Shown in pieces: positions 1 to 64,000 of a DNA stretch of 64,000 nucleotides. This DNA comes from Bombella pluederhausensis (GTDB taxonomy: Bacteria; Pseudomonadota; Alphaproteobacteria; Acetobacterales; Acetobacteraceae): NCBI RefSeq assembly GCF_026385525.1, contig NZ_JANIDY010000001.1:434001-498000 (forward strand). Reading direction: 5' to 3'. A program made the position numbers and the translations under genes. Each line of letters opens with the position of its first letter. Positions within the stretch are counted from its first letter, which is position 1. The notes below the pieces were generated by a model that saw only the letters and a list, made by a program, of their open reading frames with translations, did not search any database and was not told the origin of the DNA.

Positions 1-639
1 GCCCAGACTGGCCGGGGCTTCGAGGTCCGCCTGATGTACGGCATTATGAAAGGCATAGTCACGCTGCATCTGCGTGCCTGTTCCTGCCAGAACGCTGATA
101 CCATAGCCGTGGCCGCTGCGTTGGTAGCGCCCAGCAAAACCGGCGCTTGTGGCAAGAGCAATATCATGCAAGCCTGTGCTGGCAGAAGCCCCGCTACTGT
201 TGGTGATGCCCTCGTGTGATAGAGCGGCATCTTCCATCTCCCGAGCTCTGTCCAGCAGAGTATTCATGTCGGGCGGGGTAGCCGGATCAAGGAGATCAAG
301 CTTCGCTACCGTGCTGGCCGGAATCGGAATGAGAGGCTGCTCTGCCAGACCATCATCGGGTGAGGGCGGCACGACTTTCGCCATGGCGCAGGCACGCTCT
401 GCGAGCTGGTTGAGCGCTTCCGGGCTGAGTTCATTGCCGGAGACCGTGGCTACACGCCCTTCATGGAAGACACGCAGCCCCAGAGAGAGGCTTTCTGCAT
501 GGCGGATGCCTTCCGATTGTCCCTGCCGGATCATGGCCGAGCGGCTCTGACCACGGATCACTACGGCATCAGCCTGATCGGCCCCATGCTGGCGGGCATA
601 GGTCAGGGCGGCATCAAGATGGGTAAGAAGGTCGGTCAT
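1..639 (-). CDS. pmbA: PmbA/TldE-type metalloprotease subunit (partial, N-terminal part)
   Basis: The minus strand is open from an ATG at 639 to the window edge, giving the first 213 residues of a protein starting MTDLLTHLDAALTYARQHGA. The sequence resembles the N-terminal half of TldD/PmbA proteins, including a segment like 'SLSLGLRVFHEGRVATVSG' and a stretch ending 'GYGISVLAGTGTQMQRDY'. In this family TldD and TldE/PmbA form a complex that degrades unfolded peptides and matures some secreted peptides; TldE lacks the metal site. The start codon overlaps the stop of the upstream M16 peptidase gene (ATGA), so the two are translationally coupled. The rest of the protein lies outside the window, so PmbA versus TldD is judged from overall resemblance only. 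Confidence 0.85.
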   Translation of the reverse strand, partial: MTDLLTHLDAALTYARQHGADQADAVVIRGQSRSAMIRQGQSEGIRHAESLSLGLRVFHEGRVATVSGNELSPEALNQLAERACAMAKVVPPSPDDGLAEQPLIPIPASTVAKLDLLDPATPPDMNTLLDRAREMEDAALSHEGITNSSGASASTGLHDIALATSAGFAGRYQRSGHGYGISVLAGTGTQMQRDYAFHNAVHQADLEAPASLG

Positions 640-1904
640 GCGGCGCACAATGCTGCGTGGAGGGCGTCCGGCGTAGGGATGTTCCGGGCCGGGCCCATGG
701 TGGTCAGGGTCGGTGCCCCGTTGAAGATGGTACGGGCCATGGCCAGCACGTCATTTTCCGTCACGGCATCAATCTTGCGGATCATGTCTTCCGTGGAGAT
801 GATGCGATCATGAACCTGAATCTGGCGGGCGATCTGGGCGCAGCGGCTGCCTGTGCTTTCCAGCGACATGAGCAGGGAGGCTTTGAGCTGTGTGCGGGCA
901 CGATCCAGCTCCTCTTTGCTGATGCCGTGCTGAAGATTGCGGAGTTCATTCAGGGCGGCGGGGATCAGCTCAGCCGTCTTGTCGGGGCCGGTGCCTGCAT
1001 AGAGGCCGAACATGCCGCTATCTGCAAAGGGGCTCGCGAACGTATAGACACTATAGACCAGCCCACGCCGTTCCCGGATTTCCTGAAACAGGCGGGAGGA
1101 CATGCCGCCACCCAGCAGGGTGGAGAGAATCATGGCGCTGTAATAGCCTTTGTCCCGGTAGCCGGGAGCGGGGAACCCCATCAGGAGATGGACCTGATCC
1201 AGCTTGCGTTCGGTCTGTTTCAGCCCGCCGACATACTGGCCCGGTACGGCCTGTGGAGGCGTGTGGGTTGGCAGGTCGGCAAAATGGGTGCGGACGAGAT
1301 CAACCACCTCATCATGGTGCAGATTGCCTGCAGCAGCGATGACCATGTTCTGCGTGCTGTAATGCTCGTGCATGTAAGCCATCAGCGTTTCCCGGCTCAT
1401 GCTGGCGATGCCGCTTTCCGTGCCGAGAATGGGCCGCCCCATGGGCTGGTTGGGATAGGCACATTCCTGAAAATGGTCAAAGACGATGTCATCCGGCGTG
1501 TCATTGGCCTGACCGATTTCCTGAAGGATGACGCCCCGTTCCCGTTCCACTTCTTCCGGCAGGAAGGTGCTGTGGGTAAGGATGTCGCCGATCAGGTCCA
1601 CGCCGAGGGGCAGATCATTTTTCAGCAGCTTGACGTAATAGGCCGTATTTTCCCGTGCCGTATAGGCATTGAGATAACCGCCTACATTCTCGATTTCCTC
1701 GGCAATGCGGATGGCAGAGCGGCGTTTTGTCCCTTTAAAGGCCATATGTTCCAGAAAATGGGCCGCCCCGTTGGTGGCTTCACTCTCATGGCGGGTGCCG
1801 GCAGCCACATAAGCCCCGAACGAGACGGTTTCGACACGGTCCATCCGTTCCGTCACGATGTTGAGGCCATTTTCAAGGGTCGTACGTCTGATCTGTTCGC
1901 TCAT
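636..1904 (-). CDS. M16 family zinc metallopeptidase (processing-protease-like)
   Basis: The protein begins MSEQIRRTTLENGLNIVTERM and is about 422 residues. It carries the inverted zinc motif HFLEH (HxxEH) in 'AAHFLEHMAFKGT', typical of pitrilysin/mitochondrial-processing-peptidase relatives, followed by the downstream Glu region 'NAYTARENTAYYVKLLKNDLPLG'. Bacterial members are cytoplasmic or periplasmic zinc peptidases of uncertain substrate. An in-frame upstream start at 1997 exists, but it begins directly after the thrC terminator hairpin; the ATG at 1904 aligns with the usual start of the family and was preferred. No clear Shine-Dalgarno is visible at either start. The stop overlaps the start of pmbA, so the two peptidase genes probably form an operon. 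Confidence 0.9.
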   Translation of the reverse strand: MSEQIRRTTLENGLNIVTERMDRVETVSFGAYVAAGTRHESEATNGAAHFLEHMAFKGTKRRSAIRIAEEIENVGGYLNAYTARENTAYYVKLLKNDLPLGVDLIGDILTHSTFLPEEVERERGVILQEIGQANDTPDDIVFDHFQECAYPNQPMGRPILGTESGIASMSRETLMAYMHEHYSTQNMVIAAAGNLHHDEVVDLVRTHFADLPTHTPPQAVPGQYVGGLKQTERKLDQVHLLMGFPAPGYRDKGYYSAMILSTLLGGGMSSRLFQEIRERRGLVYSVYTFASPFADSGMFGLYAGTGPDKTAELIPAALNELRNLQHGISKEELDRARTQLKASLLMSLESTGSRCAQIARQIQVHDRIISTEDMIRKIDAVTENDVLAMARTIFNGAPTLTTMGPARNIPTPDALHAALCAA

Positions 1905-1998
1905 GAAGCTGTGCGTATCCATGTCTGATGAAGAAGCGGAGAGTGTCTGCAATATGGGGTGCCGGATGCTTTTTTCCAGTCCCCCATAGATGGGCATA

Positions 1999-2034
1999 GA
2001 AAAGGGGATAACCTGACGAGGCTATCCCCTTTTC
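1999..2034 (-). terminator. Rho-independent terminator after thrC
   Basis: AAAAGGGGATA (2000-2010) pairs with TATCCCCTTTT (2023-2033). On the minus strand the stem ends in a T-run just beyond thrC, separating it from the M16 peptidase gene. Confidence 0.7.
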
Positions 2035-2062
2035 CTGTTATGGGCCGGTATCAGGCAAGAGG

Positions 2063-3460
2063 TCAGCGGCCCCGATGTGTCCGCACGGCGGCTTTGATCT
2101 TCTCAATGTCGTTCGGAAGCACGTCATAGCGCTCCTTGCGGGAAAAGAGGTCAGCCAGATGAGGCGGAAGTTCAGGATGGATGCCTGTTGCTTTCTTTAC
2201 GGCATCGGGGAACTTGGCCGGATGAGCCGTGGCGGCGGCGATCATTGGTACGCCTGCCTCATGGAAGCGCCGCCCGGCAGCCAGCCCAATGGCTGAATGC
2301 GGGTCTGCCAGATAATGGCTTTCAGCGTATAGCGCCTTCATGGTGTCTGTCGTCTGCTCATCACTCAGGGCGATACCATGGAAGGTCTCACGGATCTGTT
2401 CCCATGCATCATGCGGCACAGCCATGCAGCCCGTCTGACGGAATTCTTCCATGATGGCCCGGCAGCGGTTGGGGTCACGCCCCAGCATCTCAAACAGAAG
2501 ACGCTCGAAGTTGGAGGAGACCTGAATATCCATGGAAGGCGACAGGCTGGGCTCGACCTGACGCTTGGTCATGTCATTATTCAGCAGGAAGCGGGTGAGG
2601 ATATCGTTCCTATTGGAGCCAACGCAGAGACGGTCGATCGGCAGGCCCATCTGGCTGGCGACCCATGCGGCGAGAATATTACCGAAGTTCCCAGTCGGCA
2701 CGGCGAAAGAGACCGGGCGGTCCGGCCCGCCAAGGGCAAGGGCAGAGCGCACATAATAGGGAATCTGTGCAGCGATGCGTGCCCAGTTGATGGAGTTGAC
2801 GGCAGAGAGGGAGCAGTCCGTGCGGAAGGCTTCATCAGCGAACATGGCCTTGACCATGTCCTGACAGTCATCGAAGTCGCCTTCCACGGCAATGTTCAGG
2901 ACGTTATCTTCCAGAACAGTGGTCATCTGCCGCCGCTGGACCTCTGATGTCCGGTTATGCGGGTGCAGGATGACGATGGAAACATGTTCACGGCCACGGA
3001 ATGCCTCAATGGCGGCAGACCCTGTATCACCCGATGTTGCGCCAACGATGGTCACATGGTGGTTGCGCTGCTTCAGCACATGCTCGAAAAGCCGGCCAAG
3101 CATCTGCATGGCCATGTCCTTGAAGGCCAATGTCGGGCCGTGGAACAGCTCCAGCGAGAAAAGACCATCTTCCACCTCGACCAGCGGGGCAACAGCGGCA
3201 TGGTCAAACCGGCCATACACGTCATGCGCCATGGTGCGGAGCGTGTCACGGTCTATGCTGCCTTCGGTGAACAGGCCAATGACCTCGGCCGCAAGGTCGG
3301 CATAGGACAGGCTGCGCCAGCTTGTCAGTGTCTCACGGGGGATGTGCGGCCAGTGATCGGGCATGTACAGCCCGCCATCACCAGCCAGACCGCTGAGCAG
3401 GATATCGGAGAAATCAGGGGCAGCGGCATCCAGTGTGCCGCGGGTAGATCGATAACGCAT
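2063..3460 (-). CDS. thrC: Threonine synthase
   Basis: A 465-residue protein starting MRYRSTRGTLDAAAPDF, the usual N-terminus of bacterial threonine synthases. It converts O-phosphohomoserine to threonine with pyridoxal phosphate. The PLP-lysine region 'GPTLAFKDMAMQ' and the phosphate-binding 'GATSGDTGSAAIEAF' loop are present, and the length fits the longer, TSH2-type family. A GTG three codons upstream (3469) is possible, but the ATG at 3460 matches family starts. It lies 27 bp downstream of the royal-jelly-like gene on the same strand and is followed by a terminator, so it may be the last gene of a read-through transcript. Confidence 0.96.
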   Translation of the reverse strand: MRYRSTRGTLDAAAPDFSDILLSGLAGDGGLYMPDHWPHIPRETLTSWRSLSYADLAAEVIGLFTEGSIDRDTLRTMAHDVYGRFDHAAVAPLVEVEDGLFSLELFHGPTLAFKDMAMQMLGRLFEHVLKQRNHHVTIVGATSGDTGSAAIEAFRGREHVSIVILHPHNRTSEVQRRQMTTVLEDNVLNIAVEGDFDDCQDMVKAMFADEAFRTDCSLSAVNSINWARIAAQIPYYVRSALALGGPDRPVSFAVPTGNFGNILAAWVASQMGLPIDRLCVGSNRNDILTRFLLNNDMTKRQVEPSLSPSMDIQVSSNFERLLFEMLGRDPNRCRAIMEEFRQTGCMAVPHDAWEQIRETFHGIALSDEQTTDTMKALYAESHYLADPHSAIGLAAGRRFHEAGVPMIAAATAHPAKFPDAVKKATGIHPELPPHLADLFSRKERYDVLPNDIEKIKAAVRTHRGR

Positions 3461-3487
3461 AGGCTTCACTATAACACCGAAATGCCA

Positions 3488-4525
3488 TCAGGGCAGGGTA
3501 ATTTCCAGCAGGTGCTGGTGATTGTCTTTCCCTGTCGGAGTCGTGTCCTTTTCGGAGGATGGTGGTGTGAGCAGAACCGCCAGGCGGCGCTGTGGCCCTG
3601 CCCGGCCTTTGAGCAGTGTGATGGCCTGTGCATCATAGAGCTTGTCATCATGCATAAGGCGCCATGGCAGACGGTCCGCCCCAAAGGAGAGCAGGTCTCC
3701 GTGATCAATGTCGATCATGTAGAGCGTGTCATTCCGGTCTATGGTCAGGCCGCCAAGGCTGGGCGTCCGGCGCCAGTTCGTCATGGCTTCAATGCGTTCA
3801 GCAGGGCCAAGGCTGGAATCGGTCAGGATGTTCGTGCCGATTCGATAGAGGGGACCCGTGGCTGTCTGATAGAACAGCCAGTCTTTACTATGATCCAGTA
3901 GCAGGAAGTGGACGTTCCCTCCGGTTTTCTCCTGTCCGGTCGCCGTGGTGACGGGCTGGCCGTGGCGCATGAGGGGGGCATGGCCGCTCAGAGAAGGAAC
4001 GCCTTCCAGCAGGCGCTGTGACTGGCCGCTTTTGAGGTCAATCACGATAAAAGCGGGAACGCCATCATCAACCAGAAAAGCCGTGCTGTCCGTTACCTGA
4101 AGGGCTGAAATATGGCTGCCCGCCGCCAGTGCCTTGGTGAAGCCGATATGGTTCAGGATGACACCTGTATCTGGTGCGATGTTGAGCAAGGCAGGCCGTG
4201 GGGCCTGCGTGACGGCCCAGAGTCCTTGGGCTGTTGCCGTTACAGCCGTGAGCGGGGGAAGCTCGTCCATCAGGGTGCTGAGGCGTCCGTCAATTGGGTC
4301 CAGCCGGTACAGCTTGCCAGTCGTCCCCAGAGCAAAGGGAGAGCCATCTGGCAGGGAGGTCAGTGAGGTTGCCAGAGGCTGGGCGAGATCATGCTCGCTG
4401 ACAATCTGTGCCGGTGTCTCGGCATCTTTCCACGGGCGGTCTGCCAGTGCTGGGGGGCTTAGCCCCAGAAAAGAGGCAGAAAGGATAAAGGCCGAGGTCA
4501 GGAATGAGGACAGACGTGGTTTCAT
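3488..4525 (-). CDS. Secreted major royal jelly protein/yellow-family protein
   Basis: A 345-residue protein with a clear signal peptide (MKPRLSSFLTSAFILSASFL, then GLSPPALA before D29). The body shows hallmarks of the MRJP/yellow family (PF03022), a beta-propeller group known in insects and also in bacteria: 'TAFLVDDGVPAFIVIDLKSG', then 'DWLFYQTATGPLYRIGTNIL' and 'GGLTIDRNDTLYMIDIDHGD'. Bacterial relatives are often annotated as L-dopachrome tautomerase-related, but no activity can be claimed here. It sits 31 bp downstream of the small membrane protein and PepSY genes on the same strand, behind the Fur-box promoter, which suggests shared iron control. Family assignment comes from motif recognition, not a search. 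Confidence 0.75.
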   Translation of the reverse strand: MKPRLSSFLTSAFILSASFLGLSPPALADRPWKDAETPAQIVSEHDLAQPLATSLTSLPDGSPFALGTTGKLYRLDPIDGRLSTLMDELPPLTAVTATAQGLWAVTQAPRPALLNIAPDTGVILNHIGFTKALAAGSHISALQVTDSTAFLVDDGVPAFIVIDLKSGQSQRLLEGVPSLSGHAPLMRHGQPVTTATGQEKTGGNVHFLLLDHSKDWLFYQTATGPLYRIGTNILTDSSLGPAERIEAMTNWRRTPSLGGLTIDRNDTLYMIDIDHGDLLSFGADRLPWRLMHDDKLYDAQAITLLKGRAGPQRRLAVLLTPPSSEKDTTPTGKDNHQHLLEITLP

Positions 4526-4556
4526 ATCAGCTATCTTGGGGCTCGCTGGATATTTT

Positions 4557-4838
4557 TCAAGTTTTGGCTTTGGAGGACGGCAGGCAGAGGGGCAGGACTA
4601 TGCCCAGCAGAATTCCCGTAACCGGCGCCGTGAAGGCCCAGAGGAACAGACCATCCAGCCCATTCATCAGATAGGCAGATGCCAGCCCAATGCTAGGGAT
4701 TGTAACGAGGAGAGAGCGTTGCACTTTGCTGGCAGGCGGAAGATGGCAGGGATTCTGACGTCTATAGGCGGGTAGGTTGTTGAGGTGGAGCAGCCAGGCT
4801 AGTGTCCACAGGATTATGAGGATGACGAAGGTGATCAT
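4557..4838 (-). CDS. Small membrane protein of TonB/PepSY loci (DUF3325-like)
   Basis: A 93-residue protein starting MITFVILIILWTLAWLLHLN. It has hydrophobic stretches at about 2-18, 45-58 and 66-83, separated by a short basic segment, consistent with three membrane helices. Its ATG overlaps the PepSY stop codon (ATGA), so it is translationally coupled to that gene. Small DUF3325 proteins commonly accompany PepSY proteins beside siderophore receptors, and size, topology and context all fit, but the family call rests on these rather than on a diagnostic motif. A longer upstream extension of the frame overlaps the PepSY gene and is rejected. Confidence 0.7.
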   Translation of the reverse strand: MITFVILIILWTLAWLLHLNNLPAYRRQNPCHLPPASKVQRSLLVTIPSIGLASAYLMNGLDGLFLWAFTAPVTGILLGIVLPLCLPSSKAKT

Positions 4839-6286
4839 GTCGTGGCCTGTTTGCGGCGGAAAAGACTGACCAGACTGATAAGCCCGATACACGTTGCCAT
4901 CCCATCCATGGCACCAAAAAGGCAAGGCCGCCCTGTATGAAAGGGCCGTGTAAGCAGGTCCAGCCCTGTCGTGCTTAAGCCCAGTAGGGCCAGAAGGCCA
5001 AGTTGCTGGCGTGCCGCCTGCCGGGTGATGAAGCCGTGAAGCAGCGACAGGCACCAGAGAACGAAGAAAAGATTTTCCTCCCAGAGGACGGGAGACAGTC
5101 TGCCCGGTGTGGGTAGTCTGGTGCTCCAGAAAAGGGCCAGCGTGGCAAGGGGGAGGCCAAGCAGCGTAGCTGTCGTGAAGGCCTCATAAAGGCGATGGAG
5201 GCTGTGTTGGGCCAGCGACAGGTTCGTTGCATGAGTACGGTTATTTCGTTCCGATTGGAGGAACAGCACCATACCGGAGCCAATGATGGCGCAGCCTAAC
5301 AGGCCGCTGAGGCAGTAAAGCCAGCGTGTCATCAGCCCTGCCCAGCGCAGATTGTGAAGCCCGAGAAAGAAGCTATGGATAGTCGGGCAGAGGCTTGGGG
5401 GAAGCGTATCGGGCTGGGTAGCTGTCAGACTATGGCGCTGGAGGCAGAAATGCAGACTATCAGGGGCGTATAAGCCGAGTTCTTTGCCTGTCTGCATGAA
5501 GAAGCCATCAGCAACTGTACCCCATTGATGCATGCCATGTTCGACCAGAGTGGTGATGATGGTGGGGGATATAGGCGGTACGGTGGTGGCATGGAGCTGA
5601 TGACGGCTGAGATGGCCGGGAGGGTGATGCGGTGGGCTCATGATGTGAAGGAGCTTCTGGGATTGCAGCACTACGCCAGATAGCCCGATGATGAACAGAA
5701 CAGGCAGGCACAGCGTGCCACCTAAAAGGTGAAGGTCCAGCCAGCGTCTCTGACGGGCGGCATGAGGGCGGAATAGCAGCAAGTCCGGCAAAAAACGGCG
5801 GAGCTGAAGCCAGAGGCCCGTGAGCAGGGTAATAAGCAGAGCAATGCCTGCCAGTGTGATGATGATCTGCCCCCACGGGCTGGGGAGGTGAAGGCTGGCA
5901 TGGAGGGTGACGAAGAATGTGCCCCCTGTGACGTCATGGTCCTTCAGGGGAAGGCCGGTATCAGGCGCTAGCGCTGGGCCAAGGAAGATATGACCATCAT
6001 AGTGCCAGAGACGGAAGACAGGGTCTCGTGGCGAAGGAATTTTCAGAAAGGCAAAGCTGCCCCTGTCGAGCTGAGTTTTCAGCTGCTGGCCAGCCTGTAG
6101 AAGGCCCGTCTGTGTCATGTGTGGCAGGGGGGCCTGAAGGGCCGTGCCGGGTTGCATCCAGCCCTGAATCTCCGGGGAGAAGCAGGCCAGAGAGCCGGTA
6201 AAGCAGAGGATGAAAAGAAAGATTCCTGCCGGGAAGCCAATCCAGCGATGGAAAACACGCAGTGCGGTGCGGAGCCTTGGAGACAT
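4835..6286 (-). CDS. PepSY-associated transmembrane protein, putative siderophore-iron reductase
   Basis: About 483 residues starting MSPRLRTALRVFHRWIGFPA. The N-terminal helix (about 12-37) carries the typical 'HRWIGFPAGIFLFILCFTGS' signature of PepSY-associated TM proteins, followed by a periplasmic loop and several more membrane segments, with conserved histidines such as 'HASLHLP', 'LHLLGGTLC' and 'HNLRW'. Some relatives act as inner-membrane reductases that release iron from siderophores. A TTG 18 bp upstream (6304) is possible; the ATG at 6286 was chosen because the family N-terminus begins there. Divergent from the TonB receptor, with a palindromic Fur box just upstream, so iron-repressed expression is likely. 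Confidence 0.85.
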   Translation of the reverse strand: MSPRLRTALRVFHRWIGFPAGIFLFILCFTGSLACFSPEIQGWMQPGTALQAPLPHMTQTGLLQAGQQLKTQLDRGSFAFLKIPSPRDPVFRLWHYDGHIFLGPALAPDTGLPLKDHDVTGGTFFVTLHASLHLPSPWGQIIITLAGIALLITLLTGLWLQLRRFLPDLLLFRPHAARQRRWLDLHLLGGTLCLPVLFIIGLSGVVLQSQKLLHIMSPPHHPPGHLSRHQLHATTVPPISPTIITTLVEHGMHQWGTVADGFFMQTGKELGLYAPDSLHFCLQRHSLTATQPDTLPPSLCPTIHSFFLGLHNLRWAGLMTRWLYCLSGLLGCAIIGSGMVLFLQSERNNRTHATNLSLAQHSLHRLYEAFTTATLLGLPLATLALFWSTRLPTPGRLSPVLWEENLFFVLWCLSLLHGFITRQAARQQLGLLALLGLSTTGLDLLTRPFHTGRPCLFGAMDGMATCIGLISLVSLFRRKQATT

Positions 6287-6304
6287 ATGGACGCAACACG
6301 GCAA

Positions 6305-6325
6305 GAATGAGAATGATTCTCATTC
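6305..6325. promoter_or_regulatory. Fur box upstream of the PepSY gene
   Basis: A 21-bp inverted repeat with half-site GAATGAGAAT around a single central base, perfect on both arms. It matches the alphaproteobacterial Fur pattern TGARAATnATTYTCA and lies about 20 bp upstream of the PepSY ATG, so binding would block its promoter. Confidence 0.85.
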
Positions 6326-6424
6326 CACTAACGAACATTGCTGGCCCTGTAAATGGCAGAGGCAGCGAAAATGACAAAGATGTAGAAAAAATGACGTAAA
6401 ATTGCTTTTTTTGTGAAAACCAGT

Positions 6425-6439
6425 TGAGAATAATTTTCA
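6425..6439. promoter_or_regulatory. Fur box upstream of the TonB receptor
   Basis: TGAGAATAATTTTCA is a near-perfect inverted repeat (one mismatched pair) of the same Fur type as the box at 6305-6325. It lies 52 bp before the receptor start, within the AT-rich divergent promoter region. Confidence 0.8.
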
Positions 6440-6491
6440 TTCCCATATAAGCCATCGCTCAATTCAGTCTTACACATCAGGATGGGCATGC

Positions 6492-8753
6492 ATGGCTATT
6501 CGTTTCCGTTTTTCTCGTAGAACCGCCGGTCTTTGGTTCCTGCTGGCAGGCAGCTCGCTAGCTGGGCATCCTGTCTGGGCTGCAGGGGATGAAGGAGCAC
6601 ATCATGTCGTGAAAGGTCAGGCGGAACAGTCTGATCGGTCCGGTGGGAAGACGGGGGCCGGGCAGAAGGGGACGAAAAAGGTTCGCCAGAAAGAGGAAGC
6701 ACATCCGCAGGAAACCATCATCGTCAAAGCCCGGCGGCGGGAACAGATGGAGGTGAAGCTGGGCGGTCAGGCCGGTGTGCTGGGCAATAAGAAGGGGCTG
6801 GACCTGCCTTTCAATCTGCGCAGCTATACCTCCAGTATGATCCTGAACCAGCAATCCCAGACATTGGGGCAGGTGCTCCAGAATGATCCTTCTGTGCGGA
6901 CGACTTATGGCTTTGGCAATTTCTCGGAGACGTTCATCATCCGTGGCCTGCCGATTTATGGGGATGATGTGGCCATCAACGGGCTGTACGGGATCAGCCC
7001 CCGGCAGTTGATTTCTCCCCAGCTCTACGATTCAGTGCAGGTGCTGAACGGGGCAAGTGCATTCATCAACGGGGCGGCACCCGGTGGGACTTCTGTGGGT
7101 GGGAACATCAACCTTCAGTTCAAACATGCCGGGAGCGAGCCGATCACACGCCTGACAGGTGATTACACCAGTAAGGGACAAGGCGGGGGCAACTTGGATG
7201 TCGGTCGGCGTTTTGGGAAGGACGATCAGTTCGGTATTCGCTTCAATGCGGCGGGGATGGACGGGCAGACCTCCATTTCTGGCGAGCGGCGCCATTCTGT
7301 TGCGCTGGGGCTGGATACGGACTGGCACAATGACGATACCCGCATCAATCTCGACATCAACTACCAGAACCAGAATGTTCAGCAGGGCCGTGGTTCTGTC
7401 GTTCTGACCTCCGGCCTGACATCCATCCCTCGCCCCACAAGGCCGGGCCGCAATTGGAGTCAGGGCTGGAGCTATGAGGACATGCATTATGTGTTCGGCC
7501 TGCTGAATGTCGAGCATGATTTGAACAGCCATGTCATGCTGTACGGCACGTTTGGCGGCCTGACGGGGCATGAAGAAGGCAATTACGATACGCTCTATGT
7601 CTCGGACGGGCTGACAGGGTCTGGTTTTGGATATGGGTCTTACACGCCGTATCAGCAGACCAATGAAAGTACTCGTGGCGGCGTGCGTGCCCATTTCAGA
7701 ACAGGCTTCCTGAAGCATGAGGTCAATGCGGGTGGATCAGCCTTATGGTCGGAGGCTTCTACCGGCTATGCGGGTGGGTATCTCGGCAGTACGAGTATTT
7801 ATGATCCCGGTATTCAGGCAAAGCCGGATTCAGTCCACCATGTGTCCGCAACACCAAGTGCGAAGACGCAGCTTTACAGTCTGTTTTTTTCAGACACGAT
7901 GCCTTTCTGGCATGACCGTATCGCTGTGACGAGTGGCTTCCGCTACCAGCATATTCTTCAGAACAGCTACCAGTACACACCGACCCATTACAGTCGGGAT
8001 GCCATCACGCCTGTGGTAGGGCTGGTTGTGCATGTGGCCCGTCATGCATCCCTTTATTTCAACCGGGTGGAGGGGCTGAATCAGGGGCTTCAGGCCCCGG
8101 CAAAGAGTTCCCTCTATCCCAATCTGGTGAATGCCCAGCAGTTTCTCTCACCAACCCGGACCGTCCAGTATGAGGTGGGTGGGAAATATGACATTGGCCG
8201 CTTCAGTGCCTCTCTGGCGTTCTATCGTCTGGACCGTCCTACGGGGCTTGTACAGGATTATGGGAATGAGCAGATTTTCAAGGCCAGCGGGCGGCAGCGC
8301 AATCAGGGAATTGAGCTGAATGTGAATGGCGAGATCATCAAGGGGCTGCGCTTCAATGGTGGTAGCGCCCTGATTCAGGCCAAGCAGGTGAAGGGGGATT
8401 ATGTCGGCAACAAGGCTGTCGGCATTCCGGGTTATACCATTAATGGAAATCTGGAATATGACATCCCCTTCGTGAAGGGGCTGACGCTGACAGGCCGTGT
8501 CACCCATACGGGCCATCAGTGGGTCAATGTCCAGAACTCCTTGAAAATCCCGAATTGGACGACCTACGATCTGGGGGCGCGTTATACCTTCATGATGACG
8601 CCGAAGCGTCCGATGACGTTCCGCTTCGGTGTGGAGAACCTGACGAACAGCCATTACTGGGCTTCATCCTACACGGCCTTCAGCAGTGTGAACGGCTATC
8701 TGACGCAAGGGCTGCCAAGAACCTTCAAGGCATCCTTCACGACAGACATGTAA
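6492..8753 (+). CDS. TonB-dependent siderophore receptor
   Basis: A 753-residue outer-membrane receptor. It has a signal peptide (MAIRFRFSRRTAGLWFLLAG, ending near PVWAA), a TonB-box-like segment 'ETIIVKARRR' at about 76-85, a plug domain ('LGQVLQNDPSVRTTYGFGNF', 'FIIRGLPIYGDDVAINGLYG', 'GAAPGGTSVGGNINL') and a beta-barrel ending 'LPRTFKASFTTDM'. It would import ferric siderophore using TonB energy. The last residue is Met where these barrels usually end in Phe. SD-like AGGATGGGC precedes the ATG. Divergent from the PepSY gene, with its own Fur box. The ligand cannot be told from sequence. Confidence 0.94.
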   Translation: MAIRFRFSRRTAGLWFLLAGSSLAGHPVWAAGDEGAHHVVKGQAEQSDRSGGKTGAGQKGTKKVRQKEEAHPQETIIVKARRREQMEVKLGGQAGVLGNKKGLDLPFNLRSYTSSMILNQQSQTLGQVLQNDPSVRTTYGFGNFSETFIIRGLPIYGDDVAINGLYGISPRQLISPQLYDSVQVLNGASAFINGAAPGGTSVGGNINLQFKHAGSEPITRLTGDYTSKGQGGGNLDVGRRFGKDDQFGIRFNAAGMDGQTSISGERRHSVALGLDTDWHNDDTRINLDINYQNQNVQQGRGSVVLTSGLTSIPRPTRPGRNWSQGWSYEDMHYVFGLLNVEHDLNSHVMLYGTFGGLTGHEEGNYDTLYVSDGLTGSGFGYGSYTPYQQTNESTRGGVRAHFRTGFLKHEVNAGGSALWSEASTGYAGGYLGSTSIYDPGIQAKPDSVHHVSATPSAKTQLYSLFFSDTMPFWHDRIAVTSGFRYQHILQNSYQYTPTHYSRDAITPVVGLVVHVARHASLYFNRVEGLNQGLQAPAKSSLYPNLVNAQQFLSPTRTVQYEVGGKYDIGRFSASLAFYRLDRPTGLVQDYGNEQIFKASGRQRNQGIELNVNGEIIKGLRFNGGSALIQAKQVKGDYVGNKAVGIPGYTINGNLEYDIPFVKGLTLTGRVTHTGHQWVNVQNSLKIPNWTTYDLGARYTFMMTPKRPMTFRFGVENLTNSHYWASSYTAFSSVNGYLTQGLPRTFKASFTTDM

Positions 8754-8770
8754 GACAGGTTGAGGAGAAT

Positions 8771-8809
8771 GGAAAAGGGCCATGCCGTCATCAGGTATGG
8801 CCCTTTTCC
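8771..8809. terminator. Bidirectional terminator between the TonB receptor and glnD
   Basis: GGAAAAGGGCCAT (8771-8783) pairs perfectly with ATGGCCCTTTTCC (8797-8809). A/T runs on both sides suit termination in both directions between convergent genes. Confidence 0.8.
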
Positions 8810-8813
8810 TGTT

Positions 8814-11621
8814 TCAGGTGATGTCGGCTTCTGTATGGCGGAGTGTTTCCAGCAGGGCCGTCTGAAGGGCGTCTTCCTGTTCTGGTGTGGTCAGTTTATG
8901 GCCTTCTGCATCGGTCACGTAGAATACATCCACGGCCCGCAGCCCATATGTCATGATGTGGGCTGAAGAAATATGCAGCTTCAGGCGGCTGAGTGTTGCT
9001 GTAATGTTGTGCAGCAGGGCGGGTCTGTCCCGTCCGTTGACTTCCACAATGCTGTGATTCTCCGAAGCATCATTGTCAATGAGCACCCGGGAGGGGATGG
9101 GTAAGGCTTCCAGTCGCCGGGTGAGAGGGAAGCTGGCGGCGCTGAGCGTTTCGTCCAGATTAATCGTCCCTTCCATGACCTGCATGATGGTGTCACGCAG
9201 GCGTTCCACATGTTCCGGCTCCATGAAGACCTCGCCGTGCGGGTCCTGAAACCAGAATGTGTCCAGCACCATGCCATTATGAAGTGTATGGATGCGGGCA
9301 TCGGCAATAGTGGCCCCGCAGAGTGCCAGCGCTCCGGTAATGCGGGAAAAGAGTCCCGGCTGGTCCTTACAGAAGACGGTAAGCTCCGTAATGCCTCGGT
9401 TGGGTAGGGGAGCAATGTCTATTGTGATGGCATCATCACGCTGTCCAGCCAGATGTTGGCTGACAAGTCTGGCATGGCGGATGTGGCTCTGCTCATCAAA
9501 GCTCAGCCAGTAACCGGCTCGTCCCAGCTTCATGAAATAGGCGATATCTGCGGCAGGCATGTCTTCATCCACAAGGGCATTCTGGACGATATGCCGGTTA
9601 TGCTCCACTCGCTCGTCATCTTCCTGTGCCTGTAATCCGCCTTCCAGCACATCGGCAATGCGGGTGTAGAGACGGCCCAGCAGTGTGGCTTTCCAGGCGT
9701 TCCAGGCACGGGGGCCAACGGCACGGATATCAGCGATGCTCAGCAGCAGCAGGAGCCGCAGCCGTTTGGGGGACTGGATGGTATCGGCCAGATCAAGAAT
9801 GGTCTGCGGGTCATCAATATCCCGGCCAAACGCCGTACGGGAGAGCAGCAGATGGTGAAGGACCAGCCATGAAACTGTATCCGTATCGCTGGCAGAAAGG
9901 CCGAGCTGTTGGCAGATGCGTGTAGCAATTTCTGCGCCCAGCTCGGAATGGTCACCGCCACGACCCTTGCCAATATCGTGTAGCAGCGTGGCCAGATAGA
10001 GGAGCGGCCGCTGGGTGACAGTGCGGGCCAGCCGGTAGGCGAGCGGCAGCTCATCGGCCATGCGGCCCTGTTCAATCATCCGCAGGACACGGACGGACTC
10101 GATCGTGTGAGCATCCACGCTGTGAATGTGATAGCCGTCAAACTGTGTGCGGCCGAGGATACGGGACCAGCCGGGCAGAAGATGGGAGAGAATCCCGGTT
10201 TCATTCAGTAGCGGCAGCCAGAAGATGCGGTCTGGTTCTTCCATACCGGGGGAGGTGCTGGCTGTATCGGGGGATGGTGGAAGACGTGCAGGGTCGCAGA
10301 GCAGTCGGATGAAAAAAGCGGAAGCTTCTGCATTATGGCGGAGTGAAGCGCTGTGCCGCTCGAAGCGGATGATGTGCTGTATGGCGGCTGGATGCAGGGC
10401 AAGCTGATGGCGGCGGGCGCTGTCCAGAAACTGGAAGACCGTGATCGGTTCCCGCACGAGGGCCAGCGGGTTGGGTAGGCTCAGGCAACCATCAACACGC
10501 TGGAAACTATCCGGCCCTGCTTCGACACGAGGCGGACGGTGCAGGAGCTGGTTGCGGAGATGGAGCAGGATGGCGGGCTGGAAAACATGTGTCAGCCGCA
10601 TTACGGCCCGGGCCATGAGGAAATGGTGCCGCATGAAGCGTTCCACACCCCGCTGATGCCCGTGATTGCCATAGCGCATCCGGGCTCCGATGATGGGCTG
10701 GACATCAAAGGTCAGTCGTTCTTCAGGGCGGCCAGTGACGTAGTGAAGATTGAGCCGGACCGTCCAGAGGAAGTTCCAAAGGCTGCGTGTCCGGGAGATT
10801 TCGCGTCTGGTCAACAGGCCGAGGAGGGCACAGGCTGGTGCCAGCCCTTGGTCCTGTTTAGGGCGGGAATGGCCCGGCAGGCCGTTGCCCAACACGGCAT
10901 GACCAATCCAGTTTAAGACCTGAAGGTCCCGTAGGCCGCCTTTGCCTTCTTTGATGTGAGGTTCCACAAGATAGGGTGTTTCACCGAACTTGCGATGTCG
11001 TTCCTCCCTCTGGGTAATCGCACCGAGGACAAACTGTTCCAGCGCTGGGCCTTCAAGATGCTGTTTCAGCTTCTCCTGTAGGGTAAGAACGAGTGATGTC
11101 TGACCATAGAGGGGGCGGATATCCAGAAGGGTCGTGCAGGAGGTCTGATCTGTCCCAGCCATTTCAAGGGCGCTGGCGATAGTACGGGTGGCGTGGCCGA
11201 CCCGTAAGCCGAGGTCCCAGAGCGTATAAAGGACGTATTCAATAGCCTTGACCAGCCCTTCGGAGGGCTGGTCTTCCGTCAGGAAAAGGAGGTCCACATC
11301 GCTGAAAGGAGCCAGCAGACCCGCCCCATACCCCCCTGTTGCGCAGAGGCAGAAAGCCTCTCCGTCTTTTGTACTGCGGGGGCCATGGGGCAGACCGGCA
11401 TAGCGGGCCAGCTCCTCAATGACGTGATCCATTAGAAGCGCCAGATTACGGGCGGTTTCTACGCCGTTTGTTTCACGTTGTTCGAACTTCTGGCGGATAC
11501 GGTCCCGCTGGAGGCTCAGCTCTGTTCGCAACCGTTCCAGAGCATCCTGACGGGAAAGTGTGGGGTGGCAGCTTGAGGCAGCCTTGTGAGAGGAAGCAAT
11601 GGAGGAGGCGGGAGCAGGCAT
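8814..11621 (-). CDS. glnD: Bifunctional [protein-PII] uridylyltransferase/uridylyl-removing enzyme
   Basis: A 935-residue GlnD, full length for the family. The nucleotidyltransferase motif 'GGYGAGLLAPFSDVDLLFL' lies at about 96-114, with Asp108 and Asp110 as the likely metal ligands. A central HD domain has 'LLHDIGKGRGGDHSELGAEI', and two C-terminal ACT domains follow ('ITELTVFCKDQPGLFSRITG' and 'IVEVNGRDRPALLHNITATL'). GlnD uridylylates PII when glutamine is low and removes UMP when it is high, controlling nitrogen assimilation. It converges on the TonB receptor and lies downstream of mutS on the same strand, 54 bp away, so the two may be co-transcribed. Confidence 0.97.
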   Translation of the reverse strand: MPAPASSIASSHKAASSCHPTLSRQDALERLRTELSLQRDRIRQKFEQRETNGVETARNLALLMDHVIEELARYAGLPHGPRSTKDGEAFCLCATGGYGAGLLAPFSDVDLLFLTEDQPSEGLVKAIEYVLYTLWDLGLRVGHATRTIASALEMAGTDQTSCTTLLDIRPLYGQTSLVLTLQEKLKQHLEGPALEQFVLGAITQREERHRKFGETPYLVEPHIKEGKGGLRDLQVLNWIGHAVLGNGLPGHSRPKQDQGLAPACALLGLLTRREISRTRSLWNFLWTVRLNLHYVTGRPEERLTFDVQPIIGARMRYGNHGHQRGVERFMRHHFLMARAVMRLTHVFQPAILLHLRNQLLHRPPRVEAGPDSFQRVDGCLSLPNPLALVREPITVFQFLDSARRHQLALHPAAIQHIIRFERHSASLRHNAEASAFFIRLLCDPARLPPSPDTASTSPGMEEPDRIFWLPLLNETGILSHLLPGWSRILGRTQFDGYHIHSVDAHTIESVRVLRMIEQGRMADELPLAYRLARTVTQRPLLYLATLLHDIGKGRGGDHSELGAEIATRICQQLGLSASDTDTVSWLVLHHLLLSRTAFGRDIDDPQTILDLADTIQSPKRLRLLLLLSIADIRAVGPRAWNAWKATLLGRLYTRIADVLEGGLQAQEDDERVEHNRHIVQNALVDEDMPAADIAYFMKLGRAGYWLSFDEQSHIRHARLVSQHLAGQRDDAITIDIAPLPNRGITELTVFCKDQPGLFSRITGALALCGATIADARIHTLHNGMVLDTFWFQDPHGEVFMEPEHVERLRDTIMQVMEGTINLDETLSAASFPLTRRLEALPIPSRVLIDNDASENHSIVEVNGRDRPALLHNITATLSRLKLHISSAHIMTYGLRAVDVFYVTDAEGHKLTTPEQEDALQTALLETLRHTEADIT

Positions 11622-11675
11622 GAAGGCTCTCTTTTTAGCAGCGGGGTTTGAGGGCTTACCTTAACTTTATAAAAA

Positions 11676-14405
11676 TCATTTTTCGTCCGAAACGTCCACC
11701 CTGCAATGGCCTTCAATCACGCTTTTCAGCCGATAGAGGGCCGCATGGGCTTCCCGGGGGGAGAGGGAGTCGGGGTCCAGCTTATCCAGCTCTGTATGGA
11801 GCATGTTCAGGGCCTCTACTGTATCGGGGGAAGGACAATCTGATGGTGCAGGGCATGGCAAGTCATCAGAGGGACAGGATGATGCTACGCCGGCCTGCTC
11901 GAACAGGGGCAGGCTTGCAGGCTGGCTGTCCCGGCCCCGTTCATTTTCAAGACGGGTCAGTAGAATACGGGCCCGCTGGAGGACGGATGCCGGAATGCCC
12001 GCCAGCTTGGCGACATGCAGGCCCCAGCTTTTCTGGGCCAGTCCGGGCCGGACTTCGTGCTGGAAGATGACGTGGCCCTTCCATTCTTTCACGGCCATGG
12101 TGCAGGCTGCCAGCCGGGGTAGCGTTTCCAGCAAGGCACCGAGTTCATGAAAATGCGTGGCGAAAATGGTGCGGCAGCGTAGCTGGGAGTGCAGGGCCTC
12201 CAGCGTGGCCCATGCGATGGAGAGACCATCAAGCGTTGATGTACCCCGCCCGATTTCATCCACCACGACAAGGGAGCGTGGCCCGGCCTGATTGAGAATG
12301 GCGGCTGTCTCGGTCATTTCCACCATGAAGGTGGAACGGCCACGGGCCAGATCATCCGCAGCCCCGACACGGGAGAAGAGACGGTCCACTATGCCGATGG
12401 TGGCGGCCTTGGCAGGGACAGGGAGCCCCGCCTGCGCCAGAATGGCGGCTAGAGCGTTCTGACGCAGGAAGGTCGATTTCCCGGCCATGTTGGGGCCTGT
12501 CAGCAGGATGGCGTGTTTCTCTGGCGGCAGGGCGCAGTCATTGGCGATGAAGGCCGTATCATGGGCGGCCTGCTCATGCAGGGCGGCTTCCACTACGGGA
12601 TGACGGCAGGCATGGAGGGTAAACTCTTGCCCATCGGTCATGGTGGGGCGGCACCATGTGCCTCGGTCCATGATGCGGGCGCAGGAGATCAGCGCATCCA
12701 GTTCAGCCAGAGCGAGGCCGATATCATCAAGGGCTGGTGTGTTTAGGCAGTGTTTTGCAAGGTCTGCAAAAAGATGACGTTCCAGCTGGTCGGCTTTTTC
12801 CGAGGCTTCCAGAATGGCCTGATTGAGGGATGTCAGTTCTTCGTTGGAGAAACGGGCGAGGTTGGCCGTGCCCTGCCGTAGGCTCAGCCCTTCATGCTGG
12901 CGCAGTTTGCGGCCTGCCGCTGTGGGAACCTCAATGACATAGCCCAGCTGGTTGTGATGGCGGATGCGGAGATTGGAAATCTCATAGTCTTCCGCCAGTC
13001 GGACCTGTAGCTGGGCGATCAGGCGGCGGCTGTTGTCCCGCAGGTCCCGCTGACGGTCCAGTTCGGCATCAAAGCCGGGGGCAATGACGCCACCATCTTC
13101 AATCTTGACGGGCAGTTCGGTGTTCAGGGCGGCTTCCAGCCGTTCCAGCAGGGCATCGGCCCGTCCGTACAGGTTGGCCCCGATATAGCGGATACGCTCT
13201 GGCATGTCAGTTTTGACGAGTGTGCCGAGTGTTTCCGTAATCTGGTTGGCAGCCCGGAGCGTATCACGGATGGCGGCAAGATCACGCGGCAGGGGGCGCC
13301 CGCTGGAGATACGGCCGAGGGCACGGGCGGAATCTGGAGCCTGTTTGAGAATATCCCGTAACGTAGCTGTAGGTTGTGGGTGCTGGTGCAGCCAGCTCCA
13401 TCCTTCCTGCCGCCCAGTGATGAGGGCGAGGTCCGTGCTGGGTGTGCCGAGCCAGTGAGCCAGAAGGCGCGTTCCAGCTGCTGTGGCTGTCTGGTTGACG
13501 CTGCTGAAAAGCGTATGTTTGCTGCCACCATCACGGGATTGGAGAATATCAAGGCTGCTGCGGGTAGCGGGGTCCAGCCCCATGATGCTGTCCAACCCGT
13601 GATCTACGGGGGGAGTTAATCGAGGCAGCTTGCCCGCCTGACTGCGGCGGACATAATCCAGTAGCACGGCGCAGGCGATGATCTGTTCATCGTTGAAATC
13701 TCCCAGAGCATCCATCTGGGCGACCTGATAGGCGCCTGTAACGGTGCGTTCTGCGGCATCCCGGCTGGGGCGGGCGGTGGAAGGGGTGATGATGCCTGCA
13801 TGTTCGGCAGGGATCAGTGCCGGGTCGGACAGGATTTCCGAAGGGGCAAGACGGGCGAGGAGTTCGGCCAGCGTGTCTGTGCCCAGACGGAGCAGTTCCA
13901 GCGTGCCGGTGGAAATGTCGATCCATGCCGCACCGAGGCGGTCTCTGCGGCGTTTATCCGGGGCCACGATGGCAAGGAGTGTGTTGGCTCGTCCAGCTTC
14001 CAGCAGTTCATCTTCCGTCAGTGTGCCGGGGGTGATGACACGGACGATCTCCCGGCGGAGCGGGCCTTTCTGGCCTTTGCGGGGGATTTCCGTCTGTTCG
14101 GCCACGGCAACCCGGAAGCCGCGGCGGATGAGGCGGGAGAGATAGATCTGCGCTGTCCCCACAGGAACGCCACACATGGGGATGGGTTCTTCATCATGCG
14201 TGCCCCGATGGGTCAGGGTGATATCCAGCGCAAGGGCAGCGGCATGGGCATCGCCAAAGAACAGTTCGTAGAAGTCCCCCATACGGAAGAAAAGCAGGGC
14301 GTCAGGTTCCTGATTCTTCAGGCTGAACCATTGTTCCATGGTCGGGGTGACCTTCCCCGTTGTCTGTGGGGGAATGGGAGGGACGGATGGTTTCTGATCG
14401 ACCAT
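11676..14405 (-). CDS. mutS: DNA mismatch repair protein MutS
   Basis: A 909-residue MutS. The mismatch-binding N-terminus contains 'LFFRMGDFYELFFGDAHAAA' with the Phe-x-Glu reading-wedge motif (FYELF). The C-terminal ATPase has Walker A 'TGPNMAGKSTFLRQ', Walker B 'SLVVVDEIGRGTSTLDGLSI' and 'FATHFHEL'. It recognises mispairs and recruits MutL. The long proline-rich start (VDQKPSVPPIPPQTTGK) is a family variant. Immediately upstream begins the AT-rich islet with the TIR gene. Confidence 0.98.
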   Translation of the reverse strand: MVDQKPSVPPIPPQTTGKVTPTMEQWFSLKNQEPDALLFFRMGDFYELFFGDAHAAALALDITLTHRGTHDEEPIPMCGVPVGTAQIYLSRLIRRGFRVAVAEQTEIPRKGQKGPLRREIVRVITPGTLTEDELLEAGRANTLLAIVAPDKRRRDRLGAAWIDISTGTLELLRLGTDTLAELLARLAPSEILSDPALIPAEHAGIITPSTARPSRDAAERTVTGAYQVAQMDALGDFNDEQIIACAVLLDYVRRSQAGKLPRLTPPVDHGLDSIMGLDPATRSSLDILQSRDGGSKHTLFSSVNQTATAAGTRLLAHWLGTPSTDLALITGRQEGWSWLHQHPQPTATLRDILKQAPDSARALGRISSGRPLPRDLAAIRDTLRAANQITETLGTLVKTDMPERIRYIGANLYGRADALLERLEAALNTELPVKIEDGGVIAPGFDAELDRQRDLRDNSRRLIAQLQVRLAEDYEISNLRIRHHNQLGYVIEVPTAAGRKLRQHEGLSLRQGTANLARFSNEELTSLNQAILEASEKADQLERHLFADLAKHCLNTPALDDIGLALAELDALISCARIMDRGTWCRPTMTDGQEFTLHACRHPVVEAALHEQAAHDTAFIANDCALPPEKHAILLTGPNMAGKSTFLRQNALAAILAQAGLPVPAKAATIGIVDRLFSRVGAADDLARGRSTFMVEMTETAAILNQAGPRSLVVVDEIGRGTSTLDGLSIAWATLEALHSQLRCRTIFATHFHELGALLETLPRLAACTMAVKEWKGHVIFQHEVRPGLAQKSWGLHVAKLAGIPASVLQRARILLTRLENERGRDSQPASLPLFEQAGVASSCPSDDLPCPAPSDCPSPDTVEALNMLHTELDKLDPDSLSPREAHAALYRLKSVIEGHCRVDVSDEK

Positions 14406-14675
14406 GCAGGGAAAAAGACCTCACCGCTAGATTGGGACCGGGTATGCCCCCTGAAGTTAACAGGGATTTAAACGGAAATGCGACTGTTTTCTCATTAGGA
14501 GATGGTGGGCAGTTTTTTTAGTGTTCTGTCACGGAAGGGGAGAAGACTAACCGTCTCTATTCTTGTGAGGTAACGCTTCTTTGTGTCCGTGTTTTTCGGA
14601 TGGAAGGTTTGTGTATTATTAATTTCCACCTTCACTCCTAGATTGTTTGTCCATAAGCGTGATGGATTTGCAAAA
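14406..14675. other. Intergenic region with a base-composition shift
   Basis: About 270 bp between mutS and the TIR gene. Composition changes near 14460 from the GC-rich background to clearly AT-rich. No open frame, tRNA or convincing hairpin terminator was seen. The mutS promoter presumably lies at its left end. I see no target-site duplication or attachment site that would mark how the islet entered. Confidence 0.5.
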
Positions 14676-15527
14676 TTACTGAGGAATCCCTTCAGGTATT
14701 GCTGAATATAATTTATCTAAAGCGAGTTCTGGTGAAGAAGTTTGCATTCTTATTTTATCAAGGGTGTTAAAATAAATATTTGGAATATTTTTCATGTCGA
14801 TAGGAAAAGAAGTTCTTGGCAGAGAATCGCCAACTATGTCCCGCTGGTAAGACTCGTGGCTTGCATGAAGGCTTATTGTCTCTCCTCGTGGTTTTTTGAT
14901 TCTTAGTGTGCTCATTGCCATATGCTCTGCGTATATCCAGACGGATGTCGTATGCAAATTTGATTTATCAACGTATTCTCTTCCAATATTTTCTATGACA
15001 CTGTTTTGAGACCCAATAAAAAGTGTACATTCTATTTGATCCATAATTTTTTGGAGAGATGTAACTAGAGAGACTGACATCAATGATGTTGTGATGTTTC
15101 TTGTGTTATAACAATATGTGTTCTCTTTTTTATTTTTGCAGTATTTGTTATCTATTATTTTTAGAAGTCTTGTATAATATCCCCATTGCCAAGAGTCTAC
15201 AAAACAATCAATTCCAAGATGAATTTTCAAGAAACCCACTAGTGCCAAAACTTCTTTTTCGTCTTTGTGAGAATGGGAGATGAAAACATGGGGAATCTTT
15301 TCTGGAATGGGAAACCATGTATCGTTTAACATTTCCATATCTAGTGACCCTCCAGGAGGAGGAAGAATACCTTCTATGTATGCTAAATGTTTATTCTCAT
15401 TGAAGCATTCTCCTTTTATGTCTTTTCCTTTTTCCTCTAGATATCTGCCTCCTATACTGGGATGTTTTTTAATCTCATTGATTACATTGTTTGTTATACA
15501 GTAGCGAGCGTACATGAAAGGACTCAT
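14676..15527 (-). CDS. TIR-domain protein (candidate defence NADase)
   Basis: A 283-residue, AT-rich gene. After an N-terminal region of about 80 residues ('INEIKKHPSIGGRYLEEKG'), a TIR domain begins at 'HVFISHSHKDEKEVLALVGF', continues with 'LGIDCFVDSWQW' and 'QIECTLFIGSQNSV', and reaches 'TTSVWIYAEHMAMSTLR'. The Glu in WIYAE (residue 201) aligns with the catalytic glutamate of NAD-cleaving TIR domains, for example the WVHKE segment of SARM1. About 35 residues are inserted between the second strand and the helix leading to the catalytic region. It stands head-to-head with a membrane-protein gene. A TTG directly before the ATG could also serve as start. No ortholog is recognised; NADase activity is inferred. 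Confidence 0.75.
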   Translation of the reverse strand: MSPFMYARYCITNNVINEIKKHPSIGGRYLEEKGKDIKGECFNENKHLAYIEGILPPPGGSLDMEMLNDTWFPIPEKIPHVFISHSHKDEKEVLALVGFLKIHLGIDCFVDSWQWGYYTRLLKIIDNKYCKNKKENTYCYNTRNITTSLMSVSLVTSLQKIMDQIECTLFIGSQNSVIENIGREYVDKSNLHTTSVWIYAEHMAMSTLRIKKPRGETISLHASHESYQRDIVGDSLPRTSFPIDMKNIPNIYFNTLDKIRMQTSSPELALDKLYSAIPEGIPQ

Positions 15528-15529
15528 CA

Positions 15530-15973
15530 ATGGTCGACGTAAAAGACAAGGTACCTTACCTTAATCTCATACAGGGTGTCATCACTCGTTTGGCGAATCA
15601 CAACACGACTGTAAGAAATTGGACAGTCATTTCTTTGTCAGCTCTTTTAACATTGGAGGCAGCTCATCCATTCAATCCAATTTTTGAGGATTTGATCAAT
15701 GTATGTCTGATAGGTGTTTTTTTATGGATGAGCCTTTTTTATCATCATCAAGAACAACGTTATATTTTTCTCTATAATGAAGTTATAAAAAATGACTGCT
15801 CATCATATATGTTTAACCTTGATCCATCATCTGTTTCTTCAATAAAAGACCGGTTGCCGTGCTTTTGTTCTACATTTTCGTCATCAAAATTTAATAAAAT
15901 ATTTTGTTTCACTATTCTGTGTGCTGCATTGGGTTTGCCATGGGTTTTTTCATTTGTGACGCCTGTAAGGTGA
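15530..15973 (+). CDS. Small membrane protein paired with the TIR gene
   Basis: A 147-residue AT-rich gene with SD AAAGGA eight bases before its ATG. The start 'VPYLNLIQGVITRLANHNTT' followed by hydrophobic segments at about 30-45 and 57-73, and another at about 125-145, predicts two or three membrane helices; a soluble loop rich in Ser/Phe/Cys lies between. It resembles a loosely known family of small bacterial membrane proteins with an 'ITRxxxNS' start, some of which I recall seeing beside TIR-domain genes; this recollection is unverified. Start codons of the two genes are 3 bp apart on opposite strands, so expression must be linked. It could be an effector, a sensor or an immunity partner. 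Confidence 0.6.
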   Translation: MVDVKDKVPYLNLIQGVITRLANHNTTVRNWTVISLSALLTLEAAHPFNPIFEDLINVCLIGVFLWMSLFYHHQEQRYIFLYNEVIKNDCSSYMFNLDPSSVSSIKDRLPCFCSTFSSSKFNKIFCFTILCAALGLPWVFSFVTPVR

Positions 15974-16073
15974 TGGCTCATCCTTGAGTAGGAATGGTCT
16001 TGTCATATGACGTTGGGGATCATTTTGCTTTGTTCCCTTGTCATAACCCGCTCTGGAGCGGCATGGTAGCTTC

Positions 16074-16541
16074 ATGAGTAATGCACCAGAAAATCACATT
16101 ATCTTTGAAGACGTTCTGCCGATGGCACAGGGCCTGCTGGAAGCTGAGCGGGATGAAATTGCCAATCTGGCCAACATTGCTGCCCTGCTGTTCGAGGCGA
16201 TGGCGCAGGTCAACTGGGTCGGCTTTTACCTGATGAAAGAGGGTGAGCTTGTGCTTGGTCCTTTTCAGGGCAGGGTAGCCTGTACGAGGATTGCTGTGGG
16301 TAAGGGCGTCTGCGGGGCAGCCGTGGCAGAACGGGCCGTGCAGCGTGTGGCGGATGTTCATGCCTTCCCGGGTCATATTGCCTGCGATGGGGCGTCAGAA
16401 TCTGAAATCGTCCTGCCCATCATGAAGAATGGTGAGGTTCACGGGGTTCTGGATATCGACAGCCCCGTGAAGAACCGTTTTTCAGCAGAGGATCAGGAAA
16501 AGCTGGAAGCTCTTGTCCGGCTTCTGGAGGCGCATCTTTAA
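16074..16541 (+). CDS. msrC: Free methionine-(R)-sulfoxide reductase (GAF domain)
   Basis: A 155-residue single GAF-domain protein. The three cysteines Cys70, Cys80 and Cys104 ('GRVACTRIAVGKGVCGAAV', 'HAFPGHIACDGASESEIVLP') have the same 10- and 24-residue spacing as the catalytic cysteines of E. coli fRMsr. The enzyme reduces free L-methionine-R-sulfoxide with thioredoxin, limiting oxidative loss of methionine. It follows the AT-rich islet and returns to the normal composition of the genome. It converges on murJ with a 4-bp overlap of the stops. Confidence 0.93.
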   Translation: MSNAPENHIIFEDVLPMAQGLLEAERDEIANLANIAALLFEAMAQVNWVGFYLMKEGELVLGPFQGRVACTRIAVGKGVCGAAVAERAVQRVADVHAFPGHIACDGASESEIVLPIMKNGEVHGVLDIDSPVKNRFSAEDQEKLEALVRLLEAHL

Positions 16542-18094
16542 CGCTTCAACCGCCGGAGCAGGCGGGTGCGGAGTTCATCCAGACTCAGTACCCGCAGGGC
16601 GATGAGCAGCCCGCCATAGAGGGCCGCACTACTGCCTACCAGCGTGAGGAGCATGAGGAGCCGGGGCAGAACATGCCAGACGGGCAATCCGGTTGCCAGA
16701 AGATGGGCCCCACTCCATGCCCAGCCGCCCATAATGAAGGCGGCAAGCATGATGCGGATTGTTCGTGTCAGGCTCCCGAAGGTGGGACGGAAAGAGTCCC
16801 GCCGCCAGAGCAGCCATCCGAGCGCTCCCATATTGACGATAGCTGCCAGAGTACTGGCCAGAGGCGGAGCCAGATGGGCCAGTGTGCGGTAGAGTAGCAG
16901 GTTGAGCGCCAGATTGATTCCCATCGTGACGAAACCGATGCGGACGGGTGTTGTCGTGTCGCCTTCGGCAAAGAAGGCCGGGGCCAGCAGCTTGACGATG
17001 ATGAAGGCAGGCAGCCCCAGCGCATACATGCGGAGAGCGGCTGCAGAGTTCTGAACATCATGAGGCGTGAAATGCCCATAACCGAACAGGGTCGCCATGA
17101 TTTCTGGTGCCAGACTGAACAGGCCGATCATGGCCGGAAGGCTGAGCAGCAGGGCGTAATTCAGGGCCTGATTCAGGCTGGTCTGTAAAGCGGGGCGATC
17201 ATCGGCGGCAATATGGCGGGTGAAAAGCGGCAAGAGGGTCGTGCCAAGGGCAGCACCCAGCACGCCGAGGGGAAGCTGGTTGACCCTGTCTGCAAAATAG
17301 AGCCATGAGATGGAGCCTGTCGGCAGCAAAGTGGCGATGATGGTGTCGATGGTCAGGTTGATCTGCGTAACGCCGGACCCGACCAGCCCCGGCAGCATCC
17401 GGCGGAGCAGAAGCCTGATGTCTGTTGAAAGTGTGGGGCGCACAAGCGGCACTATCAGTCCGGCTTTTCGGGCGGACCAGAGCAGCCCGCCGAGCTGGAC
17501 GATGCCGGAAAGAGTAATGCCCCATGCGCTGGTTGGTGCTACATAGGGGCGTCCCCAGTACGCCCCGGCAAGAATGGCGGCAATCCCGACAATATTGAAG
17601 GAAATATAGGCCGCCGAAGCAGCGGCAAAATGGTTGCGGGCATTAAGGATACCGGCAATCAGGGCCGCCCCACAGATCAGCACCGTATAGGGCATGGTGA
17701 TGCGGGTGAGCTGCACGGCGATGGTAAAACGCTCAGTGCCATGAGAGCGGAAGCCGGGGGCGATGAGGTCAATCACCCATGGCATGAAGATTTCGGCCAG
17801 AATGGTCAGCAGGCTCAGCCAGAGCAGCAGCAGGGAGAAGGCCTGCCCTGCCAGCAGCAGGGCTTTTTCCGGCCCTTCCTTTTCGTAGCGTGACGTAAAG
17901 AGCGGGACGAAGGCGGCGTTGAGGGCACCTTCCCCAAAGAGGCGGCGGAACATGTTGGGCAGGCGGAAAGCGATTTGATACGCATCCTGAACCGGCCCAG
18001 CACCCAGAAACATGGCCAGAAGCTGATCCCGGACAAGCCCCAGCAGGCGGGAGAGCATGGTCCAGCCGCCAACAGTGAGAAGATGACGGAGCAT
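16538..18094 (-). CDS. murJ: Lipid II flippase MurJ
   Basis: A 518-residue polytopic inner-membrane protein starting MLRHLLTVGGWTMLSRLLGL, with about 14 hydrophobic segments. Family-typical stretches include 'SRLLGLVRDQLLAMFLGAG', 'DAYQIAFRLPNMFRRLFGEG' and 'FVPLFTSRYEKEG', and a short cytoplasmic C-terminus rich in Arg. MurJ moves lipid II across the membrane for peptidoglycan synthesis. It is the last of four minus-strand genes tsaD-gpsA-gpx-murJ, 2 bp after gpx. Confidence 0.96.
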   Translation of the reverse strand: MLRHLLTVGGWTMLSRLLGLVRDQLLAMFLGAGPVQDAYQIAFRLPNMFRRLFGEGALNAAFVPLFTSRYEKEGPEKALLLAGQAFSLLLLWLSLLTILAEIFMPWVIDLIAPGFRSHGTERFTIAVQLTRITMPYTVLICGAALIAGILNARNHFAAASAAYISFNIVGIAAILAGAYWGRPYVAPTSAWGITLSGIVQLGGLLWSARKAGLIVPLVRPTLSTDIRLLLRRMLPGLVGSGVTQINLTIDTIIATLLPTGSISWLYFADRVNQLPLGVLGAALGTTLLPLFTRHIAADDRPALQTSLNQALNYALLLSLPAMIGLFSLAPEIMATLFGYGHFTPHDVQNSAAALRMYALGLPAFIIVKLLAPAFFAEGDTTTPVRIGFVTMGINLALNLLLYRTLAHLAPPLASTLAAIVNMGALGWLLWRRDSFRPTFGSLTRTIRIMLAAFIMGGWAWSGAHLLATGLPVWHVLPRLLMLLTLVGSSAALYGGLLIALRVLSLDELRTRLLRRLKR

Positions 18095-18096
18095 GT

Positions 18097-18594
18097 CTAG
18101 CGGGGCTGCTCGTTGACTTGATGAATGGCCTTCAGCAGGCGGGGAGCCTGCGGGTCAGTCAGCGGGGTAAACCAGCTGTGGAGTTTTCCCTGACGGTCGA
18201 TGAGATATTTATAGAAATTCCAGCGGGGCAGGGAGAGGAAGCCGCCTTCCTTTGCCAGCCAGCGGAATAGCGGAATGGCCTCCGTGCCCCGTACAACAGA
18301 ACGGGCCGCCATGGGAAAACTTACCCCGTAACGGAGCTGGCAGAACTGCCTGATCTGCTCGGAAGTGCCCGGCTCCTGTTTTCCGAAATCATTGCTGGGC
18401 ACACCAAGAATGATGAGGCCATCCAGCGTGGCATGGCCTGTTTCGAGCCAGAGTTTCTGAAGCCCCTCATATTGCTTTGTAAAGCCACATTCGGAGGCCG
18501 TGTTGACGATCAGGACGGGGCGGCCCTTCCAGCGGGAAATGTCAATTTCGCCACCATCAAGGGCGGGGAGCCGGAAATCATAAAAGCTGGTCAT
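18097..18594 (-). CDS. Glutathione peroxidase-family protein
   Basis: A 165-residue thioredoxin-fold peroxidase. The peroxidatic Cys36 lies in 'VNTASECGFTKQYEGLQKLW', followed by 'ILGVPSNDFGKQEPG' and 'WNFYKYLIDRQG', which supply the conserved Gln and Trp/Asn of the tetrad. It is the cysteine (not selenocysteine) type found in many bacteria and probably reduces peroxides using thioredoxin or glutathione. It sits between gpsA and murJ. Confidence 0.93.
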   Translation of the reverse strand: MTSFYDFRLPALDGGEIDISRWKGRPVLIVNTASECGFTKQYEGLQKLWLETGHATLDGLIILGVPSNDFGKQEPGTSEQIRQFCQLRYGVSFPMAARSVVRGTEAIPLFRWLAKEGGFLSLPRWNFYKYLIDRQGKLHSWFTPLTDPQAPRLLKAIHQVNEQPR

Positions 18595-18605
18595 GGTGCT
18601 ATGGC

Positions 18606-19577
18606 CTATTCAAAACGGGTCGGGCGGTCCAGCAGCTCATCACGGGCCTGATGGGGGGTCAGCTCTCCGGAAAGCAGGCGGGTGATGACATTGATGATGG
18701 GGGTCTCGATGCCGAAACGCTGGCCAAGTTCTTTAAGGGTCGGGGCTGTCAGCACGCCTTCGGCTACCGTATCACGCTGGGCCAGAATATCCTCGATGTT
18801 CTCGCCCCGCCCCATGGCCACGCCAAGGCTGTAATTGCGGGACCCGGCTCCCGTTGCCGTCAGGATCAGATCGCCCATACCGGCCAGACCGTACATGGTG
18901 CGTCCCTGTCCACCCATTGCATCGACAAGGCGGGCCGTTTCTGCCAGCGCACGGGTGATGATGGCCGCTCTGGCATTTTCCCCCATGCCCGCTCCGACAC
19001 TGATGCCAGCCCCGATGGCAATGACATTCTTGGCGGCACCGGCAAGCTGTACGCCCAGAGGGTCCGTACTGGCATAGAGGCGCAGGGTGGGGGTGGTGAG
19101 GCGTTCGGTCAGCTTCGTGACAAAAGCGAGGTCCAAGGCGGCCAGCGTAGCGGCAGCGGGCATTCCCTGTGCGACTTCAATGGCGAAGTTGGGACCGGAG
19201 AGCACGGCAGCCGGACGGCCCGGCATGGTCTGCCCCACAACCTGAAGCGGCAGCAGGAAGGTACCCCGTTCCATGCCCTTGCAGCATGTGACGACCGGCA
19301 CGTCAGGCTTCAGCCGTTCATGCAGGGCTAGCGTGACATCCCGTAATCCTTGTGTGGGGACGACAAGCAGAACGATGTCGGCTTCTGTAGGCAGGTCGCT
19401 GGTGACTGTAATGGTCTCTGGCAGGGTGATCTGCGGCAGATGGTGCAGGTTGCGTGTACCTGCCGGTACGGGCGTGCGGGACCAGAGGGTCACACGGGCG
19501 GTCTGGGACAGGGTGCAGGCCAGAGCGATACCCCACGCTCCGGCCCCGATGACGGCAATATGTGGCTGGACGGTCAT
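18606..19577 (-). CDS. gpsA: Glycerol-3-phosphate dehydrogenase [NAD(P)+]
   Basis: A 323-residue cytosolic enzyme that reduces dihydroxyacetone phosphate to sn-glycerol 3-phosphate for phospholipid synthesis. The Rossmann motif 'IAVIGAGAWGIALACTLSQT' is at the N-terminus; 'PVVTCCKGMERGTFLLPLQV', 'LSGPNFAIEVAQGMPAAATL' and 'LAGAAKNVIAIGAGISVGAG' carry the catalytic lysine and substrate sites. Its ATG overlaps the tsaD stop (ATGA). Confidence 0.97.
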   Translation of the reverse strand: MTVQPHIAVIGAGAWGIALACTLSQTARVTLWSRTPVPAGTRNLHHLPQITLPETITVTSDLPTEADIVLLVVPTQGLRDVTLALHERLKPDVPVVTCCKGMERGTFLLPLQVVGQTMPGRPAAVLSGPNFAIEVAQGMPAAATLAALDLAFVTKLTERLTTPTLRLYASTDPLGVQLAGAAKNVIAIGAGISVGAGMGENARAAIITRALAETARLVDAMGGQGRTMYGLAGMGDLILTATGAGSRNYSLGVAMGRGENIEDILAQRDTVAEGVLTAPTLKELGQRFGIETPIINVITRLLSGELTPHQARDELLDRPTRFE

Positions 19578-20701
19578 GCAGATGGCTCCATCAGGGAAGC
19601 GTGCCCGCTGGAGGGCATGTCTGGTGAGGGCTGTGGCTGGTAGGGCTGGCGTTCATTCAGGGGCCAGCGGGGACGGGGGGCAAGGGCAATGTCATTCGGG
19701 ATTTCACCCTGTTTCAGCCGCTCCAGAGCGGCCCAGCCAATCATGGCGGCGTTGTCGGTGCAGAGCCGCAGCGGAGGAGCTAGAAAGGTGATGCCGTGCT
19801 GGTGGGCAATGTCTTCCAGACGCTGGCGTAGCACCGTGTTGGCTGCCACACCACCGGCCACCACGAGAGAGGTGACCTGCGGCACCATTGCCAGAGCATT
19901 GAGGATACGGTCAGCCATCACGTCCGTCACAGCCTGCTGGAAGGAGGCGGCGAGGTCGGCAGCGACCTGCCGGGGCAGGGCATCCCGCCCATAAGGTTCG
20001 ATATGGCGGGAGACGGCTGTCTTGAGGCCGGAGAAGGAGAAGTCGCAGCCGGGACGGCCTTTCAGCGGGCGGGGCAGGCTGTAAGCCTGTGGATTGCCCT
20101 CTTGTGCGAGTTTTTCCAGTGCCGGGCCACCGGGCCAGCCCAGCCCCAGCATCTTGGCGACCTTGTCGAAAGCTTCCCCGGCAGAATCGTCAATCGTGCC
20201 ACCAAGGCGGCGATACTGGCCCGTATCTTCCACGGCGATGCACTGGCAATGCCCGCCAGAGACCAGCAGGGCCAGATAGGGGAAAGAAGGGGCTGTCTCG
20301 TCAGGTCGCAGAGCAGCGGGCAGGCGGGGTGTGAGGATGTGCCCCTCAATATGGTTGATGCCCATGAAAGGCTTCCCACAAGCCATGGCCAGACCCTTGG
20401 CGTAGGAGCTGCCGACAATCAGCCCGCCAATCAGTCCGGGGCCGGTCGTGGCGGCGAAAAGGGCAATGTCCTTTAGTTCCAGCCCTGCCCGCTGGAGGGT
20501 CAGCTCCACCAGTTCCGGCAGGGCTTTCAGGTGGGCACGGGCGGCCAGTTCCGGCACGACACCGCCCAGCGCAGCGTGATCTTCCTGCGAGAGAACACTC
20601 TCCCCAAGGAGGGCACCGTGAGCGTCCAGAATGGCGCAGGCTGTGTCATCGCATGAGGTCTCGATGGCGAGAATGGGGGTGAGGCGGGCAATGTCAGACA
20701 T
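19574..20701 (-). CDS. tsaD: tRNA N6-adenosine threonylcarbamoyltransferase TsaD
   Basis: A 375-residue TsaD. It starts 'MSDIARLTPILAIETSCDDT' with the ATP-binding signature, and the metal-binding HxxxH appears in 'GINHIEGHILTPRL'. With TsaB, TsaC and TsaE it makes the t6A modification of ANN-decoding tRNAs. The C-terminal 25 residues (rich in Pro/Gln/Ser) are a species-specific tail. First gene of the minus-strand operon leading to gpsA, gpx and murJ, and divergent from hemC with about 70 bp between starts. Confidence 0.97.
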   Translation of the reverse strand: MSDIARLTPILAIETSCDDTACAILDAHGALLGESVLSQEDHAALGGVVPELAARAHLKALPELVELTLQRAGLELKDIALFAATTGPGLIGGLIVGSSYAKGLAMACGKPFMGINHIEGHILTPRLPAALRPDETAPSFPYLALLVSGGHCQCIAVEDTGQYRRLGGTIDDSAGEAFDKVAKMLGLGWPGGPALEKLAQEGNPQAYSLPRPLKGRPGCDFSFSGLKTAVSRHIEPYGRDALPRQVAADLAASFQQAVTDVMADRILNALAMVPQVTSLVVAGGVAANTVLRQRLEDIAHQHGITFLAPPLRLCTDNAAMIGWAALERLKQGEIPNDIALAPRPRWPLNERQPYQPQPSPDMPSSGHASLMEPSA

Positions 20702-20770
20702 GATGAGCCATTATGACGGATTCTTCTGAAGCATGACACCCCTTCCAGAATCGGTTATGGAGGAAGCACC

Positions 20771-21820
20771 ATGAATGCATCACATTTTTCCTCCGCAGCC
20801 CTTCAGAAGATCGCTGCCGAAGCGTCCCGCCGCTCTCATGCGCAGTCCCCGCCAGACCGCCGCAAGCTTCCCTTGCGGGTGGGAACACGAGCCTCCCCGC
20901 TGGCTCTGGTGCAGACACGGCACTTCCTGACCCGGCTGACCCGTTTCTGTCCCGTCCTGCGAGATATGGGGGCCTTCAAGGAGGAGCAGATGCAGACCTC
21001 CGGGGACCTGAACCTCAAGGACCGTCTGGCAGAGATCGGCGGGAAGGGGCTGTTCTCCAAGGAGATTCATGAGCTTCTGGCCGTGGGGGGCATTGATTTT
21101 GCCGTTCACAGTCTCAAGGACCTTGAGACGCATCTGCCACCGGGGCTGGTACTGGCCTGCACGATGAAGCGTGAAGATGCCCGTGATGTGCTGATGCTGC
21201 GCAAGCGTGGCGTGACGGTCGATCCTGAAAGGCCGTTCGACTGCCTGCCAGAGGGGGCACTGGTGGGGTGTGCGTCTGTCCGCCGTCAGGCGCAGATGCT
21301 TCATGTCCGACCCGATCTGCGTTTCACCCTTCTGCGGGGGAATGTTCAGACCCGTCTGGACAAGCTGGGGGCTGGTAAATGTGATGCGACCCTGCTGGCC
21401 TATGCCGGACTGAAACGGCTCGGCATGGAAGACCGTATTGATGTGCCGCTCTCTCCTGATGTGATGCTCCCGGCATCCGGGCAGGGGATCGTGGGTGTGA
21501 CGGTACGTGAGAGCGACCATGAGCTGCGGGAACTTCTGTCTGCCATTGAGGACCCGGAAGCCCGTGCCGTAGCCACGGCAGAACGTGCCCTTCTGGCGGA
21601 GCTTGATGGGTCCTGCCGGACACCGATCGGCGGCTATGCCCAACTGAAGGATGGGCGGCTGCATCTTTCTGGTCTGGTGGCCAGTGAGGATGGTACCTTT
21701 CTGCTGCGCCGGGAAACGGAAGGTCTGCCGGAAGACGCAGCCCGTCTGGGCTATGAGCTGGCCTGTGAGCTGCGGCGGGACACACCGCCCGCCATCTTTG
21801 CAAAGATCGTCCAGCCCTGA
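20771..21820 (+). CDS. hemC: Porphobilinogen deaminase (hydroxymethylbilane synthase)
   Basis: A 349-residue enzyme joining four porphobilinogens into hydroxymethylbilane. The start of the core is 'LPLRVGTRASPLALVQTRHF', with 'DFAVHSLKDLETHLP' and the dipyrromethane-cofactor cysteine in 'LLAELDGSCRTPIGGYAQL'. It carries an N-terminal extension of about 35 residues before the core. A strong SD (GGAGG) precedes the ATG at 20771. hemD follows after 5 bp. Confidence 0.96.
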   Translation: MNASHFSSAALQKIAAEASRRSHAQSPPDRRKLPLRVGTRASPLALVQTRHFLTRLTRFCPVLRDMGAFKEEQMQTSGDLNLKDRLAEIGGKGLFSKEIHELLAVGGIDFAVHSLKDLETHLPPGLVLACTMKREDARDVLMLRKRGVTVDPERPFDCLPEGALVGCASVRRQAQMLHVRPDLRFTLLRGNVQTRLDKLGAGKCDATLLAYAGLKRLGMEDRIDVPLSPDVMLPASGQGIVGVTVRESDHELRELLSAIEDPEARAVATAERALLAELDGSCRTPIGGYAQLKDGRLHLSGLVASEDGTFLLRRETEGLPEDAARLGYELACELRRDTPPAIFAKIVQP

Positions 21821-21825
21821 AAGCT

Positions 21826-22509
21826 ATGCGTCGGGTGGTACTGGTTACCCGACCTGAGCCGGGGTTGAGCGAGACGGTTCAGGCTGTGCGGGAGCAGGGC
21901 TGGCAGGCGGTGGCTTGCCCTGTCATGCAGATGGTGCATATGCCGCCTGTGACTGACCATGCCTGTCGGGCCATGCTGGTGACGAGCAGTCAGGCCCTGC
22001 CTTTTCTGGTGAATCAGGACCGTGACCGGCTTCTCCTGACGGTCGGCAGCCGTACGGCGCAGCGGGCCGAGGCGATGGGCTTCCGACAGGTTGAGGCAGC
22101 TTCGGGGACACAGGAAAGTCTGGAAGCGCTCTGCCGTCAGAAGGGCGTCAGTGGCCCGGATGTTATGCTGGCCTGTGGGCGGGGACGGCGTGGCCAGCCT
22201 TACGGGGCTGATCTGGCGGAGGCTCTGGGGGCACAGCGTTTTGAGGCTTATCAGGTTCAGCCCATGTCCGGCCTTTCCGGGGAGGCGTTAGCTGCTTTGA
22301 AGGCGGGGCGGACTGCTACCGTTCTTTTCTATTCCGGTGAGACCGTTGCCTTATTCATGGAGCTATGTCCGCCGGAGCTGTACGAGATGCTGGCACAATG
22401 TCGGGCCATCTGCCTGTCGCAGGCTATTGCCGGGCGCGCAGAGGAGTTCGGTGTCTGGGGTCAGATAGAAGTGGGTGATCCCTTATCTCTGCTAGGGGAT
22501 GGCCCGTGA
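21826..22509 (+). CDS. hemD: Uroporphyrinogen-III synthase
   Basis: A 227-residue protein starting MRRVVLVTRPEPGLSETVQA. HemD sequences are poorly conserved; the evidence is the typical 'VTRPEPG' opening, the 'LVTSSQALPFL' and 'TVGSRTAQRAEAMGF' segments, the 'FEAYQVQPM' region, and position directly after hemC. It closes hydroxymethylbilane with ring-D inversion. A terminator follows. Confidence 0.9.
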   Translation: MRRVVLVTRPEPGLSETVQAVREQGWQAVACPVMQMVHMPPVTDHACRAMLVTSSQALPFLVNQDRDRLLLTVGSRTAQRAEAMGFRQVEAASGTQESLEALCRQKGVSGPDVMLACGRGRRGQPYGADLAEALGAQRFEAYQVQPMSGLSGEALAALKAGRTATVLFYSGETVALFMELCPPELYEMLAQCRAICLSQAIAGRAEEFGVWGQIEVGDPLSLLGDGP

Positions 22510-22511
22510 CT

Positions 22512-22546
22512 GAAAAAGGCGTACCCCTAAGAGGTACGCCTTTTTC
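22512..22546. terminator. Bidirectional terminator between hemD and secB
   Basis: GAAAAAGGCGTACC (22512-22525) pairs with GGTACGCCTTTTTC (22533-22546); flanking A and T runs allow termination on both strands between convergent genes. Confidence 0.85.
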
Positions 22547-22579
22547 ATAATCAGAAAGAACCCGGAGGGGCTATCTGGA

Positions 22580-23098
22580 TCAGGCTTCGCCTTCTGGCTC
22601 CGGGAAGTTCTGGGCCTGCTTGGCGTGCCACAGGGCCGTGAAGTCAATCGGCTGAAGCACGACCGGCGGGAAGCCGCCATCCCGTGTCACATCGCTGATG
22701 ATGGCGCGGGCAAAGGGGAAGATCAGGCGGGGCACTTCCACCAGAAGAATCGGTTCGATCACTTCCTGCGGCGGGTTATCCAGCGTGACAACGGCAGCAT
22801 AGGACAGCTCGGCAATGAAGACGACCGGCCCCGGCTTGTCGCTGCCCTCAGCAGGGGCTTCAGTGGCCTCGGTGCGGACGATCAGAGTTACTTCGTAGAT
22901 GTCCTGATCTTTTTCGATGCGGTTAGCCTGCACGTCAATATTCACGCCAACCTGCGGCGGGGCCTGAAGGGTCGTGAAGGTTGCGGCGCCACGGGGTACC
23001 TCGAAGGAGAGGTCCTTTGTGTATTGCAGGTTGATGGCGAGCGGCAGGGTCGGAGGCGTGTTGTCCTGTGCGGCTTCGGAGGTTGTGGAATCAGACAT
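22580..23098 (-). CDS. secB: Protein-export chaperone SecB
   Basis: A 172-residue SecB starting MSDSTTSEAAQDNTPPTLPL. Recognisable segments are 'LAINLQYTKDLSFEVPRGAA', 'VGVNIDVQANRI', 'ELSYAAVVTLDN' and 'LIFPFARAIISDVTRDGGFP'. SecB holds preproteins unfolded and delivers them to SecA. Three codons upstream another ATG exists, but it abuts the AAGG that serves as SD for the chosen start. Divergent from the Tim44-like gene, a pairing common in Alphaproteobacteria. Confidence 0.95.
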   Translation of the reverse strand: MSDSTTSEAAQDNTPPTLPLAINLQYTKDLSFEVPRGAATFTTLQAPPQVGVNIDVQANRIEKDQDIYEVTLIVRTEATEAPAEGSDKPGPVVFIAELSYAAVVTLDNPPQEVIEPILLVEVPRLIFPFARAIISDVTRDGGFPPVVLQPIDFTALWHAKQAQNFPEPEGEA

Positions 23099-23418
23099 CA
23101 GGATCATCCTTGCATGAATGGTGGAGGGCGGGGTGCTTGCAGGGGCGCTTGCCTGTTACTGGGAGAAGCCAGTGTCTGGCGGCCTGCATATGCACGTCTT
23201 TCATGCCGGTAGCATGTCTTGCAGACAGGGCCAAGCGAGGGGGGCATCTTTGTGGCACAGCTGTGCGACATGGATGCAGGGATCGGGGAGGCGTGGCATA
23301 TGGACCCAGCCAAGGCAGAACCCTTGAGATTAGGGCGGGAGAGTCCTACCTTTATGGCAATATGCGGAGCTGTGGCCATGCAGCCCTGTCTCCTCAATGT
23401 GATGATTTAGGACGTAAG
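23099..23418. other. Divergent intergenic region secB / tim44-like
   Basis: About 320 bp without a gene. It must hold promoters for secB (leftward) and the tim44-mltA-methyltransferase-smr run (rightward). No clear -35/-10 pair, operator or hairpin was recognised; frames crossing it are upstream extensions of the Tim44 frame or overlap secB. Confidence 0.5.
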
Positions 23419-24102
23419 ATGGCGGAATTCCCTTGGGATATCGTTTTTTGGGCTGTGCTGGCTGTCGTAGCTGGCAGTGCCCTGTTTTTTGTTCTGGGGC
23501 GGCGTGTGGGCGCACAGGCGCTGCGGCAGGAGCATATTCCCGCTGTCCGGGGGGCTGGACTGCAAAAGGGGGGTGTGGCGGATGCCCCTAAACCGCCGCC
23601 CTTGCCCAGCCGTGCAGGGACGGAGCAGAAGGCAACAGAGTACGGTGTACCGGCAGCTGATTCCTCATTGGGGCAGGCACTGGCCCGAGTCGGTATGGTC
23701 GTTAATGGCTTTTCCGCCGAGTATTTCCTCAAGAATGCAGAAGATGCCTTTGCTCGAACTATCAAAGCTTTTGCCTGTGCGGATAGGGACATGCTGGGGA
23801 AAACACTCAGCCCGGCTGTCTTGGACGCCTTCGGCAAGATTCTGGATGAGCGTGAGCGGCGTCAGGAACAGGTCTATCTGGAACTCAGACGGATAGAGCG
23901 ACTGGATTATGTGTCTGCCTTCGTGGAAGGTGGGGTCTGCCGTCTGGAAGTTCGGATCGTGTCATGGCAGATCAGCAATTGCCGGGACGAACAAGGCACG
24001 ATCATTGAAGGAACGGAGGCTTTGACAGAGTTTCGGGACCGCTGGACGTTTGAACATGAGGTAAACGGTCAGTGGAAGGTGGTTGCAACGGACGCTGACT
24101 GA
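23419..24102 (+). CDS. Tim44/TimA-family membrane-anchored adaptor
   Basis: A 227-residue protein starting MAEFPWDIVFWAVLAVVAGS, with one N-terminal membrane helix (about 7-26), a Pro-rich linker and a C-terminal Tim44-like domain ('FLKNAEDAFARTIKAFACAD', 'LSPAVLDAFGKILDERERRQ'). It is the bacterial counterpart of the mitochondrial Tim44 fold and probably binds partners at the inner membrane. SD AGGACG precedes the ATG. Longer frames upstream lack support. First gene of a run with mltA, the methyltransferase and smr. Confidence 0.9.
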   Translation: MAEFPWDIVFWAVLAVVAGSALFFVLGRRVGAQALRQEHIPAVRGAGLQKGGVADAPKPPPLPSRAGTEQKATEYGVPAADSSLGQALARVGMVVNGFSAEYFLKNAEDAFARTIKAFACADRDMLGKTLSPAVLDAFGKILDERERRQEQVYLELRRIERLDYVSAFVEGGVCRLEVRIVSWQISNCRDEQGTIIEGTEALTEFRDRWTFEHEVNGQWKVVATDAD

Positions 24103-24205
24103 GGCTACCCCGCTTGAAGAAGATGCAGTCTCCTCTATGCAGGGGCTGGGTGTGGTGTTGCAAAGCCCGGCGGTTTGTCCGCGCCGGGAAACTGGTGTGT
24201 TCGAT

Positions 24206-25441
24206 ATGATGAAACGTCGTGTTCCTTTTGCTGGCCTGATGATGGCTCCTCTGATGCTTGCTCTGGCAGGCTGTATGCCCGGTACGCCAACGGGTAAGAT
24301 GGATGTCACACCCGCCAGTTTCAGTCAGCTCTCTGGCTGGGAGAAAGAGGATCATACGGCGCTTATGAGCATGATGAAGCTGGAATGCCAGCGTATCGCT
24401 CATCTGCCAGAAGGAACATCATTAGGGGGAGCTCTTACCCTGCCTTATGGTCGTCAGGTGAAGGACTGGCAGGGTGTTTGTACGGCAGCCTCGACCATAC
24501 AGGGCAGTGATGAAGTACAGTCCCGGCGCTTTTTCGAGAACTGGTTCCAGCCTTACCTTGTTGAGAAACAGGCCTTCTATACAGGTTATTATGATCCAGA
24601 GGTTCCGGCGTCTCTTACCAAGGGAGAGGAGTATCAGACTCCCGTTTACGGTCGCCCTAAGGACCTGCTGAGAGGCAGCAATGATAAGGGTGAGCTGGAA
24701 TATGGCCACTGGGTCAATTCCGTTTTCCGCCCTTATGATGACCGTGCAACCATCGATAAAGGCTCTCTGAAAGGGAAAGGGCTGGAAGTCGCTTGGCTGA
24801 AAAGCCCTGTCGATCTGCTCTTTCTACAGACACAGGGCTCTGGCCGCCTGCGCCTGCCAGATGGGCAGCAGGTCTTTCTTGGCTATGACGGCCGGAATGG
24901 TCAGCCCTATGTGCCGATTGGGCGGGTTCTGGTCCAGCGTAAGCTGATGCGTGCCGAGGATGTGAATGTGCAGAGTATCCGTGAATGGCTTGCCGCGCAT
25001 CCGGATCAGGTGAAGTCGGTTCTGGAGGCGAACCCGAGCTATGTGTTCTTCCGCCGTGTGGACCGCACGGCAGATGAGGGACCAACTGGCGGTTTCGGCC
25101 TGCCTCTGACACCACAGCGGTCTTTGGCTGTGGATAGGCGTTTTGTTGGCTATGCGATGCCTGTCTGGGTGGATATTAGTGGGCAGGATGCACAAGGGCG
25201 TTATGTGTCATGGTCCCGGATGGCCTTTGCGCAGGATACGGGCAGCGACATACGGGGGGCAGGGCGTGGTGATCTGTTCCTTGGTTGGGGCGATAAGGCG
25301 GCCAAGATCGCTGGTGACATGAAGAATTACGGCCGGATGATGGTTCTTGTTCCGCTACCGGCCCCTAAGGACACTGGGGTTACACAGTCTGCCGGCGCTA
25401 CTGGTGTCGATCCGGCTGGGGGAGCGCAGGCGGCCAGATGA
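24206..25441 (+). CDS. mltA: Membrane-bound lytic murein transglycosylase A
   Basis: An approximately 411-residue lipoprotein. The chosen start gives a signal peptide MMKRRVPFAGLMMAPLMLAL with lipobox LALAGC, so the enzyme is anchored to a membrane facing the periplasm. The MltA barrel follows ('YTGYYDPEVPASLTKGEEYQ', 'FLQTQGSGRLRLPDGQQVFL') and then a 3D domain with 'GGFGLPLTPQRSLAVDRRFV' and 'QDTGSDIRGAGRGDLFLGWG', containing the catalytic Asp. It cleaves peptidoglycan with 1,6-anhydro-MurNAc formation. A TTG start at 24083 would overlap the Tim44 gene and bury the signal peptide. Confidence 0.93.
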   Translation: MMKRRVPFAGLMMAPLMLALAGCMPGTPTGKMDVTPASFSQLSGWEKEDHTALMSMMKLECQRIAHLPEGTSLGGALTLPYGRQVKDWQGVCTAASTIQGSDEVQSRRFFENWFQPYLVEKQAFYTGYYDPEVPASLTKGEEYQTPVYGRPKDLLRGSNDKGELEYGHWVNSVFRPYDDRATIDKGSLKGKGLEVAWLKSPVDLLFLQTQGSGRLRLPDGQQVFLGYDGRNGQPYVPIGRVLVQRKLMRAEDVNVQSIREWLAAHPDQVKSVLEANPSYVFFRRVDRTADEGPTGGFGLPLTPQRSLAVDRRFVGYAMPVWVDISGQDAQGRYVSWSRMAFAQDTGSDIRGAGRGDLFLGWGDKAAKIAGDMKNYGRMMVLVPLPAPKDTGVTQSAGATGVDPAGGAQAAR

Positions 25442-26262
25442 TACGGGCGCGTCGTGAGACGCTGGGGAGACATGCACTCATCCGTGGTGACTGCCTGAGC
25501 GTCATGCGGCGTATGCCCGCAGGCAGTGTGGATGTAGTCGTGACCTCCCCGCCTTATAATCTTGGCTTGGCCTATCGCAGCTATAAAGACAGTCTCTCCG
25601 AGGAAAGTTATCTCGACTGGATGGAGCTTGTCTGCATTAAGATCGCCCGTGTCATGCGGGATGATGGGTCTTTCTTTCTGAATATTGCCGGGTCATCAGC
25701 TCAGCCATGGTTGCCTTTTGAGCTGATGGTCCGGCTGCGGAAAACATTCACGCTTCAGAATCATATTTCATGGATCAAATCCGTGGCGGTGGGAGAGGTG
25801 ACGCATGGGCATTTCAAGCCCGTGAATTCACCCCGTTACGTTAATCGTAATCACGAGCATATTTTTCATCTGACAAAACAGGGTGATGTGGAGCTGGATC
25901 GGCTCGGTGCGGGAGTGCCCTTTACCGATAAGAGCAATATCCATCGCCGTCAGCATCAGGAAGACCGCCGTTGCCGGGGAGATACATGGTTTATCCCTTA
26001 TGAGACGGTGCGAAGCCGGTCTGCCCGGTACAGCCATCCGGGGACGTTTCCTGTTGCCTTGCCGGAGCGCTGTATCCGCCTGCATGGGCTGAAACCGGAC
26101 ATGATGGTGCTGGACCCTTTCATGGGAACGGGGACCAGTCTTATAGCCGCAGAGTCCCTGAAGGTGCGTTCCATCGGGATTGAGGCTGATACGACATATG
26201 TCCGGTTTGCACGCAAGCGACTGCGTGCCATGATAGCACAGGGCAATGATGCAGAGCTGTGA
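25438..26262 (+). CDS. Orphan site-specific DNA methyltransferase, beta class
   Basis: A 274-residue methyltransferase with motif IV 'VVVTSPPYN' (SPPY at 37-40) near the N-terminus and the SAM-binding FxGxG motif in 'VLDPFMGTGTSLIAAES' near the C-terminus, the beta-class order. An S-P-P-Y catalytic motif more often marks N4-cytosine enzymes than N6-adenine ones (usually DPPY), but this is not decisive. It is short and lacks the C-terminal extension of CcrM. Its ATG overlaps the mltA stop. No restriction endonuclease is adjacent, so it is a solitary enzyme, possibly regulatory. Confidence 0.9.
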   Translation: MIRARRETLGRHALIRGDCLSVMRRMPAGSVDVVVTSPPYNLGLAYRSYKDSLSEESYLDWMELVCIKIARVMRDDGSFFLNIAGSSAQPWLPFELMVRLRKTFTLQNHISWIKSVAVGEVTHGHFKPVNSPRYVNRNHEHIFHLTKQGDVELDRLGAGVPFTDKSNIHRRQHQEDRRCRGDTWFIPYETVRSRSARYSHPGTFPVALPERCIRLHGLKPDMMVLDPFMGTGTSLIAAESLKVRSIGIEADTTYVRFARKRLRAMIAQGNDAEL

Positions 26263-26283
26263 TGAGAGACGGGGCGCAATAAG

Positions 26284-26853
26284 GTGGCAAAACGGGTTCT
26301 GGGCGATGATGAGGCGGCGTTATGGCGTGCCTTTGTGCATGATGTAGCCCCGTTGCGGACGGGGCGGCGCTCTGCACTGGCACCAGCGAAACCGGCCTGC
26401 AAAGCGGAGACATCGGCACCTGTTAGCCGTCCCGTTGGGGGTAAGGCCTCGGCCATGATGACGGTACGTCTGGTAGAGATGCCTACCGTGCAGCGGCCTC
26501 GTGTGCGCCCAGCGCCACATGTAGGCGTCCGTGCGCCCGGTCTTGATGATACGCAGTGGCGGCGTCTGTCCCGTGGCCAGATGAGGGTGGATGCAAAGCT
26601 CGATCTGCATGGCTACATCGTGCAGGAGGCGTTTGAGGAGTTTCACCGTTTCATGCAGCGCAGCCGTGTCATGGGCTGGCGATGTGTGGAGATCGTCACG
26701 GGGTTGGGCAGTGGCGTGCGGGGGGGCAGTATTCGCCGGGAACTGCCGCATTGGCTGCATCGTGCCGATATAGCCCCCATGGTGTTGGGGGTCGTGCACA
26801 GCCATCAGGGGAATCAGGGAGCGTTACGGCTTCTTTTACGGAAAAAGCGTTAG
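26284..26853 (+). CDS. Smr domain protein
   Basis: A 189-residue protein starting at GTG: MAKRVLGDDEAALWRAFVHD. After a basic, Pro-rich linker the C-terminal Smr domain has 'DAKLDLHGYIVQEAFEEFHR' and 'VEIVTGLGSGVRGGSIRREL', with the DLHG motif and the usual HGxG replaced by TGLGSG. Smr domains act as nicking nucleases or RNA/ribosome-processing factors; stand-alone proteobacterial members are of uncertain role. It ends the tim44-mltA-methyltransferase run. Confidence 0.92.
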   Translation: MAKRVLGDDEAALWRAFVHDVAPLRTGRRSALAPAKPACKAETSAPVSRPVGGKASAMMTVRLVEMPTVQRPRVRPAPHVGVRAPGLDDTQWRRLSRGQMRVDAKLDLHGYIVQEAFEEFHRFMQRSRVMGWRCVEIVTGLGSGVRGGSIRRELPHWLHRADIAPMVLGVVHSHQGNQGALRLLLRKKR

Positions 26854-26917
26854 AGGTTGAGGGAGAGGACTATTCTGCCCTTGGAGAAGGGAAGAAGGTT
26901 TTCTATAACATTAATAT

Positions 26918-26932
26918 CGAGAATGATTATCA
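26918..26932. promoter_or_regulatory. Fur box upstream of the ABC iron importer
   Basis: CGAGAATGATTATCA matches the pattern TGARAATnATTnTCA at most positions and lies 73 bp upstream of the substrate-binding protein start, in an AT-rich stretch. Same type as the two boxes near 6300-6440. Confidence 0.7.
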
Positions 26933-27005
26933 ATTGAGGTAGGAGATCGCGAGGCAGGGGATGCTCCCTTTGCGGGATGATTTTCCAGAAAGAAGGCGTA
27001 GGAAC

Positions 27006-28145
27006 ATGGTTTCACTGAAGACCCTGCTGGGTTCCGCCAGTGTCATGCTGGCCGCTCTGGCTGTTGGCGTTCTGCCGGTTCATCAGGCGCAGGCAAAGGA
27101 TGTCCGGGACATTACGGGAGAGGTCGTCTCCGTCCCTGATCATCCACAGCGGATCATTCTGGGTGAAGGGCGGCTGATTTACGCTCTGGAGCCTCTGGAA
27201 GGGAAGCACCTGTTCGATCACGTCGTGGGCTGGCAGGGCGAGTTCCGTGAGGCGGATAAGCAGAATTATGAGCAGATGCTCAAGACCTTTCCGGAAGCCG
27301 ACAAGGTGGCCGTGATCGGTCGCACGACCGCCGATACGATCAGCCCGGAGAAAGTGCTGGACCTTCATCCTGATCTCGCCATTTTCAGCACAACAGGCCA
27401 TGGGCCGGGGCAGTCCGGTGATGTGACAGCCCGCCTGAAGGCGGCTCATATTCCTGTCCTGTTTGTGGATTTCCGTCAGGACCCGGTGAAGACGACCGTG
27501 CCCAGCATGCTCATTCTCGGTCAGGCCCTTGGTCGTGAGGACGAGGCCAAGGCCTATACGGATTTCTATAACAGCCGCCTGAATGTCATCCGTTCGGTCG
27601 TGGATACCATTCCAGAGGCCCAGCGCCCCAGCGTGTTCATCAACATGCTGGCCGGAGCACGGCAGAGCTGCTGCCATACGGCAGGGCGAGGCAATATGGG
27701 GGCCTTCATTGAGGCTGCCGGTGGCCGTAATATCGCTGCTGACCTCCTGCCGGGCTATATCGGGGATGTGTCAGCCGAGATGGTCATTGCCAAGGACCCG
27801 GACGTGCTGATTCTGGATGGGACACGAGGGCCGGGCAATAGCGGGCCGGGGCTGAAAATGGGGTCGCAGGTCATGCCAGAACTGGCACAGGCCTCCCTCA
27901 ATGCCTTGCTGAAAGCTCCGGAGCTTGCAGGGTTGAGTGCTGTCCGCAACGGGCGGGCTTACGGCATCTGGCATACCTTCTATGACAGCCCCTTCAACAT
28001 TCTGGCCATTGAGGTCATGGCAAAATGGTTCTACCCAGAGCGTTTCAAGGATCTGGACCCGGATGCTGACCGCAGCCTGATACAGAGCCGCTTTACAGTC
28101 ATGCCGAACAGCGGGACATATTGGATCAAGGCGAATGCCCATTAA
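27006..28145 (+). CDS. Iron-type ABC transporter substrate-binding protein
   Basis: A 379-residue periplasmic protein with signal peptide MVSLKTLLGSASVMLAALAV ... QAQA. It has the class III periplasmic-binding fold: 'ITGEVVSVPDHPQRIILGEG', 'PEADKVAVIGRTTADTISPE', 'LDLHPDLAIFSTTG' and 'IAADLLPGYIGDVSAEMVIA'. It would deliver ferric siderophore or a similar chelate to the permease. SD TAGGA precedes the ATG at 27006; an upstream in-frame ATG (26961) would spoil the signal peptide. First of three genes behind a Fur box. Confidence 0.92.
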   Translation: MVSLKTLLGSASVMLAALAVGVLPVHQAQAKDVRDITGEVVSVPDHPQRIILGEGRLIYALEPLEGKHLFDHVVGWQGEFREADKQNYEQMLKTFPEADKVAVIGRTTADTISPEKVLDLHPDLAIFSTTGHGPGQSGDVTARLKAAHIPVLFVDFRQDPVKTTVPSMLILGQALGREDEAKAYTDFYNSRLNVIRSVVDTIPEAQRPSVFINMLAGARQSCCHTAGRGNMGAFIEAAGGRNIAADLLPGYIGDVSAEMVIAKDPDVLILDGTRGPGNSGPGLKMGSQVMPELAQASLNALLKAPELAGLSAVRNGRAYGIWHTFYDSPFNILAIEVMAKWFYPERFKDLDPDADRSLIQSRFTVMPNSGTYWIKANAH

Positions 28146-29229
28146 AGAAACAGGAACGGAAGCGGACGGGTCATCAGCCGAAATGGCCCGTCTTGCGGCA
28201 CGACTTACAGGAATACAGACTTCTTATGTAAAACTGACCCGTCACCGGGTCGGTCTTCTTTGTCTGCTGGCAGGGCTGATTGTTCTTTCACTTCTGCTGG
28301 ATTTTTCGCTTGGTCCGGCAGGGCTTGGGCCTAAAGCTCTGATGCATGCACTCCTCAACCCTTCATCAGGTACAAATGCGGTTATTGTATGGCATATCCG
28401 CCTGCCTTACGCTCTGATGGCGGCCTTGGTGGGGATTGCTCTGGGGATTTCCGGCGGGGAGATGCAGACGGTTCTGGATAACCCGCTGGCCAGTCCTTAC
28501 ACGTTGGGCGTGTCTGCCGCTGCGGCCTTTGGGGCGTCACTGGCCATCGTGCTGCACTGGCATATTCCCTATGTGCCGGATAACTGGATGGTGCCGCTGG
28601 ATGCCTTCGTTTTTGCCGTTGGTTCAGCCGGTCTGCTGGAGCTGGTGGCCCGGGCACGGGGTCATTCCACGGCCATGGTGGTGCTGTTCGGTATTGCGCT
28701 GGTTTTCACCTTTCATGCCTTCGTGGCCCTGATGCAGTTCATTGCGGATGAGGATGCCTTGCAGGACCTCGTCTTCTGGACAATGGGCAGTCTGACACGG
28801 GCGGACTGGGGCAAGATTTCCGTGATGAGCCTTGGCTGCCTGCTGGTTCTGCCATTTTGCTTCCGGGCGGCTCCGGCTCTGACAGCCTTGCGGCTGGGTG
28901 AGGACAGGGCGGCCAGCTATGGCGTGGATACCCGACGCCTGCGGATGATGTCCCTTTTGCGGATCAGTATCCTTTCCGCTCTGGCGGTGTCCTTCGTGGG
29001 AACGATCGGTTTTGTGGGGCTTGTGGCCCCGCATATTGCACGCCGCCTGCTGGGGGAGGATCATCGTTTCTACCTGCCCGGTGCGGCTTTGTGTGGAGGC
29101 CTCATCATGTCTCTGGCCTCCATTGCCGCCAAGAACATCCTGCCGGGTGTCGTGATTCCGGTGGGGATCGTTACGTCACTGGTCGGGATTCCGTTCTTCC
29201 TTACTGTGGTTCTGAAAAAGGGGGCCTGA
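28135..29229 (+). CDS. FecCD-family iron ABC transporter permease
   Basis: A 364-residue polytopic inner-membrane protein with about nine hydrophobic segments. FecCD/BtuC hallmarks include 'WHIRLPYALMAALVGIALGI', 'GGEMQTVLDNPLASPYTLGV' and the coupling region 'FVGLVAPHIARRLLGEDHRF'. The ATG overlaps the end of the substrate-binding gene by 11 bp; a start at 28183 (MARLAARL) is also possible. It forms the channel with the next gene's ATPase. Confidence 0.94.
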   Translation: MPIKETGTEADGSSAEMARLAARLTGIQTSYVKLTRHRVGLLCLLAGLIVLSLLLDFSLGPAGLGPKALMHALLNPSSGTNAVIVWHIRLPYALMAALVGIALGISGGEMQTVLDNPLASPYTLGVSAAAAFGASLAIVLHWHIPYVPDNWMVPLDAFVFAVGSAGLLELVARARGHSTAMVVLFGIALVFTFHAFVALMQFIADEDALQDLVFWTMGSLTRADWGKISVMSLGCLLVLPFCFRAAPALTALRLGEDRAASYGVDTRRLRMMSLLRISILSALAVSFVGTIGFVGLVAPHIARRLLGEDHRFYLPGAALCGGLIMSLASIAAKNILPGVVIPVGIVTSLVGIPFFLTVVLKKGA

Positions 29230-29230
29230 C

Positions 29231-30028
29231 ATGGATGAATGTCCGACAGATCAGCTTGAGGTCGAGAAGTTCAGCGTCCATTACGGGCGGCGGCAGGTTC
29301 TGCATGATATGACGCTTGCTCCCATGCGGGCAGGACGTGTGACGGCCCTGCTGGGGCCGAACGGATCGGGGAAATCTACCTTCATGCGGGGGATTGCTGG
29401 CCTGACCCGTGCGGAAGGTAGTGTCCGTCTGGCCGGGCAGGACCTTGCAAAGCTTGGTGTGGGTGAGAGAGCCAGACTGGCCGCCTATCTGCCCCAGAGT
29501 CTTCCGCCAGCCGTACATCTTCAGGTGATTGAGGCTGTGATGGTGGCCCGCCGGGCTGGAGAGGCCGTTTCCGCCGAGATGGCCTTGCGCGAAAGCACTG
29601 ATGTTCTGGAGGAGCTGGGTATCGGTCATCTGGCTCTGCGTTACATGGATGAGCTTTCTGGTGGCCAGCGGCAGATGGTGGGTCTGGCGCAGGCGCTGGT
29701 GCGCCGTCCGGCCATGCTGCTGCTGGATGAGCCGCTGAGTGCGCTGGATTTACGCTACCAGTTTGCCGTCATGGATGTTGTCCGCCGTGAGACACGCAAG
29801 CGCAACATCGTGACGCTGCTTGTCGTGCATGACCTGAACATCGCCCTGCAACGGGCGCATGATGTCGTCTATATGCGGGATGGTCAGCTTGTGGCGCAGG
29901 GGGCCGTTATGGCCGTGACAACGCCGGAGGTTCTAGGGAAGGTCTATGGTGTTCAGACCCGTCTTGAGGTCTGCCCCCGTGGTCTGCCTCATGTGCTGGT
30001 GGATGGCATTTTTGAGGAAAGTGCCTGA
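29231..30028 (+). CDS. Iron-type ABC transporter ATP-binding protein
   Basis: A 265-residue ATPase with Walker A 'LLGPNGSGKSTFMRGIAGL', Q-loop 'YLPQSLPP', signature 'DELSGGQRQMVGLAQALVRR', Walker B 'MLLLDEPLSALD' and H-loop 'LLVVHDLNIALQRA'. It is of the FecE/FhuC/HmuV type and follows the permease stop by one base. It powers the importer; the terminator 30053-30086 ends the operon. Confidence 0.95.
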   Translation: MDECPTDQLEVEKFSVHYGRRQVLHDMTLAPMRAGRVTALLGPNGSGKSTFMRGIAGLTRAEGSVRLAGQDLAKLGVGERARLAAYLPQSLPPAVHLQVIEAVMVARRAGEAVSAEMALRESTDVLEELGIGHLALRYMDELSGGQRQMVGLAQALVRRPAMLLLDEPLSALDLRYQFAVMDVVRRETRKRNIVTLLVVHDLNIALQRAHDVVYMRDGQLVAQGAVMAVTTPEVLGKVYGVQTRLEVCPRGLPHVLVDGIFEESA

Positions 30029-30052
30029 CACGGTTCTGATGTATCAGGAATG

Positions 30053-30086
30053 AAAAAGGCGGGGTCATCATGCCCCGCCTTTTTTT
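30053..30086. terminator. Bidirectional terminator between ABC importer and hemF
   Basis: AAAAAGGCGGGG (30053-30064) pairs with CCCCGCCTTTTT (30073-30084), with a T-run on one side and an A-run on the other, between convergent genes. Confidence 0.85.
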
Positions 30087-30092
30087 ATGGCT

Positions 30093-30998
30093 TCACGGCC
30101 AGATGACTTCCGGCGGCATGGACATCAGGATGGCATCGGTGTTGCCACCTGTTTTCAGGCCAAACAGGGTGCCCCGGTCATAGAGGAGGTTGAACTCGAC
30201 ATAACGTCCCCGCCGCTGGAGCTGGGCCAGACGGTCTTCATCTGTCCACGGGGTGAACATCCGTTTGCGGACGATACCTGCATAGCTGTTCAGGAAGGCT
30301 TCCCCGACATCACGGGTGAAGGTGAAGTCATTGGTGAGGTTCTGGCTGTCCAGCCAGTCATAGAAGATGCCGCCAAGCCCACGAGGCTCATTGCGGTGCT
30401 TCAGGAAGAAATACTCGTCACACCATTTCTTGAAGCGGGGGTAATAATCCGGGTCGTGTTTATCGCAGGCTTCCTGAAAGGCCCGGTGGAACTCTGCGGC
30501 ATCTTCACGGGCTTCTGCACTTTTGGGGAACATGGGGGTGATGTCCCCGCCGCCGCCAAACCACCCCTTGGAGGTGATGATCATGCGGGTGTTGAAATGA
30601 GCCGCACTGACATGGGGATTGCAGGGATGGGCCACCAGCGAGATGCCCGTGGCGAAGAAGCGGGGGTCTTCCTCCGCTCCGGGAATAGTTTTGCGGAACT
30701 CTGGTGAAAACTCACCCCAGACTGTGGAGACATTCACGCCGACCTTCTCGAAGACACGCCCCTTCATGACAGACATGACACCGCCGCCGCCTTCCGGCCG
30801 GTCCCATGATGTGCGCTGGAAACGCCCCGGCTGTTCATGGCCTTTCAGGACAGGCGCATCTTTGCTGGCGGCTTCGTCTTCCAGAGCTTCATAGGCGGCG
30901 CATATCCTGTCCCGCAGGCTTTCAAACCAATTTCGGGCTTCGTCCGTCAGGCTGGCATGGGGGAGGTCAGGCAGGGCGAAAGGCGTTGAGGCAGACAT
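30093..30998 (-). CDS. hemF: Oxygen-dependent coproporphyrinogen-III oxidase
   Basis: A 301-residue HemF starting [20 protein letters not shown]. Signature stretches are '[15 protein letters not shown]', '[20 protein letters not shown]', '[20 protein letters not shown]', '[20 protein letters not shown]' and '[20 protein letters not shown]'. It converts coproporphyrinogen III to protoporphyrinogen IX using O2. The start at 30998 has SD AGGAG at good spacing; the ATG two codons upstream abuts it. It supports the aerobic haem pathway together with hemC and hemD. Confidence 0.97.
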
Positions 30999-31262
30999 GA
31001 GCATCTCCTGATCTGTGAAAGCAGAAACGGACAGTGTGTCACTCTGATGGTGTCATGATTGTCCTTCATAGGCGAAAATTCCTTGTCTGGCTTACTGACT
31101 TTTCCGGATGCTGTGAAAAGGGCGAACAGCTTTACCTGTTGATTTTTGGGTTGGTCTTCTTAAACACTCTCCGCTATCTGATGAGAGACTGCCAGAAGGG
31201 TTGTGCGGGATTGTGTAACCTGCGAGCGGCGACCGGGTCGGGGCAGGATGAAGTGAGGATTT

Positions 31263-32162
31263 ATGGTTGCAGACAAGATGATTGAGCCCGTCATTGGTGT
31301 CATCGGGGGTTCCGGCCTTTATGAGATCGATGGGCTGGAAAATCGGGAATGGCGTCGTTGTGAGTCCCCCTGGGGTTCCCCTTCTGATGAACTGCTGTTT
31401 GGCACGTTGGAGGGCGTAAAGTGCGTGTTCCTGCCCCGTCACGGCCGTGGGCATCCCATTCCGCCATCCCGTCTGAATTACCGTGCGAATATTGATGCCC
31501 TCAAACGGGCTGGCGTGACGGACATCATTTCTCTCTCCGCTGTAGGGTCTTTGAAGGAGGAGCTGGCACCGGGCCATTTCGTGCTGGTGGACCAGTTCAT
31601 CGACTTGACGCAGGGTCGCCCTCGCACCTTCTTTGAGGAAGGCTGCGTGGCGCATGTCAGCATGGGTGAGCCGGTTTCAGCCCGTATGGCTGGTGTACTG
31701 GCTGATGAGGCCGAGAAGCTGGGCATTACCGTGGCACGGGGCGGCAGCTATGTCGTGATCGAAGGACCACAATTCTCCACTCGTGCCGAAAGTGAGCTGT
31801 ACCGTTCATGGGGTGCCTCTGTCATCGGCATGACGAACATGCCAGAGGCCCGTTTGGCCCGTGAGGCCGAGATGAATTACGCCACGGTCGCCATGGTGAC
31901 AGATTATGACTGCTGGCATGAGGAGCATGAGAACGTCACGGTGGAAGCTGTGGTCCGCACCATGAAAAGCAATTCCAAACATGCACGGGAGCTTGTCCGC
32001 CGGGCTATTCCAGCTCTTGGCAAGGCTCGTCCCCTTTGCACGGGGCCCGGTGCGGCAGAGCGTGCGCTGGATAACGCCATCATCACCCCGCCAGAAGCCA
32101 GAGACTTTTCCGTTCTGGCCCGTCTGGATGCCGTGGCAGGGCGTGTGCTGTTCAATAGCTGA
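31263..32162 (+). CDS. mtnP: S-methyl-5'-thioadenosine phosphorylase
   Basis: A 299-residue enzyme starting MVADKMIEPVIGVIGGSGLY. The family signature 'IGVIGGSGLYEIDGLENREW', 'VFLPRHGRGHPIPPSRLNYR', 'CVAHVSMGEPVS' and 'YVVIEGPQFSTRAESELYRS' are present. It cleaves methylthioadenosine to adenine and methylthioribose-1-phosphate in methionine salvage. The related purine nucleoside phosphorylase differs at the substrate site; the 'MTNMPEA' segment supports MTA phosphorylase. About 260 bp of upstream sequence show no riboswitch that I recognise. Confidence 0.94.
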   Translation: MVADKMIEPVIGVIGGSGLYEIDGLENREWRRCESPWGSPSDELLFGTLEGVKCVFLPRHGRGHPIPPSRLNYRANIDALKRAGVTDIISLSAVGSLKEELAPGHFVLVDQFIDLTQGRPRTFFEEGCVAHVSMGEPVSARMAGVLADEAEKLGITVARGGSYVVIEGPQFSTRAESELYRSWGASVIGMTNMPEARLAREAEMNYATVAMVTDYDCWHEEHENVTVEAVVRTMKSNSKHARELVRRAIPALGKARPLCTGPGAAERALDNAIITPPEARDFSVLARLDAVAGRVLFNS

Positions 32163-32190
32163 ACAGAACGTCTGATAATGTCGTGAGAAG

Positions 32191-32221
32191 GGCCTCCCTG
32201 CCAGTGCAGGGAGGCCTTTTT
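32191..32221. terminator. Terminator between mtnP and the SDR gene
   Basis: GGCCTCCCTG (32191-32200) pairs with CAGGGAGGCC (32207-32216), followed by TTTTT, between convergent genes. Confidence 0.85.
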
Positions 32222-32234
32222 CATGCCATCCGTT

Positions 32235-33023
32235 TCAGAAACCGTGCAGCAGACCACCATCAACCGGGATGCAGGTGCCGGTGATGTAAGAGGCGAGAGG
32301 ACTGGCGAGGAAGGCAGCCATATGGCCCAGCTCCTCTGGCTGACCGTAACGGCCAACGGGCACCCCATCTTCTTTCTGTTTGCGGAACTCATCAAGGGGA
32401 ATGCCCGCTTTTTCAGCCCGTATCTTGTTGAGGGAGGCGATGCGGTCCGTCTCGAACCGTCCCGGCAGGAGTGTGTTGACGGTTACACCATCACGGGCCA
32501 CCTCTCTGGCGAGGGTTTTCCCCCAGCTTGCCAATGCTGACCGTAAGGCACTGGAGAGAACGAGATTGGGAATAGGCTCTGCCACACTGGTGGAAGATAC
32601 CATAATGACCCGACCAAACTGCCGCTGCCTCATACCGGGCAGATACTGGCTGACGAGCTGCATGGTGGGAAGGAGCATGGTGGCAGCTTCTTTCTGCCAG
32701 AGAGCTGGATCGCATGTTGTGGCAGGCCCTAAAGGCGGGCCGCCACCATTGCTGATGATGATGTCGGTTTCCGGGACACTGTCCTGCAACGCTTTCAGGC
32801 AGGACTGGACACTGTCGGTCTCCGAGAAATCTACGACATGCCAGAGGGGTGTGATGCCGGTTTCCACCGTAAGAGCTTGAGCGGCCTTCTTCAGTTTGTC
32901 CTCACTGCGGGCAAGAAGGCAGGGCTGGACGCCCTCCTGTGCCAGCGCACGGGCAATGCCCAGCCCAAGCCCCTGACTCCCGCCCATGATGATGGCGGAA
33001 CGTCCTTTCAGATGTAGCTCCAT
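32235..33023 (-). CDS. Short-chain dehydrogenase/reductase
   Basis: A 262-residue SDR starting MELHLKGRSAIIMGGSQGLG. The nucleotide-binding 'GGSQGLGLGIARAL', 'IIISNGGGPPLGPA' in place of NNAG, and a catalytic region with 'VIMVSSTSVAEPIPNLVLSS' and 'SALRSALASWGKTLAREVAR' are present. In that region the usual Tyr-x-x-x-Lys pair is not evident: the segment reads LSSALRSALASW, where Tyr/Lys would be expected, as in some atypical SDRs. The C-terminus 'YITGTCIPVDGGLLHGF' is typical of the FabG-like group. Substrate unknown. A strong SD (GAAGGAGA) precedes the ATG. Confidence 0.9.
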   Translation of the reverse strand: MELHLKGRSAIIMGGSQGLGLGIARALAQEGVQPCLLARSEDKLKKAAQALTVETGITPLWHVVDFSETDSVQSCLKALQDSVPETDIIISNGGGPPLGPATTCDPALWQKEAATMLLPTMQLVSQYLPGMRQRQFGRVIMVSSTSVAEPIPNLVLSSALRSALASWGKTLAREVARDGVTVNTLLPGRFETDRIASLNKIRAEKAGIPLDEFRKQKEDGVPVGRYGQPEELGHMAAFLASPLASYITGTCIPVDGGLLHGF

Positions 33024-33345
33024 GCTGGTCTCCTTCGTCTCTATCCTGATGCCTCTTTATGAGGTGGATGAGGAGCAGATTCACGCTTCACGAAGCATCA
33101 GGCAAGGGGAAGAAGGCGGTGATCAGGAATGATAAGAATTGTCTGTTTTCAAAAGGAAATTCAAAAGCAATAACGATTAAAAAATCCTGCCGCCTTGATG
33201 GGTATCCTTCTTGACGCTGCACGGGGCCATACCTATCTCTCACTCGCCCCGTGAAATCGGGGAGTTTACTGGTGCGCTGCTAGAATGAGCGCAATAACCC
33301 GGCTGCGCTGCTTCAAAGAAGGGCCAGCCTAAAATGGAGTGATCC
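33024..33345. other. Promoter region before groESL
   Basis: About 320 bp between the SDR start and groES. The left part is AT-rich and holds the SDR promoter. A heat-shock promoter lies at 33210-33238 and an imperfect hairpin at 33242-33265 (ACTCGCCCC / GGGGAGT) in the leader. No CIRCE element (TTAGCACTC-N9-GAGTGCTAA) is present. Confidence 0.6.
33210..33238 (+). promoter_or_regulatory. RpoH (sigma-32) type heat-shock promoter of groESL
   Basis: CTTGAC at 33210-33215 and CCTATCT at 33232-33238 fit the alphaproteobacterial RpoH pattern CTTG-N17/18-CYTATnT, with 18 bases between CTTG and CCTAT. It lies about 110 bp upstream of the groES start. Confidence 0.75.
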
Positions 33346-33636
33346 ATGACGAAGTTTCGTCCCCTTCACGACCGTGTAGTGGTCCGCCGTCTGGACGGTG
33401 AAGAAAAAACCGCCGGTGGTATCATCATTCCTGAGACCGCCAAGGAAAAGCCGATGGAAGGCGAAGTCCTGGCTGTTGGTTCCGGTGTCCGCAATGAGCA
33501 GGGTCAGATCGTGCCGCTGGATGTTAAGGCTGGCGACCGTGTCCTGTTCGGCAAATGGTCCGGTACTGAGGTGAAGATTGGCGGTGAAGACCTGCTGATC
33601 ATGAAAGAGAGCGACATTCTGGGGATCGTTGGCTGA
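33346..33636 (+). CDS. groES: Co-chaperonin GroES
   Basis: A 96-residue GroES: '[20 protein letters not shown]', the mobile loop '[20 protein letters not shown]', and '[20 protein letters not shown]'. It caps GroEL during folding. SD GGAGTGA precedes the ATG; groEL follows after 50 bp. Confidence 0.99.
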
Positions 33637-33662
33637 AGCCACTTTCCGGATTTTCTTTCTGA

Positions 33663-35348
<1,686 letters not shown>

Positions 35349-35362
35349 TCGCTCATTCCTCT

Positions 35363-35388
35363 CCATCCCGGTCGTTCGGCCGGGATGG
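35363..35388. other. Hairpin after groEL
   Basis: CCATCCCGG (35363-35371) pairs with CCGGGATGG (35380-35388) without a T-run. It may protect the groESL mRNA 3' end or act with the following terminator. Confidence 0.5.
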
Positions 35389-35412
35389 CCTCCTGTTACG
35401 ACAGGTCAAAAG

Positions 35413-35446
35413 AAAAGCCTCGCTCGAAAGAGCGGGGCTTTTTTTG
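35413..35446. terminator. Terminator between groEL and the DinG-like helicase
   Basis: AAAAGCCTCGCTC and GAGCGGGGCTTTTTTT pair around a GAAA loop with one G:T pair. T-rich on the plus side and A-rich on the minus side, it sits between convergent genes. Confidence 0.8.
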
Positions 35447-35450
35447 TGGG

Positions 35451-38450
35451 TTACTGGTTCAGAAATCCGTCAATATCCTTCAGCGCCTCGCTTAATGGCA
35501 GCCGTTGGATGGGTACGCCGTTCGGGAAGGCCGAGAGCAGGCGGGAGGGCATACGGCTGTCCAGAATGACGAACACGCCTCGGTCATCAGCACGGCGGAT
35601 GAGGCGCCCGAAGGCCTGTTGCAGGCGCATCCGTGTGATGAGGTCATCATAATCACCCGGTCTGCCACCAGAGAGATGGCGGCGGCGTTCCCGGTGGAGA
35701 ATGTCGGGCCGGGGCCATGGGGTGCGTTCCATCACCACCATGCGGAGGGCATCACCGGGTACATCCACACCATCCCGCATGGCATCTGTTCCCAGCAGGC
35801 AGCTATTGATTTCGGTACGGAAGACATCCACCAGCGTGGCGTTGTTCATGGCATCAATATGCTGGGCATAAAGGGGGATGTTCTTCATTCCCAGTTTCTC
35901 ATGAATGCGGCGGTGAACCTCTTTCAGGCGGTGGATGGCCGTGAACAGCCCCAGGGCGCCGCCATTGGCGACTTCAAACAGGGCCTGAAAAGCCTGTGCC
36001 TGTATTGAAGGCTCTCTGGAAACATCCGTGATGATGTAAGCCCGTGTCTGATGAGCATAATCGAACGGACTCATCAGGGCCGCCCGCATGGGGGGATTGA
36101 GAAAATGCGCTGTGCCTAGTCGCCGCTCGGCTTTTTCCCATCCGGCTTCCCCGTCTTCATCTGGGCTGCGGTCCCGCAATGTGGCGGAAGTGATGAGCAG
36201 CCCGTGCGTGGTGCTTTGCAGGGCACTGGCAAAAGGAATGGTCGGGTCCAGCCAGTGGCGGTTGAGCGCAATATCGTGTCCTTCCTGCAAGAGCCGTGTG
36301 GCAGGCAGAGGTTCACGCTGAATGAAGTCCACATAGGTGGGCAGTCCCCGCTGAGCGATCGGCTGCTCCATGATGGCACGCAACATGCTGATCCAACCTT
36401 GGAGGCGGGAGAGGGCACGGCGATACAGGCTGCGGATTGTACCTTCCAGCCGTTGCTGAAAGCTGGTGTCCGGGTCTTCATCCTGATTTTCAAGGGCTTC
36501 CTGAAGGTGCTTGATGATCCTGTCCAGCGGGGTCACGATGTCCTGAAGGGCCGTCAGAAGCACTTCCGCCTGCTCCCGCAGAGGGCCGGGGATGGGGTGC
36601 AGGTCACATTCCTGCCGTGCGTAATGGCCCTGTTCGCCCCGTGTCTGCATCTGTATCTCAGTGATGCGGGCATCCAGATGCATGTCCAGCATCTGGAGGA
36701 AATCCTCGGCAGGCTGGGCCGGTGGCGTTTCCTCTACGGCGCTGAGGATGACGGTGCCGTCTTCCTTGGGGGTAGGGGCGAGAGGAGTGTCTTCGTCTGA
36801 TGGTTCCGTTTCGGAGGGCTGTGGGGTCAGGCGGGCCTGTCGGGCCTCGTGCAGGCGGCCACTCCAGCCGGGACGTGGAAGTCCCTTCTGCGTGGCATGG
36901 ACGAGGTTCTGAAGCATGTCCTTGAGGGCCGGAAGACGGTCCATCAGGTCTTCCATGCGGCGCATCAGCCCACGGGCACGGGAGCGTCCCCCTTCGGCCC
37001 CTAATATCCAGCGGCGCAGATCGGCCGCTTCCAGACCGGAAAAGACCAGAGAGAAGGCGCTGTCGGCGGCATCGGGGATATGGTGTCCTTCATCAAAGAC
37101 GTAACGGGTGGGGACACCATTTTCATCGGCCAGATTGCCGGGAGCGAGCTCCTGCGGCAGCATGGCGTTCCATGCCGCCTGAGACAGGACAAGCGCATGA
37201 TTGGCAATGACGAACTGGGCATGCTGGGCACGGCGTATCCCATGCTCGATGAAGCAGCTTTGATAATGCGGGCAGGCGGAATGAATGCACTCGCCCCGCC
37301 GGTCGGCAATCATGTTCAGCAGGCCGGGTTGAAAGAGGTCGCCAAACCAGCCGGGAAGGTCCCCGCCCATCAGGTCGCCATCTTCTGTGGTCTCAGCCCA
37401 GAGTGTGAGAAAAACTAATGGAATGAAGCCATGCTGCCCCTGCGGTGGGCGGTTGAGCAGGGTGATGGTGATGTCTTTGAGATTGAGAAGACAGAGATAA
37501 TTTTCCCGCCCCTTGCGGATGACCGCCATCTCATGCCGCTTTGTCGGGTCGGGATAGAGGCGGGTCAGTTCCTGTTCAATCTGCCGTTGCAGATGGCGTG
37601 TATAAGTGCTGACCCACACAGCACTATCATTCTTTTCAGCCCAGAGGCTGGCAGGGGCGATGTACCCCATTGTCTTGCCGGTGCCTGTTCCGGCTTCAGC
37701 CAGCATGATGTTCGGGGTGTTGGCGACATCACGGGGCGTGAAGGCATAGCTGGTCGCCGAGGCAAAATCAGCCTGACCGGGGCGGGGTTCGGCCTGTCGT
37801 CCCAGCAGGGCGGAGAGACGCCTGCGGGCTTCCTGCTGGCTGACGGGATGACTGCCAGCGGGAGGGCGAGGTGCCCGTTCTTCCCATTGCGGCAGACGGT
37901 CCCAAATTTTCAGGACGTCCACTTCTTTGGCTCTGTTGGCGCCTGTGCCGCTTTCAGGAGGAGGCAGGGCGTTTTTCACGATGTCATGCCAGCTCCACCC
38001 GGCCTGCCGTAAGGTTGGCAGCAGAAGATGAAGCGTAGCGTGTTTCTGTGGGGGCTGTTCTGCCAGATCGTTCAGGAGATTCTGGGCGATTTCATACAGG
38101 ACGTCAGCCTGTAAAGGTGTCGTATCATCCGGGTCGATGAGGTTCAGCGCCAGCGCAAGGCCTCGGGCGGTCGGGGGAACAGTGCGGGCTGGGTAAACAA
38201 GAAGGAAAAGTTCCAGCAGGTCCAGCCACGGTGCAGGAGGAGGCTCCGGCGGAAGGTCCAGCAGGCGGAGCGTGGCAGGGCCATGAATGAGCAGCGGCGG
38301 CGGAAGCTGGCGCAGCGTGTTCCGCAGCTCGGAGAGGGGAATGTCCAGTACCTCGCCATCGGGGGTAATGAGGGAGGACAGGCCATGCCGTGCGATCAGG
38401 GCTGGCGCATCAAGGAAGGAACGGAACAGGCTGGACATCCCCTTTCTCAT
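35451..38450 (-). CDS. DinG/XPD-type Fe-S ATP-dependent DNA helicase
   Basis: A 999-residue superfamily 2 helicase. Walker A 'LAEAGTGTGKTMGYIAPASL' is at 252-260 and the DEAH-box is 'YVFDEGHHIPD' (DEGH, 453-456). Four cysteines, Cys320, Cys388, Cys393 and Cys399 ('NYLCLLNLKD', 'GECIHSACPHYQSCFIEHG'), have the layout of the XPD/DinG 4Fe-4S cluster. The C-terminal part has 'LLITSATLRDRSPDEDGE' and 'RMRLQQAFGRLIRRADDRGV'. A 200-residue N-terminal extension precedes the helicase core. An alternative start at residue 5 (38438) is possible. A role in resolving replication or repair structures is inferred from the family. Confidence 0.92.
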   Translation of the reverse strand: MRKGMSSLFRSFLDAPALIARHGLSSLITPDGEVLDIPLSELRNTLRQLPPPLLIHGPATLRLLDLPPEPPPAPWLDLLELFLLVYPARTVPPTARGLALALNLIDPDDTTPLQADVLYEIAQNLLNDLAEQPPQKHATLHLLLPTLRQAGWSWHDIVKNALPPPESGTGANRAKEVDVLKIWDRLPQWEERAPRPPAGSHPVSQQEARRRLSALLGRQAEPRPGQADFASATSYAFTPRDVANTPNIMLAEAGTGTGKTMGYIAPASLWAEKNDSAVWVSTYTRHLQRQIEQELTRLYPDPTKRHEMAVIRKGRENYLCLLNLKDITITLLNRPPQGQHGFIPLVFLTLWAETTEDGDLMGGDLPGWFGDLFQPGLLNMIADRRGECIHSACPHYQSCFIEHGIRRAQHAQFVIANHALVLSQAAWNAMLPQELAPGNLADENGVPTRYVFDEGHHIPDAADSAFSLVFSGLEAADLRRWILGAEGGRSRARGLMRRMEDLMDRLPALKDMLQNLVHATQKGLPRPGWSGRLHEARQARLTPQPSETEPSDEDTPLAPTPKEDGTVILSAVEETPPAQPAEDFLQMLDMHLDARITEIQMQTRGEQGHYARQECDLHPIPGPLREQAEVLLTALQDIVTPLDRIIKHLQEALENQDEDPDTSFQQRLEGTIRSLYRRALSRLQGWISMLRAIMEQPIAQRGLPTYVDFIQREPLPATRLLQEGHDIALNRHWLDPTIPFASALQSTTHGLLITSATLRDRSPDEDGEAGWEKAERRLGTAHFLNPPMRAALMSPFDYAHQTRAYIITDVSREPSIQAQAFQALFEVANGGALGLFTAIHRLKEVHRRIHEKLGMKNIPLYAQHIDAMNNATLVDVFRTEINSCLLGTDAMRDGVDVPGDALRMVVMERTPWPRPDILHRERRRHLSGGRPGDYDDLITRMRLQQAFGRLIRRADDRGVFVILDSRMPSRLLSAFPNGVPIQRLPLSEALKDIDGFLNQ

Positions 38451-38544
38451 ACACAGGAAGTCTTTTTTCTGCGAGGAGAAAGCGGCAGCCCCGACTCCTG
38501 AATACTTGACCAGAGGGGGGAGGGTTCATAATTAACGTAGTCTT

Positions 38545-40173
38545 ATGCAGAAAAAAACGCCTTCTTCTCAGAATGATTCGTCCTTCCCCAAGCTCTGGCC
38601 GTTTGAGGAAGCCCGTAAACTGGCCGCCCGTGTGGCAGACAGGGACCCCAGCAAACCGGTTCTGATGGAGACAGGCTATGGTCCTTCCGGCCTGCCGCAT
38701 ATCGGTACGTTCGGCGAGGTTGCCCGGACAACATGGGTCCGTCAGGCTTTTGAGGAGCTGACAGGCCGCAAGACACGGCTGCTTGCTTTTTCTGATGACA
38801 TGGATGCCCTGCGTAAGGTGCCGGGCAATGTGCCTCAGCAGGAGATGCTGACAGAGCATCTTGGCCTGCCGCTTTCCCGTATTCCTGATCCGTTCGGCAC
38901 GCATGAGAGCTTTGCCGCCCATAACAATGCCCGCTTGCGGCAGTTCCTTGACGCTTTTGGTTTTGACTACGAATTCGCCTCTGCGACCGATTACTACACA
39001 TCCGGCATTTTCGATGCGGCCCTGAAGCGTGTTCTGGAAGAACATGACCGCATCATTGAGGTGATCGCTCCCACGCTGGGCAAAGAGCGCCGTGCAACCT
39101 ATTCCCCCGTTCTGCCGATCCATCCCGAGACGGGCCGTGTCATGCAGGTGCCTATCATCAGCGTGAACCCGGATGCCGGAACGGTCGTCTGGAAGGACGA
39201 GGAGGGCAAGAGCTTCGAGACGTCCGTTTATGGTGGTCGAGCCAAGATGCAGTGGAAGGCCGACTGGGCCATGCGCTGGTATGCTCTGGGCGTTGATTAT
39301 GAGATGTCCGGTAAGGACCTCATCGACAGCGTGAAGCTTTCTTCCAAAATCTGCCGCATCCTCGGCAATGAGCCGCCGCTGAACCTGACCTATGAGCTGT
39401 TCCTTGATGCGAACGGTCAGAAGATCAGCAAGTCCAAGGGGAATGGTCTTTCCGTGGAGGAATGGCTGCGTTACGGCCCTGCGGAAAGTCTGGCGCATTA
39501 CATGTTCCAGCAGCCGACCCGTGCCAAGCGGCTCTATACGGACATGATCCCCAGAGCTGCGGATGAGTATCTTGCCCTCGTGCAGAAGGGTGAGCAGCAG
39601 AGTGCGGAAGAATTCCTCTCCAATCCCGTATGGTTCATTCATGAAGGCAAGTTGCGCCCGCAGGATACCAGTCCGGTTTCCTTCACGGCCCTTCTGAATC
39701 TGGCCAGTGTGGCAAATGCTCGTGAAGTGGAAACACTCTGGAAGTTCCTGCGGCGTTACGATGCCAGCCTGTCCCCGGAGACACATCCCTATGTGGCACG
39801 ACTGGTCCAGCACGCTCTGGATTATTTCAACGAGCGTGTTCGCCCGACCAAGGTGTTCCGTGCCCCAACGGAGACGGAGCGTAAGGGGCTGGAAGACCTT
39901 GCCGCAACATTGAAGACCGTACCGGAGAATGCCAGCCCGGATGATGTGCAGAATGTCGTCTTTGAGGTGGGCAAGCGTTACTTTGCCAAGCCGGAACTGC
40001 GGTCATGGTTCGGGTGCCTGTATGAGGTACTGCTTGGCCAGAAGGAAGGCCCCCGTTTCGGCATTTTTGCGGCCCTGTTCGGGCTGAAGGAGACTGTGGC
40101 CCTGATTGATGAGGCACTGGCTCGCCCTGTTGAGACGACTGACGGGGCTGTGGCAGAGGAGAGCAAGGGCTAA
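38545..40173 (+). CDS. lysS: Lysyl-tRNA synthetase, class I
   Basis: A 542-residue class I LysRS, the archaeal-type enzyme also found in most Alphaproteobacteria. The HIGH-like motif is in 'SGLPHIGTFGEVARTTWVRQ' and the KMSKS-like motif is 'QKISKSKGNGLSVEEWLRYG'. It charges tRNA-Lys. It is followed after 3 bp by an mprF-like gene, whose normal product uses Lys-tRNA as substrate, so the pairing is functionally suggestive. Confidence 0.97.
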   Translation: MQKKTPSSQNDSSFPKLWPFEEARKLAARVADRDPSKPVLMETGYGPSGLPHIGTFGEVARTTWVRQAFEELTGRKTRLLAFSDDMDALRKVPGNVPQQEMLTEHLGLPLSRIPDPFGTHESFAAHNNARLRQFLDAFGFDYEFASATDYYTSGIFDAALKRVLEEHDRIIEVIAPTLGKERRATYSPVLPIHPETGRVMQVPIISVNPDAGTVVWKDEEGKSFETSVYGGRAKMQWKADWAMRWYALGVDYEMSGKDLIDSVKLSSKICRILGNEPPLNLTYELFLDANGQKISKSKGNGLSVEEWLRYGPAESLAHYMFQQPTRAKRLYTDMIPRAADEYLALVQKGEQQSAEEFLSNPVWFIHEGKLRPQDTSPVSFTALLNLASVANAREVETLWKFLRRYDASLSPETHPYVARLVQHALDYFNERVRPTKVFRAPTETERKGLEDLAATLKTVPENASPDDVQNVVFEVGKRYFAKPELRSWFGCLYEVLLGQKEGPRFGIFAALFGLKETVALIDEALARPVETTDGAVAEESKG

Positions 40174-40176
40174 GGC

Positions 40177-42198
40177 ATGGCGGATCACTCCGGTGTTCCG
40201 TCTGGTGAGGCTCAGTCTTCATCATTTACTGGCGCTGGGCGGGTACGGCTATTGCTGACCCGCCTTCCGGCGCTTGTTGGGCTTGTGCTGCTTGTCTGCG
40301 CCATTCTGGTGATCTGGCGGGAGATTCAGCACCTCTCATTACAGCAGGTTATGGGGGGGCTCCATGCGATCCCAAATGCTGCTTTGTGGAAGGGAGCAGG
40401 GGCGACCGTCCTTTCCTACGCCATTTTGTCTTTTTATGACGGGCTGGCTTGCCGCCATGTGCAGGCGGGTGTCTCTTGGGGGCGCTCGGCCTTTGTGGCG
40501 TTCTGTTCCTATGTTCTGTCGCATAATCTGGGGTGCGCTGCCATTTCTGGCCCGGCTGTGCGATACAGGCTGTACCGTAACTGGGGTGTGCCGGGTGTAA
40601 AGATCGCCTCCATCGTGGCGTTCTGTTCCATCACTTACTGGTTGGGTATGCTGGGGTTGGTAGGTTTCATCCTGATGACCCAGCCTGCCATCATCCCTTA
40701 TGTCCGTCAGATGCCACACTGGATGACAGTGGCGAGTGGGGGCGGTTGCTTTGCGTTGCTTCTCGCCTACGTGCTGCTCCCCTGCTGGAAGCAGAACATA
40801 CGCCTGCATAAATGGACGCTGACATTTCCAAGCTGGAAGATCGGGCTGGGGCAGATCATCTCCAGTATGGCGGACATGTCTGCCACGGCCCTGATCGCAT
40901 GGTGCGTGTTGGATACTCTGCCTAATGGCAGCAGCTTAACCTTTGGTGGTTTTCTGGCCATCTATATAGGGGCTTATACGGCAGGACTTCTGGCGAATGT
41001 GCCGGGTGGGCTGGGTGTGTTCGACAGCACCATGCTGCTGGCGCTTTCGCCGTGGTTCTCCGTACCGCATATCATGGCGGGTATTCTGGTGTTCCGGCTG
41101 TTTTATTACATCATTCCTCTGTTGTTGGCAGGGATGATGTTTGCCGGGCATGAGTTACTTGCCCGCTTTGGAAAGACAGAAGACCATAGCCAGAGCCTGC
41201 GCTCCTCTGAGGCCGATTTCTCCACGGTTGTAGCAACGGGTAGTCAGGCCATGCTGGGCGTGGTCATTGTGGTCTATGCCTTGTTGGCCCGGCTGCCTCG
41301 GTTCCATTCCTTTCTGGAAGGGACCATTTTACAGGGGGCGTCTTTTCTTCTGACGCTCATAGGTGTGATGCTGGTCGGCCTGTCATTCGGGCTGTCCCAG
41401 CGGGTGGTACTGGCATGGCGTTTGTCGGTCGGAGCGCTTTGCACCACTCTGGTCATATTGGCGGTGAGGCAGGCGCATTGGGTGGCGTTTGTTGTGGTGC
41501 TGGCAGTTCTGCTGGTGCTTCTGCCTTTCCGGAAAAATTATTACAGGCAGGCCTATTGGCGGGTGGAGCCATTGTCTCCGTTCATTCTGGCTCCGTTCTC
41601 GCTCTGGCTGTGCGGATTGGCGGGTGTCAGCTGGATTGTCCAACAGCGCCGTTTGGGGGATGTCTGGTGGAAGCCTCTGGTTCATGATGCGCATACGGCT
41701 GTTGGCCGTTGGTTTCTGGGTGGAGCGGCTTTGTGCTGTGTTCTGGGGCTGTGGCTGGCGCTACGCAAAACACGGATACATATCATGCCGTGGAATATGG
41801 AAAATCGTGTTCAGTATGCTTGCCTGAAAGAGTCAGCTCTTGCTCTGGATTTGCCATGTGAGCGCCTGTTTGTCCCGGATGGTATGTTACCTGATGCGAC
41901 AGGTAAGGCCGCTTGTGCGGTTATTCGGTTGAAGCCTTTCCTTCTTGCGGAGCCGGTTCTGCTTTGTCTGGGCGGGGCCGTAGGCTCCAGAGGGCGGCGA
42001 GCCGGTGCTGTATGGCGGCTGCGTGATTATGCCGTGCAGGAAGGGTGCCGGCTGGCCGTGCTTCAGTACGGTGCACGACAGGCCGACATCTACGCCTCGT
42101 TCGGGCTCGGCATCTTCTCTTTGGACCATGATGAAGGGTGGTTTCTCATCTGCCGCCCTGAAGATGTTTATGCTCTCAAGGATGTTCTGGGGCTTTAG
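40177..42198 (+). CDS. mprF: MprF-type lysylphosphatidylglycerol flippase, C-terminally truncated
   Basis: A 673-residue membrane protein. The N-terminal flippase domain has many hydrophobic segments and family-typical stretches ('CSYVLSHNLGCAAISGPAVR', 'NVPGGLGVFDSTMLLALSPW'). From about 535 a partial synthase domain begins ('VQYACLKESALALDLPCERL'), reaching 'GRRAGAVWRLRDYAVQEGCR', 'ASFGLGIFSLDHDEGWFLIC', then stops. Full MprF proteins are about 840-870 residues; the missing piece is the second, catalytic GNAT-like half that transfers lysine from Lys-tRNA. No continuation exists in other frames before the convergent next gene. The remaining protein may be a flippase without synthesis, or a pseudogene-like remnant. 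Confidence 0.85.
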   Translation: MADHSGVPSGEAQSSSFTGAGRVRLLLTRLPALVGLVLLVCAILVIWREIQHLSLQQVMGGLHAIPNAALWKGAGATVLSYAILSFYDGLACRHVQAGVSWGRSAFVAFCSYVLSHNLGCAAISGPAVRYRLYRNWGVPGVKIASIVAFCSITYWLGMLGLVGFILMTQPAIIPYVRQMPHWMTVASGGGCFALLLAYVLLPCWKQNIRLHKWTLTFPSWKIGLGQIISSMADMSATALIAWCVLDTLPNGSSLTFGGFLAIYIGAYTAGLLANVPGGLGVFDSTMLLALSPWFSVPHIMAGILVFRLFYYIIPLLLAGMMFAGHELLARFGKTEDHSQSLRSSEADFSTVVATGSQAMLGVVIVVYALLARLPRFHSFLEGTILQGASFLLTLIGVMLVGLSFGLSQRVVLAWRLSVGALCTTLVILAVRQAHWVAFVVVLAVLLVLLPFRKNYYRQAYWRVEPLSPFILAPFSLWLCGLAGVSWIVQQRRLGDVWWKPLVHDAHTAVGRWFLGGAALCCVLGLWLALRKTRIHIMPWNMENRVQYACLKESALALDLPCERLFVPDGMLPDATGKAACAVIRLKPFLLAEPVLLCLGGAVGSRGRRAGAVWRLRDYAVQEGCRLAVLQYGARQADIYASFGLGIFSLDHDEGWFLICRPEDVYALKDVLGL

Positions 42199-42788
42199 AG
42201 CAGGTCGTCTTCATCTTCAGCTAGTGGGGAGAGGAGGCTGGGTATGGCGTATTCCGGGCTGGCTGGGTAGTCCTCAAGCGATCGCCAGCATGTGCTTCCA
42301 TCAGTGTGTAACTGTTCCAGCAGGGTGATGTGATCCACCATCATCTCAGAACTATGAAACAGGTTGTGGCGCTGTATCCATGGGACGAGATCGGTCGGTG
42401 ATGCCGGGGCAAGGCGGGCAATGGTTAGCTCTGGCACAAGAAGGCGGCGTGGTGGTGGGAAACCGGCTTGTCTCAGGGTTGAAGAAAGGCGTTTCTGAAA
42501 GGCAATGATCGGCTGCCGTGGCGTGAGCCCGATAGTCAAACGATCTTCCGTTTCACCCATCTGATGGGCGACCTGATGGAGGGAGAGCGGAAATGGCTCC
42601 CAGCGGAAATGGGAGAGGGCCATGTCCAGCTCCTCCATCTGATGGCGACTGGTGATTTGGCCAAGGTTCTGGAGAGGAATCAGACATTGTTCGGCCTGCA
42701 TCCAGTGAACGTCATCCAGACTGCCCCGCAGCAGGCCCAGTTCGGCCTGAATGGAGGCGGGAAGTGTGAGAGCAAGAGATAGGAACAT
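42195..42788 (-). CDS. ThpR-like 2H phosphoesterase lacking catalytic histidines
   Basis: A 197-residue protein starting MFLSLALTLPASIQAELGLL, matching the opening of bacterial 2'-5' RNA ligase/RNA cyclic phosphodiesterases. The family has two HxTx motifs. Here the first aligned site is 'EQCLIPLQNLG' (family ENLHLTLRFLG) and the second is 'LLVPELTIARL' (family HPHVTLARL), so both histidines are replaced. The family layout is otherwise kept ('PRQPIIAFQKRLSSTLRQAG'). Activity is probably lost; an RNA- or nucleotide-binding role is possible. SD GGGAGG supports the start. It converges on mprF with overlapping stop codons. Confidence 0.7.
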   Translation of the reverse strand: MFLSLALTLPASIQAELGLLRGSLDDVHWMQAEQCLIPLQNLGQITSRHQMEELDMALSHFRWEPFPLSLHQVAHQMGETEDRLTIGLTPRQPIIAFQKRLSSTLRQAGFPPPRRLLVPELTIARLAPASPTDLVPWIQRHNLFHSSEMMVDHITLLEQLHTDGSTCWRSLEDYPASPEYAIPSLLSPLAEDEDDLL

Positions 42789-42949
42789 GATACGGCCTCC
42801 CGGACGTGGGGAGATGAATAAAAAGAAAGTTGGGGAAGTGATGACCCCGTCTTGACTTGGTGGAAAACTACCCCACATTCTACCCGAACGATAGGGGGCG
42901 GGGTGACAGGTACCGTCTCTGCGGTTTTTCTCCAGAATAAGCAGGTATC

Positions 42950-43717
42950 ATGGCTTTCCATTCCAATTTTGGGGCAACACAGGGGCGCACGGCAGCTGAA
43001 GCATTTGATGCCGGGCTGCGTGCCTATATGCTGCGTATCTATAACTGGATGGCGTTTGCCCTGTTTTTGACGGCAGTAACGGCCTACGCTGTTGTGAATA
43101 CATCGCTGCGTGCGCTGTTTTTCTATATTGTGCAGCGTGGTGATATGTTCGTGGTAGCGCCTACGGCATTGGGGATGGTGGGTGTGTTCGCGCCGCTGGC
43201 CTTTGTTCTGGTGCTGTCTTTCGGTGTGAACCGTCTTTCCCGCTCTGCGGCGCAGACACTGTTCCTGCTCTATAGCGTTGTCATGGGGATCAGCATGGCT
43301 TCCTTGCTGATGGCCTATACGGGGGCTTCAGTCGCACGAACCTTCTTTATTACGGGCGCTCTATATGCAGTCATGTCTCTTTATGGGTATGTGACGAAGC
43401 GTTCTTTAATGGGGTTTGGGTCCTTTCTGACCATGGGGTTGTTCGGGCTGATAATTGCTTCTCTGGTCAACATGTTCCTGCCGGCCCACGGTATGACCGT
43501 TCTCATTTCTTTCCTTGGCGTTCTGCTGTTCACGGGTTTCACGGCGTATGATACGCAGCGCATCAAGCTGACGTATCAGCAGTATGCGGCTGCCCTGCCG
43601 GCTGAGGAGCTGGGCAAGATGAGTGTTTATGAAGCGCTCACGATGTACCTGAACTTCGTTAATCTGTTCCAGTTTCTGCTTCAGTTTACAGGTAGTCGGT
43701 CTGGTGGACGTGACTGA
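42950..43717 (+). CDS. Bax inhibitor-1/YccA family membrane protein
   Basis: A 255-residue integral membrane protein starting MAFHSNFGATQGRTAAEAFD, with seven hydrophobic segments. The conserved C-terminal half includes 'ALYAVMSLYGYVTKRSLMGF', 'GVLLFTGFTAYDTQRIKLTY' and 'VYEALTMYLNFVNLFQFLLQ'. In bacteria this family (YbhL, YccA) modulates membrane protein turnover or ion leak; the precise role here is unknown. Confidence 0.95.
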   Translation: MAFHSNFGATQGRTAAEAFDAGLRAYMLRIYNWMAFALFLTAVTAYAVVNTSLRALFFYIVQRGDMFVVAPTALGMVGVFAPLAFVLVLSFGVNRLSRSAAQTLFLLYSVVMGISMASLLMAYTGASVARTFFITGALYAVMSLYGYVTKRSLMGFGSFLTMGLFGLIIASLVNMFLPAHGMTVLISFLGVLLFTGFTAYDTQRIKLTYQQYAAALPAEELGKMSVYEALTMYLNFVNLFQFLLQFTGSRSGGRD

Positions 43718-43747
43718 GACTGAATGAGTCGAATGATGAACGAAAGA

Positions 43748-43773
43748 GAAAGGGGCCTTTGAGCCCCTTTCTT
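43748..43773 (+). terminator. Terminator after the BI-1 gene
   Basis: GAAAGGGGC (43748-43756) pairs with GCCCCTTTC (43763-43771) around CTTTGA, followed by TT. Confidence 0.75.
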
Positions 43774-44003
43774 GTTGCGATTTTTTGCGATTGAAAAGAA
43801 AATGAAAAATTAAGTGACGCTCTCCTTGTTTTTGATAAAATTATGGTGTTTTCTTGGGAATGGCGGATAACTGGTCTTTTTTAAAAAAGACTGGAGGGGT
43901 TCTTTTTTTTTATCAAGCTTGCCCCCTTGTAATCTCCGCTGTTCGGGAAGATTAAAGTGAACGGCACTGGAGCCTCAAGGCTCCATATTTCATTTTGAGT
44001 ACG

Positions 44004-44019
44004 GAGGGGTATACCCCTC
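44004..44019. promoter_or_regulatory. 16-bp palindrome upstream of cyoA
   Basis: GAGGGGTATACCCCTC is a perfect palindrome 129 bp before the cyoA start. It may be a regulator site for the oxidase operon; no known operator was matched. Confidence 0.4.
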
Positions 44020-44147
44020 TGTTGTCAGGATACGAACGGGAAAGGCACGTATAAGATGACAACGTTCGGTGGCGAACGCGCTATCCTGACTGTGTCAGAA
44101 AGTGTTCTGGCCCTTTTGTGGCAGAACAACAGATAGAGGCAGGATCC

Positions 44148-45140
44148 ATGAAAAGACTCTGGCGATTTTTCCCGGCGTTGCCTGCATTGATGCTGTCGGG
44201 CTGTACGGTTGATCTTCTTCAGCCGGCCGGCCCGATCGGGGAAGGTAATCGCGACATGATGGTGCTTGAATGGGCCGTCATGATGTGCGTTGTGGTTCCA
44301 GTAATTATTGCGACACTTGTATTTGCTTGGAAATACCGGGCTTCTAATACAAATGCGGAATATTTGCGGAACTGGTCACATTCTAACAAGATTGAAGTAT
44401 TCATCTGGGGCGTACCCATTCTCATCATTCTTGTTCTGAGTGGCTTCAACTACTGGAGCACGCATTACTACGACCCGTATAAGCCAATCTCCAAGGAGAT
44501 GCAGGCAAAGGTCGGTGCGCCTAATGCAAAACCGCTCCATGTGGAAGTGATTTCTCTGGACTGGAAATGGCTGTTCATTTACCCAGACCTCGGAATTGCA
44601 ACCATCAACGAGCTGGATGTTCCCACAAAGACACCTCTGGATTTCCGGATTACGTCTGACAGTGTGATGACATCCTTCTTCATTCCTCAGCTGGGATCCC
44701 AGATCTACAGCATGGCCGGGATGGAGACACAGCTCCACCTGATGGCAAGCCGTCCGGGTAACTTCCAGGGTGAGGCCGCTCAGTACACAGGGCCGGGCTT
44801 CTCCGACATGCGCTTCCGCACCATTGCTATGCCGCAGGAGCAGTTTGACGCATGGGTGCAGAACGTACGCAGCGGTGGTAACTCACTCGTTGTTAAGGAA
44901 GCTCTGGACGCACAGACCTATCAGAAATATCACGCTCCGCCGGCTGCCCCGCATGACGAGGCACCAAAACCGGCTCCGGTCGTGTATTTCTCCAGCGTAC
45001 AGGCTGGGCTGTTTGAGAGCATTGTTGCGAAATACAATGTCGGTATGACCCATGATCATCATGGGAAGGACATGGATGACAAATCTATGGACATGCATTC
45101 CGAATCTCATGCGGCAGCACCTTCCAATACCGGCATGTGA
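44148..45140 (+). CDS. cyoA: Cytochrome bo3-type ubiquinol oxidase subunit II
   Basis: A 330-residue lipoprotein starting [20 protein letters not shown] with lipobox LMLSGC. Two membrane helices follow, then the cupredoxin domain ('[20 protein letters not shown]', '[20 protein letters not shown]', '[20 protein letters not shown]'). The Cu-A ligands of cytochrome c oxidases are absent, as in quinol oxidases. The C-terminal tail is His/Met/Asp-rich. An in-frame upstream ATG at 44118 lacks the signal peptide start. First gene of the operon. Confidence 0.95.
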
Positions 45141-45154
45141 GGACTGATCTAAAG

Positions 45155-47152
45155 ATGCTCGGAAAACTTACCCTTTCCGCCATACCGTATGATGTGCCGA
45201 TCCTTGTCGGTACGTTTATCGGTGTGGCCGTAATCGGGATTGCCGTTCTTGCGGCGGTCACCTATTTCAAAAAATGGGGTTATCTGTGGCGCGAGTGGTT
45301 GACGACCGTTGACCACAAGAAACTCGCCATCATGTACGTCATTCTTGGTCTGGTCATGCTTGTGCGTGGCTTTGCCGATGCGTTGATGATGCGTACACAG
45401 CTTGCCCTTGCCTATGCAGGTAACCCCGGTTATCTGCCGCCGCACCATTATGACCAGGTCTTCTCGGCCCATGGTACGATCATGATCTTCTTCATGGCCA
45501 TGGTGATGATGCAGGCCCTGTTCAACTTCGTGGTGCCTCTGCAGATTGGTGCACGAGACGTTGCGTTCCCGCTGATCAACTCGATCAGCTTCTACATGAC
45601 GCTCGTCAGTGCCATTCTCATCAACGTATCTCTTTTCGTTGGTGAGTTCTCCAATGTCGGCTGGCTCGGCTATCCGCCGATCTCCGAACTGCAGTTTAAC
45701 CCCGGCGTTGGTGTGGATTACTACATCTGGTCCGTGCAGATCTCCGGTATCGGTACGCTGCTGACCGGGATGAACTTCCTGACAACGATCATCAAGCTCC
45801 GTGCCCCTGGCATGAAGTGGATGCACATCCCTGTCTTTACATGGACAGCATTCTTTGCCTGCATCATGATCCTGACGACCTTCCCGGTTCTGACGGTTTC
45901 CATGGCTCTGCTGGCTCTGGATCGTTATGTTGGTATGCACTTCTTTACCAATGATGGCGGCGGTAGCGTTATGCTCTACCTGAACCTGATCTGGTCCTGG
46001 GGTCATCCGGAAGTTTACATCCTTATCCTGCCTGCTTTTGGTGTGTTCTCCGAAATTGCAGCGACCTTCTCCGGCAAGCCGCTCTTTGGCTATGCCACGA
46101 TGGTCATCGCAACGGGTATCATCACCTTCCTGGGCAGCATCGTGTGGGTTCACCACTTCTTCACGATGGGTTCCGGTGCAGATGTGAACACCTTCTTCGG
46201 TATTATGACGATGTTCATCGCCGTGCCGACAGGTGTGAAGATCTTCAACTGGCTCTTTACCATGTATAAGGGGCGTGTCCGCTTCGAAGGCCCGATGCAC
46301 TGGATCGTTGGTTTCATGATCACCTTCTCCATCGGTGGTATGACGGGTGTGATGATGGCCATGCCGGCAGCAGACTGGGTTATTCATAACTCTCTGTTCC
46401 TGGTGGCTCACTTCCATAACGTGATCATCGGCGGTGTGTTCTTCGGTTATGTTGCTGGTCTGAGCTACTGGTTCCCGAAGGCTTTCGGCTTCAAGATGCG
46501 TGATGTTTGGGGTAAATGGGCGTTCCGTTTCTGGTTCGTTGGTTTCTACCTCTCCTTCATCCCGCTCTATGCTGTTGGTCTGGAGGGTATGACCCGCCGT
46601 ATGAACCACTATGACAACCCGAACTGGCACCCTTGGCTGCTGGTGGCTTGCGTAGGTGTGTTCGTTCTGGCTGCCGGTGTGGCCTGCCAGGTCATCCAGT
46701 TCGTGTTTGCAGCGTTTGACGCCATCAACAAGAAGCCGGATGCAATGGATCTGACAGGGGACAACTGGGGTTCTGGGCGTACGCTGGAGTGGTCAATTCC
46801 GTCTCCGGTTCCGCACTATAACTTCGCACGTCTGCCGGTCATTCGTGGTCTGGATACTTTCCACATTGAGAAGGAGCTGGGTCGTCCGGCACCGCTCACC
46901 GAGCTGGAACCGATCCACATGCCGAAATATTCGGCTGTTGGCCCTGTGCTGGGTGCCTGCGGGCTGGTCATCGGCTTTGCGCTGGTCTGGCATATCTGGT
47001 GGGCCGTGGTCGTGGGTCTCGTTGTAGCGTTCATCACTGTGGTGCACCGCAGTGCGAACCTGGACGTTGACTTCTACGTGCCTGTGGAGGAGATCCGCGC
47101 TGATGAAGAAGCCTTTGCCAAGCGGCTTGCCGCTGCCAAGGCAGCAGAGTAA
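45155..47152 (+). CDS. cyoB: Cytochrome bo3-type ubiquinol oxidase subunit I
   Basis: A 665-residue haem-copper oxidase core starting [20 protein letters not shown], the position where E. coli CyoB begins. A GTG at 45137 is an alternative start, overlapping the cyoA stop. Haem/copper ligand regions are '[14 protein letters not shown]', '[20 protein letters not shown]', '[10 protein letters not shown]' and '[20 protein letters not shown]'. It reduces O2 with quinol and pumps protons. Confidence 0.98.
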
Positions 47153-47161
47153 AGGGAGGCG

Positions 47162-47785
47162 ATGAACACCATGTCTTACGACACAACTCACGCGCCCTCT
47201 GCTCATCACGATGAGCATGAGCATCATCAGCAGGAAACCACGATTTTTGGTTTCTGGATCTACCTGATGACAGACTGTATCATTTTCGGCACGCTGTTTG
47301 CCGTCTTTGCTACACTCTGCCATCACTTTGCTGGTGGGCCGACAGGCAAGCAGCTGTTCGATATCAAGAATGTTGAGATTGAAACGGCTATCCTGCTTTT
47401 CTCCTCCATCACTTATGGCTTTGCTTCCATCAATGCCCATAAGAAGAACAAGGGTGCCGTGCTGGGTTGGTTGCTGCTGACCTTCCTGCTTGGTGTCTCC
47501 TTCGTTGCTCTCGAGATCAACGAGTTCCATGAACTCGTGGCTCGTGGCGCAGGTCCGGACAAGTCCGCTTTCCTGTCTTCTTTCTTCACGCTGGTGGGGA
47601 CGCACGGGCTGCACGTCACGATTGGCCTGATCTGGATGCTCGTCCTGTTCTTCCAGATCATGGGCAAGCAGGGGCTGAGCACCCGGATGCAGACGAAACT
47701 GACATGCCTGAGCCTGTTCTGGCATTTCCTTGATATCGTCTGGATCTGCGTCTTTTCCTTCGTTTACCTGGGGAGTGTTGTCTAA
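47162..47785 (+). CDS. cyoC: Cytochrome bo3-type ubiquinol oxidase subunit III
   Basis: A 207-residue membrane protein. After a His-rich N-terminus, 'TIFGFWIYLMTDCIIFGTLF', 'LLFSSITYGFASINAHKKNK', 'FVALEINEFHELVARGAGPD' and 'GTHGLHVTIGLIWMLVLFFQ' match CyoC. SD GGGAGG precedes the ATG; Met4 is an alternative start. Its stop codon TAA shares one base with the cyoD start (TAATG). Confidence 0.97.
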   Translation: MNTMSYDTTHAPSAHHDEHEHHQQETTIFGFWIYLMTDCIIFGTLFAVFATLCHHFAGGPTGKQLFDIKNVEIETAILLFSSITYGFASINAHKKNKGAVLGWLLLTFLLGVSFVALEINEFHELVARGAGPDKSAFLSSFFTLVGTHGLHVTIGLIWMLVLFFQIMGKQGLSTRMQTKLTCLSLFWHFLDIVWICVFSFVYLGSVV

Positions 47786-48123
47786 TGAGCGAGAATCATA
47801 CGACATCGCACGAAGGTGAGAATCACGGGTCTTACGGTTCCTACATTGTAGGGTTCGTTCTGGCCGTGATCCTGACAGTGGCGTCCTTCGCTGCTGTGCT
47901 CAGCAAGGCCTTCTCCTTCTGGCAGACGATTGCCGTCCTCGGTGTGCTGGCAGCTGTTCAGATGGTCGTCCATCTGATCTTCTTCCTGCATATGGGGGTA
48001 AAGAGCGCATCACAGCGTCAGAATCTGTACGCCTTTATCGTGACGGCTCTGATGGTTGCGATTGTGATTATTGGCTACCTGTTCGTCCTGTGGGATGCTC
48101 AGGCAAACATGATGCCCGGCTAA
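47785..48123 (+). CDS. cyoD: Cytochrome bo3-type ubiquinol oxidase subunit IV
   Basis: A 112-residue protein starting MSENHTTSHEGENHGSYGSY with three helices ('YIVGFVLAVILTVASFAAVL', 'MVVHLIFFLHMGVKSASQRQ', 'IVTALMVAIVIIGYLFVLWD'). It is the small assembly subunit of the oxidase and the last gene of the operon. No cyoE (haem O synthase) follows, so it must lie elsewhere. Confidence 0.96.
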   Translation: MSENHTTSHEGENHGSYGSYIVGFVLAVILTVASFAAVLSKAFSFWQTIAVLGVLAAVQMVVHLIFFLHMGVKSASQRQNLYAFIVTALMVAIVIIGYLFVLWDAQANMMPG

Positions 48124-48150
48124 TAGGCTGAGCAGCATGTCAGCGACATG

Positions 48151-48188
48151 AAGAAACCGGCGAGGGGAAACCTTCGCCGGTTTCTTTT
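48151..48188 (+). terminator. Terminator after cyoABCD
   Basis: GAAACCGGCGA (48153-48163) pairs with TCGCCGGTTTC (48174-48184), followed by TTTT. Confidence 0.85.
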
Positions 48189-48227
48189 ATCTCTTGCCGT
48201 TTCTGCCCATCAGCGGGCTGATGATAA

Positions 48228-48259
48228 AGAAAAACCCCACAAGGCTGGTCCTTGTGGGG
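48228..48259 (-). terminator. Terminator after fdxA
   Basis: CCCCACAAGG (48235-48244) pairs with CCTTGTGGGG (48250-48259); on the minus strand the stem is followed by a T-run (48228-48234), about 30 bp beyond fdxA. Confidence 0.85.
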
Positions 48260-48289
48260 CTCCAACATTCGGCGGAAGGAAGGGGCCGA

Positions 48290-48622
48290 TCAGTCTTTGT
48301 GAGGCTCCTCGGAGAGCATCTCACGCTTGCCTTCCTTGCCGTTCCATTCTTCACGGTCGGCAGGCGGGGTGCCTTTCTGGCTCATGTTCGGCCAGATAGT
48401 GGAGAATTTGGCGTTGATTTCCATCCAGTCAGCGGCACGGGCATCGCTATCGGGGAAGATGGCTTCTGCCGGGCATTCAGGCTCGCACACGCCGCAGTCA
48501 ATGCACTCATCAGGATTGATGACGAGGAAGTTCTCACCAGCGTAGAAGCAGTCAACGGGGCAGACTTCCACGCAGTCCATGAATTTGCAGCGAACGCAGT
48601 TTTCTGTGACCACATAGGCCAT
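48290..48622 (-). CDS. fdxA: Seven-iron ferredoxin FdxA
   Basis: A 110-residue ferredoxin starting [20 protein letters not shown]. Nine cysteines in '[19 protein letters not shown]' and '[18 protein letters not shown]' supply one 3Fe-4S and one 4Fe-4S cluster, the FdxA pattern of Alphaproteobacteria. A small soluble electron carrier of broad role. A longer upstream frame to 48685 lacks family support. Downstream of the S4-domain gene on the same strand. Confidence 0.96.
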
Positions 48623-48724
48623 TATTGCCGTCTCCGGTTTGGTGTTGCAGGCCAGCCAAACGGCCCATTTCAAAGATTCCAGCACTGATATGCCGAAAGC
48701 AGAGGGTATATTGCAAGTCCATTG

Positions 48725-49015
48725 TCAGAAATTGGCCGTCTTTTCCTCTATCCGTTCATAAAGGAGCGCTGCCTCTCTGGCAGGGCCACGGCGTTCTCCA
48801 AGCTGCATGACACGCCATATGCAGACCTCTCCCTGATGGTGAGGGGAAGCAAAACTGACTATGTCGCCCAGTCGGAGGCGGGCATGAGTCTTGTGGGTTC
48901 TCTGCCCGTTGATCCGGACCCGTCCTTTACGGATGAAGGCGGCACAAAGGCTGCGGGTCTTGGCCAGACGTGTGTAATAGAGCCAGAGATCAAGACGCTG
49001 TTCCTCCATCATCAC
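48725..49015 (-). CDS. S4-domain RNA-binding protein (Hsp15-like)
   Basis: A 96-residue protein made mostly of an S4 domain: 'EEQRLDLWLYYTRLAKTRSL', 'AAFIRKGRVRINGQRTHKTH', 'LRLGDIVSF'. This is the heat-shock protein 15/S4 type, which in other bacteria binds stalled ribosomal large subunits carrying nascent chains. Its start overlaps the stop of the SUV3-like helicase gene (ATGA), so the two RNA-related genes are coupled; the fdxA gene follows 102 bp downstream. Confidence 0.9.
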   Translation of the reverse strand: MMMEEQRLDLWLYYTRLAKTRSLCAAFIRKGRVRINGQRTHKTHARLRLGDIVSFASPHHQGEVCIWRVMQLGERRGPAREAALLYERIEEKTANF

Positions 49016-51591
49016 CGGCCAGAGGACCAGTTCTGAAGGGCAGCAAAGGGGGAGTCGGCTCGTTTACGGGCAGTTTTCTGGTCTCGGCGTGCGGGCTTTG
49101 GTTTCCGCTGCGTGTTTCGGGGGAGACCTGCCCTGTTACCGGTGCGCCCTGTTCGCCCCAGAATGATGAGCGGAGAGGCGGGACCATACTGTCCGGCTAT
49201 CAGAGGCTGTGGCGCATGATGGGGAATGCCTAGGCTTTTCAGAAGGGCAGGCAGAAGGGTCGCTTTTATGCCCAGGGACGATGAAAGCGTATTTGGGGCT
49301 ACAAAGTTGCGGTTGGGCTGCCTTCCATGAGGGCGCAGGATGGAGAGGAGGGCATCCAGCTTGTCCAGTCGGATATGGACAGGTCCAGCCTGTTCCCAGC
49401 CCGGTGGTGGCGTGGGATGATCCTCGGTAGAGAGGCAGATACGGGCGGCGTTTGGTGTTGTCTGCTGCCGGTCATGCCAGACATTATGAAGCAGCACCAT
49501 CATGGGCAGGCTGGCCGGGCGGAAAAGCTGCGGGCAGTAAATCTGTCGCCACCCGATGCGCACGCCGCTGCGATGGAGGCGCTTTCTGTCCGCCGGGGAG
49601 AGGGTGCGGTCTTCGGGCAGGGTTGGTGTGGTGCCACCATCTTCCCGCAAGCGGTAATAGAGGCCACGCAGGGTTGGGCTATCCTGTAGCTGGTCCGCCA
49701 TTTTAAAGAAGGGGGCCAGTACGGTATTGATCTGCTCCGTAATCAGAGCCTGCAGATGCGTCTGCACCTGTCGGCTCTGGTGATTGTCCTGAAACTCACC
49801 CGGCAGAAGCTGGATGAGGGGATGGAACAGATCATCGCCACGGGTGAGGGTGGCAATGGGAGCACCATCCCAGTGAATCTGCCGGTCATCAGTCAGTGTG
49901 AGATGGCTGGCATCCTGTTTCAGGAAATGGCGTATCCGGGCGGGCATGGCTTGCCGCAAGGCCCTTTTGCCAGCCCGGAGCAGAAGCTCGCCTTCCCGGT
50001 TATCCGTGGGCGTATCAATCTGCATGTTAAAGCCCACGATCTGCCCGATCTCGTGGCCTTCCACGATGATGCGGTTCTGGGGCGTGACGGCATAGAGCGC
50101 ATCAGAGGATGAACCGGGTTCAGGGCGGCGGAGAAGGGCTGTAGCCCGTTTATTGACGAACCGTTCCTTCAGCCGTTCATGCAGAGTGTCGGAGAGACGA
50201 TCTTCCACGGCACGGCAGCGGTCTTGCCACTGGCGGCTCTGATGCATCCAGCCCGTCCGGGCGGCCACATAGGCACAGACCCGCACACCGGAGAGGCGAT
50301 GCATCAGCGTGTCCATGTCGCCATCCAGTCGGTCCAGTCCCCGCAGCTGGCCTTCCATCCATGCCGGAGGGATACGACGGTGTTTCAGAAGGTCAAGGAA
50401 AAGACGGGCGCAGAGTCGTGTATGGCTGCCATCACCCAGCTTGCGGAAGTCGGGAATCTGGCAGACATCCCAGAGCAGTTCCGTTGCCTTGTGGCCACGG
50501 GCAACCTCCCGGATATCCTCCATCTGCATGAGGCCGGTCAGCACATCCAGATCAGAGGCCGTGCGCCCGGTAATCAGGCCGGGGCGGGGCGGCTTGCTCA
50601 TCAGGCTATGGAGGAGCCTTTCAGGGGAGCTGTAATCAAGGTTGGTCTGTCGCCAATAGATGGCCTTGATGGCCTCGAAATGATGGTCCTCTACTGCCTT
50701 GATGAGTTCCTGACTCATGGGTGGGCAGGAGGCCGTAGTGCCGAACGTACCGTCTCTCATGCCTCGGCCCGCCCTTCCGGTGATCTGGGCGACTTCCTGT
50801 GGTGTGAGGGCCCGGGAGTTCTGGCCATCAAACTTGTGCAGGGAGGCAAGGGCGACATGGTCCACATCCATGTTCAGCCCCATGCCGATGGCATCGGTTG
50901 CCACGAGATAGTCCACATCCCGGTTCTGGTAGAGAGCCACCTGAGCATTGCGTGTGCGGGGGCTGAGACGCCCCATGATGATGGCACAGCCCCCCCGTTT
51001 CTGGCGTATGGCCTCGGCAATGGCGTACACCTCCGTGGCGGAGAAAGCCACGATGGCAGAACGTGGCGGCAGACGGGTGAGATTGACGGGTCCGATATTC
51101 GTCAGCTGGGAGAGGCGGGCACGGGTCTCGATCGTGATGCCGGGGACGAGCTGACGGAGCAGCCCACGGATGGTTTCGGCTCCCAGAAAGAGCGTCTCGC
51201 CCTTGCCACGGGCATGGAGGATACGGTCGGTGAAGATGTGTCCCCGGTCGGGGTCGGCAGCGAGCTGTATCTCGTCAACACCGACAAAATCCACCTTCCG
51301 GTCCAGCGGCATGGCTTCCACCGTGCAGGAGAACCAGCGGGCACCGGGGGGAATGATCTTTTCCTCACCTGTCAGCAGGGCAACGTGACGCTCGCCTTTC
51401 AGTTTCACCAGCCGCTCATAATTTTCCCGGGCCAGAAGGCGGAGGGGAAAGCCGATGATGCCACTCTGATGCGCCATCATGCGGGTCAGGGCGTAATGTG
51501 TCTTGCCGGTATTGGTGGGGCCGAGTACGGCATGGATCGGTCCCGGCGGCTGGGAGGCGGCCGTGGTAAAGGATGGATATGGTCCCGTCAT
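49012..51591 (-). CDS. SUV3-like ATP-dependent RNA helicase
   Basis: About 859 residues starting MTGPYPSFTTAASQPPGPIH. Walker A 'HAVLGPTNTGKTHYALTRMM', Walker B 'FVGVDEIQLAADPDRGHIFT', 'RSAIVAFSATEVYAIAEAIR' and 'QITGRAGRGMRDGTFGTTAS' match the alphaproteobacterial relatives of the mitochondrial helicase SUV3. The basic C-terminal tail could bind RNA. A TTG at 51627 is an alternative upstream start. The role is probably in RNA turnover, inferred from the family. Confidence 0.93.
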   Translation of the reverse strand: MTGPYPSFTTAASQPPGPIHAVLGPTNTGKTHYALTRMMAHQSGIIGFPLRLLARENYERLVKLKGERHVALLTGEEKIIPPGARWFSCTVEAMPLDRKVDFVGVDEIQLAADPDRGHIFTDRILHARGKGETLFLGAETIRGLLRQLVPGITIETRARLSQLTNIGPVNLTRLPPRSAIVAFSATEVYAIAEAIRQKRGGCAIIMGRLSPRTRNAQVALYQNRDVDYLVATDAIGMGLNMDVDHVALASLHKFDGQNSRALTPQEVAQITGRAGRGMRDGTFGTTASCPPMSQELIKAVEDHHFEAIKAIYWRQTNLDYSSPERLLHSLMSKPPRPGLITGRTASDLDVLTGLMQMEDIREVARGHKATELLWDVCQIPDFRKLGDGSHTRLCARLFLDLLKHRRIPPAWMEGQLRGLDRLDGDMDTLMHRLSGVRVCAYVAARTGWMHQSRQWQDRCRAVEDRLSDTLHERLKERFVNKRATALLRRPEPGSSSDALYAVTPQNRIIVEGHEIGQIVGFNMQIDTPTDNREGELLLRAGKRALRQAMPARIRHFLKQDASHLTLTDDRQIHWDGAPIATLTRGDDLFHPLIQLLPGEFQDNHQSRQVQTHLQALITEQINTVLAPFFKMADQLQDSPTLRGLYYRLREDGGTTPTLPEDRTLSPADRKRLHRSGVRIGWRQIYCPQLFRPASLPMMVLLHNVWHDRQQTTPNAARICLSTEDHPTPPPGWEQAGPVHIRLDKLDALLSILRPHGRQPNRNFVAPNTLSSSLGIKATLLPALLKSLGIPHHAPQPLIAGQYGPASPLIILGRTGRTGNRAGLPRNTQRKPKPARRDQKTARKRADSPFAALQNWSSGR

Positions 51592-51690
51592 GGCTGGAAT
51601 GATCTTGCCTGAATGGGATAAAAGCAAGACATTCCATGCAGTTTTTCAGGAAGGCCAGAGTCACGCTCTGGATGATGGGACGAGATTTAT

Positions 51691-53082
51691 ATGTCTGAAG
51701 CACCGTTTTTACCGCTCTGCACACTCAATGATGATGGGCACGCTCTGCCGCTCTATCTGGTGAAAGCTGGTGATGAGGCAACGCTGTCCCGCCTGTTGGG
51801 AGCGCATGAAGCTTTTCTGAAGAAACAGGGTTTTGAAGGCCGTGCAGGGGATTTCACTCTGCTGCCGGGTGAGCAGGGTGTTGCTGGTGCCGTCTTCTGC
51901 GTGGAGGCGGGAAAAGGTCCCATGCCGTATGGCGCTTTGCCTGCCCATCTGAAGGAAGGGCATTGGGCACCTCGGCCTGAAGGGCTGGATGAGGCTATTT
52001 TTGAGGAGCTGATTCTAGGCTTCTGCCTTGGAGCGTATGAGTACCAGCTTAAAGGTGAGACCAAAGCGGGCAAGCCAAGTGCGCAGCTCTGTGTCCCGGC
52101 AGGGCTGGGGCGTGAGGCCCGGATTCTGGCCCGTGCTGCATGGTTGGGGCGGGACCTCATCAACACGCCTGCCAACATCATGGGACCGGCAGAGTTGGCA
52201 GAGGCCGCCCGTAAGATGCTGGAAGAACGGGGCGCCACGGTTGAATTCGTGAAAGGTGAGGCGCTGGAAAAAGCCTATCCCTGTCTGGCCGCTGTGGGGG
52301 CTGGGTCTGACAGACCTTCCGTTGTCGTGATCGGTCGCAAGGCAGGGCGGACACAGGATGCGCCACGCCTGTCCCTCGTAGGGAAGGGGGTCTGCTTCGA
52401 TACGGGTGGGTATGACCTGAAACCCGGTTCCTCCATGGCGAAGATGAAGAAGGATATGGGCGGAGCGACCCTGATGCTCGCACTGGCCTGTGCTTTGATG
52501 GATGCTGAAACCGATATTGCGTTGGAAATCCGCCTTGGCTGTGTGGAAAACAGTGTTTCCGGCCATGCCATGAGGCCGGGTGATGTGTTGACAACCCGCA
52601 AAGGGCTGCGTGTCGAAGTCGGCAATACAGATGCAGAAGGACGTCTCGTTCTGGCAGACTTGCTGACAGAAGCGGCAGAAAGCCAGCCGAACATCATTCT
52701 GGATGCTGCTACTCTGACAGGTGCTGCCCGTGTGGCTCTGGGGCCTGATCTGCCAGCCCTGTTCAGTAATGATGATGAGCTGGCAGAGCATATAGTGGCT
52801 TCTGGCAAGGAGGTTCATGATCCTCTCTGGCGGCTTCCTCTCTGGGCGGATTATGATGACTGGATGAACAGCCCGATTGCCGACTGTAACAACCTGTCTT
52901 CCCGCCCGATGGCAGGAGCGATTACGGCCGCTCTGTTCCTTCAGCGTTTCGTGCCATCAGGCCAGACATGGGCGCATGTGGACACCTATGCATGGAACGA
53001 CACGGCCCGGCCCGGACGCCCCGCAGGGGGAGAGGTTCTGGCCCTGAGGGCACTTTTCCGTGCGTTCTCGGAAAGTTTCTAA
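51691..53082 (+). CDS. Leucyl aminopeptidase family protein (M17)
   Basis: A 463-residue M17 metallopeptidase. The metal-binding signature 'NTDAEGRLVLADLLTEAAES' and 'LVGKGVCFDTGGYDLKPGSS' (Lys and Asp ligands, catalytic Arg in 'AEGR') are present. It removes N-terminal residues from peptides in the cytoplasm. It starts divergently from the helicase, with 99 bp between the start codons. Confidence 0.95.
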   Translation: MSEAPFLPLCTLNDDGHALPLYLVKAGDEATLSRLLGAHEAFLKKQGFEGRAGDFTLLPGEQGVAGAVFCVEAGKGPMPYGALPAHLKEGHWAPRPEGLDEAIFEELILGFCLGAYEYQLKGETKAGKPSAQLCVPAGLGREARILARAAWLGRDLINTPANIMGPAELAEAARKMLEERGATVEFVKGEALEKAYPCLAAVGAGSDRPSVVVIGRKAGRTQDAPRLSLVGKGVCFDTGGYDLKPGSSMAKMKKDMGGATLMLALACALMDAETDIALEIRLGCVENSVSGHAMRPGDVLTTRKGLRVEVGNTDAEGRLVLADLLTEAAESQPNIILDAATLTGAARVALGPDLPALFSNDDELAEHIVASGKEVHDPLWRLPLWADYDDWMNSPIADCNNLSSRPMAGAITAALFLQRFVPSGQTWAHVDTYAWNDTARPGRPAGGEVLALRALFRAFSESF

Positions 53083-53110
53083 AAAGTAACAATCTCTGAC
53101 AAGGACTGTA

Positions 53111-53151
53111 GAAACCTGTTTTTCCTGCAAATATAAGGGAAAACGGGTTTC
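53111..53151. other. Long inverted repeat before the MarR gene
   Basis: GAAACCTGTTTTTCCT (53111-53126) pairs with AGGGAAAACGGGTTTC (53136-53151) with two mismatches. There is no T-run after it. It may be an attenuator, a terminator of pepA or a regulator site. Confidence 0.4.
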
Positions 53152-53324
53152 GGAATGGCAGACCTGCATTGAGAGTGCTTGTTATTTCGATGCAAAACCG
53201 TCACAAATCACGGCAGAAACTGAGTACTTCTCTAAATATCATGATTCGGCATCGCACCGTCTGAAGGATGCGTGCCGGTGATGAATGGGGGAAGTCCGAA
53301 ACTGGGAGCTGTGGGGTTTTTATT

Positions 53325-53726
53325 ATGAGTCGGAATGCTGATAACCGCATGCTTCAGCTGCTGCGTGATACGATTGTTTCCACAGTACGGGGTGAGGGGC
53401 CGGACCTTTCCGCCCGTCAGCTTGCCGTGTTCCTGAGCTGCTATCTGGAAGACGGTGCCCATACGGTACGGGGCCTTGCCCAGTCTCTCAACGTGTCCAA
53501 GCCGGCCATCACCCGGGCGCTGGACCGTCTGAGCGAGCTGGACCTTGCCCGCCGTAAGGTGGACCCGCTGGACCGCCGTTCCATCCTTGTGCAGCGTACC
53601 CTGAAGGGGTCTGCCTATCTGCGTGGCCTGCGTGGCGTGATGGAAGAAGCCTGCGGTGACGATATTTCCGTTCGTGCCCCGGTTCTGTCTTCTGTAGCGT
53701 CTTTCCAGACACGCCGGGCTGGTTGA
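53325..53726 (+). CDS. MarR-family transcriptional regulator
   Basis: A 133-residue winged-helix protein starting MSRNADNRMLQLLRDTIVST. The recognition region 'LAQSLNVSKPAITRALDRLS' and the wing 'LARRKVDPLDRRSILVQRTL' are typical of MarR regulators. It is followed after 4 bp by the DegT gene. Its ligand and targets are unknown; a DegT/small membrane protein operon downstream is a candidate target. Confidence 0.9.
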   Translation: MSRNADNRMLQLLRDTIVSTVRGEGPDLSARQLAVFLSCYLEDGAHTVRGLAQSLNVSKPAITRALDRLSELDLARRKVDPLDRRSILVQRTLKGSAYLRGLRGVMEEACGDDISVRAPVLSSVASFQTRRAG

Positions 53727-53730
53727 TCTC

Positions 53731-54879
53731 TTGCCGGAGCCCGTTCCTTTTCTGGACCTTGCGGCCCAGCAGAAGCGTCTCGGTCCTGCATTGCGGGAGC
53801 GGCTGGACCGGGTTCTGGCGCATTGCCGCTTCGTCATGGGGCCGGAAGTAACGGAGCTGGAAGATCGTCTGGCCCGGTATGGAGGAGCCCGCCATGCGGT
53901 TGGTGTTTCCTCCGGTACGGATGCTTTGCTGGCCGTGCTCATGGGGGAGGAAATAGGCCCCGGCATGGCTGTATTCCTGCCTGCCTTTACATACACCGCT
54001 ACGGCAGAGGTTGTGCTTCTGCTGGGGGCGGTGCCTGTATTTGTGGATGTGGACCCGCAGACATTTCAGATCAGCCTTTCCTCTCTGGCGCAGAGGCTGG
54101 CGGATGTCAGACAGGTCGGGCAGCTGATACCGAAAGCCATCATTGGCGTGGACCTGTTCGGGCAGCCTGCCCCATGGGATGAGCTTAATGATTTTGCCCT
54201 GAATGAAGGGCTGACCCTGATTGCGGACTGTGCCCAGTCTTTTGGAGCATCCTATAAGGGGCGGAAGCTGGGGCATGAGGCAAAGGCGACCACACTGTCC
54301 TTTTTCCCGTCCAAACCGCTGGGAGGTTATGGTGATGGTGGCGCCATACTGACGGATGATGATGAGAAAGCGGCGCTTTACCGTTCCCTGAGAAGCCATG
54401 GAGAAGGGCGTCAACGGTACGAGGTGCAGCGCATTGGTCTCAATGCTCGGCTGGATAGCCTTCAGGCGGCGGTGCTGCTCAGCAAGATGGATGTGTTTGA
54501 GGAAGAACTGAAACGGCGTGAGGCTGTGGCCTGTGCCTATGATGCCGGTCTGCCTTCTTTGATCCGTCCCCCCGTGCGGGTGTTGGACAGTCAAAGTGCG
54601 TGGGCTGTGTATTGCGTGACCCTGCCGTCTCGCACTTTGCGGGATAGCCTGCGGGATTGTCTTTCTGAAGCTGATATTGCTACGGCTATTTATTATCCCA
54701 AACCGTTGCATCACCAGCCAGCCTATCAGGCGCAGCATGATGGCGTTGCCTTACCCGTGGCCGAGGCGCTAGGGGAACAGGTGCTGGCCCTGCCGATTCA
54801 CCCTGATCTTTCTGATGAGGCTGTTGGGCGGGTTCTGGCAGTCACTGGTCAATGGGCGGAGAGGCAGGATGAGCCGTAA
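53731..54879 (+). CDS. DegT/DnrJ/EryC1/StrS aminotransferase
   Basis: A 382-residue PLP enzyme with a TTG start: MPEPVPFLDLAAQQKRLGPA. The family features 'ALRERLDRVLAHCRFVMGPE', 'VGVSSGTDALLAVLMG' and the PLP-lysine region 'TLSFFPSKPLGGYGDGGAIL' are present. Such enzymes transaminate keto-sugars for surface polysaccharides; no other sugar-biosynthesis gene is near, so substrate is open. It overlaps the next gene by 11 bp. Confidence 0.93.
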   Translation: MPEPVPFLDLAAQQKRLGPALRERLDRVLAHCRFVMGPEVTELEDRLARYGGARHAVGVSSGTDALLAVLMGEEIGPGMAVFLPAFTYTATAEVVLLLGAVPVFVDVDPQTFQISLSSLAQRLADVRQVGQLIPKAIIGVDLFGQPAPWDELNDFALNEGLTLIADCAQSFGASYKGRKLGHEAKATTLSFFPSKPLGGYGDGGAILTDDDEKAALYRSLRSHGEGRQRYEVQRIGLNARLDSLQAAVLLSKMDVFEEELKRREAVACAYDAGLPSLIRPPVRVLDSQSAWAVYCVTLPSRTLRDSLRDCLSEADIATAIYYPKPLHHQPAYQAQHDGVALPVAEALGEQVLALPIHPDLSDEAVGRVLAVTGQWAERQDEP

Positions 54880-55279
54880 CAACAAGTTTCTTCTGGTATT
54901 TGCAGTGGCCGTGATTGTGCCAGTCGTTCTGATCTGGACAGTCGCATGGCCTATTCTCCGCCCGTGGAGCTTGCCGGATGTGACCCGTGGTGTGCTGCAT
55001 GAAGCCGGAGATGAGCGGAATCTCATGGCTGATGAGATCAGCACCATGAATCAGTGGCTGCATCAGCATCAGACAGGCTGGGGAGTTTCTGGCGAAGTGC
55101 CGCCGAAGGATACGCCAGCGGAAGCTGTCTATACGTTGTTCAGTGCCGATGGAAAGCCGATTATTCTTTCAACATGGCATTTCCGGCATGGGGCTGATGT
55201 GGTCGGTATCCAGACCAAAACGGGTGGAGAGTACCGTATGCGCTCGTTCGAGCGTGGTACGCTCCACCTGCCAGATTGA
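54869..55279 (+). CDS. Uncharacterised membrane-anchored protein
   Basis: A 136-residue protein with one N-terminal membrane helix ('FLLVFAVAVIVPVVLIWTVA', about 7-26) and a soluble remainder, 'MNQWLHQHQTGWGVSGEVPP' and 'RHGADVVGIQTKTGGEYRMR'. No family is recognised. SD GAGAGGCAGG precedes the ATG, which lies inside the end of the aminotransferase gene, so they are likely co-expressed. The topology suggests a periplasmic domain. Confidence 0.75.
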   Translation: MSRNNKFLLVFAVAVIVPVVLIWTVAWPILRPWSLPDVTRGVLHEAGDERNLMADEISTMNQWLHQHQTGWGVSGEVPPKDTPAEAVYTLFSADGKPIILSTWHFRHGADVVGIQTKTGGEYRMRSFERGTLHLPD

Positions 55280-55295
55280 TGTCTGGCTTTAAGGG

Positions 55296-56507
55296 TTACT
55301 GTTTTTTATCAGAGGAAGGCGCTGCGCTTTCCTCTGTTTTTTTGGCGGCGGCAGCGGCTTTGTCCTGCTTGTTTTTAGCGATTTCCTGTTGTGTCAGCTC
55401 GTTGGTCTCAAGCTGTGTCTTGGTGGCATCAGCGAGGGGTGGCATGGCTTTGTCAAACATGGCCAGAAGCGCCGCCGTAATGGGGGAAGCCAGTACCAGT
55501 CCCGGTACGCCCAGAATGGAGCCAAACACGCTCTGAGACAGAATTGCCAGTGCGGGCGGCATATGTACGGCTCGACGCTGGATGAGGGGTGCCAGAATAT
55601 TACCCTCGCAGAACTGAATAACGCTGTAGAGGATGGCCACAAAAAGGGCCTCTCGTGTGCCGAGGGAAAGGCTGATGAGCAGGGCGGGTACGGCCCCCAG
55701 AATGGCCCCGATATAGGGAATGAAGTTGCAGAGACCGGCAACAACGCCCAGAGCAAGGGCTAGAGGAATCCCGATCAGATACAGCCCGATGCCGGAGAAA
55801 ATGCCAACGGCGAGCATGTCCAGCGCCTGTCCGGCTGTCCATGCCCAGAGAGTGTTACCTGCACTATAGAGAAGGCTGCGTGCCGCTTCACGCTGATAAG
55901 GTGGAACAAGACGGAGAAAGCCATTGATGTAAAGGGACGGTGAGACGGCAAAATAGAAGGCCGCAATCAGCACGACAAAGAGCGTCCCAACCAGACCAAA
56001 CGCACTGCCCAGCAGGCCCGTAACGGACCCTGCCAGACCGAAGCCGAAGCTGGTGAGTGGTGTGGTCTTGTCATTTCCGCCCAGAGAGGAAGGCAGGTGG
56101 TCTAGCACCATTTGCCCGATGGTTGTCTGGGACAGGTGATAGCGTACATCACCGGACTGCACGACCAGTGCATTTTTCAGGCCGATGAACTGTTCCCCAA
56201 TGGCAGGGCCGTTGCTCCAGACGAGTGCCGTAATGAGGCCAATGACGCACAGGGCCACGAGGCTGACGGCAATCGGGTAGGGGATAAACTTCATGTGTCG
56301 CCGTAGAATGCGGGCCAGACCATGGAGAACGATGGCCATCAGCGTGGCAGCAAACAGAACAGCCAGAACTTCCCCCATGAGCCAGACGGCCAGCATGATG
56401 AGCGACAGGCAGAGCGTCAGGCGGATAATTCCATAAATCTTATCCAGCGCATTGGCGGGAGTCTGCTGTGCCGCAGGAACGGGCGGGCGGCTGAAGAAGA
56501 AAGACAT
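55296..56507 (-). CDS. AI-2E family transporter
   Basis: A 403-residue polytopic membrane protein. 'WSNGPAIGEQFIGL', 'LGVVAGLCNFIPYIGAILGA', 'FCEGNILAPLIQRRAVHMPP' and 'LAILSQSVFGSILGVPGLVL' match the PerM/TqsA (AI-2E) family. The C-terminus is a charged cytoplasmic tail rich in Lys/Glu/Ala. Members export AI-2 or act as ion antiporters; the true substrate is unknown. It follows the ABC-F gene on the same strand. Confidence 0.93.
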   Translation of the reverse strand: MSFFFSRPPVPAAQQTPANALDKIYGIIRLTLCLSLIMLAVWLMGEVLAVLFAATLMAIVLHGLARILRRHMKFIPYPIAVSLVALCVIGLITALVWSNGPAIGEQFIGLKNALVVQSGDVRYHLSQTTIGQMVLDHLPSSLGGNDKTTPLTSFGFGLAGSVTGLLGSAFGLVGTLFVVLIAAFYFAVSPSLYINGFLRLVPPYQREAARSLLYSAGNTLWAWTAGQALDMLAVGIFSGIGLYLIGIPLALALGVVAGLCNFIPYIGAILGAVPALLISLSLGTREALFVAILYSVIQFCEGNILAPLIQRRAVHMPPALAILSQSVFGSILGVPGLVLASPITAALLAMFDKAMPPLADATKTQLETNELTQQEIAKNKQDKAAAAAKKTEESAAPSSDKKQ

Positions 56508-56574
56508 CGGGTTGGCAGGTCCTGTAAGAGGCGGCAGAAGTAAAAAAGGATAATGTGGGTTATTTCGCCCGTGG

Positions 56575-58491
56575 TCAATTTATGGCGTTCTCAAGTTCGT
56601 CTTGTGCTTCAAGCCAGTGCATTTCCGTTTCTTCCTGTTTCTGGCTGACAAGGGCAAGGTCACTGTTCAGCGTGGCAATATCCTCGGCTCGGCTGGACTG
56701 ATAGAGGTCTGGGTCGGCCAGCTTGGCTTCAAGCTGTGCCTTGGCTTTTTCCAGCCGTTCCAGTCGAGTTTCCAGATCACGGATTTTGCGGCGGAGGGGC
56801 GCCAGCTGGCGGGTCTGCTCTTTGCGCTGGGCACGCTGCTGATTCTTGTCTGGTTGCTGTGTGGCATCAGCACCACCATTCTGGGAGCGGGCTGCCTGAC
56901 GCTGATTTTCCTGCGTGGCCTGTCTGGCCCGTTCATCGAGCCATGAGCGGTAATCATCCATGTCGCCATCAAAGGGCGTGATTGTGCCGTTCTCGGCAAT
57001 CCAGAGCTGATCCGCAACGGATTCCACCAGATGGCTATCATGACTGATGAGGATGACGGCCCCTTCAAACTCACCAAGGGCACGAATGAGCGCATCACGG
57101 GCATCGAGGTCCAGATGGTTGGTTGGCTCATCCAGCAGCAGAAGGTGAGGCGCATGGCGGGTCGCCAGAGCCAGCAGCAGGCGGGCCTTTTCGCCGCCGG
57201 AAAGGCTGCGGACGGGCGTTTCTGCCCGGTCGGCATCCAGACCGAAACGGGCAAGCTGGGCACGGACCTGCGGCGGTGTGGCGTCCTTCAGGGTGCGGGC
57301 CATGTGCTGGACGGGTGTTTCATCCAACACCAGCTCATCCGTCTGGTGCTGGGCGAAATAACCGACCCGCAGACGGGATGAGGCTTGCACCTCGCCAGAC
57401 ATGGGAGATAGATGCCCTGCCAGAAGTTTGGCGAAGGTGGATTTACCATGCCCGTTCCGTCCCAGAAGGGCGATGCGGTTGTCGCTGTCCAGCCGGAGGG
57501 AGAGACGGCGCAGAATGGCCCTGTCGCCATAGCCGACAGATACGTCATCCAGCTTCAGCATGGGCGGGGGCAGGGCACCGGGATCGGGGAAAGAGAAATG
57601 GGTGGGGGTATCTTCCACCACCGCATCAATCTGGGGGAGGCGGGCCAGAGCCTTCAGACGGGACTGGGCCTGCTTTGCTTTTGTGGCCTTGGCCCGGAAG
57701 CGGGCCACGAAGGCTTCCATTTTTGCCCGCTGGTCGGCCAACTTCTCGGCCTGCCGGTTCTGCTGAAGCCGCTGTTCCGTGCGTATCTGCACGAAGCGTT
57801 CATAACCGCCGGGGGTGAGGGACAGCTTTTTCTGATCCAGATGAGCGATGGCCTGCACGCAGTTATCCAGCAGGGAGCGATCATGGCTGACGATCAAAGC
57901 AGCGCCGGGGAAGCGGGCGAGCCAGTTTTCCAGCCAGAGCGTGGCTTCAATATCCAGATGGTTGGTTGGCTCATCCAGCAATAGCAGGTCGGGTGCCAGA
58001 AAGAGCGCACTGGCCAGAGCCACACGCATCCGCCAGCCGCCAGAGAAGTCGTTAACCGGGCGCTGCTGGGCTTCCTGATCGAACCCTAGACCCGCCAGAA
58101 TGGTGCTGGCTCTGGCAGGGGCACTATGGGCATCAATGGCAAGCAGGCGTTCATGCACGTCCGCCAGACGGGTCGGGTCTGTCGTGCTGTCGGCCTCTGT
58201 CAGAAGGCGGGTGCGTTCCTCATGGCTGTTCAGGACCGTTTCCAGCAGTGAGAGATCGCCAGAAGGAGTTTCCTGCTTCACGCGTCCCATCGTGGCCCGG
58301 CCGGAGAAGGTGATGCTGCCGCCATCAGGTGCAATATCACCGGCAATAGCGGCCAGAAGGGTGGATTTCCCCGCACCATTATGACCGATCAGCCCGATGC
58401 GCCGCCCGGGTTCTATGGTGAGAGAGGCCTGATCCAGCAGGGTACGGCCTGCGATGCGTAAGGTAAGATCGGTAATGGAAAGCAGACTCAC
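56575..58491 (-). CDS. ABC-F family ATP-binding protein
   Basis: A 638-residue protein with two ABC domains: Walker A 'GLIGHNGAGKSTLLAAIAGD' and 'ALLGRNGHGKSTFAKLLAGH', signatures 'DFSGGWRMRVALASALFLAP' and 'RSLSGGEKARLLLALATRHA', and Walker B 'LLLLDEPTNHLDIEATLWLE' and 'LLLLDEPTNHLDLDARDALI'. There is no membrane domain. The linker and the coiled C-terminus ('RDLETRLERLEKAKAQLEAK') fit the Uup/EttA translation-factor group, acting on ribosomes. Confidence 0.94.
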   Translation of the reverse strand: MSLLSITDLTLRIAGRTLLDQASLTIEPGRRIGLIGHNGAGKSTLLAAIAGDIAPDGGSITFSGRATMGRVKQETPSGDLSLLETVLNSHEERTRLLTEADSTTDPTRLADVHERLLAIDAHSAPARASTILAGLGFDQEAQQRPVNDFSGGWRMRVALASALFLAPDLLLLDEPTNHLDIEATLWLENWLARFPGAALIVSHDRSLLDNCVQAIAHLDQKKLSLTPGGYERFVQIRTEQRLQQNRQAEKLADQRAKMEAFVARFRAKATKAKQAQSRLKALARLPQIDAVVEDTPTHFSFPDPGALPPPMLKLDDVSVGYGDRAILRRLSLRLDSDNRIALLGRNGHGKSTFAKLLAGHLSPMSGEVQASSRLRVGYFAQHQTDELVLDETPVQHMARTLKDATPPQVRAQLARFGLDADRAETPVRSLSGGEKARLLLALATRHAPHLLLLDEPTNHLDLDARDALIRALGEFEGAVILISHDSHLVESVADQLWIAENGTITPFDGDMDDYRSWLDERARQATQENQRQAARSQNGGADATQQPDKNQQRAQRKEQTRQLAPLRRKIRDLETRLERLEKAKAQLEAKLADPDLYQSSRAEDIATLNSDLALVSQKQEETEMHWLEAQDELENAIN

Positions 58492-58603
58492 GCAGGCCCT
58501 CGGACGATGAAAATACGAAAAAAGATGACTGTAACACTACCAGAAGCAGCTTTTTTCCTCTAGGGGAGGCTGATTATAGACGTCTATTACTGAGGAGGGT
58601 CTT

Positions 58604-59026
58604 ATGGCTCTGGAACGTACACTGTCCATCATCAAGCCTGATGCCACACGCCGCAACCTGACCGGCAAGGTGAATACTGTATTTGAGAATGCTGGTCTGC
58701 GCATCGTGGCCCAGAAGCGCATCCAGCTGACAGAGAAGCAGGCTGGTGCTTTCTACGAAGTGCACAAGGACCGTCCGTTCTTTGGTGAGCTGGTCTCCTT
58801 CATGTGCTCCGCTCCGGTGGTCGTGCAGGTTTTGGAAGGCGAAAACGCTGTTGCTCACCATCGTGATGTGATGGGTGCCACAAACCCGGCTGAAGCTGCT
58901 GAAGGTACAGTGCGTAAGCTCTATGCCCAGAGCATTGGCGAGAACTCCGTCCACGGTTCTGACAGCCTTGAAAACGCCAAGCGTGAGATTTCTTTCTTCT
59001 TCGCCGAGACAGAAATCCTGCCCTGA
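58604..59026 (+). CDS. ndk: Nucleoside diphosphate kinase
   Basis: A 140-residue NDK starting [20 protein letters not shown]. The active-site histidine lies in '[20 protein letters not shown]'. It balances nucleoside triphosphates using ATP. SD GAGGAGG precedes the ATG; a terminator at 59069-59101 follows. Confidence 0.99.
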
Positions 59027-59068
59027 TCCATTCCTGAATGGAAACAGGCATGGGGATCATACCCCATG

Positions 59069-59101
59069 AAAAAAGGGAGCCAGAAATGGCTCCCTTTTTT
59101 T
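59069..59101. terminator. Bidirectional terminator between ndk and purN
   Basis: AAAAAAGGGAGCCA (59069-59082) pairs with TGGCTCCCTTTTTT (59087-59100) around GAAA, between convergent genes. Confidence 0.85.
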
Positions 59102-59109
59102 ATTGCCGG

Positions 59110-59694
59110 TCAGAAGTGTTCTTCAATGAACCGACGTAGCGTCTCCGGGTAGAGGCGGTGTTCCTGTTCCAGAACACGGGCGGCCAGTGTATCCGCATCA
59201 TCGCCGGGCAGGACGGGGACACGGGCCTGCGCCAGAATGGGCCCTTCGTCCACACCATCCGTGACGAGATGGATGGTGCAGCCATGCTCCTTGGCTCCAG
59301 CCTTCAGGGCAGCCTCATGTGTATGAAGGCCGGGGAAGGAGGGAAGAAGGCTGGGATGAATGTTGATCATCTTCCCTTCCCATTGCTGGACCAGCCAGGG
59401 GGTCAGCACCCGCATATAGCCTGCAAGGCAGATCAGCTCTGCCCCGGAAGCTCGAACGGCTTCGTCCAGTGCCCGCTCATGGGCCTCACGGTCCTTGCCA
59501 TACTCTTTATGCGGGATGCAGAGCGTCTTGATGCCTGCCTTACGGGCTGTTTCCAGCCCGGCAGCATCGGCCCGGTTGCTGAGAACGAGGACGATCTCGG
59601 CAGGGAAATCCGGGTGGGCGCAGGCCTCCATCAGGGCAACCATGTTGCTGCCACGGCCACTGATGAAAACGGCGATGGGAGTCTTCTTCACCAT
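59110..59694 (-). CDS. purN: Phosphoribosylglycinamide formyltransferase
   Basis: A 194-residue PurN starting MVKKTPIAVFISGRGSNMVA. Catalytic segments are 'FISGRGSNMVALMEACAHPD', 'LICLAGYMRVLTPWLVQQWE', 'INIHPSLLPSFPGLHTHEAA' and 'GCTIHLVTDGVDEGPILAQA'. It formylates GAR in purine synthesis. It follows purM by 8 bp, the standard pair. Confidence 0.98.
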   Translation of the reverse strand: MVKKTPIAVFISGRGSNMVALMEACAHPDFPAEIVLVLSNRADAAGLETARKAGIKTLCIPHKEYGKDREAHERALDEAVRASGAELICLAGYMRVLTPWLVQQWEGKMINIHPSLLPSFPGLHTHEAALKAGAKEHGCTIHLVTDGVDEGPILAQARVPVLPGDDADTLAARVLEQEHRLYPETLRRFIEEHF

Positions 59695-59702
59695 AATCCG
59701 GC

Positions 59703-60761
59703 TCAGCCCAGATTCAGCGGGGAGGTGAGGCGGAACGGCGTGCTGCTGCGGACGACACGGCCAATCAGCATGGCTTCTTCATCACGCTGCTCCAGCTCGG
59801 CCATGACCTTTTCCGGTTCACTGGTGATGAGGACCATGCCGATGCCACAGTTGAAGACCTTCAGCATTTCATCTTCGCTGACAGGCCCCTGCTCGGCCAG
59901 CCATGAGAAGATGCCGGGGATTGGCCAGCTCTGACCATCCACTTCCACACCCAGACCTTCCGGCAGGACACGGGGGAGGTTGCCCGGCAGACCGCCGCCC
60001 GTGATATGGGCGCAGCCATTGATCAGTTTCTTCTCATGCAGGGCCAGAACAGTGCTGACATAAAGGCGTGTGGGTGTCAGGAAAGCTTCAGCCAGCGTCT
60101 GTTTCGGTGAGAACGGGGCCGGGTCTTTCCAGCTCAGACCGGCAGCATCCACGATGTGACGGACGAGGGAGAAGCCGTTGGAATGCACGCCAGAAGACGG
60201 CAGAGCGATGAGGCTGTCGCCTTCATGGATGGTGGCCGGCAGCATGGCATCGCGCTCCACAGCACCAACGCTGAAGCCTGCAAGGTCATAATGGCCCTTG
60301 CCATACAGCCCCGGCATTTCAGCCGTTTCACCACCTACGAGGGCACAGCCGCTTTCCTTACAGGCGGCGGCGATGCCTTTGATGATCCGCTGAGCCACGG
60401 AGACGGAGAGGCTGCCCGTGGCCATGTAATCAAGGAAGAACAGCGGCTGGGCACCCTGCACGATGAGGTCATTCACGCACATGGCGACCAGATCAATGCC
60501 GATCTCGTCATGCAGGCCGCTTTCGATGGCGAGCAGGAGCTTCGTGCCTACGCCATCCGTGCAGCTGACGAGGACAGGGTCCTTCAGGCCAGCGGCTTTG
60601 GGGTCGAACAGGGCACCAAAGCCTCCCAGACCGCCCATGACGCCGGGGCGGGATGTGGCCTTGGCAGCGGGCTTGATGGCATCGACCAAGGCATCTCCGG
60701 CTTCGATGTCCACACCGGCTGCGGCATAACTGGCACTGGGGGAGGAGGATGTCTTGGTCAT
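59703..60761 (-). CDS. purM: Phosphoribosylformylglycinamidine cyclo-ligase
   Basis: A 352-residue PurM starting MTKTSSSPSASYAAAGVDIE. The family stretches 'VSCTDGVGTKLLLAIESGLH', 'MCVNDLIVQGAQPLFFLDYM', 'LVGGETAEMPGLYGKGHYDL' and 'AHITGGGLPGNLPRVLPEGL' are present. It closes the imidazole ring of AIR. A frame extending to 60938 lies in the divergent promoter region and is not family-supported. Divergent from hda. Confidence 0.98.
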   Translation of the reverse strand: MTKTSSSPSASYAAAGVDIEAGDALVDAIKPAAKATSRPGVMGGLGGFGALFDPKAAGLKDPVLVSCTDGVGTKLLLAIESGLHDEIGIDLVAMCVNDLIVQGAQPLFFLDYMATGSLSVSVAQRIIKGIAAACKESGCALVGGETAEMPGLYGKGHYDLAGFSVGAVERDAMLPATIHEGDSLIALPSSGVHSNGFSLVRHIVDAAGLSWKDPAPFSPKQTLAEAFLTPTRLYVSTVLALHEKKLINGCAHITGGGLPGNLPRVLPEGLGVEVDGQSWPIPGIFSWLAEQGPVSEDEMLKVFNCGIGMVLITSEPEKVMAELEQRDEEAMLIGRVVRSSTPFRLTSPLNLG

Positions 60762-60910
60762 GGGGGTATGATATCCCTGCTGGTTGATGCTGGCCTCTTT
60801 ATAGAGCATCCTGCACAAAGACGGAATGTGCAGGACTGTCAAATCATTTCGGTATCGTGAAAAAACAGTAAAGTGTGCCGGGCAGGGCATGGGGAATGGG
60901 TGAGAGTGCG

Positions 60911-61615
60911 ATGACAGGCATACAGGCACAGCTGGCACTGGACCTGCAACAGGATCGCCCCTTCTCGGCAGAGCGCTTCATTGCGGGGTCGTCCAATGCT
61001 GCGGTGAGGGCATGGCTGGCTCGGCCACGCTGGCCAGAGAGTCGGCTTTGGGTCTGGGGGCCGTCAGGGACAGGCAAAAGCCATCTACTGCATGTCTGGG
61101 CACGCCAGAACAGGGCTGTGCATTTCGAGGCTGCTGCTCTTGCTTGCGATAGTGATGGGGCTCTGCTCGTGGAAGGGCAGATGCTGAAGCCGGGAACAAC
61201 GCCTTTTGTCATCGATCATCTGGAAGGGCTGACGAGTGAAGTGGCCCTGCTGCATTTGCTCAACCGTGCTCATGCGGTCGGGCGGCGCGTGCTTATGGCG
61301 GCCCGGCATCCACCGGCTCGTAAGGATTTTCATCTACCTGATCTTGCGAGTCGTCTCCGGGCCACGGTCACGGCGGGGCTGGAGGAGCCAGAGGATGAGC
61401 TGAGGGCGACCTTGTTGCTGTCTTTACTGGCGGAGCGTCAGCTTGTCGTGCCACAGTCGGTTACGGACTGGCTCTGGCGGCGCCTTCCACGAACAGGCGA
61501 TGCGCTCGTGCAGGCCGTCCAGAGACTGGATGAAGCGGCCATGGAGCGAGGCAGTGCCATTAGCCGTTCTCTAGCAACTGACGTGCTGTGTGATCTCTTT
61601 GATGAAGAAGAATGA
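60911..61615 (+). CDS. hda: DnaA regulatory inactivator Hda (HdaA-like)
   Basis: A 234-residue AAA+ protein starting MTGIQAQLALDLQQDRPFSA. Near the N-terminus 'QLALDL' fits the sliding-clamp binding motif of Hda. Walker A is 'WGPSGTGKSHLLHVWARQNR' and Walker B is 'TPFVIDHLEGLTSEVALLHL'. With the beta clamp it stimulates ATP hydrolysis by DnaA and prevents over-initiation. It is divergent from purM and upstream of ppk, an arrangement known in Alphaproteobacteria. A start at 60896 is also possible. Confidence 0.9.
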   Translation: MTGIQAQLALDLQQDRPFSAERFIAGSSNAAVRAWLARPRWPESRLWVWGPSGTGKSHLLHVWARQNRAVHFEAAALACDSDGALLVEGQMLKPGTTPFVIDHLEGLTSEVALLHLLNRAHAVGRRVLMAARHPPARKDFHLPDLASRLRATVTAGLEEPEDELRATLLLSLLAERQLVVPQSVTDWLWRRLPRTGDALVQAVQRLDEAAMERGSAISRSLATDVLCDLFDEEE

Positions 61616-61813
61616 CAGGGCAGCCATGACAATAGAGCATAATCATGCTGAAGTTCGCCTTTGTATAGGCGCAGAGGCTACCTAAGGTGGACCTTAGCAT
61701 CTGGAGAGGAGATGAAATAGTCTATTAAGAATCATTATGTTGTCGTAGAAATCATTTATGTGTGATGACGGGCAGGATATTAGCCCGCCAGCAAGTTGGT
61801 TGAGGAGAGTATC
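61616..61813. other. Leader region of ppk
   Basis: About 200 bp between hda and ppk. It contains short inverted repeats, CGCC/GGCG (61660-61672 area) and CTAAGG/CCTTAG near 61682-61698, with no T-run. No small gene was seen. Confidence 0.4.
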
Positions 61814-64000
61814 GTGTCTGAAACGGGTAGTTCTGAGTTTATTGAGACAACGATGGCAAGCGGCGCGCTGCATAAGAAGCATCACGCCCGCTACATAAAC
61901 CGGGAACTTGGATGGCTGGACTTCAACCAGCGTGTTCTTGATGAGGCCGAGAATCCGGCAACCCCACTGCTGGAGCGTCTGCGTTTTCTGTCCATCAGTG
62001 CCGGGAACATGGATGAGTTTTATGCTGTTCGTGTTGCTGGTCTGGTCGATCAGCTGCGTGATGGCACTGGGAAGAAAAGCCCCGAAGGTTTGACGCCCGC
62101 TCAGCAGCTGGATACGGTGCGGCGTCAGGCATGGCATCTTCAGCAGGAACAGCAGCGCATCTGGGGCGCTATGCTGGACGAGTTGGAAGAGTCTGACATT
62201 CTGCTGAAGAATGTCGAGAAGCTACACCATCACGATCAGGAATGGCTGACGACTTATTTCGAAAAGCAGCTTTTCCCCGTCCTCACCCCGCTGACGCTGA
62301 ATCCGACTCATCCGCTGCCGTTCATTTTCAGTGGTGGACAGGCTCTGGTGCTCCGCTTGCGGGAGCCGAAGACGAGCCATCACGTTATGGATGGTATGGT
62401 GGTTCTGCCCGCACAGCTGCCCCGTTTCATCCGTCTGCCTGACAAACATGACACAATCCGTTTTGTCATGCTGGAAGATGTCATTGCTCATTTTGCAAAG
62501 CGTCTTTATCCGGGGCTTCATGCGACCCGTGTGAGCGTGCTGCGCATCGTTCGGGATCTGGATGTTGAGCTTGAGGAAGAAGCCGAAGACCTGCTGAACA
62601 CCTTCGAGAAGGCCGTGAAGGAACGCCGGCGTGGCGCCTGCATCCATCTGGAAGTGGATGGTCACCTGCCGAAGCATCTTCTTCGCAAGCTGGGTGTCGC
62701 CAAGGATGAGGTGGTTCACCTCTCAACCATGGTTGGCGTTGGCGATGTGAAGCAGCTTATCGTTTCTGACAAGCCGGAACTTCTGTTCAAGCCATATCAT
62801 GCCAGCATTCCGCAGCGTGTGCTGAAGCATGATGGTGACTATTTTGCTACGATTCGTGAGCAGGATCTGGTCGTTCATCATCCGTATGAAAGCTTCGACA
62901 CGGTCGTTCACTTCCTCCAGCAGGCTGCTCGTGACCCGGATGTTCTGTCCATCAAGCAGTCCATCTACCGTACGTCACATGACAGTCCGATTGTGGATGC
63001 ACTGATTGAAGCTGTTGAAGCTGGTAAGTCTGTCACGGTTGAGGTTGAGCTGCGTGCCCGCTTTGACGAAGAAGCCAATATTCGTCTGGCTCGTGCTCTG
63101 GAGACCAGAGGCGTGCAGGTCGTGTACGGTCTGGCGGCCTATAAGACGCATGCCAAGATGATTCTCGTTGTGCGCCGGGAAGGGGACCATCTTCAGTCCT
63201 ACGCCCATTATGGTACGGGTAACTATCATCCCAGCACCGCCAAGATTTATACCGATATTTCCTACTTCACCTGCAATCCCGTCCTTGTTGACGACTGCGC
63301 CCGGCTATTCAACTGCATCACGGGTGCGGCCGTGCCGGAACTTCATGCGGTGGCTTTCTCCCCGCTTACCATCCGTCCAACGCTGGAAAAACTGGTGCGG
63401 AACGAGATGGATCATGTCCGTGCTGGGCGCCCGGGGCAGATCTGGCTGAAGATGAACAGCCTTGTGGACAGGAAGCTGATCGATCTGCTCTATGAAGCCT
63501 CACAGGCTGGTGTGCAGATTACGGTTGTGGTGCGTGGCATCTGCAGCCTGCGCCCCGGTGTTCCGGGTCTTTCCGAGAGAATTGAAGTACGCTCCATCGT
63601 AGGACGTTATCTGGAACATGCCCGCGTCTTCGCCTTTGGTGATGGTCATGAACTGCCGTCCGATAACGCCAAGCTGTTCATTGCTTCGGCTGACTGGATG
63701 AAGCGGAACATGGACCGCCGCATCGAGGCCATGGTGCCGATTACCGATAAGGACGCCCACGCTCGTATCCTTGGGGAAATCCTGTTCACGAACGTTCATG
63801 ATACGCTTCAGACATGGACAATGCTGCCAAATGGTGGCTGGAAACGTGTCGAACCGGGTCCCACTCCGCTTTCTGCACATAATTATTTTATGGAAAAAGC
63901 ATCTGCTTCAGATAAAGAGGCAGGAGTTCCGGCGAATCCCCAGCCGGACCCCGCAGAAGCTCCGGCGAATCATCAGCCGGTCTCTGAAGATGCTCCGGCA
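61814..64000 (+). CDS. ppk: Polyphosphate kinase (partial, C-terminus beyond window)
   Basis: Starts with GTG at 61814 behind SD GAGGAG and stays open for 729 codons to the window edge. The N-terminal 'YINRELGWLDFNQRVLDEAE' and 'LRFLSISAGNMDEFYAVRVA' are PPK1 signatures. The catalytic histidine is in 'LAAYKTHAKMILVVRR' and the second conserved histidine in 'VGRYLEHARVFAFGDGHELP'. It makes long-chain polyphosphate from ATP. After about 690 residues the conserved part ends and a Pro/Ala/Glu-rich tail with a repeated 'PAN-QP' theme begins, which is unusual for PPK1. The gene continues outside the window. Confidence 0.95.
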   Translation, partial: MSETGSSEFIETTMASGALHKKHHARYINRELGWLDFNQRVLDEAENPATPLLERLRFLSISAGNMDEFYAVRVAGLVDQLRDGTGKKSPEGLTPAQQLDTVRRQAWHLQQEQQRIWGAMLDELEESDILLKNVEKLHHHDQEWLTTYFEKQLFPVLTPLTLNPTHPLPFIFSGGQALVLRLREPKTSHHVMDGMVVLPAQLPRFIRLPDKHDTIRFVMLEDVIAHFAKRLYPGLHATRVSVLRIVRDLDVELEEEAEDLLNTFEKAVKERRRGACIHLEVDGHLPKHLLRKLGVAKDEVVHLSTMVGVGDVKQLIVSDKPELLFKPYHASIPQRVLKHDGDYFATIREQDLVVHHPYESFDTVVHFLQQAARDPDVLSIKQSIYRTSHDSPIVDALIEAVEAGKSVTVEVELRARFDEEANIRLARALETRGVQVVYGLAAYKTHAKMILVVRREGDHLQSYAHYGTGNYHPSTAKIYTDISYFTCNPVLVDDCARLFNCITGAAVPELHAVAFSPLTIRPTLEKLVRNEMDHVRAGRPGQIWLKMNSLVDRKLIDLLYEASQAGVQITVVVRGICSLRPGVPGLSERIEVRSIVGRYLEHARVFAFGDGHELPSDNAKLFIASADWMKRNMDRRIEAMVPITDKDAHARILGEILFTNVHDTLQTWTMLPNGGWKRVEPGPTPLSAHNYFMEKASASDKEAGVPANPQPDPAEAPANHQPVSEDAPA

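Follow-up and report, generated by a model that had tools for sequence, protein, structure and literature searches.

In the stretch of DNA analysed here (64,000 nucleotides, referred to below as the window), the open frame at 40177-42198 on the forward strand encodes a short, single-GNAT form of MprF, with 673 amino acids followed by a stop codon. We consider it rather likely, on the basis of homology and residue conservation, that this protein is a lipid flippase or scramblase without the aminoacyl-tRNA-binding second GNAT fold (GNAT2), in which the first GNAT fold (GNAT1) serves as a docked, non-catalytic cap. The short MprF is conserved and ordinary within the Acetobacteraceae and occurs family-wide; its gene usually carries the annotation of producing a peptide-resistance lipid, and the protein may easily be misannotated as EC 2.3.2.3. 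To judge from its sequence, it can probably make neither lysyl- nor alanyl-phosphatidylglycerol (PG). In the literature searched, we found no account of a synthase-less MprF from the Acetobacteraceae. On this reading, the two MprF activities would have been parted in nature across a whole bacterial family; the use of an MprF flippase without aminoacyl lipids becomes testable; and both the annotation and the inference made from annotated lysyl-PG synthesis are corrected.

Domain architecture of the short MprF

The protein consists of two flippase subdomains and one GNAT fold, an architecture common to the 44 short forms compared. Subdomain 1 (LPG_synthase_TM, residues 27-325; 40255-41151, on the forward strand like all parts of the gene) is matched by PF03706 over residues 34-317, with 39.4 bits against a cut-off of 33.4. 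It carries the sequence FRLFY (41092-41106), the family's YRxxY lipid-cavity and gate motif, which contains F306, R307 and Y310. Subdomain 2 (residues 345-533; 41209-41775) includes R457, the Interface 1 arginine (R456 in Rhizobium tropici). Then follow the core of GNAT fold 1 of the former synthase (residues 545-651; 41809-42129), with D617 (E611 in R. tropici), and a terminal strand and helix (residues 655-672; 42139-42192), which we propose to be the return segment closing GNAT1. The open frame and the PF03706 match bear out the intact flippase and clean reading frame reported in a preliminary description of this DNA. The nearest named loci, those of Bombella dulcis, B. mellum, B. favorum and B. 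intestini, have 84-87% identity, and the host genome has a size of 2.0 Mb.

The NCBIfam profile bifunc_MprF (NF033480) aligns with residues 30-648 at profile positions 4-624 of 841, and the score of 266.6 bits falls short of the 600 required by the equivalog cut-off; each of the 24 short forms aligned has a match to this profile (best E 1.8e-113). From LPG_synthase_C of Pfam, only profile positions 44-98 of 298 are matched. The score for TIGR00374, the stand-alone flippase-like family, also stays under the cut-off (15.5 of 43.2 bits). In short, the flippase region is of the MprF type and contains the gate arginine and the acidic cavity residues, and the protein does not have a complete tandem-GNAT synthase domain with GNAT2 and the DLMR motif. 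This motif occurs in 17 of 27 long forms and in none of the 44 short forms; by alignment, its D and R correspond to D765 and R768 of Pseudomonas aeruginosa, which we take to be catalytic. A separate LPG_synthase_C domain was sought in the genome with PF09924 down to E 10, and only the short mprF itself was returned; the stand-alone synthase half that the preliminary description had suggested looking for was not found by this search. Because there is no GNAT2, no DLMR motif in any short form and no separate LPG_synthase_C domain, the synthase activity should be lost, which supports the earlier suggestion of synthase loss with the flippase kept.

Probable internal loss of the second GNAT fold

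Compared with full-length MprF, the short form has about 185-190 residues fewer. The GNAT1 that it has kept matches the GNAT1 of solved MprF synthases: the short C-terminal domain aligns by hhalign with columns 26-110 of the 334 columns of the full-length synthase profile (E 8.8e-18), and hmmsearch against MprF synthases solved in the PDB gives E values down to 4e-19. An AlphaFold model of residues 535-673 (pLDDT 71, pTM 0.70) shows a single GNAT-like fold that ends with a strand and a helix; the model of the full-length short MprF is unusable (pLDDT 46). When the 535-673 model was compared by VIA-align, the ten top rows were all MprF synthases (Z 8.2-10.1, 101-112 residues, rmsd 2.8-3.3), and unrelated rows had Z of about 6. 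Foldseek alone gave weak matches for the C-terminal model, with a best E of 2.3e-3.

An instructive parallel is found in the tandem GNATs of FemX and FemA, in which GNAT2 is inserted in GNAT1 and a C-terminal return segment closes GNAT1; in FemX, the N-GNAT comprises residues 1-145 and 317-335, and the aminoacyl-tRNA-binding C-GNAT (residues 146-316) lies between them (PMC4964394). Unlike the short MprF, these proteins keep both GNATs and act on peptidoglycan precursors. The layout explains how an excision can leave a whole fold, and the model and profile tests suggest that GNAT2 was probably excised internally from MprF, with the strand and helix that close GNAT1 left in place.

Several comparisons bear on this point. 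The VIA-align ranges reach residue 857 in R. tropici, 869 in P. aeruginosa and 843 in Bacillus licheniformis, that is, the last helix of those proteins; VIA-align reports the ends of ranges only, and the pairing of tail residues is not given. When a 26-column profile of the tail was compared with the entire full-length synthase profile, the best match anywhere was the terminal RYLA strand; two of 200 column-shuffled tails scored as well as the real tail, only one of them at the RYLA site. The global alignment score is higher for a target with GNAT2 excised (115.9) than for a truncated target (111.7). A plain C-terminal truncation, followed by the gain of a new, unrelated tail, would be a rival on origin only and compatible with the flippase reading. 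It can call on a tail that is short and variable, on ordinary sequence alignment stopping at the GNAT1 core, and on a local profile score by which the truncated target has a slight edge over the excised one (119.2 versus 117.8, about equal). Nevertheless, the model and the VIA-align, tail-profile and global-score tests together favour internal excision, and we regard truncation as unlikely, though still to be reckoned with. As the last 20 or so residues are predicted to equal the extreme C-terminus of the full-length protein, the roughly 185 missing residues look internal. The partial synthase match in the preliminary description therefore stands, but its end point in mid-domain probably does not, given a tail that resembles the full-length C-terminus.

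Distribution and descent

MprF matches were obtained in 231 of 249 Acetobacteraceae genomes, representing 96 of 102 genera, and nearly all of the PF09924 matches listed stop at profile position 93-109 of 298. Short forms measure 647-740 amino acids (37 proteins whose N-terminus is not cut by the end of the locus). The preliminary description had allowed beforehand that its reading would fall if this length were normal for a family, and it is normal: 650-740 amino acids across the Acetobacteraceae. Its assumption that Acetobacter has full-length MprF fared no better, as Acetobacter lovaniensis (L016) has a short form of 688 amino acids whose gene overlaps lysK by 4 bp. Seventeen Acetobacteraceae genomes (L041-L057) hold, in addition to the short form, a full-length MprF matching to profile position 282-298 and only about 24-30% identical to the 673-residue protein; therefore, the short form cannot be regarded simply as a damaged copy of the only MprF present. 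Among 387 genomes drawn from Alphaproteobacteria, only full-length proteins (840-918 amino acids) or flippase-only proteins (about 320-380 amino acids) were found outside the Acetobacteraceae, and none was of the 650-740-residue, single-GNAT form. Plasmid records contained distant matches only, none of which covered 80% of the query.

In a maximum-likelihood tree of 44 rows, one branch with a support of 100 parts the short forms from all full-length MprF, and the full-length MprF of Acetobacteraceae falls with the other full-length forms, apart from the short ones. A careful rerun on shared columns with 43 rows gave the same split at 100/100, present in all bootstrap trees. The separating branch has a length of 1.16-1.35. 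The tree is unrooted and gives one split rather than its direction; since the short form is absent elsewhere, we infer its descent by loss.

In one genus (g68; L122, L123, L138, L139, L145 and L146), the gene beside lysK encodes flippase subdomain 1 only, with about 320 amino acids. The sequence ends were read in two of these genomes, in which FRVMY and GVFD are kept, and the two remaining genomes of g68 match over the same region only. That g68 retains subdomain 1 alone is consistent with the flippase being the selected core.

Purifying selection on the gene

Ten of the 11 genomes of the genus carry the short mprF at about the same length, and the nine other Bombella copies are 71-87% identical and contain no internal stops. 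Pairwise dN/dS within Bombella lies at 0.04-0.14 when the whole gene is taken and at 0.02-0.14 in its GNAT1 part, with dS near saturation in some of the pairs. These values and the conservation across about 100 genera do not agree with the view, one of two offered in the preliminary description, that the gene is decaying. That mprF is decaying or was recently deleted in this strain could be argued from the absence of some 190 residues, the conserved DLMR motif among them, from the further trimming of the gene in g68, and from a clean loss in one Bombella-group genome (G010), where lysK is followed by the LigT-like gene after about 100 bp (L137, 8877-8977). Against this stand the low dN/dS, an identical architecture with intact frames in about 100 genera, and one old split that sets the short forms apart from full-length MprF. 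Decay or recent deletion, to which we assign next to no probability, is ruled out by purifying selection together with family-wide conservation.

The downstream side of the gene gives a similar picture. The opposing LigT-like gene (42195-42878, reverse strand) has a stop codon that overlaps that of the short mprF, as had been described. The overlap is real, but it does not mark the end point of a deletion, as had been proposed: in congeners the MprF C-terminus is the same and the distance to LigT differs, and in other genera different genes lie downstream. The overlap is local to this species and no deletion scar.

Two minor observations concern individual copies. In the draft genomes G016, G020 and G127, the short mprF match contains one in-frame stop each, which reflects either a pseudogene or overrun of the match. 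In B. mellum (L013:7044-7079), the short MprF is extended at its C-terminus by a stretch that ends in a run of eight serines and is not seen in its congeners.

Retained gate and docking residues

In R. tropici MprF, D234, Y303, R304 and Y307 line the lysyl-PG site in the cytoplasmic cavity, R304 and E280 form the gate, and R456 and E611 take part in the contacts by which GNAT1 is docked on the flippase (PMC8131360). The equivalents in the 673-residue protein, mapped through Rhizobium etli MprF, are D233, F306, R307, Y310, D283, R457 and D617. All 44 short forms have F306, R307, Y310, P276, R457 and D617, together with an acidic residue at both 233 and 283; position 306 is Y in 24 of the 27 long forms. 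The conserved gate and docking residues argue for a functional flippase to which GNAT1 remains docked. The changes specific to the subfamily (F306, D283, D617 and H116) argue for some change in the cavity, and the cavity substitutions Y303 to F, E280 to D and N117 to H could mean altered transport.

Proposed function and cargo

Taken together, one internal excision would have removed GNAT2 and left GNAT fold 1 complete. Homology and residue conservation suggest that the part with 14 transmembrane segments still moves lipids between leaflets, and GNAT1 may be held under the flippase by the conserved R457-D617 pair, where it would act as a non-catalytic cap or a regulator of the cytoplasmic cavity. 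The MprF flippase is reported to be a promiscuous scramblase of broad specificity, and the P. aeruginosa protein needs no energy source to translocate many lipids (PMC11980842); an MprF without synthase could therefore act in lipid translocation.

The acidic residue kept at position 233 (D or E), which in full-length MprF binds the amine of the lysyl group, hints weakly at an amine-bearing cargo such as ornithine lipid or phosphatidylethanolamine (PE), and ornithine lipid may be suggested with low confidence. An OlsB-type ornithine-lipid enzyme is encoded in this genome. As OlsB-type genes are near-universal, being found in 237 of 249 Acetobacteraceae genomes, including genera without short MprF, their co-occurrence lends no support to an ornithine-lipid cargo. 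No match over the cut-off to the lysyl-PG hydrolase partner AcvB/VirJ was obtained in 11 Bombella genomes. A more specific proposal is that the short MprF is a dedicated translocator of a native, non-lysyl cargo from the envelope of acetic acid bacteria (e.g., ornithine lipid), which arose by a single excision of GNAT2, is regulated by docked GNAT1 and is co-expressed with lysK, and that all EC 2.3.2.3 annotations of it in Acetobacteraceae are wrong; in its entirety we hold this proposal to be doubtful.

The synthase-less reading touches on published work. In Drosophila colonized by Acetobacter fabarum, one of two mprF transposon insertions altered persistence, which the authors read as loss of lysyl-PG translocation (PMC10269862). 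A. lovaniensis encodes a form of MprF that should be unable to make lysyl-PG, and if the mprF of A. fabarum is likewise short, the effect on persistence is unlikely to act via lysyl-PG synthesis.

Comparison with known systems

The closest known relatives are the bifunctional MprF/LpiA proteins (NF033480; R. tropici 6LVF and 7DUW; P. aeruginosa 9GOE), with which the short form shares the 14-segment flippase, the YRxxY-type arginine, the acidic cavity residues, the PGG loop, the Interface 1 arginine and GNAT fold 1. It differs from them in having neither GNAT fold 2 nor DLMR and about 190 residues fewer, in F for Y303, D for E280 and D for E611, and in adjoining lysK. Stand-alone LPG_synthase_TM proteins (TIGR00374, 320-380 amino acids) likewise have flippase subdomain 1 and no synthase, and the g68 protein is now like them, whereas the 673-residue protein, unlike this single-subdomain type of about 320 amino acids, retains subdomain 2 and a GNAT1. 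Actinobacterial LysX, an MprF-type synthase fused to class II lysyl-tRNA synthetase (LysRS) (PMC10580965), offers another case of an MprF-like protein physically linked to such an enzyme; there, the GNAT synthase is complete and the class II enzyme is fused, whereas here a separate class I LysRS is found and no synthase. LysX2 of Mycobacterium tuberculosis (PMC8974105) is also a non-standard MprF member, but it has an extracytoplasmic synthase-like domain, whereas that of the short form is presumably cytoplasmic and half of it is gone.

Linkage to lysK and neighbouring genes

Upstream of the short mprF lies lysK (38545-40173, forward strand), which encodes a class I lysyl-tRNA synthetase of 542 amino acids (PF01921, E 3.8e-127; NF001968, 812.7 bits with a cut-off of 648) and is the first of an operon-like pair of genes. 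The 3-bp gap reported previously is correct, but the upstream gene is class I lysK and not lysS. In every short-form locus with enough flank, lysK is directly upstream, with a spacing that in most loci ranges from overlaps of 4-29 bp up to about 50 bp; therefore, the two genes are probably co-transcribed. Among the examined loci from other families, lysK was never found beside full-length MprF. A divergent helicase gene, which flanks lysK on its far side, is likewise kept in most loci, so the constancy around lysK may partly reflect a static neighbourhood. If Lys-tRNA is not used, the constant linkage would be unexplained, which counts against the flippase reading, though the neighbourhood may simply be static. 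Single-copy in nearly all cases, lysK is found in 236 of the 249 genomes; it is still present in g53 and g96, two genera in whose sampled genomes short MprF is absent. A dependence of the short MprF on lysK was rejected, as lysK is also present in genera without it.

Two other functions have been weighed in the light of this linkage. First, GNAT1 might pair in trans with another transferase, such as a GNAT or FemX-like protein encoded separately and perhaps supplied by the adjacent LysRS, and so rebuild an aminoacyl- or acyl-lipid synthase. GNAT1 is indeed conserved and under purifying selection, lysK adjoins every short-form locus examined, unlike full-length MprF of other families, and the genome encodes an OlsB-type GNAT. 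However, even a search down to E 10 brought up no second LPG_synthase_C domain in the genome, genera that lack short MprF still have lysK and OlsB, and docking alone can account for the conservation of GNAT1; we consider such a synthase improbable. Second, the protein might no longer transport lipid and instead serve as a scaffold in the membrane or regulate LysRS, as its constant place after lysK and the stop/start overlap in several genera could suggest. This is slightly more improbable still: the cavity and gate residues are conserved, lysK persists in genera without the short MprF, and g68 keeps flippase subdomain 1 only, the opposite of what a GNAT1 scaffold predicts. A lipid flippase with docked GNAT1 remains the preferred reading.

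A few minor observations were made around these genes. No Rfam family matched the window at gathering thresholds. The LigT/2'-5' RNA ligase-like protein scores just under the curated cut-offs (TIGR02258, 59.7 of 65.7; PF13563, 26.3 of 27) and diverges fast among congeners, with 52-71% identity versus 95-98% for lysK. Finally, a 467-codon open frame lies antisense to lysK (38410-39813, reverse strand) and has antisense counterparts in relatives with 35-48% identity; it is most likely a shadow of the conservation of lysK.
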